Below, piece after piece: positions 1 through 64,000 of a stretch of DNA of 64,000 nucleotides (its first letter is position 1; each line of letters opens with the position of its first letter). The notes under the pieces were generated by a model. That model had not been told where the DNA came from, searched no databases, and saw only the letters and a program-made list of their open reading frames with translations. The position numbers and the translations under genes are program-made. Source of the DNA: Volvariella volvacea V23 (lineage: Eukaryota; Basidiomycota; Agaricomycetes; Agaricales; Pluteaceae); contig KB722744.1 in NCBI GenBank assembly GCA_000349905.1, positions 1 to 64,000 on the forward strand. Direction: 5' to 3'.

Positions 1-2070
1 GAGGCAAGGCTTCACGCTCTTTCTGTGTCAATACAGTTGCGGTGTTGCCATATATGATGGGCCGAAAGATACTTAGTCCCTATGAAGACCTCTATGAATG
101 AAAATTGATTTATCGGAAACACAAGGGATCTGAACCAGGGACTTACTCTAACACGGACGCGTTCATTTGACATGGCGTGGTGGAGGTCGTGCTCGTTGTT
201 GGGTGACTGTTGGGGTGAGAGCCTGGGACAGGTCTAGGAGGTCCGGAGGTCCATGGGCATGGTCTCGGCCGGTCGCGCACTCCGCAACTTCCCGTTCCAA
301 ATATTTCCCGATACACACAACTTGAACGCCTTGCAGCTCCTCCCGTATTCGCCCTTTGCAGTCTTCGCACATTCTTTCTAGCCCATCATGCTCTCTGCTC
401 TCTACAACAGTGCGTAGCTGTGTTAGTCGACGAGAAGACGTTGCTGATATCAAAAAATTACATTTTCAAAAGAGCCCAACGCCATCCTCGAGAAGCAAAG
501 AATCTACCAGGTCTGTATTGGCCTTACATTCTGGGTTATGGATTCGGTTCTCAATACATTTTCGTTAATCTAGAATGACCATCGCAACGTCATTAGACGG
601 CTGCCTCGCTCAGGCCTCTACCTCAGTAAGAAATAGTCACTCCACCTGTATTTTCATGGCCTCAACCCACGATCATGCACCATTGCCACAACTCCACAAC
701 TAGACCTCTTCGGTATTGGCTTCGTCGCAGGCATGATTGGAACCACATATGGCGTCGTCTCATTGATCAAGGTGCGTCACATTGGGTCTGTGTGGACACT
801 TCTCTTGCTAATGTTTTACTCAGGGTAAATCGACGGAGTAGATAAATAGAAGTGCTTGCTTTTCGATCGTTGCTCCTCCTGGTCCTGCGTGAAAATAGAA
901 AGGATTGAATTTCATCGTCCCTAACCCAACAAGATCCAGTAGTTTCCTACAGTTGTCGGGTTTGGAGGAACTTCTTTTGAAGGCCTCCTTCATTCCCCGC
1001 CTCTCATTACTCTTTGCACCCTAAGATGTTTAAGTAACCGCTACATTGGCACCCGAGACCTCCTGAGCCTTCTGGTGCTTTAGTCGCACGGGAATTTCAT
1101 GCATTGACAAAGCGCCCGTATTAATTGTAGTTTGGCATCTCAGCGGCGCATCGGTGGCAACAATTTGCTGCATGAGACTGAGTGGATACGGCACGCCGTA
1201 ATGTTCTTGAGGGTCATGTATGTTCGGAGGGGATTGAGCCCGAACAACAGCTTTAGATTGAGTGCAGGGATGATGAGCTCCTGATGATTGATACTAGTGC
1301 TGAGGGTTTCCGAGTCATCCACCATACGTTTCTTCCACCATACGTTTCTCTTGCACAGACTGTACATTCCAGACGCCTTACCTATGCTCCCCATCCCATG
1401 AGGCAGTGGGCGCGCATTAGTCAAGGGTCCCAAAGGCGGCATTTACGCGCCCACACAGGTGGCATCCACCTGCACGCTCGTGTTGACCAAAACGGCCGAA
1501 AGCATATGGTTCTCCCGTAGTAGATTTGATATCCACACATATCCCCCGAATCTCTTCCTCGTCCCTCTTCCTCCTCCCACCAACTACGCCCTTCTCCGTC
1601 TTTCTGCCCTTTAAACACATTGAATGCCCCCTGTAGAAAGAGCACAACTTCCGAATCTTACCCCCGCAGTCGGCTATCAGAAACTGTTTTGTTCTTTACA
1701 CACGCTGCGATTGCTTCTATTCACTCGCCACATCTTCTCTAGTCAGCATCAATACACTTTCTGGTCAAGCATATTCTGTCAAGCTGCCAGAACCATAAAG
1801 CAAGAATACCCCTTCATCTGGTCCCAACACATACCCCGTGGTCTTCCGGAGACGACGTCACTGCGCAATTAAGCTCACCTCGACCAAGATTGGCGAATTG
1901 GCGGATATCAAACGCTGCGGCGGGATATCAATACAACTTTCGGAGGGTACTCGCAGAGGTTAAGATACCACCTCCACTCGCATTCAAACGACCCAATCCA
2001 TATTCGATTCAGGCGGCTGTCAGGGCCTGCAACCTATCGTTATCATTATTAGACAACCCACTTTATCAAG
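1..2070. other. Stretch without a confident gene
   Basis: No open frame here looks like a protein with recognisable composition. The only coding-like piece is the short two-exon tail described separately at 708-841. The part from about 1540 to 1620 is C/T-rich, as is common upstream of basidiomycete genes, and may belong to the promoter or 5' leader of the gene starting at 2071. Confidence 0.5.
708..841 (+). CDS. Possible 3' end of a small one-span membrane protein (partial)
   Basis: After a TAG acceptor at about 704-708 the frame reads LFGIGFVAGMIGTTYGVVS followed by LIK, then meets a GTGCGT donor near 773. A second piece after a CAG at 821-823 reads GKSTE and stops at 839-841. The first piece is a glycine-rich hydrophobic stretch like a single transmembrane helix of a small mitochondrial or ER protein. 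I could not connect a convincing start codon; an ATG near 576 is one possibility. Function is not recognised. Low confidence. Confidence 0.28.
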
Positions 2071-4887
2071 ATGGCCACCTATAGCGCCTATTCACGACCA
2101 AGCCCACCAATACCCCCTCATCAATCAGCCTCTCACTACCCCTCAACCTCTACCCAACAACCCAGCACCAGTTCTGCTGCAAATGCCCACGTTAGGTCCT
2201 TGCCTCCACCTCCCGTACCGACGCCACGCTCAAGCACATTACCTCCTCACTCTGGGGCAAATGCCAACGATCTAGCCGCCTCGATGGCACACATGTCTGT
2301 GCAGAGTCGGTCTCCACCCCCTGGGCCTCGAAGACAGCGACCCGTGTCTGTCTTATCAACCGTAGCCTCTCCACCCAACTTTGCTCACACCCCCACACCA
2401 ATCCAACCCTCCATCTCGACGACGTCGACGTCTACGGCGCTGTCTTCGTCCTCTGCCGCCTCATCACAAGCCATCTCGTCAATGTTTCGAGCTCCATCTT
2501 CTAATGCAACCACAGTATCAAGCCATTATAATACAAGACCTTCGCACAACCATACCCATTCAGGTGGTTCGAGCAGTAATAATTATGGAAATATGGCCGC
2601 TATACCCGAGGTGAGTGAGGCGTTGGACGAGGATGATAGGTTTCCGCCGGATTATGATATTGCTGTCAGCAGAAAGTGAGTTCTTGCCCTTCATATATCC
2701 GTTTCTCGTCTAGCATGGTTTCGACTTGAACGACCTGTGGGTGTATGCGCATGGGAGACTATACTGTCGAGATGCAGGATAATTCAAATGTGGCAATTGT
2801 TCATTTACTGCAGGGCGCCGGGGTACCAGTCCGGGACTATGGCTAGAGTCCTCTACTCCCAGCATCTTTACTGGGTAGCGCCCATCCACGTCCCATTCAA
2901 CAAATATATGCGTTCCCTCGTATCATTCGGAGCGCATATGTTCACGTCATTGGCTCATGGTCATATCGCACCCACGCGATTTTACCCGCCACATTTTCCT
3001 GCTGCGCATCCGGAGTAGGAAACCCCTCGTCATTGATTACCGTTGGTTACCGGACGGCCATCTTACTCGATTTTTCGGTTGTGACTTGTGTTTGAGTAAT
3101 TGACCAAGTTAACGTTTTACAGTAACAACGCGAATGCAGGGACAGGCAGTGCCCATTGGTCGATTCCTTTCGACGATCCGCCAGGTCCATTGACGTGAGT
3201 TCGCAATTAACTTGTCCCCATTTCTTGTCGTTCCTCCTTCTCCCCCTGCTTGTGTTCCAAAAATATCTCGCACCAAGCCGGGCTTTTGACCCGTTTGGTC
3301 CGGTCCATCTGATATGTCTGGCGAAAACACGTTTCAGGATCTCGACGTCGTGATCCTCGTGTCATTGCCATGATCGCGCGATAGACTTGCACATGGCTTG
3401 TCTGTAAACCTGTGTTGCCACAGGTTAGATCTTGAGGGATAGATAACCTTTACCTCGGGACCTCGACATATAACTGGACACGTTTGGTTATCATTTCTTC
3501 GCCAAGCGTAACCAAAGCCCACTGATAATACTTCCGCATTACGAGACTCATAACATCTGCGTTTCTTCCTCCTTTCCTCTATATCACTCCCCTCGTCTTG
3601 TCAATGCCGAGTGCTGATCTTGACTATTGCCATCCTCCTGGATATACCCCCTCCCAATCATATCCTGCATCGCACCCCAACCCTAACAGTCTGAGAAGGC
3701 GACCATCCCGAACAAGACAAAACCAGGAACGTTACCTCTATACCTATGCAATGCTCGTGGGCACGCTACCCTTACAATTCCTGATATCGTAAGTCGAGTA
3801 CATCCCCTTTTGATGTCCTCTCATCATGCGGTGCAATTCATGCCTGTTCGACATCCGTTGGCAGAGTAGAACCTGTAAACGAGTCGTCATCAAGAGGACG
3901 CACTATATTCCAAGTATCGCTGAAGGCAAATGGGATTGAAAGACCATTGGGAGAGCCAGTTGAACGGTTTCTGACAATCGATCCAAAAACACTGGAGTTT
4001 GTGGTCTTGCACGTACCTCTGCTCCTTTCCCTCCCTCGTCTCGCTTATCCTATTTCTTTTTTTTTTGCAACGCAGTGTATTCCCAGGCAACGCCAGTCTA
4101 CCCGCGAATTGCCAATTCTCTGTTCGGATATGGCTTCGCTCCAATGGGATCGATCATCGAATATTTGGGATGGACGCGTTGTGGATAGGGAAAGACCCAG
4201 ATTTCAACGCGCTAAAAGATGCTTCGTTCGCGAGATTGAAGAATGTGGAGTCGAATAAGCAGATCTATCATGGATTCGTGGGGAAGGCGTTGGTTAACTA
4301 TATTGTGCGGTGAGTAGACTAGTTGATCCTCCTCGGTCATGGATCTTAACTCGTTGTAGGTGGAAACATCTAGGCGGGGGGTTGTACGATTATTCGATGG
4401 AATATGAAGGTGGTGGAGTGGGAGGTGTCCTATTCGAGGACATGAAGCTGAGGTTTGAGGGCAACCCTCGACAGGTCACATTCTCTATATAGTACGTACA
4501 CAGCACTCTCCCATGTCGAGGCACCTATCCTTACAATGATTGACTTTCAGCACGGTGCCAATGGAATCAAAACCTCCTGGGGCATCACATCAACTACGAG
4601 TGTGGCTACGATCATTGATATCCTTATCCACCACCGATCCATACTCCCTGCCATTCAACGATTCGTACATCTACCAGCGGATCTACAAGAACGACGGGTT
4701 CAAGATCGGTGGGAAGCTAGACTTTGCGAGTTTGAATACCAAGGTCGTGATGGGTTTCTCGACGGGACAGCCGCAGGTTATTCCTGTTGTGGAAGCACAG
4801 GTTGTGCGGGACGACGATTCGACGAGATCGAGATCTACGAGTGAGACCAAGTCGAGGAGGAATATTGATTCTTATACGGGACAGTGA
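2071..4887 (+). CDS. Conserved-looking fungal protein of unknown function, 562 aa
   Basis: Seven exons: 2071-2675, 3123-3194, 3612-3788, 3865-3996, 4076-4309, 4360-4491, 4551-4887; the joins stay in frame throughout. The first 200 residues are rich in Pro and Ser and probably disordered (start MATYSAYSRPSPPIPP), ending in an acidic PEVSEALDEDDRFPPDYDI motif. The C-terminal 300 residues are folded-looking, with two similar pieces (CQFSVRIWLRSNGI and HQLRVWLRSLIS) and a basic Ser/Arg-rich tail. There is no signal peptide; one short hydrophobic run (YAMLVGTLPLQFLIS, residue about 270) might be membrane-associated. The donor at 3997 is GTTTGT; the more obvious-looking GTACCT at 4013 breaks the frame. 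I do not recognise the family. It faces the DsbA-like gene, tail to tail. Confidence 0.75.
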
Positions 4888-5146
4888 TTGTCTCATGTCC
4901 CCTGGAGACTCCCATTATGCTTTATGGGCGCGCTGCTTACTACTCTGATATGTTTCTTTTATACCTCTTGCTTGGGCAATTGTTGTCTCTCTATGCTTGG
5001 GTCAATCGGTCAATCTGTTGTATCCCTAGTTTACATTTACATGTTTACACTTGTCATTCCCAATCTCGCTATTTGGATGTATGGGTTATGTATGTACGGG
5101 CGCGCAATGAACTTGTAGTGCTTTGACGTTCGCTGATTCATAGACT

Positions 5147-6093
5147 TCAAACGGTCACCTTGTTCTGGAGGAAGTTCTCCCACTCGGACTCTCCCCAGCC
5201 GCTCGAGATCTCGTTTTGGATCAGACCATCCCAGAGTACGGTCGGGGATACGTGAATTCCGTTCTGGCGCGAGAATTTGACTGGATGACGACAATCAGTG
5301 GGTATGTCTGAGGTTGAGATTAGAGCGGATTGCCTACTCGTGTACTTTAAATCCTCGGTGACGGCAGTACCGCCATTTGGGGTGCTCTTCAGAGCCAACA
5401 AGTCCTTGAACTTCTCAACCGCCTCCGGGGGGATGACGGTAGCAGCAACACCAGCAAGCTTCTCCCTGATCTGGAGCGGCGTCAGGGTAGAGGAGGGGAT
5501 ATCAAAGTACTCCCCCTGGACATTGAAAAGCTACAACAACGGCAAACCGCTTCAAAGGAACATTCCAGAAGACCGCATGCTGCAAAGATCACCTACCGCG
5601 AGGGTGAATGGCCAAAAGTGTTCTGGAGACGCCCGGAGGACCTGTATGAAATCAATGGCATGTTCACATCGCGATCGGGCTGGTCCCGGCGCTAGAAGGA
5701 GATAGGGGGCTTACGGCCAAGCCGGCCTCGTGGGTGAGCGTAGAAGAGGCGTGCCATGGCTGGACTTGCAGCCTGATGATGGCCTTGACTTTTCCGTCGT
5801 ACTTGCCCCCGGGCCCGAGTCTGGGTTTGAGCACGGTGTCGATGGCACGCGCCATCTTTGCACTGGCACGATATGTGGTCATGACTCGGGGCAGATCTGG
5901 TGGTACACACACCTGAATGGGCAGACATAGTCCACTGCGGTGAGGTCATGCGGAGGTCATTTCGAGGGCGCTAAGATAAGAGCCGAAACGCGGGATGGGG
6001 AATGCAAGGACACCTACGGAATATGTCGAGCGTGTGGGGAGCGTTGTGGTCGCCTGCAACAATTAGTGGACGGAGAGAAGGCTGGAGGGCCAT
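5147..6093 (-). CDS. DsbA-like thioredoxin-fold protein, 205 aa
   Basis: Six exons on the minus strand: 6093-6018, 5934-5913 (22 bases), 5862-5715, 5641-5597, 5530-5338, 5280-5147. All junctions are GT-AG and in frame, giving 205 aa. The protein opens MALQPSLRPLIVAGDHNAPH and continues TLDIFLDYVCPFSAKMARAI, the classic N-terminal strand and CxxS-type active site (C30-P-F-S33) of the DsbA/thioredoxin_4 group. Near the end, NGIHVSPTVLWDGLIQNEIS carries the cis-Pro-type loop (VSPT) expected in this fold. There is no signal peptide, so it is probably cytosolic, as in many uncharacterised fungal members. It may act as a thiol oxidoreductase or a glutathione-dependent isomerase. Substrate unknown. 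Confidence 0.85.
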
Positions 6094-6485
6094 GATGAGT
6101 CGGTCCTTCGAGTTGGCTGTAGATGTATCTGAATTGCATGCTCAGGGCAGCCTGCGTCCAACATAGACATGGCAAACAAAGGACGTTGTTTGATGTTGTT
6201 GGCCTCTGTGGTGTACTCAATTGCGACCACCACCCACCGCGAGGACGACTCGGGAATCCCTGGCCACTGCCAAAAAATTTTACCTGTCATGGACTGTCAA
6301 AGATAATCTGGAATCTTTCTATGAACGCGGGAGCATTCAAACCTCGAGCCTCCACAACATGGAGGGAGGCCATTCAAGGCGTGAAATGCTCATCCGCATA
6401 ACATAAAGAGTCGATGGCTTTGGGTCCTTGATCCAATCCCTTCCTTCATTACCCTCGTCTCGGATTCTTTCCCGCGCGAGCACAG

Positions 6486-7357
6486 ATGGGCAGTAAAGAA
6501 AGGCAGGCGCTATCCAACTTGCGAGATTACCGTAATGTCATTATCCTGGATAATACGTCCACGATGTCCAATTTCCGTATAGCGGTGAGTAGTTATTCTG
6601 CATTCTACGGCAGGCTCACACAGAGTAGATACCACGTCTAGTATCTCAGCTTCATTCTTTCGTTACACAGTATAATAAAGGCGCTGAGTGGCACGCCTGC
6701 AGCGGAGATGAGAACATACTCAACCCTCGGAAAGACATCGATGGATTACGTTTTGTTGGCGAAAAATCTGATTTAATTGGATATCTTTGGACGATACTGG
6801 AGGAGCATTTCAACTTTAGGAATCCCTCGTTCAGACCAGTCAACTTTGTCATTATAACAGATGGGGAATTCGGTATGTTATTATTTTAAGCTCGGCCTCG
6901 CCGTGCCTCATGAAATGTCCTTAGACAAGAACCACTGGAAGGAATTAGAGGAATGTGTATCTCGTGCCGCTCAATGGGCTGCAGTACAAAAACGATCTGG
7001 ACTAAGACCAGTGAGTAGTTGCTATCCCGACCAAGTTACTTGAGGCTTACAGCAGCGTAGGTTGGTTTTCAATTTGTTCATCTTGGACCCTCAAAGGAAA
7101 TCAAGAAGCAGTTTAAAAAACTTGATCATATGTTTGAGGGACTAGGGGCCACGGTAGGCCTCTATTCATCCACGCTATTCTCTAGTTGATGTGCAGCACA
7201 GGGTAACGATATCATAGACACTATACAAATTGGTGACCCATATATCAACTTAGACCGGTCACACTATATAAGAATCTTTCTTGGCGGAATTCATCCTTGG
7301 GTGGATCACCACGGAGCAAAAGGAGTCAATCTCCCAGTCTCAAGCCGCCGGAGCTGA
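6486..7357 (+). CDS. vWA-domain protein, tandem copy 1, 225 aa
   Basis: Five exons: 6486-6584, 6629-6872, 6925-7010, 7061-7153, 7202-7357. The protein is almost entirely one small von Willebrand factor A domain. Strand beta-1 and the metal site read YRNVIILDNTSTMSN (D-N-T-S-T, where the usual MIDAS is DxSxS). The second metal-site loop is NFVIITDGEF, followed by helix-and-strand pairs VGFQFVHLGPS and IRIFLGGIHPWVDHHGAKGV. No signal peptide or membrane segment, so probably intracellular. vWA domains usually bind protein partners through a metal ion; no partner is known here. Intron positions and phases match the neighbouring copies, which shows tandem duplication. It is the first of five copies and one of the shorter, three-member subgroup. 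Confidence 0.85.
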
Positions 7358-8157
7358 TCGACTCCCTTCACTCTAGTGTACTTTATTCGGTGGCTCCTTA
7401 GGCTGAAATACCCAACCTTAGCATGTGTTTGTAAATACAGAACTTCAAAATTAATATCATCTAAATATTGCAATGATATTGCATTAATACAAGGACCCTG
7501 GCCGTAGTTTCTTGGAATTCTACTTACGACAAGGGAAGCATCTCTTCGAATTCATAGTTAGTGTATATAATCGAAAATTGGCGGCAAGCGCTAAGATATG
7601 GGAGATTGAATGCAAATAAATAGCGTCATTAAATGCTGCCGTCAGACTTGCAATCCGGCTGCGACTGCCTCGAGGATGGCTCGGGGATCCCTAAAAGCTT
7701 TCATCTCTCATGAACTCTCCTCAAGGTGGATCACAAGGAAAACCGTGTTGTCAATCGATCGAATACCTAGAATGCATGTATCTAATTTCCGTGAATCGAG
7801 AGGCGCCCAGGGCATTGAAACCTCAGGGCACCGCGGCATGAGGTGTGGCTTGCCAAATACCGGGCAATGTTTCCTTCCACATTGATATACTGGGCCCGGG
7901 TACCATGCGTGCGTACGAGCGCTTTCAACGATCTCAGATAAATCAAACACGCATCGTGGGATACGAGTCCTTTCTTCGAGATGAGCGCTATAGCAATACC
8001 AGTGGGCAATATAAATTATGGGCCGACGTCAGTCTGATTCTTCACTCCCTTGCTAGTAGAACGTCACTTTACTATCTGTCCTCCTTTCTAAATGACCTCT
8101 GTAAGTAGAAGGATTATTATCCCTAGTAATTCCCTCTAATTCGACGTGCAGAAGCCC
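7358..8157. other. Intergenic spacer between vWA copies 1 and 2
   Basis: No gene seen. The stretch 7731-7790 (starting TCACAAGGAAAACCGTG and including CTAGAATG) resembles 9690-9745 in the next spacer (TCACAAGGCAGACTGTG followed by CTAGAATG), as expected if upstream DNA was duplicated together with the genes. Confidence 0.5.
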
Positions 8158-9161
8158 ATGGAAAAGTCGCAAACGAGCCAACAAACGCAAGAGGACATTA
8201 AAGATGAGAGAATGAAAAAGGAGTTGAGAGTATTGGCGGACTACAAAACTATCATCATCCTGGATAACTCGCTATCGATGCTCAGCTGCCAAGCAACAGT
8301 AAGGCGTCATTTTAGGTCTTGGATTTTTCAATGACTTGGTATAGGCGATATCTCTTGCATCAAAGATTAAAGCTAACGCTATGAAATTCTCCACCAATGT
8401 CTACTTGCATAACAGTTTCCCAGGCGAGGAGATCAAGACTCAACTGGACTGCATACGCTTTGGGCCCGAGGAACCAAGCGACGAGCTGGACGATCAGGAT
8501 CAGAAGGACAAAATGGACCTTACCAGGGAGGAAGAATTGGTCTATAAAAAAGCGGAATCAGAAAATCCAAACGATAAACTGAACAATCACTTACCTCGTT
8601 ATGTTAAGCGGCTATTGAATGGGCATAATATCGCCAAAGAATCCACCCGCATAAACTTCATCGTTATAACCGACGGTAAATTTAGTGCGCTGCTCCTTTT
8701 ATTTTTATACAGCGTTCTGTCTCATGGAGTGCCCTCAGGATTCAAAGGTTGGAAGACTTTGCGAAGCAACTTGACGGAAACTGCTATGCAGACTGGGGAA
8801 CCTAAAGGTAAAATGAGAAGGGTGAGCGATGACTGCGATATCCAAATGTGCTAGAGCTAACAACACCACAGATTGGCTTTCAGTTTGTTCAGCTTGGGGA
8901 CTCTACGACTGTCCGCGAACAATTCAAAATGCTTGACAACAAGTTACCGCAGGTGCGTTATGGAGCATGACTACATATTAGCATATAGCTCCTTTTTAAT
9001 GCTCTTTTTAGGATATAGTAGATACGGCATTGCTAGGAGACCCCGCTAACCCAACCGAACACGACTATGTGAAAGTACTTCTAGGTGGTATTCACACCGG
9101 CGTGGATAAACATGGGGCAAGGGGCATCCATACATTTTGGTTCCTAAGGGGAAAAAAATAG
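8158..9161 (+). CDS. vWA-domain protein, tandem copy 2, 261 aa, with acidic insertion
   Basis: Five exons: 8158-8298, 8345-8675, 8739-8821, 8872-8952, 9012-9161. Start is the ATG at 8158; the codon at 8146 in the same frame is GTG. The metal site is complete: YKTIIILDNSLSMLS (D-N-S-L-S) with the second loop INFIVITDG. It ends with IGFQFVQLGDS and VKVLLGGIHTGVDKHGARGI. It differs from its sisters by an extra charged loop of about 45 residues in exon 2 (around PEEPSDELDDQDQKDK and TREEELVYKKAESENPND), between the first and second metal-site motifs. The intron after the TDG loop has no stop in frame, so an unspliced reading exists, but sister genes show it is an intron. Probably intracellular. 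Confidence 0.85.
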
Positions 9162-10110
9162 CGTGCTAGTCAAGGCGATATTATCATCGTGGCAACTGTA
9201 CGTTAGGGGTCAGGCGGTCCTTGCTGGTCCTGTTTATATCTTTATAGCTTATCGAGTCTGCTCGACACCATTCAAATTCATAGTATACAATCCAACTGCC
9301 CCATTTGCGGCTTCAATTCCTACTTCTCGAAACGAAGCGCCAAGGCATGAGAGTGAGCCCAACAACCAGGTTACCCGCAATGGGGCTGGAATGGTTTGAC
9401 GAATATGGATCGCCTTTTTGTGTAGCTCACACCAATCACATATGCTTCAGTTGGTTTAGATAGCTTCACAGTCCACCGAGCCCCGGCACTACAACACTCC
9501 TAGTTGGAGGACATTATGCCAAGCCCCTAGGAAGCAGTCAGATAGGTCAGGAAGGATCACAGGAAGTTTATTATTCGACATCGTATCATCGCTTTCGGAA
9601 TGAGCTACAGAGCCTATTACCACCAACGATTAATGAAGTTGAATGATGCCCATCGCGGCGGGCTCACTCTCCATATCATCTACCCTAGGTCACAAGGCAG
9701 ACTGTGCTGCTTATCGATTGCATAGCTAGAATGTTCTTATTGATCCAAAGGCGCTCAGGAGTATTTAATTTATAGCAAATGGCCTGCTGATGTGGAATGC
9801 TTCTTCTATATTTGTCCTGTTTCCATCATCGTGCATTCATAATGAAAGCTCGGTCAATGGCAGGTAAAGTGTGAACACGTCTCGAAGTGTGATAAATTAT
9901 CTATTCAGATTGCGAGCGCTACTGCGATAGGAGATGATACAAATAGCTGGTTGCTCCGAGTTGCCTTCATTAGACTCCCGTGTCCACTACGATCAGTGCG
10001 ACAGCGCTATACTTATAGTGACCCTTTTCTTCAAAACTTTCCACACCACACTTGGAGGTATGCGAGAATCCTACGCATGACTGTCCCTCTAACGTGAAGC
10101 ATAGCAACCG
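9162..10110. other. Intergenic spacer between vWA copies 2 and 3
   Basis: No gene seen. It holds the 9690-9745 stretch resembling 7731-7790 (see the preceding spacer). No recognisable transposon or tRNA. Confidence 0.45.
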
Positions 10111-11019
10111 ATGTCCAAACGATCTGGTGGTCAACCCGCTTCCAATGTTACCCCTTCCACCATTGCTCGGAGGGCACAGGAGGAGCTCAAAGTGTTGCAG
10201 AACTACGAGACTGTCATTATTCTGGATAACTCTCCCACAATGCTCAACAACTCAGTTTCTTCAGCAGTACGTCCCCTTCCAGCTTCCTGTAGTCAGCGAT
10301 TTAAGCTACTTGACGTAGGCATCGACCTTGGTATCTCGAGTTTGGCAATATGCCGATTGTTATTCCAGGAAGGTCGATATGTACAATGCTTATCCAGGCA
10401 ATGCAATGAATGTTGAGAGGGACGTTCACTTGAAACGGCCTGGAAATGGACGGAAGCAGACTTTACATCGGTTCCTTAAGAGCCAACTAGACACTTTGGA
10501 CTTGTCCATTCCCAAGAACTTCATTATTGTAACAGATGGCGCATTTGGTACGTCGGCATTTTTACTCACGTTGATTCACCTTTCACAGATTGTCCTTAGA
10601 TCTCAGTGGTTGGGGAGAGCTGAATCGCATACTGTCTGAAGTTGATCAGCAGTACGGGGGGACTCTTGACGGTTTGAAGACGAGAAAGGTAAAAATTATT
10701 TATGGATCAAAACCGCATAGGATTTATGAAAGGGTAGATCGGTTTTCAATTTGTTCAACTTGGTAATGTGACAAACGCTGAGGGGCACTTTAGAAACCTT
10801 GATACGTCACAGGTGGACTGTGGAATTTCTGTTGTTATTTCCATGCTAATGTGCTTCTAGTCCAACGCAGACACAGTGAGAGTGAATGACCCCGACAACC
10901 TAGCCATCACCGACTACATAGAAATCCTTTTAGGCGGAATTCACCCTAGGGTAGATAAACATGGATCAAGCGGCGTCTATCACATGCGAGTTCCGGGACG
11001 TGAACTTAGTAGACGATGA
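10111..11019 (+). CDS. vWA-domain protein, tandem copy 3, 235 aa
   Basis: Five exons: 10111-10266, 10319-10547, 10600-10688, 10738-10812, 10861-11019. Intron positions and phases are the same as in copies 1 and 2. The metal site reads YETVIILDNSPTMLN (D-N-S-P-T); the second loop is NFIIVTDGAF. Later motifs are IGFQFVQLGNV and IEILLGGIHPRVDKHGSSGV. The N-terminus has a short Ser/Thr extension (start MSKRSGGQPASNVTPST). In the position of the usual DIVDT motif this copy has NADTVRVND, so that part has drifted. No signal peptide or membrane helix. Function unknown beyond the probable metal-dependent protein binding of the fold. Confidence 0.85.
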
Positions 11020-12118
11020 GTATTGATGAATATCAACCCACCTCGGTGATGTAGTTTACCCTTCCTCAATTCTGGATGTACTATTGTGCCGCTCAGGCTG
11101 CAGATCGACAACCACATACCTTGATCGTGAAATGAGTGAATGGCCCCGAAAAACAGGCTGTCGAGGGGTTCGAAGATCCACCTGTAGGACCAGTTTTGGG
11201 AAATAGGGAATTATGCATTATGAGTCACGCCAAGCTTTGATATTACCGTAAATACCATGAGTTTGAGGCCCTCGCATTGAATTGCATTATCGCAAACTGT
11301 CAGAAGGGTGGACAGGAGGTGAACAGGTCATAATCTATCCTATATAATTTGGCAGGTGAACTCGCCAGTTGGGGAAAACAGGAGAACAGACAAGTGGCTG
11401 TCGCCATATTTGTCCCGCCATTCCATTAATCTGACCCTCTGATAGGTCTTCTGACTGGATGAGCTACAGGAAGCGAGGGCACGCCTCAAGGCACCGCATG
11501 CTACATTACAAGGGCTGGTATGTGATATACTCCGTGTTCTCAAGATGCTTTGGCATTCGTGTTGAGATTTAGGGCATTGCGGATACGACGATGCTAGCGA
11601 TCCTCACAACTACATGACGACCACTACGCCAAAACCCTCTTGGGCGATGTAATACAGGGCGGTTCGAGTTGACCCCATAGGCGTGTTGCCACTATGACGC
11701 TGCATCAAAACTGAATGGTTGGTGTGGCGTTTTGACCTTTATCGAGCAGGTTGGATAGCAGCCTATTGTATTAACTGGGATCAGTAAGGTATCCTGGCGG
11801 GCAGTCCATTTCCTTTGCTTTGCACACGATTACCTTTCGTCGGCGACATCTCAGTAATTGGCGGTAAGAAGTTGTGGTCCACCTAACGATGACAAGCCCC
11901 TTGATGTAAACGCTATCACACACCTCATGTAGAACTAAGTTTAGGTTTAGCAGTTCCCGGCCCCTAAGGAAGGTGCTAGTTTGGCCATGCTTCTGCCTCC
12001 CTACACTGGTCCCAGATAGGCCGGTGATTAAAAACGCGTGGCCTGATATAAACGGCACGAGTCGTGCAAGCGCTTTACCACGTTGCCTGTCACCGTGCTC
12101 ATTCCCTTTCTAATAGCC
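11020..12118. other. Intergenic spacer between vWA copies 3 and 4
   Basis: No gene or convincing relic seen in 1.1 kb. A TATAAA at 12047-12052 lies 72 bases before the proposed ATG of vWA copy 4 and may be its TATA box. Confidence 0.4.
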
Positions 12119-13399
12119 ATGCTCCCCACCAAGCCATCGCGCTCGTCGACTTGCAGTTCGTTCTCGAGTTCTATTACGAATTCATCGCTCGCCACCATTT
12201 CGACCAATGGACAATTGTTCGTGAGATTAACTCTAAAATTAGGATTTTGTATTGATTACATGCGAAAAGGGATTCGATAATAGAAGCAGGTAAGCATCGC
12301 AGTACAACGGAAGCGGGGACACACCAGAGGCCTGATCCTTATGCACAGGTCTTTCGACAAGAGTAACCAAGGCCTTGAAGAAGCTGGAGGAGTTTGACAC
12401 GGTGCTTGTTGTAGATAATATGCAGTCAATGGCGAGTCATCGCTTTCAGGTAAGCTTTCGCCGAGATTCTCTTCTGTAGTGCTGGGCTATCGTCCGTCAT
12501 ACGACAACGAATCCCCTATTTATCACCCACATCTTATCGTTCCATACCCACCAACCCGAAATATTAGGTCCAGACGATACTACACGTCCTAGCACCACTC
12601 CTCGCGAAATACGATCAGGATGGGTTCGATCTACATCTGGTGTTTAATTCACAATCATACAGTGGCCCAGGCCCAGTGCAAGCCGAGGTGAGAGAGGATG
12701 TGAGCCTGTTGGTGGCACCAGGATAACCTGTCTTCACTGTAAAGAATATCAAGGTGATTTCGGATATCATGGATCGATTGAGCTATTGCGGAAAGGAGCC
12801 TGGGAGACTGTTTGAGTACATCGACGATCTTCTGAAGTCCTACCTTCGGCGGCATGAAAACGCACCCGAGCTGACCAAACCGGTCAACTACATTATCATA
12901 ACCAACGGAGACTTTGGTGCGGGTCACTGAACTCTGAGTATACTTGGACTCATTCTGTATTTATAGGAAGCTGCTCATGGCCGCCGCGCTGTGTCAAACG
13001 GGCTACCGATTGGTTGCAGAAAGGGAGCGGAAAACTTCCTAACCAGGCAAGCCAGATCCGCTGGTGGAAGGAACCATGAAGGAGAGGTGCTGACAAGTCG
13101 TGTAGGTTGGCTTTCAGTTCGTTCAGGTGTGCACCCCGGATGCAGTGCAGCGGCTTTTCCAGGAACTGGATGACAGCAGTGTGAGCATCTTGCACGATCT
13201 ATAATGATAATACGATACAACTAATGGCTTACGTATCCAGAAAATTGTCGACACATCGAGATACGAGGATAACTGGCAGAACATTGGCCCTCAAGACATT
13301 GTAAAGGTGCTCTTGGGTGGAATTGATAGGCGTGTGGATGAAAAGGGGGCGGCAGGCGTGTATAAAATTCCATTACCGTGGCGGGAGTTGTGTCGTTGA
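12119..13399 (+). CDS. vWA-domain protein, tandem copy 4, about 271 aa, degraded metal site
   Basis: Proposed exons: 12119-12216, 12270-12289, 12349-12449, 12568-12687, 12754-12916, 12967-13046, 13106-13180, 13241-13399. Exons three to eight are firm. The first two (a Ser/Thr-rich leader like that of copy 5, and a 20-base microexon with a GTTCGT donor upstream) are the only combination found that keeps the frame. Two metal-site motifs are altered: VLVVDNMQSMAS has Met where the first Ser should be, and the second loop reads YIIITNGDF, with Asn in place of the Asp of TDG. The intron at 13047 starts with GC (CAG|GCAAGC). The rest of the fold is kept (VGFQFVQVCTPD, IVKVLLGGIDRRVDEKGAAG). It may have lost metal binding while keeping a structural or binding role. 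Confidence 0.72.
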
Positions 13400-13640
13400 A
13401 GTTTGATACCTGATAGTCCGACCATGTATTTTAGTGTACTTTGTAGTGTAATCCTCTCCACTCGCCCGGGGTGGCAGTCTTGAAACTTGTGCACGCGGAG
13501 GAAGGCGGTAATAAATAGCCGCAAACACCATGCATCAGCACTGCATCATCAGTGCATGCCCAGAAGCCTCAGCGGCGTTGGCGGCTTGGGTCCCTCGACG
13601 GCTGATGACTCCAAGATAGGTATGATGGAGCGGTGCATGG

Positions 13641-13652
13641 GTGTATAAATGG
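13641..13652 (+). promoter_or_regulatory. TATA-like box of vWA copy 5
   Basis: GTGTATAAATGG lies 57-67 bases before the ATG at 13708, a normal distance for a fungal TATA element. Confidence 0.45.
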
Positions 13653-13707
13653 CGGGTACTGCGGATGAGCCTTGCCCTAACCACCTGTCGTAGGCCTGTT
13701 TCTCACA

Positions 13708-14886
13708 ATGGGCATCTCTTCCAGCACTTCAATATATAGTAACTCCTCAGGTTCCTCAGGCCTAGGTGAGTGGCTCCTCTGTGAACCCCCGTCTACTATG
13801 TGACCTTGGGCGTAGATCGATACGATGAGAATTGGTATGATGTGCCGCGACGAGGGACTCCAGTTGAAATCGGTACGTGCATCAGGTCTATGCACCTCTG
13901 GAAAAGTGCGATAATTTGGTCCTTCAAGTTCCTGTGTATTCGCCGACCATAGAGCGTGCACTGCGAAAGTTACGAGAATTTGATACAGTGATAGTAGTGG
14001 ATAACTCGGCATCCATGAGTCATCATCGGCGTAAGGTGAGTGGAGCTCCACAGACATGGAAGGAAAGAGGCGCCAATAATAAGTTAGGTAGCTGTGTTTG
14101 TGGACAACATTGCGCAGCTCGCTTCTAAATACACGCAACATGGCTTCGACCTCCATTTCGTTTCTGGGAAAGCGTATTACCTCGGGCTAGATGTCCAGGT
14201 GAGAGGGTGCTACTACTATATCTCCTCGGCATCTCAATCTTATTTGTCAGTCCTTGTGTGTTGTCCGAGATGCCGTAGATGCACTGGAGTATGGGGAAGG
14301 TGACTTGTACGGGTATTTAGATTGGCTGCTCCGGACCTATTATCGGCGCTACGAAGATGACCCACGCATCAAACCGGTCAACTTCATCATCATAACAGAT
14401 GGCGCATCAAGTACGTGCTTATACACCACCAGGTACTGCCTGTTTCTAACATGGTATGTTAGTCGGTAATACCTGGCCGCCAACATGTTTAATTCAGGCG
14501 GCTGAGTGGGTGAAGAGGCAAGCAAGGAGAACAAACCAGGTCAGTTGTTCATCAAGCTTTTAAAATAGTTCTCGAGCCTGTTGCAGATTGGATTTCAATT
14601 TGTCCAAGTGTGTACATCCGAGGCAGCCCAACGCCGATTCGAGCAGTTGGATGACAATCTAGGAACAGCCCTTGTAAGTATAAATTGAAGAGAGTGTATT
14701 CATACGTAAACAATGAATTCCCAATACTAGGACATAGTAGACACGACAAGATACGAAGATCCTTGGGACGTTTGGGATGTCAAGGACGTCGTGAAGGTCC
14801 TTTTGGGTGCCATCAATAGGAATGTGGACAAGAAAGGTGCTAAAGGAATTTACACTTTCCCACTTCCTGGACGCGAATTATCTTAA
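13708..14886 (+). CDS. vWA-domain protein, tandem copy 5, 270 aa
   Basis: Eight exons: 13708-13765, 13816-13872, 13929-14035, 14088-14198, 14251-14410, 14463-14539, 14587-14673, 14731-14886; all in frame. A Ser-rich leader (start MGISSSTSIYSNSSGSSG) precedes the vWA domain. The metal site is complete: FDTVIVVDNSASMSHH (D-N-S-A-S) and NFIIITDGAS. Conserved later motifs are IGFQFVQVCTSE, DIVDTTRYED and VVKVLLGAINRNVDKKGAKG. With copy 4 it forms a second subgroup: extra introns, Ser-rich leader and the QVCT rather than QLG variant. No signal peptide, so probably cytosolic or nuclear. Confidence 0.85.
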
Positions 14887-15150
14887 TGGAACACTGGCAA
14901 GATGGGTTTTGTAGTTTGCGTAATTTATAGAGTGTAACTACGTACTGTAGATCGCTTTATTTTAAAAGACTATAGCCAGCTCTGTGCTATAAATAACTAA
15001 TGGCTCTGTCACGGGAGCGTCAGCTGATGCTAGGTCTCAGATGTAGGCAGTACTGAAATATTAACGGGACTGAGGCGAGTAGCTCCTCATTACGCCGACT
15101 CGAGTTCTTGACAACCCATCACCCGCTCAAATACCTTGCTTGACTTCATA

Positions 15151-17160
15151 ATGTCCCGTCAGGACCTGTTGGCCTCCCTTGCCATATTCTCTGTGCTCCT
15201 TGTTGCTCTTGTGTCTCGGTTGAGATCATGGTGGAACCGGCTTCCCCTCCCACCTGGGCCAAAGGGACTCCCAATACTCGGGAATATTCGCCAGTTCCCA
15301 AAGGATCGTCCATGGCTGACGTACGAATCTTGGGCAAAGGTCTATGGTACGCGTTCAGCTAATTACGGCAAACAGCAGTCATGTGGCTGACACACTAAAT
15401 TTCTGCAGGCCCGATTATGTATTTAGAGTACTTTCGGACCCATACCATTATTCTGAGCTCGGCCAAAGCGGTACTCGACCTTCTTGACGGCCGATCAAAC
15501 ATCTATTCGGACCGACCCGTTTCTTTCGTCACGTCAGAGTTAATTGAGCGCAAGAATTCGGTTTTCAATATGACCTTTAATGATCCACGGTTCAAAGTCT
15601 ACAGACGACTATTGCACAGCGGTCTTGGACCACGAGTCGCGATGGAATATCGTCCCATCCAATTGCATGAGACTGCCGTATTATTGCGCTCGTTGGTGGA
15701 AACGCCGAACGATTTCGTTAGTCACCTCCGGAGGTGGGCTATTCGGATGTAGCAGTTGTATTTTATAGGATCTAATTATATAACATAGGAACGCAGCCGC
15801 AGTCATCATAAAAGTCGCATATGGATACCAAGTCGAAAGCGATGACGACCCTTTAATCGAAATTATTGAGGAGGGCTTTCGGCGCAGTAACGAAGTTCAT
15901 CACCCTCAACAATTTCTTTTCGACTCTTTTCCTATCTGTGAGTATGTGCCGCCATCCCTGCAGTGGTATTAACGCTTGTACAGTGCAGTATTGGCCCCAG
16001 TGGGTGGTCGGACCTGAGTTCAAAGAGCTTATCACCGCAGCGAAACAAGCGTTGGATAAGGTTGACAATGTACCTTATTCTTGGGCATTGAAGGCTATGG
16101 TATACCTTTCAACTTATAGTAGAGGGTTTATCATTGACTGCAGTCGAATAGGGAGAGGAAAACTATACAGAATCATTCGTCTCGAAGCACCTCCGTGAAT
16201 CTGGAAAGACGATCCCTGGAGAGCACGAAGACATTATCAAACGGTGCAGCGCAGCGCTCTACGCCGGGGGAGCAGACACGGTACGTCGTGAAGAATATTA
16301 GGCGGCTATGGACACCTCAATAGCATCCTGACAGACCGTCTCTGCATTAACATCCTTCTTCTGGCTAATGGCCACACACCCCGAAATCCAAACGACTGCG
16401 CAGAAAGAGGTTGACCTAATCACAGCAGGACGTCTTCCCAACTTTGACGATCAGAAGCACATGCCATACGTTTCTGCCCTGATCAAGGAAATTCTTCGCT
16501 GGGGTCCAGTTGCTCCGCTGGGTTAGTTGAAAATGTCATCCTGCAGGGCAATAATCTGACGTCTAATTATACCAGGACTCCGACACAGAGTCATGGAGGA
16601 TGACGTCTATGAGGGGTACTACATTCCAGCCGGAAGTGCTATCGTTGCTAACATTTGGTGAGCCTTAGTTATTTTAAGTGACTGTTCTTAGCGTATAACC
16701 GTGATGTGACCAGGGCAATAATGCATGACAGCAGCACGTACCCCGATCCATATACCTTTGATCCAACCCGTCATTTAGGCGAGAAAGCACAACCAGATCC
16801 TTTCCAGTTTGCCTTTGGGTTTGGTAGGCGCGTATGTCCAGGTGAGTCGCTCCGAGCTTGAAAACCCTCGCAGAAGGGTGCAATAACCGCTTACATCCGG
16901 CAGGTGCACACTTTGCGGAGATATCACTCTTCTTGAATATTTCTAGTATTCTGGCGACCTTTAATATTTCCAAGGCGGTCGATGAGTCTGGCGCAGAGAT
17001 TGACCCACCGTTGAAGTGGTCAAACGGGGTGACTTCGTGAGTGATTCTATAATTTGTCTCGCTCTCCTGCCACTAACATCGTGTCCTCGAATTCAGACAC
17101 ATTGCCTCATTCCCGTGTCGTATAGTCCCTCGTTCTCCAGATGCTTTATTGAACTTTTGA
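15151..17160 (+). CDS. Cytochrome P450, copy A, 502 aa
   Basis: Ten exons: 15151-15346, 15409-15733, 15789-15937, 15984-16099, 16152-16280, 16335-16521, 16576-16657, 16714-16841, 16904-17036, 17097-17160. Start is the ATG of [20 protein letters not shown], giving an N-terminal ER membrane anchor and then the Pro-rich hinge [16 protein letters not shown]. The helix K motif ExxR is IKEILRW (E357, R360), PERF-like region [10 protein letters not shown], and the haem loop is [10 protein letters not shown] (axial Cys436). Length and layout are those of fungal microsomal class II P450s resembling the CYP64/O-methylsterigmatocystin-oxidoreductase type that is numerous in Agaricomycetes. Substrate unknown. 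An inverted twin lies at 19231-21231. The last exon ([14 protein letters not shown]) is easily missed, because reading through the previous donor gives an early stop. Confidence 0.93.
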
Positions 17161-17312
17161 ACTCTTGCTACGTCTCCACGATCTGCATAGGACATTGTAA
17201 CATATTCCTCTTTCCACATAGCATTACGGCCTTAGAAACCAAATTGTAAGTGTCGTACTAGCGTAGTACAGTGGACAGAACCAAGCACGTATTAGTATGC
17301 TCATTTTAGAGT

Positions 17313-19027
17313 TTAGTCAAAAGCTAGGGGTGCCTGGCGGTCGGCGAGCCGTGGGAACGCGTTTGCCTGAGCTAATACGACCATCTGCTTTTCGTGACTG
17401 ATATACCCGCGCATAAAGCCCTTGTATATCATATTGGCCACAAAACACTCAGACTCTTCCTGTGACACGTCTATTCCTGAGACCCGAAGCGAAGCATGGA
17501 AAAGTGAGATAGGTATTCGTGTACTTTTGTCGCACGCAACCCAACTTGTGATACTTATTAGTTACACGCTACGATGGTTCGAAAGTAGAAACGTACACTC
17601 TGCGGAATAGGCCTCTCATGCATAGCTCCCGGGCCTTTTCTACCACAATCCATAGGTTGAGGTCTACTAATCGGCGCTCCCATTGTTCTAATGCCCGATC
17701 GTAACCAGCCAAATTGCCGACGCGTATTGCATCAATGAATGGCGTGTATATACTGCGCAATGCGGGGAAGCGTGCTAACAGCTCTTTTGATGGTAGGTGT
17801 CCGCGAATGATTCGTAGAGGTAGAAGGTAGGTCAGGATGCGCCTGAAAACGTGTCAATATGGTGAGACTATACAGCAATGAGATTGGCTTACTCTTGATT
17901 ACTTGTGGCATCAAGATGGCAGTGGTAGAAGGCCAGAGTCAGCTCTTGCTCTGACTGTGTTTTGGTTAACGCAAGCAAGCAACACCAACGAACAAGACAT
18001 GCCTTAGTATATTCTTCATTCAAAAAACTCAGCATCCCAATGTAGTAGCGATAGGTAACCTATGGACCATCAGGGAGCTGGAAAGCACACGTTAATGAGA
18101 GTACCTGATGCGAACGGGGGAAAGAGGACAGCGGAGGGATGTCGGTGTTGGCTTCGAGGGCACGGAGGATGTTTTTGGACAGCGATATACGCTTGATCTA
18201 TAATGTTACGAAGCGGTGTGTGAGTGCGATTATAACTCCAGCAAGAAGACCACAAGCACATACCCGGAAATAGCACTTAAGAATGAGCCCAACAACATAG
18301 TAAACACCCCACTTTCTGGACTGGTCAGGCGGCGAAGTTCTACGCTTGTTCAGCGTGCAGCACAATGAACTTCAAAAACCTCTGCATCACCTATCCGTCA
18401 TGCAATTTCCAAACGCCTTTGTAATGATCCTGGCTGCCTCCTCCATGCAGTCGCTTTTCTGCCCGTTGCACCGTGCGTATTCGTCAGCCTGTTATATTCA
18501 CGCTGAAGTCAGTACCAGAGGAGGAGCATAGTTGGTGCAATGGTTACGAACATACATCCAGTGCCAGGTCTCGCAAGTCCCTCAATATCGAAAACAATGC
18601 CGGTAAAGTCCAACCACGATTCTCGGTAAAGAAACGGGAGAACAAACTGAAAGGGCATGATAATTATTTTCAAATTCTTGTAGTGCTAAGGACTTACGAG
18701 ACAAGTTGCGATTGTTCTTTGAAGCCTTCTGATGGACGCTTTCGCGCAATATGCGCGCACACGAGCACATACTGAATTGAAATCTCGTCCCAGGGACTTG
18801 CCATACTACCTTCATACATACTCATTGATTCACGCTACACTCCCAGCTTGTCATCATAAGCGCTTCCGCAACTCGTATCGAGCACATACAGTGGGGTTAC
18901 GCAATCCTTTGACGAGGTCTTTTCCGTGCGGGCTTGAGGGGCGAAGTAGGTACGCGAGGTTATTGCCATTCTCTGCTGAGATCGCGTCGTTGAGCTGGGC
19001 AAGAAATGTTGGAAAGTCCACAGGCAT
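17313..19027 (-). CDS. CSN12: PCI-domain protein, CSN12/THP1 (PCID2) family, 409 aa
   Basis: Ten exons on the minus strand: 19027-18890, 18834-18698, 18646-18556, 18488-18391, 18339-18264, 18197-18105, 18059-18003, 17954-17893, 17842-17597, 17544-17313; total 409 aa. N-terminal pieces such as MSMYEGSMASPWDEISIQY and FSRFFTENRGWTLPALFSIL match the helical repeats of the family. The C-terminal PCI winged helix includes ILTYLLPLRIIRGHLP, YTPFIDAIRVGNLAGYDRAL and RIPISLFHASLRVSG. The family includes yeast Csn12/Thp1 and animal PCID2, linked to COP9-signalosome-associated complexes and mRNA export (TREX-2). I cannot separate Csn12 from Thp1 by eye; the length fits Csn12. The intron at 18002-17955 starts with GC (AAG|GCATGT); being 48 bases without stops it could also be read through. 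It lies between the two inverted P450 genes. Confidence 0.88.
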
Positions 19028-19230
19028 TCGGTAAACGAAGGTGGTCAGGTACTGAGGGAATGGTGTTTACACATGTTTGGCGCCAGGCCGTACCCGAGAA
19101 AACTCTTGAACCTATATATTTTTGATATATACACAAAATACTTCACTCTACAGGATCTCTAGCGGGAAACGGATTCTAAATCATCCAACATGCGAAAGGA
19201 TGGTATAACAAATCATTTTGACGAAAGCAT

Positions 19231-21231
19231 TTAAAGATTCATCAAAGCCTCAGGAGAGCGAGGCACTATACGGCATGGGAATGGAGTGATATGTCTGCAA
19301 AGTAGCGTCAGCAGCGGAATTACAGCTCAAGCGTACAGGTCCACTAACGAGATCATCCCGGTTGTCCAGTTCAGGGGTGGGTCGATTTCTGCGCCAGAAT
19401 CATCAATTGCCTTACGAATATTGAATGTCGCCAAAATGCTTGAAATGTTCAAGAAGAGCGATAATCCCGCGAAATGCGCGCCTATTAGTAGAGGGCAATT
19501 ACGAGTATTGAAGCTTGTAGAGGCGTACGTAAAAAAGCCAACTCACCAGGGCATGCCCGCCTGCCGAACCCATAGACAAAGTTCAAGGGATCTGGTTGGG
19601 CCTTCTCGCCAAGGTGGCGCGTTGGGTCAAAAACATGTGGGTCAGGATATATTTCGCTATCATGTGTTATCGCCCTGGATAGATCATGGTTAAAACATGA
19701 GAGAGATTTCGTCGGACAAGGCGCACCATATATTAGCAATAATGGTGCTTCCTGCCGGAATATGGTAGCATTCGTAAATGTCGTCCTCCATGACTCTATG
19801 TTGAAGTCCTAATGGAGACAGAAATGGATCAAGTTCGCTGTAATGAGAGGGCGGGGCTCAGCTTACCGAGGGGGCCCACTGGACCCCAGCGAAGAACCTC
19901 CTTGATCAGGGCAGAAACATATGGCATGTGCTTCTGATCGTCAAAGTTGGGAAGACGCCCTGCTGTGATTGAATCGATTTCCCTCTGCGCAGTCGCTTGA
20001 ATTTCGGGGTGTGTAGTCATCAGCCAGAAGAAGGTGGTTAGCGCAGAAATGGTCTAGTGAGGCACTTCAATACATCAAATCTCACACATCACGCACAATA
20101 CCCACCGTATCTGTTCCTCCAGCGTAAAGCGCTGAACTACATCGCTTGACAATATCCTCGTGCTCTCCAGGGATCAGCTTTCCGGGTTCACGGAGATGTA
20201 TTGACACAAATGATTCCGTGTGATCTTCACTCTCCTGTCAGGCCGCACTTAGTACGATGGCATCAGAGAAACTCCAAGTCATACCATAGCTTTTAGTGTC
20301 CACAAATAAGGCAAATTGTCAATCCTGTCGAATCCTGCCTTCGCTGCAGTAATAATTTTCTCGAATTCAGACCCCATAACCCATTGAGGCCTGTACTGCA
20401 CTGCACAAGACCATTAGCGCTTGCCGTCAAACCCTTGGGACAGACTCACAGATAGGAAAAGAGTCAAAAAGGAATTGACGAGGGTGATTGGCTGCACCGG
20501 CACTGCGATGACCTTCCTCCGTGACCTTGATGAAAAAGTCGTCCTCACTGTTAACCTGATACCCATATGCAATTTTCATAATAACCGCAGCTGCATTCCT
20601 GCGAACGACGCTCGGATACTACAATGAACACAAGTCACTAGGCGACTCACCTGCGAATATGACGGATGAACTCGCTTGGTGATTTGGCCAACGATTGCAA
20701 TAGCACAACGGTCTCGTGCAACTGCGCAGAACGAAAGTCAATTACAGAACGCGGACCAAGACCGCTGTGCAACAATCTCCTGTATATCTTAAATCGTGGA
20801 TCGCTATATCTCATGAAAAACATCGAGTTCTTTCGGCCGATGAGTTCAGACAAGACAAAAGGAGCCGGTCGATCCGAGTAGATGTTAGAGCGAGCTTCCA
20901 GGAGGTCGAGTGCTACTTTGGCGGAACTAAGAACGATAACGTGAGTTCGGAGGTAGTCGAGATGCATAATTGGTCCTTCGTGTAGCAGTTCAATTTGTCA
21001 CAGGTATCTTATTTGCAATGTAATCATATACACACCATATGTTTTAGCCCAAGATTCATAGGTTAGCCATGGTGTCTGTTTTGGAAACTGGCGAAGATTT
21101 CCTATGATTGGGAGCCCTTTTGGGCCAGGTGGGAGTGGAAGTCGATACCACCATGACCTCAATCGAGGTGTAATGGCGACGAGGAGAACAGCGAATATCA
21201 CAAGTGAGGCCAATAGGTCCTGGTGAGGCAT
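19231..21231 (-). CDS. Cytochrome P450, copy B, 502 aa
   Basis: Ten exons on the minus strand: 21231-21036, 20975-20651, 20598-20450, 20400-20285, 20234-20106, 20053-19867, 19808-19727, 19674-19547, 19481-19349, 19294-19231. Every exon has exactly the same length as its partner in copy A, so the protein is also 502 aa. It has an N-terminal anchor (MPHQDLLASLVIFAVLLVAI), hinge [16 protein letters not shown], helix K IKEVLRW (ExxR 357-360) and haem loop YGFGRRACPG (Cys436). Differences are spread through the protein, with clusters in likely substrate-recognition areas (for example [12 protein letters not shown] in A against GRKNSMFFMRYS in B). No broken frame, so both copies look functional. 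Substrate unknown. Confidence 0.93.
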
Positions 21232-23026
21232 TGTGGCGTTAAACCGGAGAAGAGGTGGTCGGCAATTTGTACTGGTGAAAGTAAGGGAGGGGGTTCTCGT
21301 TCACCTCGAGAAGGCGGTTATATGGCATCTCAGTACTCAGTGCTGAACCGAGATTTATGTGCGACCTTGATTCACCCGGTATAGAAATTCAAGTTATGAC
21401 TAGACCTGGCAGGGTCAGCGGCAGTCCAGGTACTGTGGACTTGATGGCGCATCAACAAGGCTCTGATAAGACAATTACTGTGAGTATTGCTCATCGTGCA
21501 GATGCACCAAAGTGCCTTGATTCTGTGAATGCGGGCTTCGTTCTGCTTCATTGTTCAAGACTCGGAAATGGCCGAAAGCTGCTAGAAATGATCAAAATTA
21601 GCGAAATAGTCGGAAGTGGCCAAAATTCTATAGGTTTTACCTTTGAGCTACGAGAAAGTCGTTTTATTTCACATGCAAGGGCAGGTTGTGAACACGGGGA
21701 GCAGGGACAGCTAATACTACTTGCTGAATGAAGCGAGCAGATAGCAGGTCGTGGGAGATGACTGGAGCAGTCGTGAATGCCGCGCTCACTTTGAAGGCAC
21801 CAATAACGACCTATAATCCAGCGTGTAAAGTCTGCAACGGGGATTAGCATTCAATAGGAGCGATCTTAACCATTGAGCACTCATTGAGCCCAATCATGGA
21901 CCTTGAGGGAGAGCTGAGACACGACGGACGCGAGCCTCTGGATGATCACGACGGGATCACCGCCCAACGCGGAAAATCAAATTCGCATGGAAAATCACGC
22001 AAAGCCTAATCCAAGCTTCTTTTGCGACGGAAGTGGGGAATGAGTGGCTCCGTTCGCGATGTTGACCAAAAGAGCCTCTTGAAAGACGGTCGAAAGCAGA
22101 GCGATCCCACAGGGCGGACACATTACTGTGAGGGTGAAAAGGACACAAAGGACACAACCCTCACATCAACGGAATGAAACAAGCTGAACGTCGGACACCT
22201 CCATGGACCCTTAATTATGGTCAGCTGCTTTTTGACAGCAGTAACAGTTACTATGGCATTCCCTGCATGACGCACTGCAGATTCTTGGACCTTATGTGGG
22301 TCCTCAGGTTAGCCGACCTCGAGGAAATGGAAGAAGGCTCTGCGTTCTCTAGTACACAAGGAGCAAAGGACCACACTTTCTCTTCTGTCCATCTGTTCTT
22401 CGGGTGCCCGTAGGACGGCCAAGAGGTAGGGTAGCACCCAGAAAGGCCGGGATCTCCTCCCACCCCACAAAGACCGCCTGGGCGGCATGGGTGATGCGGA
22501 CGTACTTTGGGTAGTTAGGGCCGGGCCGAAACTGCTCGGTGTCCAGCGGGTGTCACCATGCCAAAATTAGAGTGCCAAGGCACGTGTGCGGTGCTCTAAG
22601 CCTAGTATAGGGGTTGCTTGCTCCTATGCAATGTCCCGTTTATGTCGTCGAAGGGTAGTGTCGACACTGCCACCGAGGTTCTGTCAAGAGAAAAATTGCA
22701 ATGGCCTGGGAGCTGACACTTCGCGTTTATGTATAGACTGAGGAGCACTATTGCTACTAAATACGACGGGAGTGGAGGCCCTCAAAAGGCTAACGGAAGA
22801 CCATATGACTGAACATGTGGTTGAAGTGAGCAGCGGTCGCAGGGGAGGCAGTGCTGTTAGCTTCCGACGAGCCTGAGCCAATGGACACGAATGAATACAT
22901 CATGATCCACCTGATTTGATTGATTGTTGGATCCTTTCGAGACGCGATCATCAGAGAACAGGGAAACATGACGGTTCCCGTTTTAGTTTTTCGCCCGAGT
23001 AATCACCAGCGCACTGCCTGAGTGGG
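21232..23026. other. Long stretch without a supported gene
   Basis: About 1.8 kb. An uninterrupted frame at 21357-21731 has no recognisable motif and lacks flanking coding exons. The GC-rich part at 22400-22560 also shows nothing recognisable. The end belongs to the promoter of the Cys-rich gene starting at 23212. Confidence 0.45.
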
Positions 23027-23211
23027 GTTTAAAAGAGGGCAGTAAAACGCTTTCGTTTCTTCACCCACCCTCACAACACAACTACACCAGTTCCCTGAGC
23101 AGGTCTCAGTTTTCGACGCTCTACACTACTTTTTTCTCTTCAACTCTTTCGTTTCGTTTCGTTCTTTAATTCTCTTATCTTTCTTTATTCTCTCTTTCCC
23201 AACAAATCGTC
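23027..23211 (+). promoter_or_regulatory. Promoter with TATA-like box and C/T-rich leader of the BAS2-like gene
   Basis: GGTTTAAAAGAGG at 23026-23038 is TATA-like. It is followed by a strongly pyrimidine-rich leader (about 23115-23205, runs such as TTTCGTTTCGTTTCG) up to ATG 23212. In fungi such CT-rich leaders are common in highly expressed genes. Confidence 0.45.
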
Positions 23212-23799
23212 ATGCTGGCCATCAAGAAGACTTTCATCGCTGTCTTCCTTTTGAACCGTGAGTCTTTCTGCTTAATCTAGTCATCTTCAAATCTAAAACC
23301 ACTTCACAGTTTCCCTCTTTGTTGCCGCCCAAGGCACGCAATTCATCACCGGCCCCNNNNNNNNNNNNNNNNNNNNNNNNNNNNNNNNNNNNNNNNNNNN
23401 NNNNNNNNNNNNNNNNNNNNNNNNNNNNNNNNNNNNNNNNNNNNNNNNNNNNNNNNTGGCGGATGTGGCTTCGGCGACCCAGTCCCCAATGATCGCGCCG
23501 CTCAAGCCCTCCGTGGTGGTCAACCTTCTGCCCCACCTGCCGCTGCTCCACCTGCACCCGCACGCAACGCTGCTCCAGCCGTCGCTCCTGGTACTCAATT
23601 CATCACTGGTTCTTGCAACAGCGACCGTGATTGCGCTTCTGGCTGCTGTGGATTCAACACTGGCAAGTGCGCTGGTGCTATCGTCGCACAAGAGAGAGAT
23701 GGTGGATGCGGTTTCGGTGATGCTCAACCCAACGACATTGCTGCCCAGAGATTGAGGGGTAAGAGATACGTCCCAAGAGAGTTGTTGTATGGTCATTAA
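23212..23799 (+). CDS. Secreted Cys-rich protein, BAS2-like, two repeats, interrupted by an assembly gap
   Basis: Exon 1 is 23212-23257; exon 2 starts at 23310 and runs to the stop at 23797-23799, broken by 100 N (23357-23456). The N-terminus is a signal peptide (MLAIKKTFIAVFLLN then LSLFVAAQ). The mature protein begins GTQFITGP just before the gap. After the gap the frame gives GGCGFGDPVPNDRAAQALRG, an Ala/Pro linker, then a second full unit: GTQFITGSCNSDRDCASGCC, GFNTGKCAGAIVAQERDG and GCGFGDAQPNDIAAQ. The gap therefore probably hides the Cys-rich core of the first unit, and the gene encodes a two-repeat protein. The single unit resembles proteins annotated as biotrophy-associated secreted protein 2 in other fungi; function there is unclear. 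The frame does not match across exactly 100 bases, as expected for an arbitrary gap size. Confidence 0.8.
23357..23456. other. Assembly gap (100 N)
   Basis: Exactly 100 undetermined bases inside a gene with internal repeats. The size is probably a placeholder. A repeated Cys-rich unit would explain why assembly failed here. Confidence 0.95.
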
Positions 23800-23947
23800 A
23801 CATTGTATGTACGAGCGTCAACGAGATTTAATGAGGAATTGTAATGGGTCATGTAGGATTGGAGGAATGATGTATTTGAAATTCGGTCTCCTGTATAGTT
23901 GTAGATGAATATCATTCCCTCTGTCTTGCATCTTATCTTTGCGCTCG

Positions 23948-24320
23948 AATTGACTCCCACGGCCATCAAGCAAAGATTGTTATCAGGGCTGAAACCCCTT
24001 CAAACTCTGCATATCTGGACTGGAAAGGCTGCACTGTCAGTTTGCGGCGTGGAAGGCATTATCCCTTGGACTGCAGTGAAGGACAAAAGACTGTCAAGTT
24101 GAAGATGCTTATCGTCAGAACAACACACAATGAGGTATTTGGCATAGATCACTTCTAATGAATCACTTATCCAATATTCCAGAACGGGGGATCATCGTCA
24201 TAAAATAGACTCGCGGATCCCTTACGTTTCATAAAATGAAATACTGAGGGTTCATTAAATTAAGACATAACAGTCAATCGTACCAATGTGCTAGAAGTGG
24301 CGAACCCATGACCTCGTTGT
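23948..24320. repeat. Duplicated upstream DNA, copy 1
   Basis: This non-coding stretch matches 25324-25655: shared words include ACTCCCAC, CTTATCGTCAGAACAAC, CATAAAATAGAC and CAACCCATGAC/CGAACCCATGAC in the same order. It precedes Cys-rich gene A as copy 2 precedes gene B, so gene and upstream region were duplicated together. Confidence 0.75.
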
Positions 24321-24457
24321 GGCGTATGAGGCATACGATAACGAGTTGGTTAGAATCAAGGTAAGGAGATAAAAAAAGGACGTTGGAGCGCTCATCCACT
24401 CCTCAAATAGCCCAAGGTAATGAGTTCATCTCTTGGGGACTCTATTGGTACATCGCC

Positions 24458-25239
24458 ATGCCTCATCCTACAGCGAAATATCTCCGCTCCTCACTAACTT
24501 GCTCGCTTATATTGGTTATAGCCGCGTCCGTCCTCTATGCTACGCCTAGCTTTGTTGTTGAGGCAAGAAGACCTGCTGAAGGAAATGGATTGTACCACGC
24601 TAAACATGGTGGCTGGTTGAAGAGAGATCGATCCCAGTCGATCCCAGGACTCCTCGTTGGCCGACAGCAGTCCCAGTGCGGGTCCTTTCAGCAACGATGC
24701 CATCGAGGCTGCTGCAATAGGACGGAAGACTGTTGTCCAGGTTTGATCCAATCTACACTGTGAAATTCATATTGTTTATATACCTTACTACGATAGACAG
24801 TGCTTGTTGTGATTCTTCGTGAGTCTCTTTAGGCCACTAGGGGGCATGCCTGATACCATCTACAATGCATAACGCATCACAGGACTAGGTGTCAACTCTC
24901 AAACATTCCCGGCGTCTACGGTTGCTGTCCACTTGGGGAAACTTGCACCGGAGACTTGGAAGGGTGCAGCGTTGCAGGGACGGCGCCATGCGTCGACAAT
25001 CCGAACTATTGCTGTGGTACGTCTATTGTTATTCCTTCTTATCACCCCACGTCTTACGATGTGGAGTGCATATAGAGAGCGGAAGCCCTATTGTCACCAC
25101 CACTCGCCGCAGTTCTACGACTTCTACTCTGGGTCCGTCACCAACACGCCCATTTGGAGGCGGGGTAGTGTGTAGCCGATGCCAAAGTTTTTCTTGGGCT
25201 CTGTTTAGCATGGCTATGGTCTTAGTAGTTGTCCTTTAA
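24458..25239 (+). CDS. Cys-rich, membrane-anchored secreted protein A, 200 aa
   Basis: Four exons: 24458-24740, 24797-24818 (22 bases), 24883-25016, 25076-25239. A signal peptide (core TCSLILVIAASVLYATP) is followed by a short pro-like segment with GLYHAKHGGWLKR and a Gly-Arg-Gln-Gln site. Then comes a Cys-rich module with the spacing of small disulfide-rich domains: CGSFQQRCHRGCCNRTEDCC, CCDSSTRCQLSNIPGVYGCC and CSVAGTAPCVDNPNYCC. A short Ser/Thr stretch leads to a C-terminal hydrophobic helix (SWALFSMAMVLVVVL) at the very end, fitting a tail anchor or GPI-type signal. It is a tandem paralogue of gene B but lacks B's beta-rich middle domain. Probably a cell-surface protein of unknown role. 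Confidence 0.82.
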
Positions 25240-25323
25240 CCGCAAGTGGAACGACTGGTCGTCTGTTCTTGATAAATGACTAGGTGCAATATAGTTGTAT
25301 TTTGACCAAATCTTGTTGAGGCA

Positions 25324-25655
25324 CGAATTAACTCCCACAGCCAACAAACAGGTATCTTTATCGGGACTGCCCTTCAACATTTGGAGCATCTACGTTAGGA
25401 CACAGAACGTCGCTCCATCAGTCTGTGGCACAGAAGGTGTCATTGGCCCAACTGCAGGGCAAAGGCTGGTGACCTTGAAGATCCTTATCGTCAGAACAAC
25501 CCCCAGAGAAGTATGTGGCATAGGTCTAGAACAGGGGTTTATCACCATAAAATAGACCATTGCATGCCATACGATGAAATGCCAAGAATCCGTTAAATTA
25601 AAGCCCAACAGCTAGTTGTACCAACATTCTAGAATATGGGCAACCCATGACAGGT
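25324..25655. repeat. Duplicated upstream DNA, copy 2
   Basis: Second copy of the stretch at 23948-24320, in direct orientation; it ends shortly before gene B. A GATAAAAGG at 25671-25679 and a GATAAAAAAAGG at 24367 sit at matching places and may be TATA-like elements of the two genes. Confidence 0.75.
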
Positions 25656-25737
25656 ATGCGGCAAAAGCGGGATAAAAGGTAGGACGTCGAGCCCTCACCA
25701 GCTCCCCAGATAGCGTTGGGATAATTGGCGAACTGCC

Positions 25738-27167
25738 ATGTTCAATCCTGCAGCGAAATATCTGCCCTCATTGCTATTCTACTCGCTTATATTAGCCACT
25801 GCGACCCCCGTTCTCTGTGCTGCGCCCAACATCGCTTTCGAGGCGAGTAAGCCAGCTGAAGGGACTGGGTTGTACCATGCTAAACATGGTGGCTGGCTGA
25901 GGAGTCCCCAATCTCGTTCGATACCTGGACTCCTCACTGGCCGACAGCAGCCCACGTGCGGGTCCTTCCAATACCAATGCCACCAAGGCTGCTGCAACAG
26001 GGCGTACGATTGTTGTCCAGGTATGGTCACGCCTACGCTGCGAGATTGATGGCAGTCGCTAACACATGGAGTCCACGACAGATGGCGCTTGTTGCGGGAT
26101 TTCGTGAGTCTCCCTGATCATTGAGAAGGGTATGCGTCTCGTGATGCATAGTATTCTCTAGGTACAGGTGTCACCTCACGAATATTCCTGGTGTATACGG
26201 ATGCTGCCCGCTGGGGCAAATCTGCACTGGAGAACTAACAGGAGAATGCAGCGTCCCAGGAACACTCCCTTGTGCTGATAATCCGAACTATTGCTGTGGT
26301 GCGTCCATTGTCAATCACTCTTACCACCCCCTCCCTGCCTTACCATTTGAACTATATATAGAGGACGGAATTCCTCTTACTACCACTCGCCGCAGCACTA
26401 CGACATCGCGAGTCCCAACCCCAACCCCAACTTTTACAACAAGCAGCCGACTGACGACCTTCGCCGAAAGTCTCCCAACACCTCCCCCTGGATTCACATA
26501 CAAATCCGTCGACGGGGACAGCCCTGATCTCCTCTACGCCGGTTCCTCATGGCAGGCAGTTTATTCCAGCTGCGGAGGGTCCTCTGGCGGGAGGCAAACC
26601 AAAGTGGAGAGGCATGCTATCCGGTACTCCTTTAAAGGCAGGTTCATGCACGTCCAAGGCGACGTTCTACATGATCACCCTCGTGCTTGTAGGGAGAGCA
26701 ATATATCTTTACGCGTCCAGCTACAACGCCCACTGGAGTGTCTTCTACGGCGAGGTGAGAACGACATTCGGTGACGCGAATGCGTCTGTCGTTGGGGTTG
26801 CGAAAAACTGCACAATCACTTGGGCGGCAGAAGGATTAGATGCAACCGTCATGACGACGATAACCATAGAGGTGTATGGTCCACAGATCCAATCTGGCGT
26901 GGACGATTTTATGTTCGAGTTCAACAACCTCCAGTGAGCTGAATTGTGTCATCCATATGGGACCAAGTGTGCTAACGAGCTGCCCATAGAGTAGCTGTTC
27001 AAGAAGCAACGATGGGACCGGTTTCAACCACGGCTGGCCCTACAAGAAGTTCACCTGCGGCAGGGGTGCCAACATCTCCATTTGCAAGTAGGGCAGAGTG
27101 TATCCGATGCCAGAACATTGCATGGGCTCTGTTCGTTGCAGCTGTTGCTTTGGTAGTCATTAGTTGA
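25738..27167 (+). CDS. Cys-rich, membrane-anchored secreted protein B with beta-rich domain, 378 aa
   Basis: Six exons: 25738-26020, 26082-26103 (22 bases), 26162-26298, 26362-26637, 26693-26933, 26990-27167. Exons 1 and 2 have the same lengths as in gene A. Signal peptide (LLFYSLILATATPVLCAAP), GLYHAKHGGWL segment, then the Cys-rich module (CGSFQYQCHQGCCNRAYDCC, HLTNIPGVYGCCPLGQICTG, LPCADNPNYCC). A Thr/Pro linker follows. A beta-rich domain of about 120 residues begins near DGDSPDLLYAGSSW and includes IRYSFKGRAIYLYASSYNAH and VDDFMFEFNNLQ, recalling carbohydrate-binding-like ectodomains of fungal membrane proteins. The last exon ends in a hydrophobic helix (IAWALFVAAVALVVIS). The intron at 26638 is best modelled with a GC donor (AAAG|GCAGGT). 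Role unknown. Confidence 0.78.
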
Positions 27168-27533
27168 CCAGCTGCAAAAGGAGTGATTGGTTTACGTTGC
27201 TTGTAAAATAAATAAGTGTAACACAACCCATTTGTAGGGAGTGGATCGTGTAGGAAATGCAGTAATTTTGCGTGCCACTGTCGGATATAATATCCCCGTT
27301 TCACACTAACTACATGGCGCTGAGGCTACGGCAGTACTCGAGAATTCCAATAAAAGATATATCATTCAAGTACAGTCCGTACATAGTGTCCAGAAGGCAG
27401 GAAACGTACCAAAAAATCCTGCTAAATTCACACCATGGTGTCTCCTCACTGCCCAGAACCCGGACTGCTAGCACGCATAATCAGTGTTAATATCCGCAAT
27501 GGGTCTCTCAACTTCAAACCCAAACACGGCGGC

Positions 27534-28252
27534 TTAGTATCTGTATCGGGTAGAATAATCTATAGTTGAGGTGAGTATCTGAAAATTACTGAGCAACGTA
27601 GCAAAGGACGTACCTTTGGGAGAGACAACCAAACCACGGCCCTTTGATGCACCTCGGTACACAGTCTCAATGATATCGATCAGCTATAAGGAACAGCATG
27701 AGCCCTGGATGTAATGTTATAACGATAGTAGTCCGTACTTCTTGCTTATTATCCATTGCCCAGTTGCTGGGCGGAGCCAGGTAATTAGCGCTTCTGGTAG
27801 CGAACAGAAGCATGGAGAGCTTACATTTTATTGTTGTTACCCGTCCCAAGATCGATCATAATATGTTTATTGCTTCGTGGGTGATACACAAGTATCAGGA
27901 TCCCTCGGTTCCGCTCACTCAAGGGCGATGTACGTACCGATAAAAGAACATTACCGTGCAAGGATCGTACAACTCATACATCTGTCGAATCGCATTCGTT
28001 AGTTAGTAATGCGGCGCACGGGAACAGCATCATCCGTACCTTGTTGAAGTCTGGTACTTCCGTGATGTCCACCAGATAAATGACAGCAAAATTCTGGACC
28101 TTTTCTGCGACTGAGTAGAGCGTCTCATCCATGGTCATGCATTGAGGGTCCCAATCGTGACCGAATCTGATGACAACGACTCGATCTTCCTCGGATTTGA
28201 TGGCTTCGTCGACGTGCCAGCCAGAAGGCAAGTGAGGGAGGAAATAGGACAT
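27534..28252 (-). CDS. DIB1: DIB1 / Dim1, U5 snRNP thioredoxin-like protein, 142 aa
   Basis: Six exons on the minus strand: 28252-28040, 27981-27938, 27872-27825, 27766-27739, 27683-27614, 27559-27534. The result is the expected 142 aa. MSYFLPHLPSGWHVDEAI, VVVIRFGHDWDPQCMTMDE, FAVIYLVDITEVPDFNK, MYELYDPCTVMFFYRNKH, MIDLGTGNNNKINWAMDNK and the tail DYSTRYRY are the signatures of this extremely conserved family. The protein has a thioredoxin fold without redox Cys and is a component of the U4/U6.U5 tri-snRNP needed for pre-mRNA splicing in the nucleus. The last exon codes for only eight residues and is easy to miss. Confidence 0.97.
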
Positions 28253-28954
28253 TGTGTGTGACTGCTGGTGCTACGATCGACCGGAGAGAGGCTGGGAGAG
28301 TGGTGGAGAGAACAGGGGTAAACCAAACAAAGCCAATGGCCTGGGAAATACACAAATGCAAATAAATCAAGTAATTGAGCGTTCCTGTCAGGCAAGGCAC
28401 ACCGGCAAAGGGTCCCTGAAGAAATGGGCGTCCGCACTGTGGATCGCGCTTGTCTAATCCCCGCGATGCGCAGCTTATCGTCGTCGAAAAGCGCGACTCA
28501 TGCGCAAGCACCCGCTCTTGGGTGTCAATCCACAGCTCGCGGCGCATCCACCGATTAATGCCTTTCTTTTGTATTTTTTGCCTCATGGCAAGTTCTCAGG
28601 GCCGCCTCAATTACACGCGCATTCCGTGTCGCCTCTTTCGCTCTTATCCCACCCAACGACCTACTCAACGACCGACATACGTCAGGCACCAAGATTTGGC
28701 GCTACTACTCGCTTTCAAGGCACAAACCATAGCCTTTGCCGCTTGTATCCACTTTCGGAGGGCGCCTATAACATAACAAACATTGTTGAAGATCTCGTAA
28801 TCCCTTTATTCACCCTCACACAACCTTGTCAATCTCTCTGGCAACCGGTGGTCTGGAATCGAAAATTGCCAGAACGCCCGAACCTTCTATTCGCAACGCC
28901 ATGCCGCCAGACATATTCACAACCGATCCCCCTCGTCACTCGTGTAGCGCGAAC

Positions 28955-30641
28955 ATGAGTCCAGCTAACCATTCCCGAATATCGACCCTGAAACGCTCCG
29001 TCAGGCTGTTCTCATTCTTCACTATCCTGAATTTTTTGGCGTTTGGCTGCCTCCCTACTGTCAGAGCCCAGCATCCTGACGTCGTTCCTGGAGAGCCATT
29101 TGCACCTTCGCCCCAGCGCGCAGACGTACCTGAAACTCTGCTACAACCGTTGATTTACCGACCGATCTCTCCGACCGTCCATGCAGAGTTCCGACGAGGT
29201 ATTGCAGGTGCTGGAGTAGGGTCTGCTGTGATTAGGGGTCTGTTGTCGCCATCTGAGCAGATACAGGGAGACCTGAGGGGAGAGGGTGATGGGATGTGGA
29301 GTGGGAATAACCATTTGAGCAAAAAACACAAGACAAAACGGCAATACTGCCCTTTGAATTATGGACTATGCACAAATCACGGGGAGTGCTGCCCAATAGG
29401 CGGGAGGTGCTGTGATTTCAGTAATGTCCTTCCTTTTCGTCTCTGCATCAACTTTAGAACTCATTTCCTCCAGGCTGCTGCGACGCGGGGTCGTGGTGTT
29501 ATGCATCAGGTATGACCGTAATTCCTTCGTAGCCCGGGATTTGGATTTGACAGGTTGTTCTATCCTGTAGGGTGCTGTAGGAATGACGAGTTTGGCTGTG
29601 AAAGCAACAGTTGTTGCCCAAATGGCTCATCGTGTTGCAGAGGTGGCGGATGCTGTCCTTCAACGTAAGAGGCTTCCATTTCTACGCTGCTCTCATCGTT
29701 ATTCACGTGTATTATCACGCGTTGTTGCCTTATTGCACCTCCGACAGCGCATATTGTTCCATAAGTACAAGCGGTCAAGTGGGTTGCTGCCCAAACGGCC
29801 AAGTATGTGCCGGCTCAGCAGGGCAATGCACAACACCAGGTTATGTTCCCTGCACAAATGAGGCTTTCTGTTGCCGTAAGTACACCAATACTCATTCTGC
29901 TACGCATCTCACATCATGCATGCCGCAGCGTCCGGGACGATCTGTTTTAGAGACGACGCCGGAGAGCCACGATGTAGATTTCCTCCGGAATCAAGCGGTG
30001 CTTCCGGTAGTGGTTCTGCAACTGCGACTAGCGCTAGCACAAGTAGCTCTGCTGCGTTGGGCTCGACTTCCGGTCCACCCGCTTCGGGTTCGGGTATTCT
30101 AACTGGTGTATCGGGAGGTGCGGTTCCCACCAGCAATGTACCAGGTTAGTAACACCTTGAACCAAGTAAATGTGTCCATGACACTGACCTGGGCACTTTA
30201 TTAATTCTCCCACCTCTATCGTCTCGTTACAATATGCACCTCATTTCCTCTATGCTTGACAACATGACGTTGGAATTGGCACCACGCTCGTGGTGTACAA
30301 TCCCTCATCTCAACCAAATTGACAACGTAGGTGAAAATCTCCTTCCAAGTGTAATAACTGCATCTACGTCCTCATCAGGCGTCAAAACCACTTTGGAACC
30401 CCAACCCGAATCAGGCGCAGATCAAGCCTCATCCGCTTCGCGAGTCCAGTTGCCTACGTTCAGCTCTTTGTTTCGCGTTTTCTCGCGTTCGTGTTCACAA
30501 CATCAATCTTCCGCATGTGTGCTCCTCGAATCTCAGGCCGTTGCAAGCTCGTTATCCTTGTTTATAGTAACACTATCCTCAATAATACCCATCACAATAC
30601 CCGCTTTCCTTGCTATGTGTCTATTACGGACTATGTCATGA
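28955..30641 (+). CDS. Cys-rich secreted or surface protein C, about 385 aa
   Basis: Proposed exons: 28955-29420, 29474-29509, 29571-29664, 29748-29875, 29929-30144, 30331-30641. Signal peptide around FTILNFLAFGCLPTVRAQ. A proline-rich pro-region is followed by a dibasic KRQ site and a long array of Cys pairs: YCPLNYGLCTNHGECCPIGG, SCCDAGSWCYAS, GCESNSCCPNGSSCC, GQVGCCPNGQVCAGSAGQC and GYVPCTNEAFCC. A Ser/Gly/Thr-rich linker follows. The last exon is less certain; it ends in a hydrophobic helix (about SSLSLFIVTLSSIIPITIPA) that would anchor the protein. The CCPxGxxC pattern recalls granulin-like repeats, but I cannot assign the family. An in-frame upstream ATG exists at 28826; 28955 was preferred because it directly precedes the signal peptide. 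Confidence 0.68.
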
Positions 30642-30971
30642 AACGCTCGCTGTCATCGCACGCTGTCTGTCCTCTAACTTTCGTTTGGTGTTCATCGATT
30701 ATGAATGTGGATATTGGAGCTTTATTTACTATGCAGATTGTTTATTGTTGGGTATATGATGTGAACAGGGGATGATTCTTACGATATGCTGGGTTGGTTA
30801 TATTACAGATCTGTGTTAGAAGTATTTGGGATGATGTTTGGGACCATGCGCTCGATAGAATAATACATGGACACTGGCAAGTGCCTCGTACATTCCAATT
30901 CCTCCGCGACGTGATGCTTTCTTGGCGGCTGATGTTGTTCAGTTGAAGGCACCCGCCCCTATGGTTCAGAT

Positions 30972-32651
30972 TCAAGTCCTGGATAGCTCCTCGACAACGC
31001 TACCCACAACCTCCCTCAACCGACTCAACCCACCTTCTGCAGCCTCACCACACGAAAACCTCACCACCAGCCTATTCAATCCCCACCCCCTCCGCCTTCT
31101 CTCCCCCAACCAACTCACAAACGCATCCAAGCACTCCGAGCCGCCAAACAAATCCCCCTCTGGGTCATCGGCGTTGTCTAAAACCAGAGTTTCAAGCCCG
31201 GGATAACAACTCGCGCGCATCTCGCAGCACTCTTCACAACCGCAAGATATCTTTTGTTGAATTTTAATCAGGTTCTTCGTCTCCCTGAAACAGGACGGCT
31301 TACACAGCGTAAGCAACTCTATAAGACGGTTAACGCCTCCAAGATAAAGCGTGGAGACATGGACGTGGTTCCTCGACGCGCGGAAGATTTCTGTGCACCG
31401 GACTGGTTTGTTCGATCTGCCGGTGAGACTGATCGAGTGGACACCCACGCCTGTGGTCTCGGCGGTGTAGATGAGGTTGCGCAAGAGCAGCGCGTGTTCG
31501 GAGGGGCTGAAGAGGGTCGGGCGGTTGGTGTCGTGCAAGTGGAAGAGGACGAGGTTGTTGTTGGCGGGGGTGGGCCCGAGTGCTGTGATGCTGAAGTAGT
31601 CTGCTTCCCATGAGAGGGAAAAGTGGTGGAGGTAGGCCCGGGGCTGGGGCTGTATATGTGACAGTGGATATCTTGGTTCTGGTGTTTTGAATGGGTTCGA
31701 GAGTTGTATCAACTTTGAGAGGACGAGCTCTGTGTCTTCCGGAGAGTGAGGGGAAATAGGAATGTCGACTTCTACGTGAGAAACCGAGGGGAAATCGAGG
31801 CAATCTACGACGGACCAAGGTACGAAGGCGATCTTTAATGATTGAAGGTTTGCCAATGTGATATGTTGGGGTTGAACCAAGTCGAAATCAAAGGGTCCAG
31901 AAATAGATAAATGACGGAGTCCAATGCGGCAGCGGTTGATCAAGAGCATTTGTTCGTCGGGGTCGATGTCTTCAAGGACGAGGGTATCGACAGACGGAAG
32001 CTGCAAAGGCAGAATCCAGTCCCACTTGTCCATTGAAGACGAGATGACGTGCAACTGGCGCAGCCTGGGCATGATAGCGGGCTCAACTGGCGCAGGTCGA
32101 TCAGGGCACTCTTCGAGGTCGAACCGGGAAAACTTGAGGACCTCTAGATGAGGAGCAGGTATGTTGTGCAGCGAAAGGACCCGCTTCCCGCTGTACCGCG
32201 GCCGGATGTGCAGTGAATGGATTCTGTGCATGTTGCGCGCGATGAGCTGGAACATCTCGTCGTACTCTGCTCTACTTGCCATTCCGGACCAGGTGTCGAG
32301 GTAGAGCGGCTGGTCTTTAGAGCGCTCGATGAACAGCTTGAACCATTGCAGATTCGTAGTCCATAGGTGGGTCCATAGAGACACATGACTGAGCGCTGTA
32401 TCCCTCCATTGCGCGCAAATGTGCGTGAGGGGAATCCAAGCAAAGATCCGAAAGGGTGCGGCGTTGATGAAGTACTCGGTGAGATAGTGCTCCGCGGCGG
32501 CGACGTGGTCGTCGACTATGTCTATCAGGATTCTGCAGATTAGCTCCGGTGGGAGTGATGAGATTGGTGCTAGTGCATTTTGGTGTCGTCGAGCTTTGAT
32601 CTCGATGCTGGCATCTGTAGTTTGGGGTGCGTGTTGGTGAGATGGCGCCAT
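30972..32651 (-). CDS. F-box protein, 559 aa, intronless
   Basis: Single-exon gene on the minus strand. Start chosen at MAPSHQHAPQ; the frame stays open 37 codons further upstream, but that part is low in coding character. The F-box lies at about residues 27-75 (ISSLPPELICRILIDIVDDH then FRIFAWIPLTHICAQWRDTA with the typical final Trp-Arg). Downstream are degenerate beta/leucine-rich repeats (PSVDTLVLEDIDPDEQML, GLRHLSISGPFDFDL). F-box proteins of this Agaricomycete type link targets to SCF ubiquitin ligases through Skp1. The target is unknown and the family is hugely expanded in mushrooms. Confidence 0.9.
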   Translation of the reverse strand: MAPSHQHAPQTTDASIEIKARRHQNALAPISSLPPELICRILIDIVDDHVAAAEHYLTEYFINAAPFRIFAWIPLTHICAQWRDTALSHVSLWTHLWTTNLQWFKLFIERSKDQPLYLDTWSGMASRAEYDEMFQLIARNMHRIHSLHIRPRYSGKRVLSLHNIPAPHLEVLKFSRFDLEECPDRPAPVEPAIMPRLRQLHVISSSMDKWDWILPLQLPSVDTLVLEDIDPDEQMLLINRCRIGLRHLSISGPFDFDLVQPQHITLANLQSLKIAFVPWSVVDCLDFPSVSHVEVDIPISPHSPEDTELVLSKLIQLSNPFKTPEPRYPLSHIQPQPRAYLHHFSLSWEADYFSITALGPTPANNNLVLFHLHDTNRPTLFSPSEHALLLRNLIYTAETTGVGVHSISLTGRSNKPVRCTEIFRASRNHVHVSTLYLGGVNRLIELLTLCKPSCFRETKNLIKIQQKISCGCEECCEMRASCYPGLETLVLDNADDPEGDLFGGSECLDAFVSWLGERRRRGWGLNRLVVRFSCGEAAEGGLSRLREVVGSVVEELSRT

Positions 32652-32994
32652 GAAGTTAAGCTCGAGCCTGACGCGAATACTAAATTGAGCGCGTGATCTG
32701 GGCGCGTTTGCATTTGGACACCGCGGTGTCCTGCACACAAAATCAGTATGAATGATCAACACGAAACTGAAGCAACACTTGTCCTTACATTGCTATAATA
32801 AATTCAATCCGACAACTAGTATACTATATACAAAAATAACCAGATCAAATCAAAAGATTGAAACCCAAGAACGACAGCAAATATGGTATAGAAAACGGTC
32901 AACCAAGGGACGAAATAAGCACCAGAGATAGGCATACAGACCACACACATTCAAAGCACCAGGGGTATCGACAATTCCATGTACATACGCGCAA

Positions 32995-34388
32995 CTACTT
33001 TCTTCTCTTTGCTGGGCTCTTCTTGGCCGAATGGGGCGAGTCCACTCTCCCTGTAGTTGTAGCACTGGACTTAGCGGCTTTTGAGTTTGGCGTTGAAGGC
33101 AATGTTGCTTGTTCCTGCCCTTGTCCTTGGCTCTGACTCTGGACTTGTTTCGTCGTCTTCTGTTGTGTCTTTTTCGCGTCATCGCCTCCACCGCGATGCA
33201 TGAGTCCAATGACGAGCGAACCGATACTCCCTGAGACGAGGAAGAGCACCCAGCGGGGTACTAGGATTGTGATGTTGTAGATTTTGGTGAGCCATGTCGC
33301 CAAAAAGTCCATGATGTATTCTCTGTAAATAGGATGGTTAATTGAGTGAAGAAAGAAGCGGAGCAGAGTAGAACGAAATAAAAGAGGTCTTGGGGTGCGT
33401 TACGGATGGGGAAATGTCGTTATCCGCGTCATGTCGCGAGCCGTGATGATTCACGCGGTTGCAGCAAAAAGTCACACGACATGACCCACTATCAAACAGC
33501 AAGAGAGATAAGGAGCATGGTTTACGAACCGTTCACCACCAGGAGCGAAGGAGGATGCCCAATGGGGGGTAGCCTTCCAGCCATCTGTGAGAAGGAACTG
33601 ACGAAGCGTCTCAGGCCTCAGCCGGAGGTTCTGAGCTCGGTAGAATCGTAGTGTTTGGCCTCGATCGTGCAGAATGACGAGGTAAGGCGCCCTACCCGCC
33701 AAGAGGTCGCGTGAGCATTAAGTCAATGGCAAGTTTGGGCTAGGACGTACTGCCAGAGTCCCCACTTGGTGGTGAGATAGGTAACGTTGAGGTAGTCGAT
33801 TCTGCCCCAACGAACGTGGGGTAGGTCACCCGCAATGAGGGTGTCGTTGTATGCGGTATCAAAGACCGAGTCCACTATTTTGGATAGGCCCTCTTGCTTG
33901 GAGGCAGTGACCGTTCTGTTGAATTTGACTAGTTAGTGCTTGAAGGTACGATAGGCGTCTTGCTCGACGTACACAACTAGAAGCCACAATCTATTCCTTT
34001 CCTCTTCCTCGCTCTCAAACTGCTCCCTTGCAATTACGTCTTCATAGTTGTCGTCCGTGATAAGTGGTATTCTCTCATCCCACATATTGTCAAATTGCGT
34101 GGCCAATCTCTCCGTGATATTGATTCCGAACCGCGCGAATAGCGCAACTGATGGTCTGGAGCCCAGGATATTCTTCATGTCGAATAAACTGCTTAGACTC
34201 TGCGGTCCTTGCTTGTCAGTGTGGCCATTGTTGGCGCTAGGATCGTAGGCAGTTGGTTGTGGAGCTACGGTGTCGTCTGCGGCAGGCACAGGCTCGCCCG
34301 GTGACCAGCCTGCGGAGAAGTATTGTGCATTCGCAAGAGTCGTGAAAGTGGTCGTCAACAGAGCGAAGGATATCGAAGAAAGCCTCAT
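32995..34388 (-). CDS. ER membrane thioredoxin-like protein without CxxC, 356 aa
   Basis: Four exons on the minus strand: 34388-33973, 33915-33751, 33691-33530, 33322-32995. A cleavable signal peptide (MRLSSISFALLTTTFTTLANA) is followed by a luminal region. Its second part has the strand order of a thioredoxin fold (RLWLLVV, WGRIDYLNVTYLTTKWGLWQ, APYLVILHDRGQTLRFYRA), with a cis-Pro position (QAPYLV) but no CxxC. A single membrane helix (NITILVPRWVLFLVSGSIGSL, shortened) precedes a basic, Gln/Lys-rich cytosolic tail ending KKSPAKRRK. This layout resembles type I TMX/EPS1-like ER proteins that have lost redox activity and act as chaperone or adaptor. Not assigned to a named family. Confidence 0.8.
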
Positions 34389-34800
34389 GGCAGCAGACTA
34401 TGGTGGTGGTTGGGTGGAAAGACGCGTAGTCGTTGAGAACCGAGGGGGGTGTGGGATGGCAGCATTGTTATTATTGTCTTTATTTTGAAATTGATTGATA
34501 GCGTCGGAACGGGGCTGATCTCAACCGCCCCTCAATTTGCTGGCACTCCTGCACCCGCTCTACGCTCCAATCGCAGAAACCCAGCATCTCGTCGGCGTGC
34601 GTCGCATACCACAAAAGACCACCCCAAGGCCAACATTCGCGGCGCCGCAAAGGTCTGAACCAAACTCAGACTCCCGCCACTCGCACGGCCACGTCGCACA
34701 ATCCGCCTTCGCGTTATTTCAATACCCGAGAGCAAAGAGTCTCACAATATCCCCACCGAGCCGCTCAAGCCTTGATCGTGGCGGGCTTTACTAAAGTGCG
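34389..34800. promoter_or_regulatory. Shared divergent promoter region
   Basis: 412 bases separate the start codons of the ER thioredoxin-like gene (minus) and KEX1 (plus). No clear TATA box is seen. Both products enter the secretory pathway, so shared control is possible but unproven. Confidence 0.35.
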
Positions 34801-37542
34801 ATGAGACAGACGCCTTCCCGCAGTGTGCTCAAGTCATGGAGCGTTCTAGCTTCACTCGTTCTGCTACTTCTCCTACCCCGGGCTACAGTCCACGCAGCCC
34901 CGACCGACAGTACGTATCCTCCCGGTCCGCTCCAGAAACTTGTTTCTTTGCCCTATCCTACATTTGTGATGCTAACTCACCTCCTGACTACCTATAGTCC
35001 CGTCGGCTGCATCGTTCTACGTACCTTCGTTACCAGACATCCACCAAAACCCAGATCGCCCCCTAACAATCTTTGCTGGTCACCTACCAGCTGACCCCCA
35101 TGCATCGCAAGCCTCAAGCACAGAAGTAGTTCCGCACCTGTTCTTTGTGTTGGTGAAGAACAGACGGCTGGCGGATAGGCCGCGAATCATGTTCTGGTTC
35201 AACGTAAGTGGGTCTCCTTGTATTAAGCATTCCCTTTCACTGCATCAATCTCTTGGTTGGTGGATCAGTGCCGGGCTCAGCCATGTAACAAAGCGCTCAT
35301 TTTACATTAACTACACAGGGCGGACCAGGGTGCTCTTCGTTCGACGGATTAATGATGGAGATTGGACCTTGGAGATCAGACGGAAATGGTGGATTCAATG
35401 TTGTTGAAGGGGGTTGGGAAGAATATACCACAATCGTCTACGGTACGTGTCCTACCACCCTTTTTGCTATCTATGGTCTTATAACACGTATCCAGTGGAC
35501 CAGCCTGCTGGAACAGGCTACTCATATACCAGCACGGACAAGTACGTGCATACTACTCAACAGGTGGGTTTTTGTATCCCTACTTGATAGGTTCTGACGC
35601 GTTCGTTCCATTGGACAGGCCACTGAACAGTTTATACAATTCCTGCGTTATTTCTATGCGGTCTTCCCAGAGTACGAACACGTCGATGTACGTGCCACTT
35701 TCCTTCTTTGGTCATCCCCTCGTCGTCCCTTGTCTCTAACTCGCCAAACTGTAGACATACCTCGGTGGAGAAAGCTTTGCTGGGCAATATATACCATACT
35801 TTGGTCCGTTATCTCTTCACTAACTCACGTGCAATCCACCTCATACTCTCTGTAATGGCATTCAGCGCAAGGCATTCTAGACTCAACCCTCGGGATACCC
35901 CTACGCGGTGCTGCAATCGGAAATGGATGGATAGACGCAAGGAGACAATACCCCTCATACATCGACTATGCAGTCAAAATGGGTATTCTGGAGAAAAATT
36001 CGGATGTAAGCACTCTCGTAGTCGCTCATCAGGGTTGTTGCTCATCCTCGGCGGTTGCTTCATCGGGAATAGGCATGGAAGGAAGCGAAAAAGAAGACGG
36101 ACGAGTGTGTGGCTGCGTTGAACGAAGTTCAAGATCGAGAACCCGTGAAAGTGGTAAAATGCGAGAGTTTGTTGATGGACGTGATGAAAGTCAGGGAGAG
36201 AGAGTATGCCGTTTTTTCTCTGGTTCCTGTCTATCTGGTCTGATGCGCACACCACTGAAGGGAAAATGGCACAAGGATGTGCATCAATATCTATGATGTG
36301 AGGTTGGACGATACGTATCCAGCTTGCGGCATGAACTGGCCACAGCCACTGGCAAATGTCACTAGATACCTCGGTGTACGTATCCTCACTGCTTTGTCCT
36401 CTTATCCAACCTCATAAATATCATTCTCAATCAGCGGCAAGACGTTGTTCGGGCGCTTCACGCAGACTCCCACCCAGGCAACTGGATCGAATGCCGTGGT
36501 CAAGTTCACCAACAATACCACGAAGACACGATCGAATCCTCAATCTCGGTTTTACCCAAGGTTCTGGTGAAGATACCGGTGCTGATATTCGCTGGTGATC
36601 AGGATTTGATATGTAATTATGTGGGGATGGAGGCTATGATTCAGGCTATGACTTGGAATGGGGAGACTGGGTTTGGTGTAAGTGTTCTTGGTGGTTTTGT
36701 AAGTGTGGTGCAAGTATTGACTTGGTTTTTGTAGACGGTCCAAACGCAAACTTGGACGGTTGATGGGTCTCCCGCTGGTACTTGGGTGTCTTCCCGAAAC
36801 CTGACCTACACCAAGGTACGACCCGACTCTCCAAGTCCTAATTCCCTTGATCACTCACTCGACGCGTCTAGATCTTCAACGCCTCGCATATGGCACCATA
36901 CGACGTCCCACACGTGACGCACGACATGATACTACGATTCATGGGATTCAACTTTTCTGAAGTCGTGGAGGGCTCGGCGAGAATACCAAGTGCGATTGGG
37001 GCAGACTCTAAGCCTATATTTATTCAAGAGGGTGACGCTGTACCAACTACTACGCCTGTTTCAGGTAAAACTCCGGAACAAGATAAAGCCATGTGGGAGG
37101 GTGAGTGATAGAGATTCGATTCCCTTTGGCGAGATGCACTGATGCGTGTTGGGCGTTATGTGCAGCATACTACAATGCTGGTTCTTCAGCTCTAGTTCTC
37201 CTACTCATTTTCCTTGGTATCGGAGGCTACATATGGTACCGCACAAGGCGAAAGGGTCTCAAACTTCCCTTGAACGACCAGAGTCCCGCAGATGAAGTCA
37301 TCCCATTGAACGCATCCATCCGGAACGGCGGCTTTGACGAACACGGGAACGGCCACGACAACGGAGGTGGGGATGTGTACAGAAGAGGATCGCTGAAGGG
37401 GAAAGAGAGGGCGAGGGCGAGTGATTTGGAACTGGAACAGCAGCAACGAGGCGGTGGAGGTGGACAGGCGATATTTGATGTGGGTGATAGTGATGAGGAC
37501 GAGGTGGGTGAGAATGATGGATTTATGAAGGGCAGAAGATAG
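34801..37542 (+). CDS. KEX1: KEX1-type serine carboxypeptidase, 641 aa
   Basis: Thirteen exons: 34801-34909, 34998-35203, 35319-35442, 35496-35563, 35619-35687, 35755-35803, 35866-36005, 36073-36203, 36276-36375, 36435-36677, 36735-36815, 36872-37100, 37166-37542. Signal peptide at residues 1-31. Family S10 motifs: oxyanion loop [11 protein letters not shown], nucleophile GGESFAGQY (Ser199), FAGDQD (Asp387) and NASHMAPYD (His446). After the catalytic domain come a Thr-rich stalk, one membrane helix (about 521-542, [17 protein letters not shown]) and an acidic cytosolic tail. This is the layout of Golgi Kex1, which trims C-terminal Lys/Arg from peptides cut by Kex2, including pheromone precursors. 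An acceptor six bases downstream at exon 7 is also in frame. Confidence 0.96.
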
Positions 37543-38518
37543 TGACGGTGTTAGTGCTGCCGGGGCTGTAGGACTTGTAGTGACTTGTTCCCTTTGTGGT
37601 TGCATAGTTTCTTTCGTTGTACATTTGGAACTTGGCTCAAGCTTTGGGTCTTTGTGTTTTTGCTTTATTCTTTAATGCATTATATAGATTTGGTTCCTTG
37701 TAGTCCTATGAAAGCTCCGTGTTGTGGGCTATTGTACGGAACTAAGCAGCGTTGTGGCGTCAACGTGTTGGGCAGGTCAACACCACAGATGTGGCTACGT
37801 AGACTGATGATACCGTCCACGAGGAACGTCAAAGGCTTACAGGCTCTAACCTTAAAGCTCTCTCTCAGACCCTGTTGCGCCGCGCACGTCCCGGGTCTTC
37901 CTTTAGCTACACATGGGGACTTCGATGGATGAATGATCCTCACCTATACTGTGACCCCGCTCCGGGCGGTACTTCGTGTCACTTGACGCTAACACAGCAC
38001 ACAGCAAAGGACGAGGCTACCACAAGGCAACAAACACCACATTAACGCGTGAGCTGTCGCGGTGGAGGCATAAATGATATCGGACATTATAAGAAGGCCA
38101 GCCTCGAGGCGCGTTGCAGGATAGTTTAAATCCGGTACCGTGGCGTGTTGGGGTGTTCTCTCTCTCTTTCCCCCCTTCTTTCTGCCCATCACCTCGAGCT
38201 TCTTGTGCTTGCAGGTTGCAACCCAGATCTCGTTGGAGTCATCATCACTATTGGAGCCCCGTTTAATTTCGGGTTTTAGTCGACTTGCAGAATCCAGACT
38301 GGGGCAGAAACATTAAAGCCTGATATCATCACGTTGATTGTTCCAACGATAATCACCACGTACCTCTTGGAGTTTCTGGAGGGATTGGACAAGATAGATT
38401 GACGTGTACACGTACTTCTGTACCGTAATTCGCTCCCGTTTGCCCTGGTACAGACCAGCAACCGTGGTAGATCCTGAACGTGAACTTGGTTGAAAGTCGC
38501 ATAGTTGGAGAAAGGGAA
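37543..38518. other. Intergenic stretch
   Basis: About 1 kb holding the 3' end region of KEX1 and the upstream region of the next gene, with C/T-rich patches near 38155-38190. No gene seen. Confidence 0.45.
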
Positions 38519-40992
38519 ATGCCGCCTAGACAATGGCTCCCGTTTATTCGAGCCTGCGGATGTCTGAATATCCGTGTCAATGGTTTAACTTCAAGTTGTG
38601 TTCGATTTGAAATTGTACGTCGTCTTTTTTATTTTCTTCCGTTTTTGCTTCCTCCTCCCATGATCATCACGACACTTCTCTCTTTCTCATCGTCAATGTC
38701 GTCTCTGTTTCCACTTACTCTACGCCTCACTAGCTATACCAATTCCTGGCTGATGTCATCGTTCAACAAGGAGATCCACCGGCCTACTTCCTCGTGTGTC
38801 TAGTCTGTAGAAAGGCAGTAGCACGGAATAGTTTCAGGGGATGGCACTCAGAGCCGATCGTTTATGAACCTGATCCTAACACTGGTCGGCATTTCGTCTC
38901 GTTGCCTTTATCAAGAGGAGGGATGTACCAGAACTATGCCCAAATGGTAAGTCTTTACTTGCTCTCCGTCTCTGGGGTTATCCCGCTATCCAATTCGTGC
39001 TCTCGTTTCTCATGTTTACATTACTGATAGCCAATTGGATATGAGAATCAACCAGAATTCTCTCCAGCGCTTCGACTTCTTGTTCCACACTCTTCAGCGA
39101 AGCCCACAGGACTAGAAGCGGCGCTACCTATGGATCTCCAATCACTCAAGTTTGATATTAGGAAAGAAGAGCTACCTATTATCGCATCCGGCCTCGTCAA
39201 TGCCGCCATTAGCAACGTATTCGGTCTGCAGGGCTCTGCGTCACCATTTTCTGAATCCGCTCACCTCTTTTCTGCGTCTGCTGCGGAAAGGGCGCGAAAC
39301 GATATTGAGGCGATTGGCCGCATTCTTTCAAATCACCACCACACACCGTCTACCCTTTTGAAGTTCTCTCAAGGCGCCTTTAGAGCGCCTGTTCCTGACG
39401 AAGCAGATGCGTCCATGCTTTTGCTTTCCGTACGCAATACTGCGAAAGAGTATATTACCCCATCTCTCAGACGCATAACACGATTGGAGGAGTCTTTTCT
39501 CCCTGCAAATCAGGGAGCTCACTGCGCACCATCCGTCACGCTAGCCGATCTTCCGATCGAAACTTGTTGTAGAATACTGGACTTTTTAGAGCCCCTGTAT
39601 ATTCCCGGAAGTGCGATCGCGGTACACGACTACATCCACCAACGCGCCCAACTAGCGAAACTCGCCACCGTATCAAAGGGATTCGCTCAGGTTATCCTCC
39701 CGATACTCTATCACCACGTCGTCCTCTTTGCCGATCCCATCATGCTAGAGAAGCTGTGTCGAGCACTGGGAAGCTACGGAAGCTACGTGAAGCGGTTCAT
39801 TATCGATGATGTTCCACTCGGGGATAAGTATCCGGATGTCCACATTCGAACTTGTATAATCTATATTGAGAGGTGTTTGAAGGCTTGCGATGGGTTGGTG
39901 AGTGTAGAGTGTTATGGGGATTACCAACTTTTCGCTTCTTCGCGTATACCACAACCCTCTTCACCAACTTCGTCGGCATCTTCGTCGCGTTCGTCCACTC
40001 CAGATTCTGCGGCGTCTGTCCTAATAGATTACCAAGTCCCGAAGACAATACACTCGATGGTTATCGGGTGTCCGACGTGGTTGCCGATGGACATCTCCTT
40101 CGAACTTCGCTACGTTCAGCGGCATTTGAGGGAGTTGACGATTTTGAGTTGGGGAAGCCAGGACATCTTACCGTACGTGCATATGAAAGTGAAGTTGCCG
40201 AAGCTACGGTCGCTATGCTTGAAGGAGGGTTTGATTCCGGAATATGTTGTCCTGGACTTGTTGAACACCACTTATCACAGCAGGGAGAACAAAGGAGGAT
40301 ATATGCGCCAGGATCAGGAAGGTGATACTGATGACGAAGAAATCACGACAAGCAATCTGCGGGAACTGAGCCTCTTGGACATCAAAGCTTTACATGGGTC
40401 TTCCATCCTTCATGTCTTGTCCTTCCGAAATATCGGCACTCAACTAACCACTCTACGGATTTCGCTACCCTTCAATATTCAACGTGAAACGAAGGACGAC
40501 CTCCCTCTTAAAATACTGGAACTCTGTCCCCGGTTAGAAGAGTTTGCGTATCTCTCACCGTGCTCTGTGAAGGTCTTCGATGTATTGCCGAAGAGCGTTA
40601 GGAAGTTGGAGTTGGCCATATTCGTGGTTCCATATTCTCGGATTGTGACGCCTCTCGATGGGACGGTGTTGAGATACGAGGAATTTGTGCCGTTCGTGAG
40701 GAACAGGGGCGTAGGGGGCCCACACCGTGGGGTGGGGAGCAAAACTGGAGCCAATCGCCCTTATAGGACGGGTGAAGGGGGTTTGGAGGAACTAACGATC
40801 ATGAGGAGGTTTTGTCACGATGGGTCGCGATTGGGCTATAGTCTTCCCAGTGGGAGTTCAGTTAGGTTGAATGTTTGGCAGCAGGGATTAGGCTGTCGAG
40901 AGTTGGAAGAGGTCTGTAGGGAGATGGGCGTGTCACTGAAGTACCACGCGTTCCGGATGGACATTGCTTTACTGAGGGGACCTGGTTTTTGA
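38519..40992 (+). CDS. F-box protein with N-terminal extension, 756 aa
   Basis: Three exons: 38519-38614, 38734-38946, 39031-40992. The exons before 39130 are supported by coding-like sequence (LYQFLADVIVQQGDPPAYFL, GWHSEPIVYEPDPNTGRHFV) joined in frame to the long last exon. The F-box is at about residues 274-320 (LADLPIETCCRILDFLEPL then LAKLATVSKGFAQVILPILY). It is followed by repeat-like stretches (LRELSLLDIKALHGSSILHV, TQLTTLRISLPFNI). The N-terminal 270 residues are of unknown type. Likely an SCF substrate receptor. The true start could lie at an in-frame site upstream of 38519. Confidence 0.78.
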
Positions 40993-41302
40993 TGGTCGGA
41001 CGCTACCCCTTTCGATTTTTGGGTTATTCAGGTCCTTTGATTTGCTTTCTAGTGTACTATTTCGTGGATACGTGTATACGTAGGATTGTATTTATTGTAG
41101 CAATAGCATATTGTACAATATAGCGCTAACTTAGCACCAATCTCGAGCCATATCCTTCTAATCAGTCATACATGTGCGCATAAAATATCCGTCTACAACT
41201 TATTTAATGCCCAAATACGCTAATAAACCCTTTAATTCAAACAAAGAGTTTAAGTTACTCGATAATTACGGTAGAAGCAGACAACCCACCGTTTGGCCAT
41301 GG

Positions 41303-41959
41303 CTAAGCTAGACCCAAACACCTTTTCACCTCAGACTCCGGAACCCATTCAAATCCCTTAGCCGCAGACCAGTTGAAAACATCACCGACTTCTTGGCATA
41401 CAAAATCCATCAGGATCTCAATCCTCTTCTCGAATGTTCCATTGGCCGTAGTAATCACATCGCCCTCGGCTAACTCGAGCAGCGCTTTGTGGACCAAGAC
41501 AGAAGGGTCTATATCCTCCAACTGTTGATCCTGTTCGACTGTTAAGCGCACTTGCTCCATTGTGTCTAAAAATGTGGCCAGCAGCGTTTGTTCGCGATCT
41601 TCGAGAGCAAGGATGCGGTCGTCCACCTCGTCCAGCTTCGCCACCGGAACGGCGACCTTGATCGACCTCGTTGTTGCAAATTGATCTCCCCTAACTGCGG
41701 GCTTTTGCACCCAGCGTTGGCGACGGCCGTCAAACTCGTAAGTGACTGTATAACCAACGGGGCATTCCTCCTGTGCGAATAAAGACCACCTTGGCCCCGG
41801 CTGTATAATGATATGAAGCCAGAAGTTGTAGTCCTTGGACAGTACCGTTCTCTCGGTCTGTAGAGCACCAAGTACCGGGGGAAGAGAAGCTTCGGTTGCC
41901 TGAAAAATAGATGGAGATTTGCATTGCTCGCGGTCAATGACTTCGCGTGAGGGAGACAT
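41303..41959 (-). CDS. Unknown 218-aa protein, module copy 1
   Basis: Single exon on the minus strand. The start at 41959 (MSPSREVIDREQ) matches the start of its paralogue at 43839. Shared blocks are PPVLGALQT, YNFWLHIIIQPGPRWSLFAQEE, AVRGDQFATTRSIKVAVPVA and the C-terminal KGFEWVPESEVKRCLG. No signal peptide, membrane helix or recognised domain; the C-terminal half is acidic and probably helical. It lies head to head with the HNH/APH relic, repeating the arrangement of copy 2. Function unknown. Confidence 0.75.
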   Translation of the reverse strand: MSPSREVIDREQCKSPSIFQATEASLPPVLGALQTERTVLSKDYNFWLHIIIQPGPRWSLFAQEECPVGYTVTYEFDGRRQRWVQKPAVRGDQFATTRSIKVAVPVAKLDEVDDRILALEDREQTLLATFLDTMEQVRLTVEQDQQLEDIDPSVLVHKALLELAEGDVITTANGTFEKRIEILMDFVCQEVGDVFNWSAAKGFEWVPESEVKRCLGLA

Positions 41960-42375
41960 GAGGATGTGTGGTGTTAGCATACGGCAGGGCCTTGAAGGGC
42001 TTTATACCATCCAAAGGCCTCGGGCACTGGATCTGGGGTGATAACGACGACCCTGAGCCTCGAGCAGCACTGGTATTGATAGTCCATAAATCCTTATCCA
42101 TTTCCAACAAGTATCGAGCTGGTATATGGGTTGTGCATACTATAGAGGAGAAAGGATAAATGGAGATAAATCTGGCCTTAAAAGCAAGTGGACAGCTGAG
42201 ATACTGGAACCAAGTTAGCCGCGTGCTTCGTAGCCCAGTATTGCGTGCACAGTGCAGGCAGGTCAGCATTGGTGGCTTCGAGAATAGTTTTGAGGGTGGT
42301 TGACGAGATCAACCCCTTTTTAGGCGGAGATCCTTTGTTGTGTGGACTTTGCCGATGCTGGTTGATGGCGAAATA

Positions 42376-42912
42376 TGAAGCCAACCCCCACCGTTCAGAA
42401 GAGTTTTGAAGCTATTGAATCGCATTCATTTTCTCGAACACACCTTCGGTTACCGAAGTCTTCTGTATGGTAAAATCAGAAGGGTTGATAATCCTAAAGA
42501 GTCACTCATCTGTAACACAAGGGGTGGCTCTCTCAGCGACTATTGGCTTGGGGATTTCCCTTGCGAGCCACTCAATTTCGAGACGGAATTCGACAAGTTT
42601 TACTCTTCAATATGAGTAAAGAAGTGGAGGAAGGGTTGGACACCTTCATGAGATCTTCCCCACTTCTAGCGACCTACACCTCGACGGTAATCTGATCATG
42701 CTCAACGGCGGACTATCCTGAATTGTGGATTGGGAGGTGACTGGGTGGATGCCTGCATATTGGAATATGTAAAATTGGATCGCATGATAGAGGACTCGCC
42801 TGGATTGCATTTACCCCAACCTCAGAAGACATGCGATGCATTGGGGGAGGATTGGTCTCTGGAGCAGTCGCGTCAATATAGAATATGGAAGTCGATCAGT
42901 CATGTCATTTAA
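42376..42912 (+). pseudogene. Fused HNH/APH-like relic, module copy 1
   Basis: The start (MKPTPTVQKSFEAIESHSFS) matches the N-terminus of the HNH-like gene at 44215. After about 32 codons it runs directly into the middle of the APH-like kinase (RVDNPKESLICNTRGGSLSD), so everything between was deleted. The frame stops at 42613-42615. Later kinase-like pieces survive in shifted frames: DLHLDGNLIMLNG-like sequence near 42670-42715, and WVDACILEYVKLDRMIEDSP to QYRIWKSISHVI at 42748-42912. Clearly not translatable as one protein. Confidence 0.8.
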
Positions 42913-43179
42913 GGATGAAGGACCACGTTTGTGAGTTTGTACGATACATCCTGACGCAGATATACTTCACTGACCTATTATTGATTATCAGTGATGCCGC
43001 ATTTGAATTACGGCTTCGCCGATGACTGATGGGTTGAGTAGAATTCATTGCAGATGCTAACAAGGTGTGCATATTCTGCGATTATCTATTTTAGGTCTGG
43101 GAGGAGTAAAAGGTATTGAGTGAGCCCTCTGAATGTCCACCATAACGAAGGTGAGCGCAAGTGACATACCATTAAGAAT

Positions 43180-43839
43180 CTAAATAATGCCTAGGCGTTC
43201 TTTCACCTGAGATTCTTGGACCCACTCAAAACTCTTATGCGCAGGCCACTCTTGCATCTCATCTATCACTTCGTAAACAAGGTCCATCAGGTCCTGAATC
43301 CTTTCCTCAATAGTCCCACCTCCTGTGGTTATAATATCCTCCCTGGCCAACTCGAGTAGCGCCTTGTGGAGAAGGTCAGGAGCGTCCATATCCTCTTGCT
43401 GTGTGTCCTGCTCATTATTTAGGCGAACTCGCTCAATCGTGTCCAGAAATGTAACGAGTAGTGACTGTTCCCGATGCTGGTGGACAAGTACGCGGACATC
43501 TGTATCGTCTAACTTTGCAACTGGAACAGCCAGCTTGATCGACCTCGTACTCGCGAAGTGATCTCCTCTAACTGCAGCCCCTTGCACCCAGCATTGATTC
43601 CCGTCGTCGAAACCATAGAAGACCGAATGCCCGACAGGATACTCTTCCTGAGCGAACAAGGACCACCTTGGTCCCGGTTGGATAATGATGTGAAGCCAGA
43701 AGTTATACTCCGCTGATAGCGGTGTTGAAGGTGTCTGCAGAGCGCCGAGCACGGGGTGGAAAGAAGCCTCAGTGAGCTGAAGTATCGACGGTGAATCGCC
43801 GCACTCTTGACCAACAGCGCTGTCTGATGGGGGCGACAT
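43180..43839 (-). CDS. Unknown 219-aa protein, module copy 2
   Basis: Single exon on the minus strand, paralogue of 41303-41959 with the same length and roughly two-thirds identical residues by eye (HPVLGALQTPSTPLSAEYN, FWLHIIIQPGPRWSLFAQEE, KLAVPVAKLDDTDVRV, SFEWVQESQVKERLGII). No recognised domain. It faces away from the HNH-like gene starting at 44215, with a spacer of 375 bases that could be a shared promoter. Confidence 0.78.
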   Translation of the reverse strand: MSPPSDSAVGQECGDSPSILQLTEASFHPVLGALQTPSTPLSAEYNFWLHIIIQPGPRWSLFAQEEYPVGHSVFYGFDDGNQCWVQGAAVRGDHFASTRSIKLAVPVAKLDDTDVRVLVHQHREQSLLVTFLDTIERVRLNNEQDTQQEDMDAPDLLHKALLELAREDIITTGGGTIEERIQDLMDLVYEVIDEMQEWPAHKSFEWVQESQVKERLGII

Positions 43840-44214
43840 GAGGGTTGCGTGAGCAGACAGCTGTGCCCGGTTTGTGCCCTATGGGCTTTGTACCCCATTG
43901 GTACCGGATCTGGAATGATAATGATGACCCTAAACCAAGAACTCATGGCAAGCACTATCGATGGGCTAAATCGCATATCTACTATGTTGTGTCAAATGGA
44001 TTGCGATAGTCAGACAGAAACTCCCACAAAAAAAATGCAGAAAAGTTGACAAAAGAGTGCACTTAGCCCCGTAAACGAGGTGAGTTGGCTTCCAATGTAT
44101 AATATCAGTTAGGTTGTCCACCCCAGAACAAGTGGACCCACAAGTGTTGCGCAACCCGGAGTCACGTAAGTGTACATGAAGATCACGACAATGATTGAAA
44201 TAACGCAGACAAAC

Positions 44215-45193
44215 ATGAAGCCAACCCCCATCGCACAACAGAGTTATGAAGTTATTGAATCGTGTCCCTTTTCTAGAACCCACCTTCAGTTACTGAAGTC
44301 CTTTGTGCGGTGCGCAGTCGATACCGAAAGTGCTGCACAGTACATTCTCCAGCAAGATGAAAGTGGTCTTCGTGCGATGGCATTCATCCTAGAAGACTTA
44401 GCCCTAAAGTGTATGTATCCTGGCTTCTTTCTCTTACGTATCAGCCTTAATATACCCTAGTTCGTTACAGCAGCTCAACTCACCCGTCTGTTTCTCGTGC
44501 TGTATTGGATGCTGTCATCGAACGAGACAACAACCGGTGTTGTATTACACAACAAACGCCTTCGCAGCGCTGGTTTGGGGGCAGTCGTGTCTCTGTTCGA
44601 CATGTTGTGTCTCCAGCGTTTCTATCACTACCTCGAATAGCCGAGGGGGGTGACATAGCTAACTTGCTCGACATCATGTTTACCAAAGTTGGGATGACTG
44701 AAATTCGCTCGATAACTGAAGCCAGCGCACCAGGGGTCCGTAGCGAAGAAAATTTATGGTACATAAGCGACCATGCAAATATGGCCTTGAAAAAAAGTGC
44801 GCTGCTGCTAATTCCGCTGGGACGACACCGCCGAAAGAAAGCGCGGGTCCCTACTCCCACAGTACGTACTAGACTCCGTTGTGCATTGTGAAATTGGGTT
44901 CATGTTAACGATATACACATCAGCAATACCAACTCATAGAAACACTCCTGGCTTCTCGTCCCTTCAGATATGCGGATGGCTCAACCCTAGAGAACAAAGA
45001 TATGATCAAGTTTCCTAAACGTATTCATATACCACCACCCAATGACTTGCTCATCGACTTCTTCTATCGCGTTTCCTCATTTGCGCACTGGATTGGACTC
45101 GAAGAAAAGAGGAGAGGAGGCGGATTTAAGTCGTGGTCTGATGGTAGAATCTCCAGTTTTGTCCTGCCATCGATGCGCATTAACCGTGCATAA
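44215..45193 (+). CDS. HNH-endonuclease-like protein, 288 aa
   Basis: Three exons: 44215-44410, 44461-44861, 44924-45193, all in frame. A helical N-terminal region (YEVIESCPFSRTHLQLLKSF) precedes an HNH-like core: AVLDAVIERDNNRCCITQQ, then SVRHVVSPAFLSLPRIAEGG in the place of the usual AHI(V)P-type His motif, and SEENLWYISDHANMALKK in the place of the Asn/His motif. The C-terminal part is basic and aromatic (LIDFFYRVSSFAHWIGLEEK). Fungal genomes carry many proteins with this single HNH-like domain, mostly uncharacterised. The Cys pair is partly kept, so activity is uncertain. It is followed at once by the APH-like gene on the same strand. Confidence 0.72.
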
Positions 45194-45288
45194 CAGGGTT
45201 AATTCCTATACCAGTGGCTCTCTATCGATGGTTGTTTCGTCTTCTTCCTAGCTCACTACGCCTACGCCTTTATTTTTTATTGGCCCGT

Positions 45289-45888
45289 ATGGGCGAACGA
45301 CTCTATGGTAAACCTCACCGCATATTAACAGGACTGGCTCAACGGCTTCCATTTGGGTTGTATCTCAAGCAAGGGCGAAATTTTACGGCACTTCAAAACG
45401 AAGAAAATGCGCTCAAAGTCGTCGAACAGCGAACTAACATTCTGGCGCCCCGTCACATCGATACCCTGGTACTGGATAAGAAGCATTGCTACATGATTAT
45501 CACTAGAGTTCCGGGAAAGCCTCTGTACGAAGTCTTCGATACATTAACAATGGAGGACATCGAGATTCTACGCCACGACATTGCTAATGTCATTTCGCGG
45601 CTCAGAACAATCGACAATCCCAACGAGTCACTAATTTGCAATACTCATGGCGATCTACACGCTGGTAATTTGATCATGCTGAATGGAAGGCTATCCGGAA
45701 TTGTCGATTGGGAGGCGACTGGGTGGATGCCTGCATATTGGGAATATGTCAAATTGGATCGCATGGTGGAGGATTCGCCCGCATTGCACCTGATTCAACC
45801 CGGGAAGATATGCAACATATTGGGGGAGGATTGGTCTCGAGAGCGGTCGCGACAGTATCGAATATGGAAGTCCATCAGACGTGTATAA
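45289..45888 (+). CDS. APH-like kinase, N-terminus uncertain, internal deletion
   Basis: Coding sequence in this frame runs from at least about 45214 (a GTG codon; LYRWLFRLLPSSLRLRLYFL), but the first ATG is at 45289 (MGERLYGKPH), giving 199 aa. An upstream exon may be missing. Motifs of the aminoglycoside-phosphotransferase/choline-kinase fold: N-lobe LPFGLYLKQGRNF and ENALKVVEQRTNILAPRHID, hinge MIITRVPGKPLYEV, catalytic loop HGDLHAGNLIM (D122 from the ATG) and metal loop GIVDWEATGWMPAYWEYVK. Compared with the relic at 42376-42912, the block after ICNT (RGGSLSDYWLGDFPCEP and about 20 more residues) is missing: ICNT joins directly to HGDLH. Fungal members are common but of unknown substrate. 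Confidence 0.68.
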   Translation: MGERLYGKPHRILTGLAQRLPFGLYLKQGRNFTALQNEENALKVVEQRTNILAPRHIDTLVLDKKHCYMIITRVPGKPLYEVFDTLTMEDIEILRHDIANVISRLRTIDNPNESLICNTHGDLHAGNLIMLNGRLSGIVDWEATGWMPAYWEYVKLDRMVEDSPALHLIQPGKICNILGEDWSRERSRQYRIWKSIRRV

Positions 45889-46130
45889 GGGTAAAGGTCT
45901 CTCTGCCTATATTGCGTCTTCCGTAATAATTAGATATACTTACTGTCCGAAAACAGGATACTCAGTAGCACTAGGGCATCTAAATTCAAGATCATGTTGC
46001 GACCTTGTGGGCTCACTAAAACAGAAACTTCCGGCGGACATTGGACTTCTCAAATCCTCCCCATCATGCAAATACGTTCTCTCGGGTTCAGCTACAATCG
46101 TCAAAATCCTCAGTGCAAAAGCGGATGATC

Positions 46131-46255
46131 CAGAGATTCATCCTCCAGTGATCTCGCCAGCATTCCTATCGTTATCTTGGATTGCTGAAGGCAACAGCAC
46201 TTCCAAATTGCTCGGTATCACGCTCATTCGAACTGAGATAGCTTGTGTCAGTTGA
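46131..46255 (+). pseudogene. Fragment of a second HNH-like gene
   Basis: The frame reads VISPAFLSLSWIAEG followed by SKLLGITLIRTEI, aligning with VVSPAFLSLPRIAEG and NLLDIMFTKVGMTEI of the HNH-like gene at 44215. No start, Cys motif or ENLW motif could be found around it, so this looks like a decayed extra copy behind the APH-like gene. Confidence 0.5.
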
Positions 46256-47670
46256 TCGCTGAGCGCGGTGGGGAGAATAGGACGAAGATTTGGGAGGGCT
46301 TTCACGAGGAAATCGCGTTTCAAGAGAACAACAGGGCACTGCTATGAAGATCAACCAACCGCATCGAGAGCATACTCTCGATCTGTAGGCCTGCTCTGAT
46401 TATACCATCAAATATTACTCATGAGACCAAGTCAGAACTGAGTGCAGCGTCCTCGTGTATCATCCAAACTTTATCGTGGTCCGTTACTATGCGACTATTC
46501 CGAAATTCTTGCTTGACCACCTGCCACTCCTATTCCGAGAGTAATACAGAGAAAGAAGCAACATTGACGCATATTTGACATCATGAAGTTAAGGCGGTGT
46601 CATCTTGCTGCATTCTATCATGTTCCGTTAGTTTCGACCTTCCGAGAAATTCCCTCTCGCAGCAACTTCGGCAAGTTTGACATGAACGAATTTATGGAGT
46701 AGCTACAATACTGCTCTATCTTATGCTCGCCTATCGAGAGACTTTCTCTCAGTAAAGGGAACAGTAGCGCACCAAGGCGGCGAACCCATTTTCCTAAGCT
46801 CGAGTACTAATAATTGGCTCAATAACTGCCATTCTGTTACAATTTGAATGATAAGCGATGCCATCACGATTATGCCCCAGCGCTTCATGACTGACTTTGA
46901 TGTGGCCTACGTAGGGTACGCGGGGATTGTGTACGCGGATTGCCGACGAGTCAAATTCCATTCATGGTTGCCTGGAGTTTAAGATGGATCAGATTTTGCG
47001 TGAGCTAATTAATAATGACAGCAGTCGCATTCCCGAAATCCTGCCTTAATTGTAAGGGACTATTAATTGTGTCAACGGTCCTTATCCATAAAGGTGTAAC
47101 AGTACCTGCCCTGCCGGCGTTGACGACTACTTCGAACCCACGAGGTGGAATTTCCCCGCTATCTCTACTTCGTTCGGTCACGATACGTTCATGCAGTATA
47201 ATACCACAGCATGGCAACAGCTTTCATGGAAATTGCCTCATCTACCTCGCTAATATTCCGGATGGTCGTTACACTAAACCTTTCGTGGTATGTCTTCTAC
47301 CCTTAAACACAAATGCCATACCCTTACTACTAGGTCATATGCCACTTAAATATACATTTCCATTTCAGTACCATCCTAGTAGTGGTAGTAAATTCATGCT
47401 TCGGTCTAGCCATAATGGAATCCCTTGCATACACAACCACGCGATCAACGTCTATCTGAGTAATGATTCTTTGCCTAAAACAGTTGAGGATAGAGCTAAA
47501 AAAACCACTTGAATTGTCGCATTAATCTCGGTCGGAGAATTTATGCTGCGTTAACTCGACATCCAATTGCACACTCTAGTGCTTCCCGAAACTCCTGTGG
47601 TGCATGATCCCGGTCTCAATAGAAGCAACGCGTATACACCTCGTGGTATTGCACCACAACTCATAGGTGG
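46256..47670. other. Stretch without a supported gene
   Basis: About 1.4 kb. An uninterrupted 165-codon frame at 47015-47512 has no recognisable motif or typical exon boundaries. No transposon ends seen. Confidence 0.4.
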
Positions 47671-47680
47671 TATAAATTGA
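47671..47680 (+). promoter_or_regulatory. TATA-like box of the AA9 gene
   Basis: TATAAATTGA lies about 50 bases before ATG 47725. Confidence 0.45.
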
Positions 47681-47724
47681 GTGGTATTCCTGCTACTCTA
47701 GATCTCAACCCTTCTAGTTCCACA

Positions 47725-48820
47725 ATGAGACTCGCGCTGACACTTCTGGCTGCTGCCTCCGTGGCTCATGCTCACTGTCCGTTTTTTCTTGGGCATACGT
47801 TGGCTTAATACTAATATTATTCTGTTATTCAGTCACCCTCCAGTACATCTGGGTCAACGGCGTAAGTGTTTAATACACGACCTGAGATAGGACACCCTTC
47901 TCATTACAACATACAGGTTGACCAAGGAAAAAACAACTTCCTTCGCGTCCCGCCTAACAATAATCCAGTCACCTCGGTTACTAGTGGTGATATTGTATGC
48001 AATGTGAATGGCGCTTCTGGATCAGGTGTTGCCACCGCCAGCATCCCAGCAGGTGCAGAAATCACGTATGTCTCCCAGTTTTTTTGGCCAGCTAGTGGGA
48101 TGCTAATTAAGGGACATCAGGTTTGAATGGCACCAGCATGACCAACGTACCGGCGAGGATGCCATTTCTGGTGGACACAAAGGGCCTGTCCAAGTTTACA
48201 TCGCCAAAGCACCCTCGTCTGTCGCCTCCTGGAATGGCCAAGGAGCCGTTTGGACGAAGATCTATTCATCTGGATTGCTCAATCCTAGCAGCCAACAATG
48301 GGCTACGGACGTCGTCAATGCTAACAACGGTACATTACCTCAGCTCCATTAAGATTCGAAATTTTGGACTGACTGTATCGGTCAATAGGCAAGCACTCTG
48401 TGAGACTTCCCGCTTCCCTGCCCGCAGGAGAATACCTTCTTCGTGCTGAAGTTGTAAGTCGCCCTATACTCAGTAATTGCAGGAATCTGATCCGATACCA
48501 TTAGATTGCCCTTCACGTCGCTGGCTCTCCTGGAGGTGCCCAATTCTACATTGGTATGCCCGGATTAACTGTATTACCGTGCTAGCACGATGGCTGATCG
48601 TGATTTTTTTAGGCTGTGCACAAGTTAAGATTACTAGCGGCGGAAGTGCTAACCCACCGAAAATCGCCTTACCTGGTGCTTATTCTGCAAGCGACCCAGG
48701 CATTTTGGTGAGATCAATTTTAAGATGCTTAGTTTTAAGCCACTGAAGCGAGTGCAGGTCAACATCTACAACAACCTCCAAAGTTACACTGCCCCAGGTG
48801 GAGCTGTTTGGTCTGGTTGA
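47725..48820 (+). CDS. AA9 lytic polysaccharide monooxygenase, 236 aa
   Basis: Eight exons: 47725-47776, 47833-47861, 47917-48065, 48121-48329, 48389-48453, 48505-48553, 48613-48707, 48758-48820. The signal peptide [16 protein letters not shown] is followed at once by His17 ([11 protein letters not shown]), which after cleavage becomes the N-terminal His of the copper-binding histidine brace. Second brace His is H96 in [13 protein letters not shown], and the axial Tyr is Y183 in QFYIGCAQVKI. The C-terminus [25 protein letters not shown] is typical of AA9 (formerly GH61). No CBM1 or other module follows. The secreted enzyme oxidatively cleaves cellulose or related glucans, so the organism degrades plant cell walls to some degree. 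Confidence 0.95.
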
Positions 48821-49215
48821 GGAGTTTAATGTATGCTTGGAAAGGAGACATCATACTGTATCTACTGCATATCTGTCAAAAAAAGTTCGACACTTGACTA
48901 TTCCTGCTGCAATGATCAAGTCTGAATTGTCAAGGAGCATGTGGTCGTGGATGGATCCGCAGTATTTCCTACGAAGTTGACGAATAAATATTAATGTATT
49001 ACCTGAGGCCTTGGATATCGAAATATTCAGCGGGCATATGCAACCACTGGCATGGCACTTCTCCATCTAGGACTTACAGCCAGCCCAATGAAATTATATC
49101 TCAAGCATCGGAGTACCATGGAAAGCCGAACTGGTGCCAGTGGGAGGGGACAAAACAGGCGAAGCCAAGAAAGTTGCAAAGTGTATCCAAATTTGGCTTT
49201 CTTTCTTCGATCTTC

Positions 49216-50958
49216 ATGCCTGCCCCTTCTCCAACCCTTCTTCCAACCTCCCACCTTCCGCCAATACGGACAATATCCTCGCAATCACTATACACACTGA
49301 CGAGTGCAGTGAAATACCTCCGAAAAATCTACAATCCCGAGATACGTGGCACACACCGTCTTCGTCGTCGCAGATCGAAATTGGTCGGAAAAACTGGTGA
49401 CCCGGAGCTCGCAAAAAACGATATTAAAGGCACGGAACTGAGTGTCTCAAAGGATGTGATAAAGTCCGAGACGAATAGTGATCTCACAAGTTATCGTTCA
49501 GACGATTTCGAGCGCGCTTACGCGATACGATGGCTTACAGCCCTAGTCGCACATTTGACTACCCAGCAAGAAGACATCGAAACCGAACACAACGCTGCAG
49601 CAGAAAACTCAGCCCTTGTAGAGGAGGCCGCTTCCTTACTTGCGGTTTGCTCGGGACCGGCTGGCGCTGGTGTTCTCACTCGGGAGCTATATATCCCAAT
49701 ATCGAGAGATAACGAACTACTGAGTGGTAGGCACGATAGAAGTGATTATGGAGATGAGTCAAGGGATAATGAACATAGAAAGGGTACTCCTGATCCCGAT
49801 CCCATCACAATTCGATTGCGAGATGTACCGTTGGATAACTCAGATTACGGGAGTGTAGGTGCGCAGACCTGGGGTGGGGCTTATGTCCTTTCAGAGCTTA
49901 TCGTAGAGGATCCGATCAGGTTTGGATTCGGTGGATCTTGGTTTCGTGGTCAGAGTGCAGAGGGTGCGCAGTTTTCATTATGCTCGGAATCATCCAAGCA
50001 CACAGGACAGACGTCATCGGTGGCGGCGGCACTTCCCGTCTCTGCTCGACGGAGCGATTTTCGAATACTCGAGTTGGGAGCGGGGACTGGGCTGGTTAGC
50101 ATTGCCATTGGACGATTGCTAGAGCGATTTCAGCAAACGCATCAGATACCCACGGAGGCAGAGGAGCGAGGAACACGTAGAAGCGGGATCCCTGACAGGT
50201 TCACCATCGTAGCTACGGATTATTACCCCACCGTATTGGAAAATCTCACGTCGAATATCCAGGCGAATTTTGCCTTTCAGGATCTCCCTGGTGTCAAGAT
50301 TATGTCGCACCCATTGGACTGGTCCTTATTCCCCAATACATCGAAAACGGACAAACCCGATGAACCATTAGGCTCTCCTTTTGACTTGGTATTCGGAGCT
50401 GATATTATTTACGAGGCACAACATGCTATCTGGATTAAAGGATGCCTAGAAAGCCTTCTGCGGAAGCCCCTTCCTCCTCGCACAGAACCAAATTTGACTT
50501 TACCGTGCGGGACAGAAAGGTTCAATGAAGCACACCCAGGTCCTCGAACCAAAGCCGTGGATTCGATGTCTATTTCGGGTGGCGACGACGGATTTCTGGA
50601 GGGCAATCCTGTCGCCTTCCACCTGGTAATCCCATTACGCTCAACGCACAGCGCCGAGTCGTCGTCTGTCGAACAGGTCTTTCCATTCCATCATTCTCAC
50701 CGACCACCACGCCAGGAGACCTTATCACAGGGCGCTATCCTTTCTCATGCTTCGCTCCACTCTCGTTCAGATGAAAACCTATCCAATATCTCGGTTCCTA
50801 TCGCTGAAGCCCAGCCGACTGCTAGCCAGGAGCCGGAGTTGGTAATACTCGAGAAGGATATCCTCGTTTGTGACGCCGAAGAAGGGAGCAATGGTCATCG
50901 ACCTGTTGAAGAGGTTGAATACGCATATTATAAGATTGGATGGGGTTTCAGGTCGTAA
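49216..50958 (+). CDS. Class I methyltransferase, METTL21/protein-lysine methyltransferase type, 580 aa
   Basis: Single exon. Start set at MPAPSPTLLPTSHLPP; the frame is open 74 codons further upstream but that part overlaps poor-quality sequence. Family motifs in order: AQTWGGAYVLSELI (about 217), SAM-binding motif ILELGAGTGLVSIAIG (about 284), IVATDYYPTVLENLTSNI (motif II with the Asp acceptor) and FDLVFGADIIYE (post-motif). The C-terminal part has long insertions of low-complexity Ser/His/Pro sequence between the core strands, and ends VEYAYYKIGWGF. Family 16 methyltransferases methylate lysines of elongation factors, chaperones or ribosomal proteins. The substrate cannot be told from sequence. 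Confidence 0.85.
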   Translation: MPAPSPTLLPTSHLPPIRTISSQSLYTLTSAVKYLRKIYNPEIRGTHRLRRRRSKLVGKTGDPELAKNDIKGTELSVSKDVIKSETNSDLTSYRSDDFERAYAIRWLTALVAHLTTQQEDIETEHNAAAENSALVEEAASLLAVCSGPAGAGVLTRELYIPISRDNELLSGRHDRSDYGDESRDNEHRKGTPDPDPITIRLRDVPLDNSDYGSVGAQTWGGAYVLSELIVEDPIRFGFGGSWFRGQSAEGAQFSLCSESSKHTGQTSSVAAALPVSARRSDFRILELGAGTGLVSIAIGRLLERFQQTHQIPTEAEERGTRRSGIPDRFTIVATDYYPTVLENLTSNIQANFAFQDLPGVKIMSHPLDWSLFPNTSKTDKPDEPLGSPFDLVFGADIIYEAQHAIWIKGCLESLLRKPLPPRTEPNLTLPCGTERFNEAHPGPRTKAVDSMSISGGDDGFLEGNPVAFHLVIPLRSTHSAESSSVEQVFPFHHSHRPPRQETLSQGAILSHASLHSRSDENLSNISVPIAEAQPTASQEPELVILEKDILVCDAEEGSNGHRPVEEVEYAYYKIGWGFRS

Positions 50959-53900
50959 TGAATAGTGGACGATTGCTCGAGTACATCCAGCACGTTGCCT
51001 TGAGGCATTCCTGACGGCTCTGCGACGACAAGGACAAGGCAACTGCCGCGCCGGTGGCTTGTCCAACTTTAGCACCTCGTAATTGCGGAGAGGCTATGTA
51101 CGGGAGCATTTACGGTTGTGTGGTTGAGTTTCAGTAGGCGTGCGGAAACTGGTGGAGTAGGTCGGGTGGTCGCACCTCATTAATTTCAATTCTGCCCCTC
51201 TCAATGCGGTGTTTGGGCTTGGGGCAAGGTGGTCTTTCGAAACCTTCTACGGCACTTAGCCCCTTGCCAATCATCCTTTCATATTCGCATCTGACTTGTT
51301 TGCGCAATTAATTGATGGACGGAAGGGCAAGGTTTGAGGCAGTTTAAGGCAAGGTTTTCGCTCTTCTCATTCATTTATTGCTTGCCGTGGCCGTCAGTGG
51401 GCGTGTCTGGCTAACATTGTTTGGAGGTGTCGTTTACGTGAAACGCTATGCGTGTGTCTGACGCATTTTGAAGGTGAGGCGCACGCTGCACAACTCCCTC
51501 CTAAAGGGGGTTGCTCTCACCGAGAGGTCGAATGAAGGTGATTGGTGAGTCGTCGTGCGCACACCGAGTAAGTGGTTGCGTACTTTTGGAACTAAGCAAT
51601 TGGCCATTGCATTGGCCCGAGCTGCGTTGACTCATTTTTACTTGCCCATTCAATTCGGCCTAAGTGTCGTCCCATATTTTCCACTTAAGCCGAACCCGCT
51701 CAACTCTCGTCATTGATGGTTATAAGCCTCATAGGAATCTTCAGGCCTCCCAAGGAGCAGCGATATCTCATGTACGCGCATGCGTGGGATTGCATGCGCA
51801 TGATGCCTCCAACTTGGTGGTTCATTACATGCATCACCTGCATTACATCCGGGTCCGCAGTTACATGGTTCAGATTCGGCGGGCGTGTAATAAAACACTG
51901 TCAGTGTCACCCTCCCATCACGCACCCCCTTGTCTCAGGCCTCGAGTTCGGGGGTGCATTTTCCATTCTTCAATTATTCAGTGGTGATTTTGGGTTCATT
52001 ATATTATCAGCTGAGTGGCTGTAACTGCCTGTAAGTATTAATGACATTAGGTTTCATATCCGAGTGCTTTACAAGGCTGTAATCGTGGGCATGTGGTCCC
52101 CTATCGATGATGATTCCAACCACCTGACTGATTACAGCTTCTAGTGGGAAATTTCGACGGGAGATCTTAGGAGTCTGTACAGTATGCTTCAAGTCAAGCG
52201 TAGAATTCTAAACCCCATCGCCCAGGCTGAGCAACGTCATTAAATGCTGGTGGAGCAACCAACGTCGATGCTCCTATGAGCAGAACCTTCTCACTGCGAA
52301 GCCACAGCGAACATCGACCAAACGTATTGCATCATCGCCCGCGAACCCACGGCCTAGTGCACACGAGGTTGGCTCTAGTTTGCACAGCAGCACATCAATT
52401 GCATCCATCCATAAGTCTACGAAGAGGCCAGAAAAAAAACGACTGAGCAATACCCAAACCCAAGCTCAAACCGCCCATCCTCCCACCGATACTTGCCCTC
52501 CCACCCTCCTTACCACCGCTGACCATGGGCAATGAACCTGTTATTACGTCGAACCCACGCGGACTCGGACGGAATCCTGGTGGAAAAATCACAATCGGCC
52601 ACTTTATTGCACATAACATAATCGGATATAGCATTACTAGTCCACCGAATCGTCCGGCCTTACATGTACATGTACACCTGGCAGCGAACGTGCACACGCA
52701 CACACACGCGATTTACGCAAGAGTTTGGTGTGCGAGTGTTTGGATTTGAATGTAAACGTACATGTACAGTGCTTGGTGTAGGCAGGATGTGCGCGTCACG
52801 GTCCTGCTCGCTCAGGCTGGTGCCACCGTGCATGTTACGGACTTTTCACTTCACTTGACCCTCGGATCAAATCCAAAGCCGCTGTGAAGAGGACGGGGAG
52901 ATGCCAATTGAAGAAGGCCAAGGCCGAGATGGATGTATGCAGCGGATTATGGCTAGAGTGTTGCAGCCCTGTTGCAAACGTGTAAGGGCGCAGTGAGGCA
53001 TCACACACAAAGAGCATTCAATAGCGATTCTTTGTTCAGTGACAGTGTGGATGTCTGAGCAATTCAACAGATGGGCGCAACCAGATGCTATCCCCATTGG
53101 TTACCATCTGTGCATTACGGAATTAGCACTCCTAGTTAGTGGCGTTAGCGATGAATGGCAGGGCAAATCCAGGAACCCCGGCTATTCGTGGGGTATGTTG
53201 TGAAAGAAAGAAAACACCACTGAAAGTGATTTCTGATGTCGGAAGCTTTGCAAGTCGAGCATAGATGGTTGAGCATAGCTTGCCGATGATACCGAAGGAG
53301 AGGAAGAAAGGATAGAACATCGGAAGGATGACAGTTATTATGATCGAAAGGCCATGAGAGCAATCAACACGCAGCAAGAGCAAGCCTGCGGATAGAACTC
53401 GAGATGACGGAGATCCTATACAATTGGACAAGGTATGACCTATCGTGCCGGACCCAAGTAAGCGATGACAGATGCGGAAAGGACCATGATGAGACTGCTA
53501 GAAATATACTTAGCCACCCTGCGGTGGAGAACCGCACTACAGGGAGCATAGCCTTGCCCCCACCTGACCAGGTATTTGAAGCAAATAATGGAGTTGCACC
53601 GCTGCTTCTGTGCTCGTGATCACGAAGGTTCCTTGGTGATGAACTCATTACTTCGGAAGAGAATAACGAAGGTCGTGTTCCCGTGGTATAGTGAAATGAA
53701 CACCTAGTAAAAACATGCATTTCAATTTTCAGACAAGTGAGAGCTAGCAGGGACAGGTACACGCGTAACTGAAGGGATTAGATAGAAAGAGTTAACGGTA
53801 AACTGAGGAAAACCCTGTGGAACGATGACTTGGCTCGAAAAGCCGCTGAGGGACCGCCGCAACGTGGCATGCATGCGTATATACCCAGTCGATCAAGAAG

Positions 53901-53992
53901 GGTTGATGCCTAGTTAAGCAAGACGACCACCAAAGAACGGGCAACAGCCCGAGTGTTACAAGGACAACGAATGGATTGCTCCAACAACGGTT
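50959..53992. other. Gene-poor 3-kb stretch
   Basis: No supported gene on either strand; the open frames present have no exon structure or motifs. Two closely spaced palindromic words built from TACATGTA occur at 52661-52676 (TACATGTACATGTACA) and 52759-52768, with a short CA-rich run at 52689-52708 between them. Confidence 0.45.
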
Positions 53993-54711
53993 TTACGAGT
54001 CCGAGCTGCAACCACGACAACCTAGAATTGCAGACAGGGTAAATGAACTGTCCAGTCAAAGTGCATGCAACTTACCACAGTGGACGCATTCCACCACTGT
54101 TCCGGCTCTAACCTGTGCCTTGGGCACCCGACAGATGCAAGTCGACCCCTGGTAGTTCATATCCTAGAAACAGCAGGTGTATGGAATGAGTCTATCAGCC
54201 AGAGTAGAAGCAACAAGTCATACTTTTGTCTGGATGCACCGCAAACAACAGAGCTTCTCATAGCCAGTCTTCTTCCATTTTGCAATGAGGCTATGAGAAC
54301 GACAGGGTCAGGATCGGAAAATAAGATGAGATTGAGAATGTGGACGGAAGGGGCAAGGGGTTGTGGAAGGCAACTCACTTCGCATCAGCATAGCCTTCCT
54401 TCAGTAGCCAGTCATACAGCTCCCTTGATATGGCCTCGCGCTTGTAATAAAGATCGTAAATGTACCGAGAGCGTGCATGGGATATTCGCATTATTGGCCA
54501 GAGGGACTCGGCCTTGCGTTTGCCCTCGTGCGACTCGTTCTCCGCGTCTCTCATCCGCTTGGCATAGTCGTCGAGAATCTGGAAACATGAACGGAGGATG
54601 GGATAGAGTTTTAGGGCTTTTGCATGGCGCAAATGACGATGAGCATACCGATTCAATCTCTTCATAGCCCTCCGGCGGCTTTTTTGTCCTGCTGGTTCGA
54701 ATCTTGGGCAT
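53993..54711 (-). CDS. BUD31: BUD31, spliceosome-associated zinc protein, 148 aa
   Basis: Five exons on the minus strand: 54711-54649, 54578-54379, 54290-54224, 54163-54076, 54021-53993. Sequence signatures: [76 protein letters not shown], and the Cys-rich zinc-cluster part [31 protein letters not shown] and [15 protein letters not shown]. The length and motif order match yeast Bud31 and human G10, a nuclear component of activated spliceosomes. The last exon has only nine codons. Confidence 0.97.
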
Positions 54712-55011
54712 TCTGGCGGGAGGGTGGGGTGTGAAGGGAGCTGGGTGTGCGTGTGGGACGGCGGCAAGAGAGGGTGCTTACATAAGTCTGAAGGGCCAGT
54801 TTGTTTGAGTGAAAAGGTTCTCAGCCTCATGCCCACGCAGTTATCCCCTTCCACCCCATTTCCTCATATTCCTCAACGCGTCTCCCGGCTTTCTTAACCC
54901 CCCTCCATCCCCTCCAGACATATAACTGCCCCCCTGCCCCTTCACGTCGCCCCCACACCCAGCATATATACCATCTAGCTTCACAACTGGCACAGCACTC
55001 AACTCTCTGCC
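54712..55011. promoter_or_regulatory. Divergent promoter between BUD31 and the TB2/DP1 gene
   Basis: 300 bases between the two start codons; the part 54890-54960 is very C-rich on the plus strand. A CATATATACC at 54962-54971 could be a TATA-like element for the plus-strand gene, 40-50 bases before its ATG. Confidence 0.4.
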
Positions 55012-56679
55012 ATGGGTCTCGTCGTGCCACTCTTGCGCTTGGGAATGGTCTTTCTGAACGTCTATGAGACGTTCAAGACGCTCAAGATGCCACCCCCCTC
55101 GGCCCGGAATGGTGGCCAGCCCAGCGTTCGGGCGCTTTCCCAACGAAAACGAGATATGAAAGGTTGTTTGACCATCTGGATCGTCTGGGTACGTGAATCT
55201 GTATCATCCATGCCCACACAGTCCGTCTTATCGTGTCTCAGTGCTGTTTCACAACGTACGAACGCCTCATCGAGCGTATCGTCAGTCTCTTCATCCCTTT
55301 CTACGACGAGTTCAAGTCACTGGCCATCCTCTTCCTCATCTTGACACGTGCCAGGGTTCGTGATTTTACTACTAATACATTATTAATGCTCACGGGGACA
55401 ACATAGAGCGCTGAACCGATATTCCTACACGTTATCCGACCCGCCCTAAAGCCCCATGCGCCCACCCTAGACATGTTCCTTGACCTTGCCTGTATGTTCG
55501 GCGACATCATCTACCTTCTGGTCACGCACCCCTATCGTCGGGCACAAGCATGGTGGAATGGTCAAGTCTTCGATGCCGGTGTCGACAAGGCCAAGCCGGA
55601 AATCATACGAATCGACACCAGTGTTGGTGCGTATTTTGCACTACTGACGTGTTTGCCCCTTATCTGACGTGAATCTATCAACGTCTCATCAACCAATTCC
55701 TTCAGGCAATTTCCCCAAGCATGGAAGCGAACAGTCCCAGGATGCAGTTACCCATCCATATTATGGTGCTGTCGATGATTTGAAATACCCCGCATTCCCC
55801 TCCGCATATCCCCCGACACCATCAGTTACGCAACCTAAATTCCTTCCCCCACCTGTCAAGGCCCCATACGTCCCAACGATACCTGAGGAAGGCGATGACG
55901 ACGACCAACCGCATCATCACTCTCGCCGTGCCTCCTCCAGCCCCAAGCATACCCGACGTAACGGTGGTTACTCTAATAGGCGAAGATACGATCATTATGA
56001 AGACCAGGATGACAGCGACGTAGAAGTAGATGAAGACCTCGATATCACTCTGCAAAGCCCGATGGCCCCCCGTGGACGCTCGTTCTATGATGACTCTTCG
56101 GTCATCTCCTCTGCCTTAAATAGCGCACGGAGCCACGCTACTGGACTATCCACTATTTATACACCCTCTTCATTCTACACCCGCCCGTCCTCACCAGAAT
56201 CTGCATCATCCTCAGAATACCCTGCCAATGGAAGGAGACGCCAAACCAACCGAACGACGCCCCCTCGACCCAGTAAAGCAAGGCCTGCACCCCGTCAGCA
56301 AGGTGTCCCTCCTCATGACGCCCGAATCAAAAAAGTGGTCCCAAGGCAGCCTCCCCCGCCCCGAGTCAACGGCGAGGTCATCAAGCTTGCAAACAGCGAT
56401 GAGGAGGAAATTGAAGATGAAAGCGCTGATGAAGGAAAACGCCCATCTAGCACGAAACGAAGGAGAATTGTTCCAAACTCGCGAGCCCTTCTTTCTGCCA
56501 GGGCTTCCAGAGCTAGGATGCTCCAGCGTGCCCCCCAGGTTGCTATGACGAGGGCAGCAACGATGCGCATGAAGAGCAATCTAGCCCAGCTACACAGTCA
56601 GCCAACTACACTTACGAGGGTTGATTCCTCTGCTACGGCATCTTCATCCTCGTCGGGACCTGCATCGCGCCGTTATTAA
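55012..56679 (+). CDS. TB2/DP1/HVA22 (REEP/Yop1-type) ER-shaping protein, 494 aa
   Basis: Four exons: 55012-55188, 55242-55355, 55407-55626, 55706-56679. The TB2/DP1/HVA22 domain covers about residues 1-130: paired hydrophobic hairpins with MGLVVPLLRLGMVFLNVYET, LTIWIVWCCFTTYERLIERI, FIPFYDEFKSLAILFLILTR and IFLHVIRPALKPHAPTLDMF. Members bend ER membrane tubules. The rest (about 300 residues) is a long, disordered, Ser/Pro/Arg-rich cytosolic tail with acidic and basic patches (HHHSRRASSSP, SDEEEIEDESADEGK). This long tail is usual in basidiomycete members but absent from yeast Yop1. Confidence 0.92.
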
Positions 56680-59600
56680 TTCATTTGGAATTTCTTTCCT
56701 TTGGGCTTCAGGCAGTTCTTTCTACTTGCTTTATCGTTCATCTATGCACATAGACTTTGGTGTGTTCGCACCAATCCCCTCCCTCCCGACTGGCTACGTA
56801 AATCGTCAAAAGGCATCATTCAACAACTATAATTCGCATCAAACACATCGTGATCGTCTTTTTATCCATCACCTCACATTTACTCACAAATCTGGTGCTC
56901 ATCACTCCTCGCTTTCCCTGCATCTGTAGTTCAAGTTTACCAAATTGCACACGACGTTGATCTAAGCGCCTGGCCTCAAGGATCTAACCAGCATATGACA
57001 TGCGCCCCATTTCGCATTCTTAATCAGGGCGAGATTTCCGCCCCTCGTTACATACGTACGCCTCGAGACTTCTAGGGTACCCCTGTAGTTATTGAATGAA
57101 AACGACCGTGATCATGGATGTGATCCTAAGTTAATTCCGACGGGTGGAGGTTAGGTAGTTCAAAGAATATGTACATAACTTTTATTCGATAGTTATTCTG
57201 ATATCTGGGGCATCAGGGGCTCGCCATCAAGATTCGTTGGTGCATACGTTCGCTTAGCAGTGTTGATCATTGCTCTTATGTAGTTATAACATTCGTGTAG
57301 GATAGACGTTGCTTCACTATGTAGGTATATCATGAAAATAGACAAACATGATCAATTCCAATCCATCCTGAGAAGGATAAACCATCTCGCTCTCCTACTT
57401 CCACCCAACCCTTCTTACACATGCCCTCCACCACCTGATCCTGTCTTTCTGGAATCAGTCCATTTCAAAATGCGACGCACTGGGCTCAGTGATGGCCGTC
57501 AGCATCGCCACTGTCCCAACAGAACACAAGCCTCTGTACCGCATAGCGTATGTCACAGAACGAGTCCTCAAATCTGCATCGGTTCCCACTGCAGGGGCGT
57601 TCCCTGCTCCTCATTCCATGATGCACCGAAAAAAACTCCTGGCAATCAACCCTGACGAAAGATGGCATCATATTTGCACATGTTTGGAATTGAGGCTCCC
57701 GCAACGTGTTAGATGGCGCTGGCACTGGTTTATCAATTTTTTGATAAACCTGAATAGGTAAAGTGTGCCTAAATAAGTGTATAAGGTCATCGTTATCTAA
57801 ATTAGAGCTGTAGTTGTAATTAGATCGCGTCTGTCGCGTATTGGAGAGGTACAAGGTGGCGGTGCGCACTCCGAGGCGTTCGGTCTGTCCGCGATGATGG
57901 CGAACGCGTTTCCCTCGTGTTTCAAAACACAAGTTCTAGGGGAAGCTGGCAGTGGAGGGGGGTAAGGAACCTACAGGCGCGTGTACTCTTGGATGGAAAA
58001 TTTTCGTGTGGGCTGTACACTTCAACAACACCATAGGCGCATGTTCTTTCCCGCCTGGAAGGGCTTGGACGACGCTAGTGCATTTCCATTTCTCCGACAC
58101 GACATGCTCGTAATAGGCAAGTGAGTGTCTGCGGCCGAGGTCTTGCTCCTAAACAGCAAAAATGTGGCCCACCCACCGACACATGACCTTGCGCGCATGG
58201 CTGGTTAAGGCCACTACTCGCGGTAAGACCCCAGCCATCCCTCAACGCAGCTAGTTATGTTATTGCCTTCTGATTTCCTCTCCAGCGAACTAGAGCTGTG
58301 CTGAAAACAAGACCGATGTAATATCAACCCCTTGAACCTTGGCTTTGCGCTAGGATTTCGCCTAGGATATCTAGATCGTAAGACAAAACCCCCGCTGCTA
58401 CTGCTTTGTGCTAGGCTAGGAAGCTAAGATACCTGAGGTGCGTGATCGTCGGGGGAGATAGACTTCGGCGCAGGTCGTATGACTGCTGGACGTACCTAAT
58501 GTGGGTTGATTTTCTACAAATGGGACCATGCGGAACTAGTAAAACCGAGCTTTATTTGACCAAACGTAGCGTAGACAAAGGTAACAAAGATTTCATAAAT
58601 CTCCTGATTTTTCTTGTTGAGGACCCACGGTTCCTGTATGTGGTCAGAAGCGCTGGTGCATCTTGCTGATTTTTTTCTTCTCCAAATATTACGAAAGGCA
58701 AAACATAAAGCTGCTGTAGTGTTACACTTGCTTTCTTGGCTTTGTGTTAGTTCGTCTAGGGATTTTCTATGCTGTAGACGCTAATGAGTCGTGGGCGCTT
58801 CGACGCTGTTGGGCACTCGGTGAATTGCTCATCCAGCCGACCTTGTCGCTAACACATGCGCACTGCAGCGACGTTGCTTTGTTATATGCAAAGAATAATT
58901 AGGTGACCGATGCTGATAGGATGGCAGTGGATTCAAGTTATCGTGTTCAAAACCTCTAATCAACATTGGACTACAGAATCCTATCCGCACTTGACTTATT
59001 ACTGTAGAGAAAACAGCTCATGCAAACGAAAGAGCTCAACCCACATGAGCACTTCCTGGTCTATTTATTTGTGCCGAATACAAGCTATGAATCATCTCCA
59101 ACGCATTGTGGGCTCTGATGTGCAGTTGTGACTCTTGCAGTCGCCAACAGCTATGCGATTCGTAGTAGAGCTTTTCGACTTCATACGCGGACATGAACAA
59201 TGCTATGATCAATTCCGAGCCCTACCTCCCCGCAGTAACTCAAGGACGAGTATGACCCACGCTAACCGTAGATCCAGGACGAAGCCTTTCACTGATCATG
59301 ATCTAGCATTGCATTGAAACTACCAGTACGCGACAAATTACATAATAAAACTGTTATGCCACAAACAATCATTGCACCTAAACTTGTTCTTGAACTACTC
59401 CTGCTTTGTGTGCAAGTCCGAAATAGGAGGTTTGTGATGATGTAAGACGATCGCCGATCGAGGATGGTTTCCTTATTTGGACTCAAATCTCCTAAAACTT
59501 TGGGTCACAAAAACGACGGGATGAGAGTATAATTATTGGTCACGGCATGCTTTACAGCAATCGTAGTTAGCTATGTTGTAATACACGTATGTAATCCGGC

Positions 59601-60991
59601 GGTAAAATAATTTATGGGACGTTCGGATATCCGTGCTCAGCTCGGCGCTGAACCCCCGCGGCGCAAAGGCCAACTACTCATCGTCCGGTGTGCGTGCACT
59701 TCGTTCTGAAAAATGAAATGCTGTATAGCTTGTGATTCGCTGTGCTGCACAGAGAATTGTGCAAAGCCTCGCCCAGGATACAGCCCTCGATCCTAAGGGC
59801 ACGGTGCATCCGGGCTCTCCATCTCCAGGGCTTGCGCCCCCTTCAATATCTCCATTGTACTTGATCGTGACGCGACGGGAAAAGCAGAACGGAGTGCATA
59901 GATCCTGTGCACCGTGGTAATATAACCATAATAGCTGTAGAGCCGAATCAAAATGAACACCATTGTTATGGTTGCAGGTGCTACCGACTCCCGTTGCGCC
60001 GCTGTAAGTGTCAAGCTATAGGGCCACTAGGAGGTAAAGAATAGGGTACGATGTGTTAGGGAAGAACGTGTACCGTCTAACAATAAGCGCAACACGTCTG
60101 GAAAATGCGCATGTGTACCGGATGGAGGGGATTGTGTTGGGGATAGATTAAGGTGCACCCCTCGTGTTGACGGAGAAGTACACAGGTTTCCTGACAGGAA
60201 AGACGCGCTATTCCTAGGTAAGCAGGCAGGCGTAAAGAAACATCAAGCCGGGAGGGAGTACACATGGTCCCCCAAGTCAAACGCACCTCACTGCCACTCG
60301 ACAAATCGTGGTCATAGAATTGGCGAGCCGGGAATCAGGCATTGGAATCCGAACACCCTGCATCTCCAATTTGATTGGGTTCGCGCATGTGTTCAAGTGC
60401 TGTGTTGCAGACCTTTCTAAACCCGGAGTTTTTCATCAAAACTCTACTTAATACAGGTTACAAGGCTTCCCAATTCATGGAACATCAGACGGGTGCTCTA
60501 TCCTCATGGTTTCCTAACCCCTTGAGTCGGGAAGATACCTCCCCATCCCAAACATAATGGCATCTCATTTCACCTCATTTTCTATGCCAAAGGACAAGTA
60601 GATACGAGATTGCATATACTTGACCTTGGAGTAGCAGATAGATATTGTGAGGTTGCGCCGCATTCCTTTTATATCTGACCCTGAAATTACGTGAGTGTGG
60701 GTTTGTTTGCGGGACCATCTCAGATCTCCGAGGTCGACGGGCACCTGAGGAGCCCAGGATCGTGTGTCACGAATGGGGTGTAGTTTAGATGTCAAGCAAA
60801 TTTCGGATTACCGATTCCAATATTTGTTCTGCAAGGCGATGTGAGAAGGTTCATCCGTTCCGGATTACGGTATGTCACCCTTAGTACCTGTCGCGTAGCT
60901 TAAAAAGGTGGCACACGCACCCTAGGACATCACTATCCACCTTCCACCTTCCACCTCCACTTCCGCTGCTTGCTATAACATTTTCCTCTAC
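56680..60991. other. Gene-poor 4.3-kb stretch
   Basis: No supported gene. Open frames at 57332-57655, 57486-57932 (minus), 58910-59131 and others lack motifs and neighbouring exons. Near 58342-58425 the words GCTTTGCGCTAGG and GCTTTGTGCTAGG with CCTAGGAT occur as loose repeats. No tRNA was recognised by eye. Confidence 0.4.
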
Positions 60992-62014
60992 ATGGTGCGC
61001 ACTAGTACGAAAAATAAGCGTCAGGAGCCGCGAAGTCGAAAGGTAGCCGTCGATAGGGCCATCCCCGACAGGCTCGAGAGGGCAAAAAACTATGTACGTA
61101 CCCCCCATATTTCCTCTGCTTGATCGTTTTGTATTTAATGATCCCTCAAGATTAAGGCGTGGGGAAGGAGAGTCGCAGCCCCCAATGTTTTTCCAAAAAT
61201 GGAGCAACCTCACGAAATGGGTACCATCACCCTCGATGGGCAATACTCTGCGTCAAGAAGCCCTTTCCAGCAGTCATCCCCTTCATTAGGGAACAGAAGG
61301 GAGACAGGGAGACACCGTCGCCGTAGGGAGCAAGCCAACGACCCGCCGAATCCCCTCACTCCAACTCCCCTTCATACCGCTGGGACGGGCTTGCGCCGCA
61401 CTGCCCAGCACACCCGTCCCGAGGCCCCAGCCCTCACACCTTCTCCATTGCAATTCCCCTTCATATCCTTAAGCATTTCCGAGCCCCAGGAGGAGCCCCC
61501 TACTACAGAAAATATTCACGCGGTATTTTACTCCGTCGGCACTACTTCTACATGCCCGGAAGCTGTTGTCGCCGATGGGGGACCTCACCCAGTCTACCCC
61601 TACCCGCAACAAGTATACCAAAATAACGGCTACCAGTCGCCACCCTCGCAGTTCTCTCTATTCTCCCCCTACCAAGGGTACAGTGATCAGGGCTTGCTTC
61701 AAGGTGTGCAAAATCAGCCTTCGGAATATTTGCCCTACATCGGCGATCCCGATATTCAACAATTGCAAGCCCCCTCTTACGACTTTGACTCTTACGCAGC
61801 ACACAGCATCACGGATTCAAGTGCGGCGCAATTGTATCAGCATAATTTGTTCTTGCCCCCGCAGTATTCATCGCCCAACCCATCAACCCCTTCATCCATC
61901 TCCTCCAACTTCTCAACCGCGTCCTCCAGTCAGGACACCTATGCCCAATGCGAGTCCCAAGTCATGGAAGTCCCTCAGCATCCGTACTATTATCAGCCCC
62001 ACCCCTTCTCATAA
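60992..62014 (+). CDS. Low-complexity, probably nuclear protein of unknown function, about 321 aa
   Basis: Proposed exons 60992-61093 and 61151-62014, using a strong GTACGT donor. The N-terminus is basic (MVRTSTKNKRQEPRSRKV, RLERAKNYIKAWGRRVAAP). The remainder is rich in Pro, Gln, Ser and Tyr (PYPQQVYQNNGYQSPPSQ, QYSSPNPSTPSSISS), like transactivation regions of fungal transcription regulators. No DNA-binding domain was recognised. Without the intron, the frame could start at MEQPHEMG (61199). Function unknown. Confidence 0.55.
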
Positions 62015-62651
62015 CATGATGCATGACCCTAGGAAATCGCGTCCTTCCTAATTTGGTGAAGTATTTCGCCAGACATCTTCCTCGCTACAATTTACTTCCT
62101 GTTTCCTTTTCTCATTTACTTCTTCCCTAAATGCATTCCCCGTCGTTGCTAACCCTCTGTGCACGTGGAGGGATTATGTACTTCATGCTTTTGCTAATGC
62201 CCCTGTACGATACGTCATGCTTCGTGAATTCCTCGTTTATGACATTAGGCACACGCTTTACTTCGCCTCATTTTTTTCATGGTCCATGTCTCATGCTTTT
62301 TACTTTGCTCTGTGTTCTTTGCTCTCTTGTAACTAACTACGCTCGTCCCTTCTACGTTTCTTATGCGTTCTGTACCTTTATCCTCTCCAAGGTACAATTT
62401 TCTCTTGCTCGTACTAATTTATTAAAGAGGTCCTGTCTGACACAAATGTACTACACGAAGTTGTATCCTCTACGGCGAGACTCAATCTAGCAGTGTACAG
62501 AATGTGCAAGAACTTGAGAAACCTGCAAGCGTCTAGCGAAGCAGTCGGTATATTCCGACCTTGATACAAACATGCACAAACAGCAAACCCGTCCCCGCGA
62601 GCTCCCACCGTCCCAAATCGCCAACCACTTTACGCAGACTCGTCGAAAACC
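62015..62651. other. Intergenic stretch
   Basis: T-rich 3' region of the preceding gene and upstream region of NDUFA1. No gene seen. Confidence 0.4.
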
Positions 62652-63196
62652 ATGCCTGTTCCCTGGGAAGCCCTCATTCCTTTTGGTGTGTCTTGGCTGC
62701 TGCATTATGCGATGTAGGAGCCTAAAAATGACAAATGCTTTTGATGGGATGCAGGTCTGTTGACCGCCATGTTCGGAGCAGCCGGGACACTCCTGAATGT
62801 CTCGACAAGAGCGCAAAATCAAGGAAAGGTATGTGAAACCCAACGCTCAATTGTTGGTGAAACGCTCATATGAATTGGATGCGCCAAACACACTGCCACC
62901 GTCGATAACCCATCTCTTCACAATTCCTTTTATACGTCCGCATGTAAACCGGAATACAAACTCTTTGGCGAATATTTGAACTCGGGAAGCCCCCTCGTTA
63001 CCATATCGATAGATGGGACGAAATGATGATGAGACGGGATGAAAGATTGACAGGTCATAAACGAGGGCAAACGGTACGCTATAACGTCTACATCCACGCT
63101 CAATTGGTCCCCTCAAACACCTGCTTGTAGGATAACCCTATCGCGCCCCCAGAATTCTCAACGAACAGTGTGTGGTACACGGAACGGGCAACGTAG
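62652..63196 (+). CDS. NDUFA1: NADH:ubiquinone oxidoreductase MWFE-type subunit (NDUFA1), 85 aa
   Basis: Four exons: 62652-62685, 62755-62828, 62990-63073, 63131-63196. The protein opens MPVPWEALIPFGLLTAMFGA, the single N-terminal membrane helix of the family, then AGTLLNVSTRAQNQGK, PPRYHIDRWDEMMMRRDERL and the C-terminal DNPIAPPEFSTNSVWYTERA. The length fits the fungal 9.5-9.8-kDa subunit. It is an accessory subunit in the membrane arm of mitochondrial complex I. The exons are too short to stand out as open frames. Confidence 0.94.
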
Positions 63197-64000
63197 AATG
63201 CATGGTACCGACATGCTAATGACTTTGTTCCGTTTGCTGGTATTGGTCACATTTTTGATATCCTAGAGTTGGTTCTGGACTACAAGGGCCTTGTAACGCA
63301 ATCTCGTTTCCGTGCTTAATGGAACCAAAGCCTTATCGACTAAAATGGTGTGCAACGATGGGTGGTGGAACGTCTTCTGCAGTAAGATCAGCCGGAGGGG
63401 TTGCGTTCGGTTCATTTTCAGCATACTACCACCGCCACCCGGACCCTGCAATCTAATCAACCGGCAATCCTTAGGAACAGCATGCTACATGTTCTCAACT
63501 CTAACCCCCACTACGGTATGGAGCCGTGACGTCAAGCGGAATTACAGCAACTAGTCAGCTGAGCTGCAACTACCCCCGATTCACAACAGGACCTGAAGCA
63601 GTCGAAAGCGTTCTCCCACTCATGTGCCTATGCTCGTTACACGGGCTCCACGGCACAGTCGTTGACGCATGCCCTGTGGCGAACTGCATCCGCTACCAAA
63701 CGCGTATAATCGTGAAGACAGCGTCAGTAAGCTTGTAATTGTGGTAGGTAATATGACCTTTTTATGACTTTGCTTTCATTGTTTTTGTGCTTGTACGAGA
63801 GATCGCAGATCCTGACCTGTTTCAGCCTTTTCTATGATGGACGTACACCAAACTCTGAAGGGCCCGAAGACGAACATAATTACAATCGTACGGCCGCAAA
63901 AGGTTTGATTGAACGCTGATCCGCCGCGACTCTCTTGAGTTTTGGAACCCTGGTGGCGTCCCGTGGTCACCAAACGCCCAACATCTCGGGAGTCTCCTGG
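63197..64000. other. Terminal stretch without a supported gene
   Basis: Nothing recognisable on either strand up to the window edge. A gene could begin outside the window. Confidence 0.4.

What the first reader, a model, noticed from the sequence alone, without database searches (positions are those of the whole stretch)
6486..14886. Tandem array of five small vWA-domain genes
Five same-strand genes in 8.4 kb encode proteins that are little more than a vWA domain (225-271 aa), with conserved intron phases at the second-loop, QFVQ and terminal exons. They fall into two subgroups: copies 1-3 (five exons, QLG motif) and copies 4-5 (eight exons, Ser-rich leader, QVCT motif). Such local expansion and divergence of a probable protein-binding module suggests a lineage-specific recognition system, for example self/non-self or stress-related. 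The function is inference; the array and motifs are seen directly.
Basis: partly seen in the sequence, partly recalled or inferred. Interest (0 to 1): 0.75.

Follow-up and report, generated by a model that had tools for sequence, protein, structure and literature searches.

The report
Mushroom vWA gene cluster, eroded metal site
A straw-mushroom genome carries five neighbouring copies of a small, probably intracellular protein-binding domain whose usual metal-binding face has been rebuilt or partly lost, a divergent branch of an otherwise well-conserved but apparently unstudied mushroom protein family.

The parts
6486..7357 (+). c1: vWA protein, 225 aa; exons 6486-6584, 6629-6872, 6925-7010, 7061-7153, 7202-7357; DNTST / TDG, no TPxG loop
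   Evidence: groups with c2-c3. Not among the 120 listed hits.
8092..9161 (+). c2: vWA protein, 269 aa; exons 8092-8100, 8152-8298, 8345-8684, 8739-8821, 8872-8952, 9012-9161; long acidic insert in loop 2
   Evidence: same protein as AX16_007789 (P0047).
10111..11019 (+). c3: vWA protein, 235 aa; exons 10111-10266, 10319-10547, 10600-10688, 10738-10812, 10861-11019
11571..11682 (+). possible remnant of a sixth copy's last exon (suggestive only)
   Evidence: Top score (41.0; next 34.5 and 32.6) of a frameshift-tolerant scan of the exon-masked window, both strands; only the end, 11682, comes from that call, the start is by eye. Not found by tblastn or by DNA alignment against shuffles.
12119..13399 (+). 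c4: vWA protein, 274 aa; exons 12119-12216, 12270-12289, 12349-12449, 12568-12687, 12745-12916, 12967-13046, 13106-13180, 13241-13399; GC-AG intron 13047-13105; Ser-rich leader; DNMQS / TNG
   Evidence: AX16_007803 (P0048) agrees up to 13046, then reads on into the GC-AG intron and ends at 207 aa.
13708..14886 (+). c5: vWA protein, 270 aa; 8 exons; start MGISSSTS fits an N-myristoylation pattern; DNSAS / TDG, loop-2 Thr lost

Best explanation
A tandemly duplicated, MIDAS-eroded branch, probably of Pluteaceae, within an Agaricomycete intracellular vWA family. Shown: five intact gene models in one clade; vWA fold (predicted) for c5 and c3; no hydrophobic signal or membrane segment; residues around the metal site (second Asp of DDS, the Gly and Trp after it, the Gly of TPxG, Asp and Pro after TDG) changed in all five; no PPxY. 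Inferred: they are cytosolic, largely metal-independent protein-binding scaffolds that work like the vWA body of Rpn10 or RGLG, holding partners by surfaces other than a metal-held acidic residue. c5 may be tethered to membranes by an N-terminal myristate. Their ordinary relatives may bring partners to a WW-domain ubiquitin ligase of the Rsp5/Nedd4 type through PPxY; the array copies, lacking that motif, would bind without recruiting the ligase, as regulators or competitors. The structural part is likely (about 0.85); the scaffold/competitor function is a guess (about 0.3).
For: Gene models and splice phases; public protein records. Fold: (104 PDB matches at E up to 0.001). MIDAS: 135 of 137 relatives complete by residue (Ser allowed for Thr and the reverse), both exceptions from Pluteus cervinus. 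Of 73 columns kept by at least 90% of 40 relatives, c1-c5 keep 30, 41, 36, 43, 48, and the named columns around the metal site are changed in all five. PPxY in 30 of 44 relatives; in 29 of 32 with a leader of 60 aa or more, against a shuffle mean of 0.85, maximum 5; in 86 of 96 such leaders of the larger set. Myristoylation-like start in 48 of 134. One clade 99/97, 99/89; the array with P0071 (Pluteus) and P0032 (environmental) is set apart from the other 37 rows at 98/99. pN 0.34-0.52 against pS 0.72-0.85. Rpn10's vWA binds ubiquitin and Rsp5 is its E3 (PMC5059453, passages).
Against: No transcript, binding, localisation or metal data. The function of the parent family is unknown; PPxY-Rsp5 is read from a motif. 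MIDAS loss is not clean in c1 and c2: one alignment puts R and T, another S and S, in the Thr column, and by the residue rule c2 would count as complete. The erosion is only somewhat stronger in the half with the metal site: c1-c5 keep 14, 20, 18, 20, 23 of 38 conserved columns there and 16, 21, 18, 23, 25 of 35 after it; a distant paralogue of the same genome (C12) keeps 31 and 19, so its total (50) is close to that of c5. c3 has also lost DIVDT. Long branches make joins uncertain. The second Pluteus protein, P0051, did not join the array branch: MIDAS loss then needs two changes, in all bootstrap trees. Fold predicted for two of five copies only; Rpn10 and RGLG score close to many other vWA domains.
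Confidence: 0.5

Rival explanations
1. Relaxed, dying duplicates: the copies escaped constraint after duplication and are drifting towards loss.
For: End branches of 0.87-3.19 against a median of 0.22 (0.61-2.27 against 0.55); metal site eroded; conserved columns lost in both halves; possible sixth-copy remnant.
Against: All five are open over 5-8 exons with shared intron phases. pN is below the saturated pS in all ten pairs. Folds are predicted with fair confidence for two. A MIDAS-less relative survives in Pluteus.
Confidence: 0.2
2. Self/non-self or other recognition locus: the copies diversify to recognise partners or intruders.
For: Tandem copies, strong divergence, loops of differing length.
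Against: No HET, NACHT or similar Pfam match in the five proteins; no secretion or membrane signal by hydropathy; c2, c3 and c5 identical in a second assembly, which may be the same strain; amino-acid change lags saturated synonymous change.
Confidence: 0.1
3. Ordinary metal-dependent vWA binders: a divergent MIDAS still holds a metal in some copies.
For: c2 and c5 keep DxSxS and TDG; Thr may stand in for Ser in c1 and c3; c1 and c2 may supply a loop-2 hydroxyl, c2 meeting the residue rule. The copine MIDAS is non-canonical but appears to bind metal (PMC10968396, passages).
Against: The TPxG Gly, the Trp after DDS and the Asp/Pro after TDG are changed in all five; the Thr column is T or S in 135 of 137 relatives but not in c3, c4, c5 in either alignment; c4 has Met for Ser and Asn for Asp.
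Confidence: 0.15

Closest known systems
Agaricomycete 'VWFA domain-containing protein' family (e.g. Collybia, Suillus, Mycena, Trametes; unnamed)
   Same: Same order of conserved blocks (DTVIIVD-S, QFVQ, DIVDT, LLGGI); 28-38% identity to c5.
   Different: Relatives keep a complete MIDAS (135 of 137) and mostly a PPxY leader; array copies lack PPxY and the TPxG/TDDP residues and mostly sit on longer branches (c5 hardly so).
Pluteus cervinus BDN72DRAFT_389143 / 389146 (P0071, P0051)
   Different: P0051 does not join the array on the tree; the five Volvariella copies form their own clade.
Rpn10 vWA (proteasome subunit)
   Different: 10% identity; no UIM hit in Pfam; no evidence of proteasome binding.
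Plant RGLG RING E3s and copines
   Different: No RING or C2 hit in the array proteins; only 1-6 Cys each.

Membership tests
vWA domain superfamily | Rossmann-like vWA fold | tested here: met
vWA domain superfamily | Pfam VWA/VWA_2 match over curated cut-off | tested here: not met
   0 of 5 copies; best c5 VWA_2 13 bits, cut-off 27. Among 47 aligned members (44 of them relatives) 35 match VWA at E up to 0.01.
MIDAS-bearing vWA | DxSxS + loop-2 Thr + loop-3 Asp | tested here: inconclusive
   Incomplete in c3, c4, c5; c1 and c2 depend on the alignment.
Agaricomycete PPxY-vWA family | Homology and conserved blocks | tested here: met
Agaricomycete PPxY-vWA family | PPxY in the leader | tested here: not met
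   None in c1-c5 (read in the sequences); 86 of 96 long leaders elsewhere. Relatives with short leaders often lack it too.
Agaricomycete PPxY-vWA family | MGxxxS/T myristoylation-like start | tested here: inconclusive
   c5 fits; c1 starts MGSKER and does not; c2, c3, c4 do not start MG. Only 48 of 134 relatives fit.
Plant RGLG E3 | RING domain | tested here: not met
   No Pfam RING hit; 1-6 Cys per protein.
Copine | Two C2 domains | tested here: not met
   No C2 hit; proteins of 225-274 aa, mostly taken up by the vWA in the two models.
Rpn10 | C-terminal ubiquitin-interacting motif, proteasome binding | not testable with these tools
   No UIM hit in Pfam; binding needs experiment.
Fungal allorecognition genes | High allelic polymorphism with confrontation phenotype | not testable with these tools
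   Only one other assembly seen; three copies identical there.

The most novel reading that the evidence does not exclude
The parent family is an undescribed fungal class of membrane-tethered vWA adaptors for an Rsp5/Nedd4-type ubiquitin ligase, a counterpart of plant RGLG with the ligase brought in by PPxY instead of a built-in RING. In Pluteaceae, duplicated copies that lost both the metal site and the PPxY motif became decoys that bind the same partners without recruiting the ligase.
Probability: 0.13. Interest if true: 0.65.

Novelty: new variant of a known kind. Interest (0 to 1): 0.4.

Why it matters
In this vWA family the metal site is nearly invariant across mushrooms, yet in one branch it was rebuilt while the proteins stayed under constraint: a natural test of what a vWA domain does without its metal. 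It also points at an apparently unstudied fungal family with a strong short linear motif (PPxY, sometimes with a myristoylation-like start) that suggests a testable link to ubiquitin ligases.

Tried and rejected
Naming by family models: Pfam gives no curated match for c1-c5 (c2 has sub-threshold hits to DpnII, 16 bits, and SHIRT, 16.2 bits, taken as chance). NCBIfam was run on 31 rows, of the array only c2, c3 and c5; c3's one hit was E 0.1, and the best over all rows was TIGR03788, 6 of 31 rows, best E 3.8e-5. PDB by sequence profile: only two midasin entries (E 0.013, 0.038) and a 'conserved protein' (0.057).

Ordinary PPxY-type member elsewhere in this genome: four protein queries. P0009 and P0023 found more distant vWA genes at C12, C34 and C23 (P0023 also the array); c5 and c3 found only the array. 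Pfam VWA found two places on C26 and one on C1. The search is exon by exon and may miss a split gene.

Relic copies: tblastn and DNA alignment negative, one suggestive frameshift-tolerant hit. Positive selection: dS not estimable in nine of ten pairs. Telomere: no TTAGGGTTAGGG in the window. A first count of the MIDAS Thr as 44 of 44 included P0032, which on reading lacks a MIDAS; that figure is not used. Literature: nine searches; eight on this family or its motifs showed no paper on it in their listings, four of them returning nothing; one search was on RGLG1. The library lacks most subscription papers.
Full report
What is there. The window is the start of contig C9 of a 35.4 Mb genome in 54 contigs. 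Public proteins identical to c5 and c3 are named Volvariella volvacea WC 439, so this is that species or nearly so; the contig lengths differ (932,072 here; 137,122 there), so it is another assembly, perhaps of the same strain. Five genes on the + strand between 6486 and 14886 have open spliced models of 225, 269, 235, 274 and 270 aa. All splice sites are GT-AG but one GC-AG in c4. The public c4 model reads into that intron and ends at 207 aa; c1 does not appear among the 120 listed of 251 hits. Four introns are shared by all five in place and phase.

The family. c5 finds 44 other proteins, 28-38% identical, the named ones all from Agaricomycetes (class from recall). c3 alone finds only itself and c2. 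The profile of the five finds 251 (120 listed). Ordinary relatives have DDSxSM, GxTPxG and TDG. Of 137 relatives examined, 135 have a complete MIDAS by residue, with Ser and Thr taken as equal at two places; the two exceptions are Pluteus cervinus proteins. That set left out P0032, an environmental protein that on reading also lacks it. Leaders carry PPxY in 30 of 44 relatives; counting leaders of 60 aa or more, in 29 of 32, against 0.85 on average and at most 5 after shuffling each leader, and in 86 of 96 in the larger set. Relatedness among these proteins inflates any such count. A start fitting N-myristoylation is seen in 48 of 134, and an HxRxxS-like site in 48 of 96 long leaders. The meaning of these motifs (WW-domain ligase, myristate, NDR-type kinase) is recalled knowledge, not tested here.

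What changed in the array. Of 73 columns conserved in at least 90% of 40 relatives, c1-c5 keep 30, 41, 36, 43 and 48. Up to and including TDG they keep 14, 20, 18, 20 and 23 of 38, after it 16, 21, 18, 23 and 25 of 35; a distant paralogue in the same genome (C12) keeps 31 and 19. So the array is set apart mainly in the half with the metal site, but has lost much in both. Changed in all five: the second Asp of DDS (Asn instead), the Gly and Trp after it, the Gly of TPxG, and the Asp and Pro after TDG; Phe is new in GFQFVQ in all five. The loop-2 Thr is lost in c3, c4 and c5 in both alignments; in c1 and c2 it depends on the alignment (R and T, S and S), and c2 would pass the residue rule. c4 also has Met for the first Ser and Asn for Asp. 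None of the five has PPxY; c5 alone fits the myristoylation pattern. Hydropathy gives no signal peptide or membrane segment (highest 19-residue mean 1.22).

History. The five are one clade, 99/97, and 99/89 with other relatives, split into c1-c3 (97/91; 100/97) and c4-c5 (99/95; 92/73). Their end branches are 0.87-3.19 against a median of 0.22 in the first tree and 0.61-2.27 against 0.55 in the second, where c5 is hardly longer than the rest; both trees warn that long branches meet. P0071 (Pluteus) and P0032 lie next to them, apart from the other 37 rows at 98/99; P0051, the other Pluteus protein, does not, so MIDAS loss needs two changes on that tree, with its own branch of 3.53 making its place unsure. 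P0051 looks, by eye, like a fused prediction of two tandem copies. So a MIDAS-less branch probably predates Volvariella, and the expansion to five is on the Volvariella side. Non-synonymous difference (0.34-0.52) is below synonymous (0.72-0.85, saturated) in all ten pairs: constraint has acted; selection for change cannot be tested.

How it probably works. Shown or well supported: intact gene models, vWA fold, changed metal face, no PPxY, probably cytosolic. Inferred: largely metal-independent protein-binding scaffolds. Rpn10 is a precedent for an intracellular vWA tied to ubiquitin: its vWA binds ubiquitin and Rsp5 is its ligase (PMC5059453, passages). Plant RGLG proteins pair a copine-type vWA with a RING domain (PMC10397244, passages). 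The copine vWA has a non-canonical MIDAS that appears to work (PMC10968396, passages), a warning that altered residues need not mean no metal.

Novelty. A new variant of a known kind: a MIDAS-eroded, tandem vWA branch. The parent family showed up in none of the listings of eight searches of the held library, which lacks most subscription papers.

Noticed in passing
relatives P0002-P0145: Most ordinary members of the Agaricomycete vWA family with a long leader carry PPxY there, and about a third of all start with a myristoylation-like MGxxxS, suggesting a membrane-tethered adaptor for a WW-domain ubiquitin ligase.
   Followed up: partly
relatives' leaders: HxRxxS/T-like site in 48 of 96 long leaders, several as HxRSRSAD by eye; resembles the NDR/LATS kinase consensus (recalled).
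   Followed up: no
G000:C26:309250-318203 (L001, L002): Two neighbouring paralogues with a vWA match over cut-off (29.9 and 25.8 bits); open frames of L001 also hold a ubiquitin-conjugating domain (51.7 bits), a possible vWA-E2 combination; gene models not built.
   Followed up: partly
G000:C12:622783-625950 and C34:144071-147235 (L025, L026): Two close paralogues of a more distant vWA gene with an intact TPTG loop and a Pro-rich stretch before the domain.
   Followed up: partly
G000:C23 near 116772-116951 (L032): Another vWA-like gene (weak, E 0.027); upstream frames looked patatin-like by eye but Pfam gave no hit.
   Followed up: partly
window 12967-13105 and 6486-7357: The public c4 protein (AX16_007803) is cut short where a GC-AG intron was missed; c1 is not among the 120 listed hits and may be unannotated.
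   Followed up: partly
window 15156-16200 (+) and about 20100-21000 (-): Two similar genes downstream of the array look like cytochrome P450s by eye; one exon of each gave no Pfam hit.
   Followed up: partly
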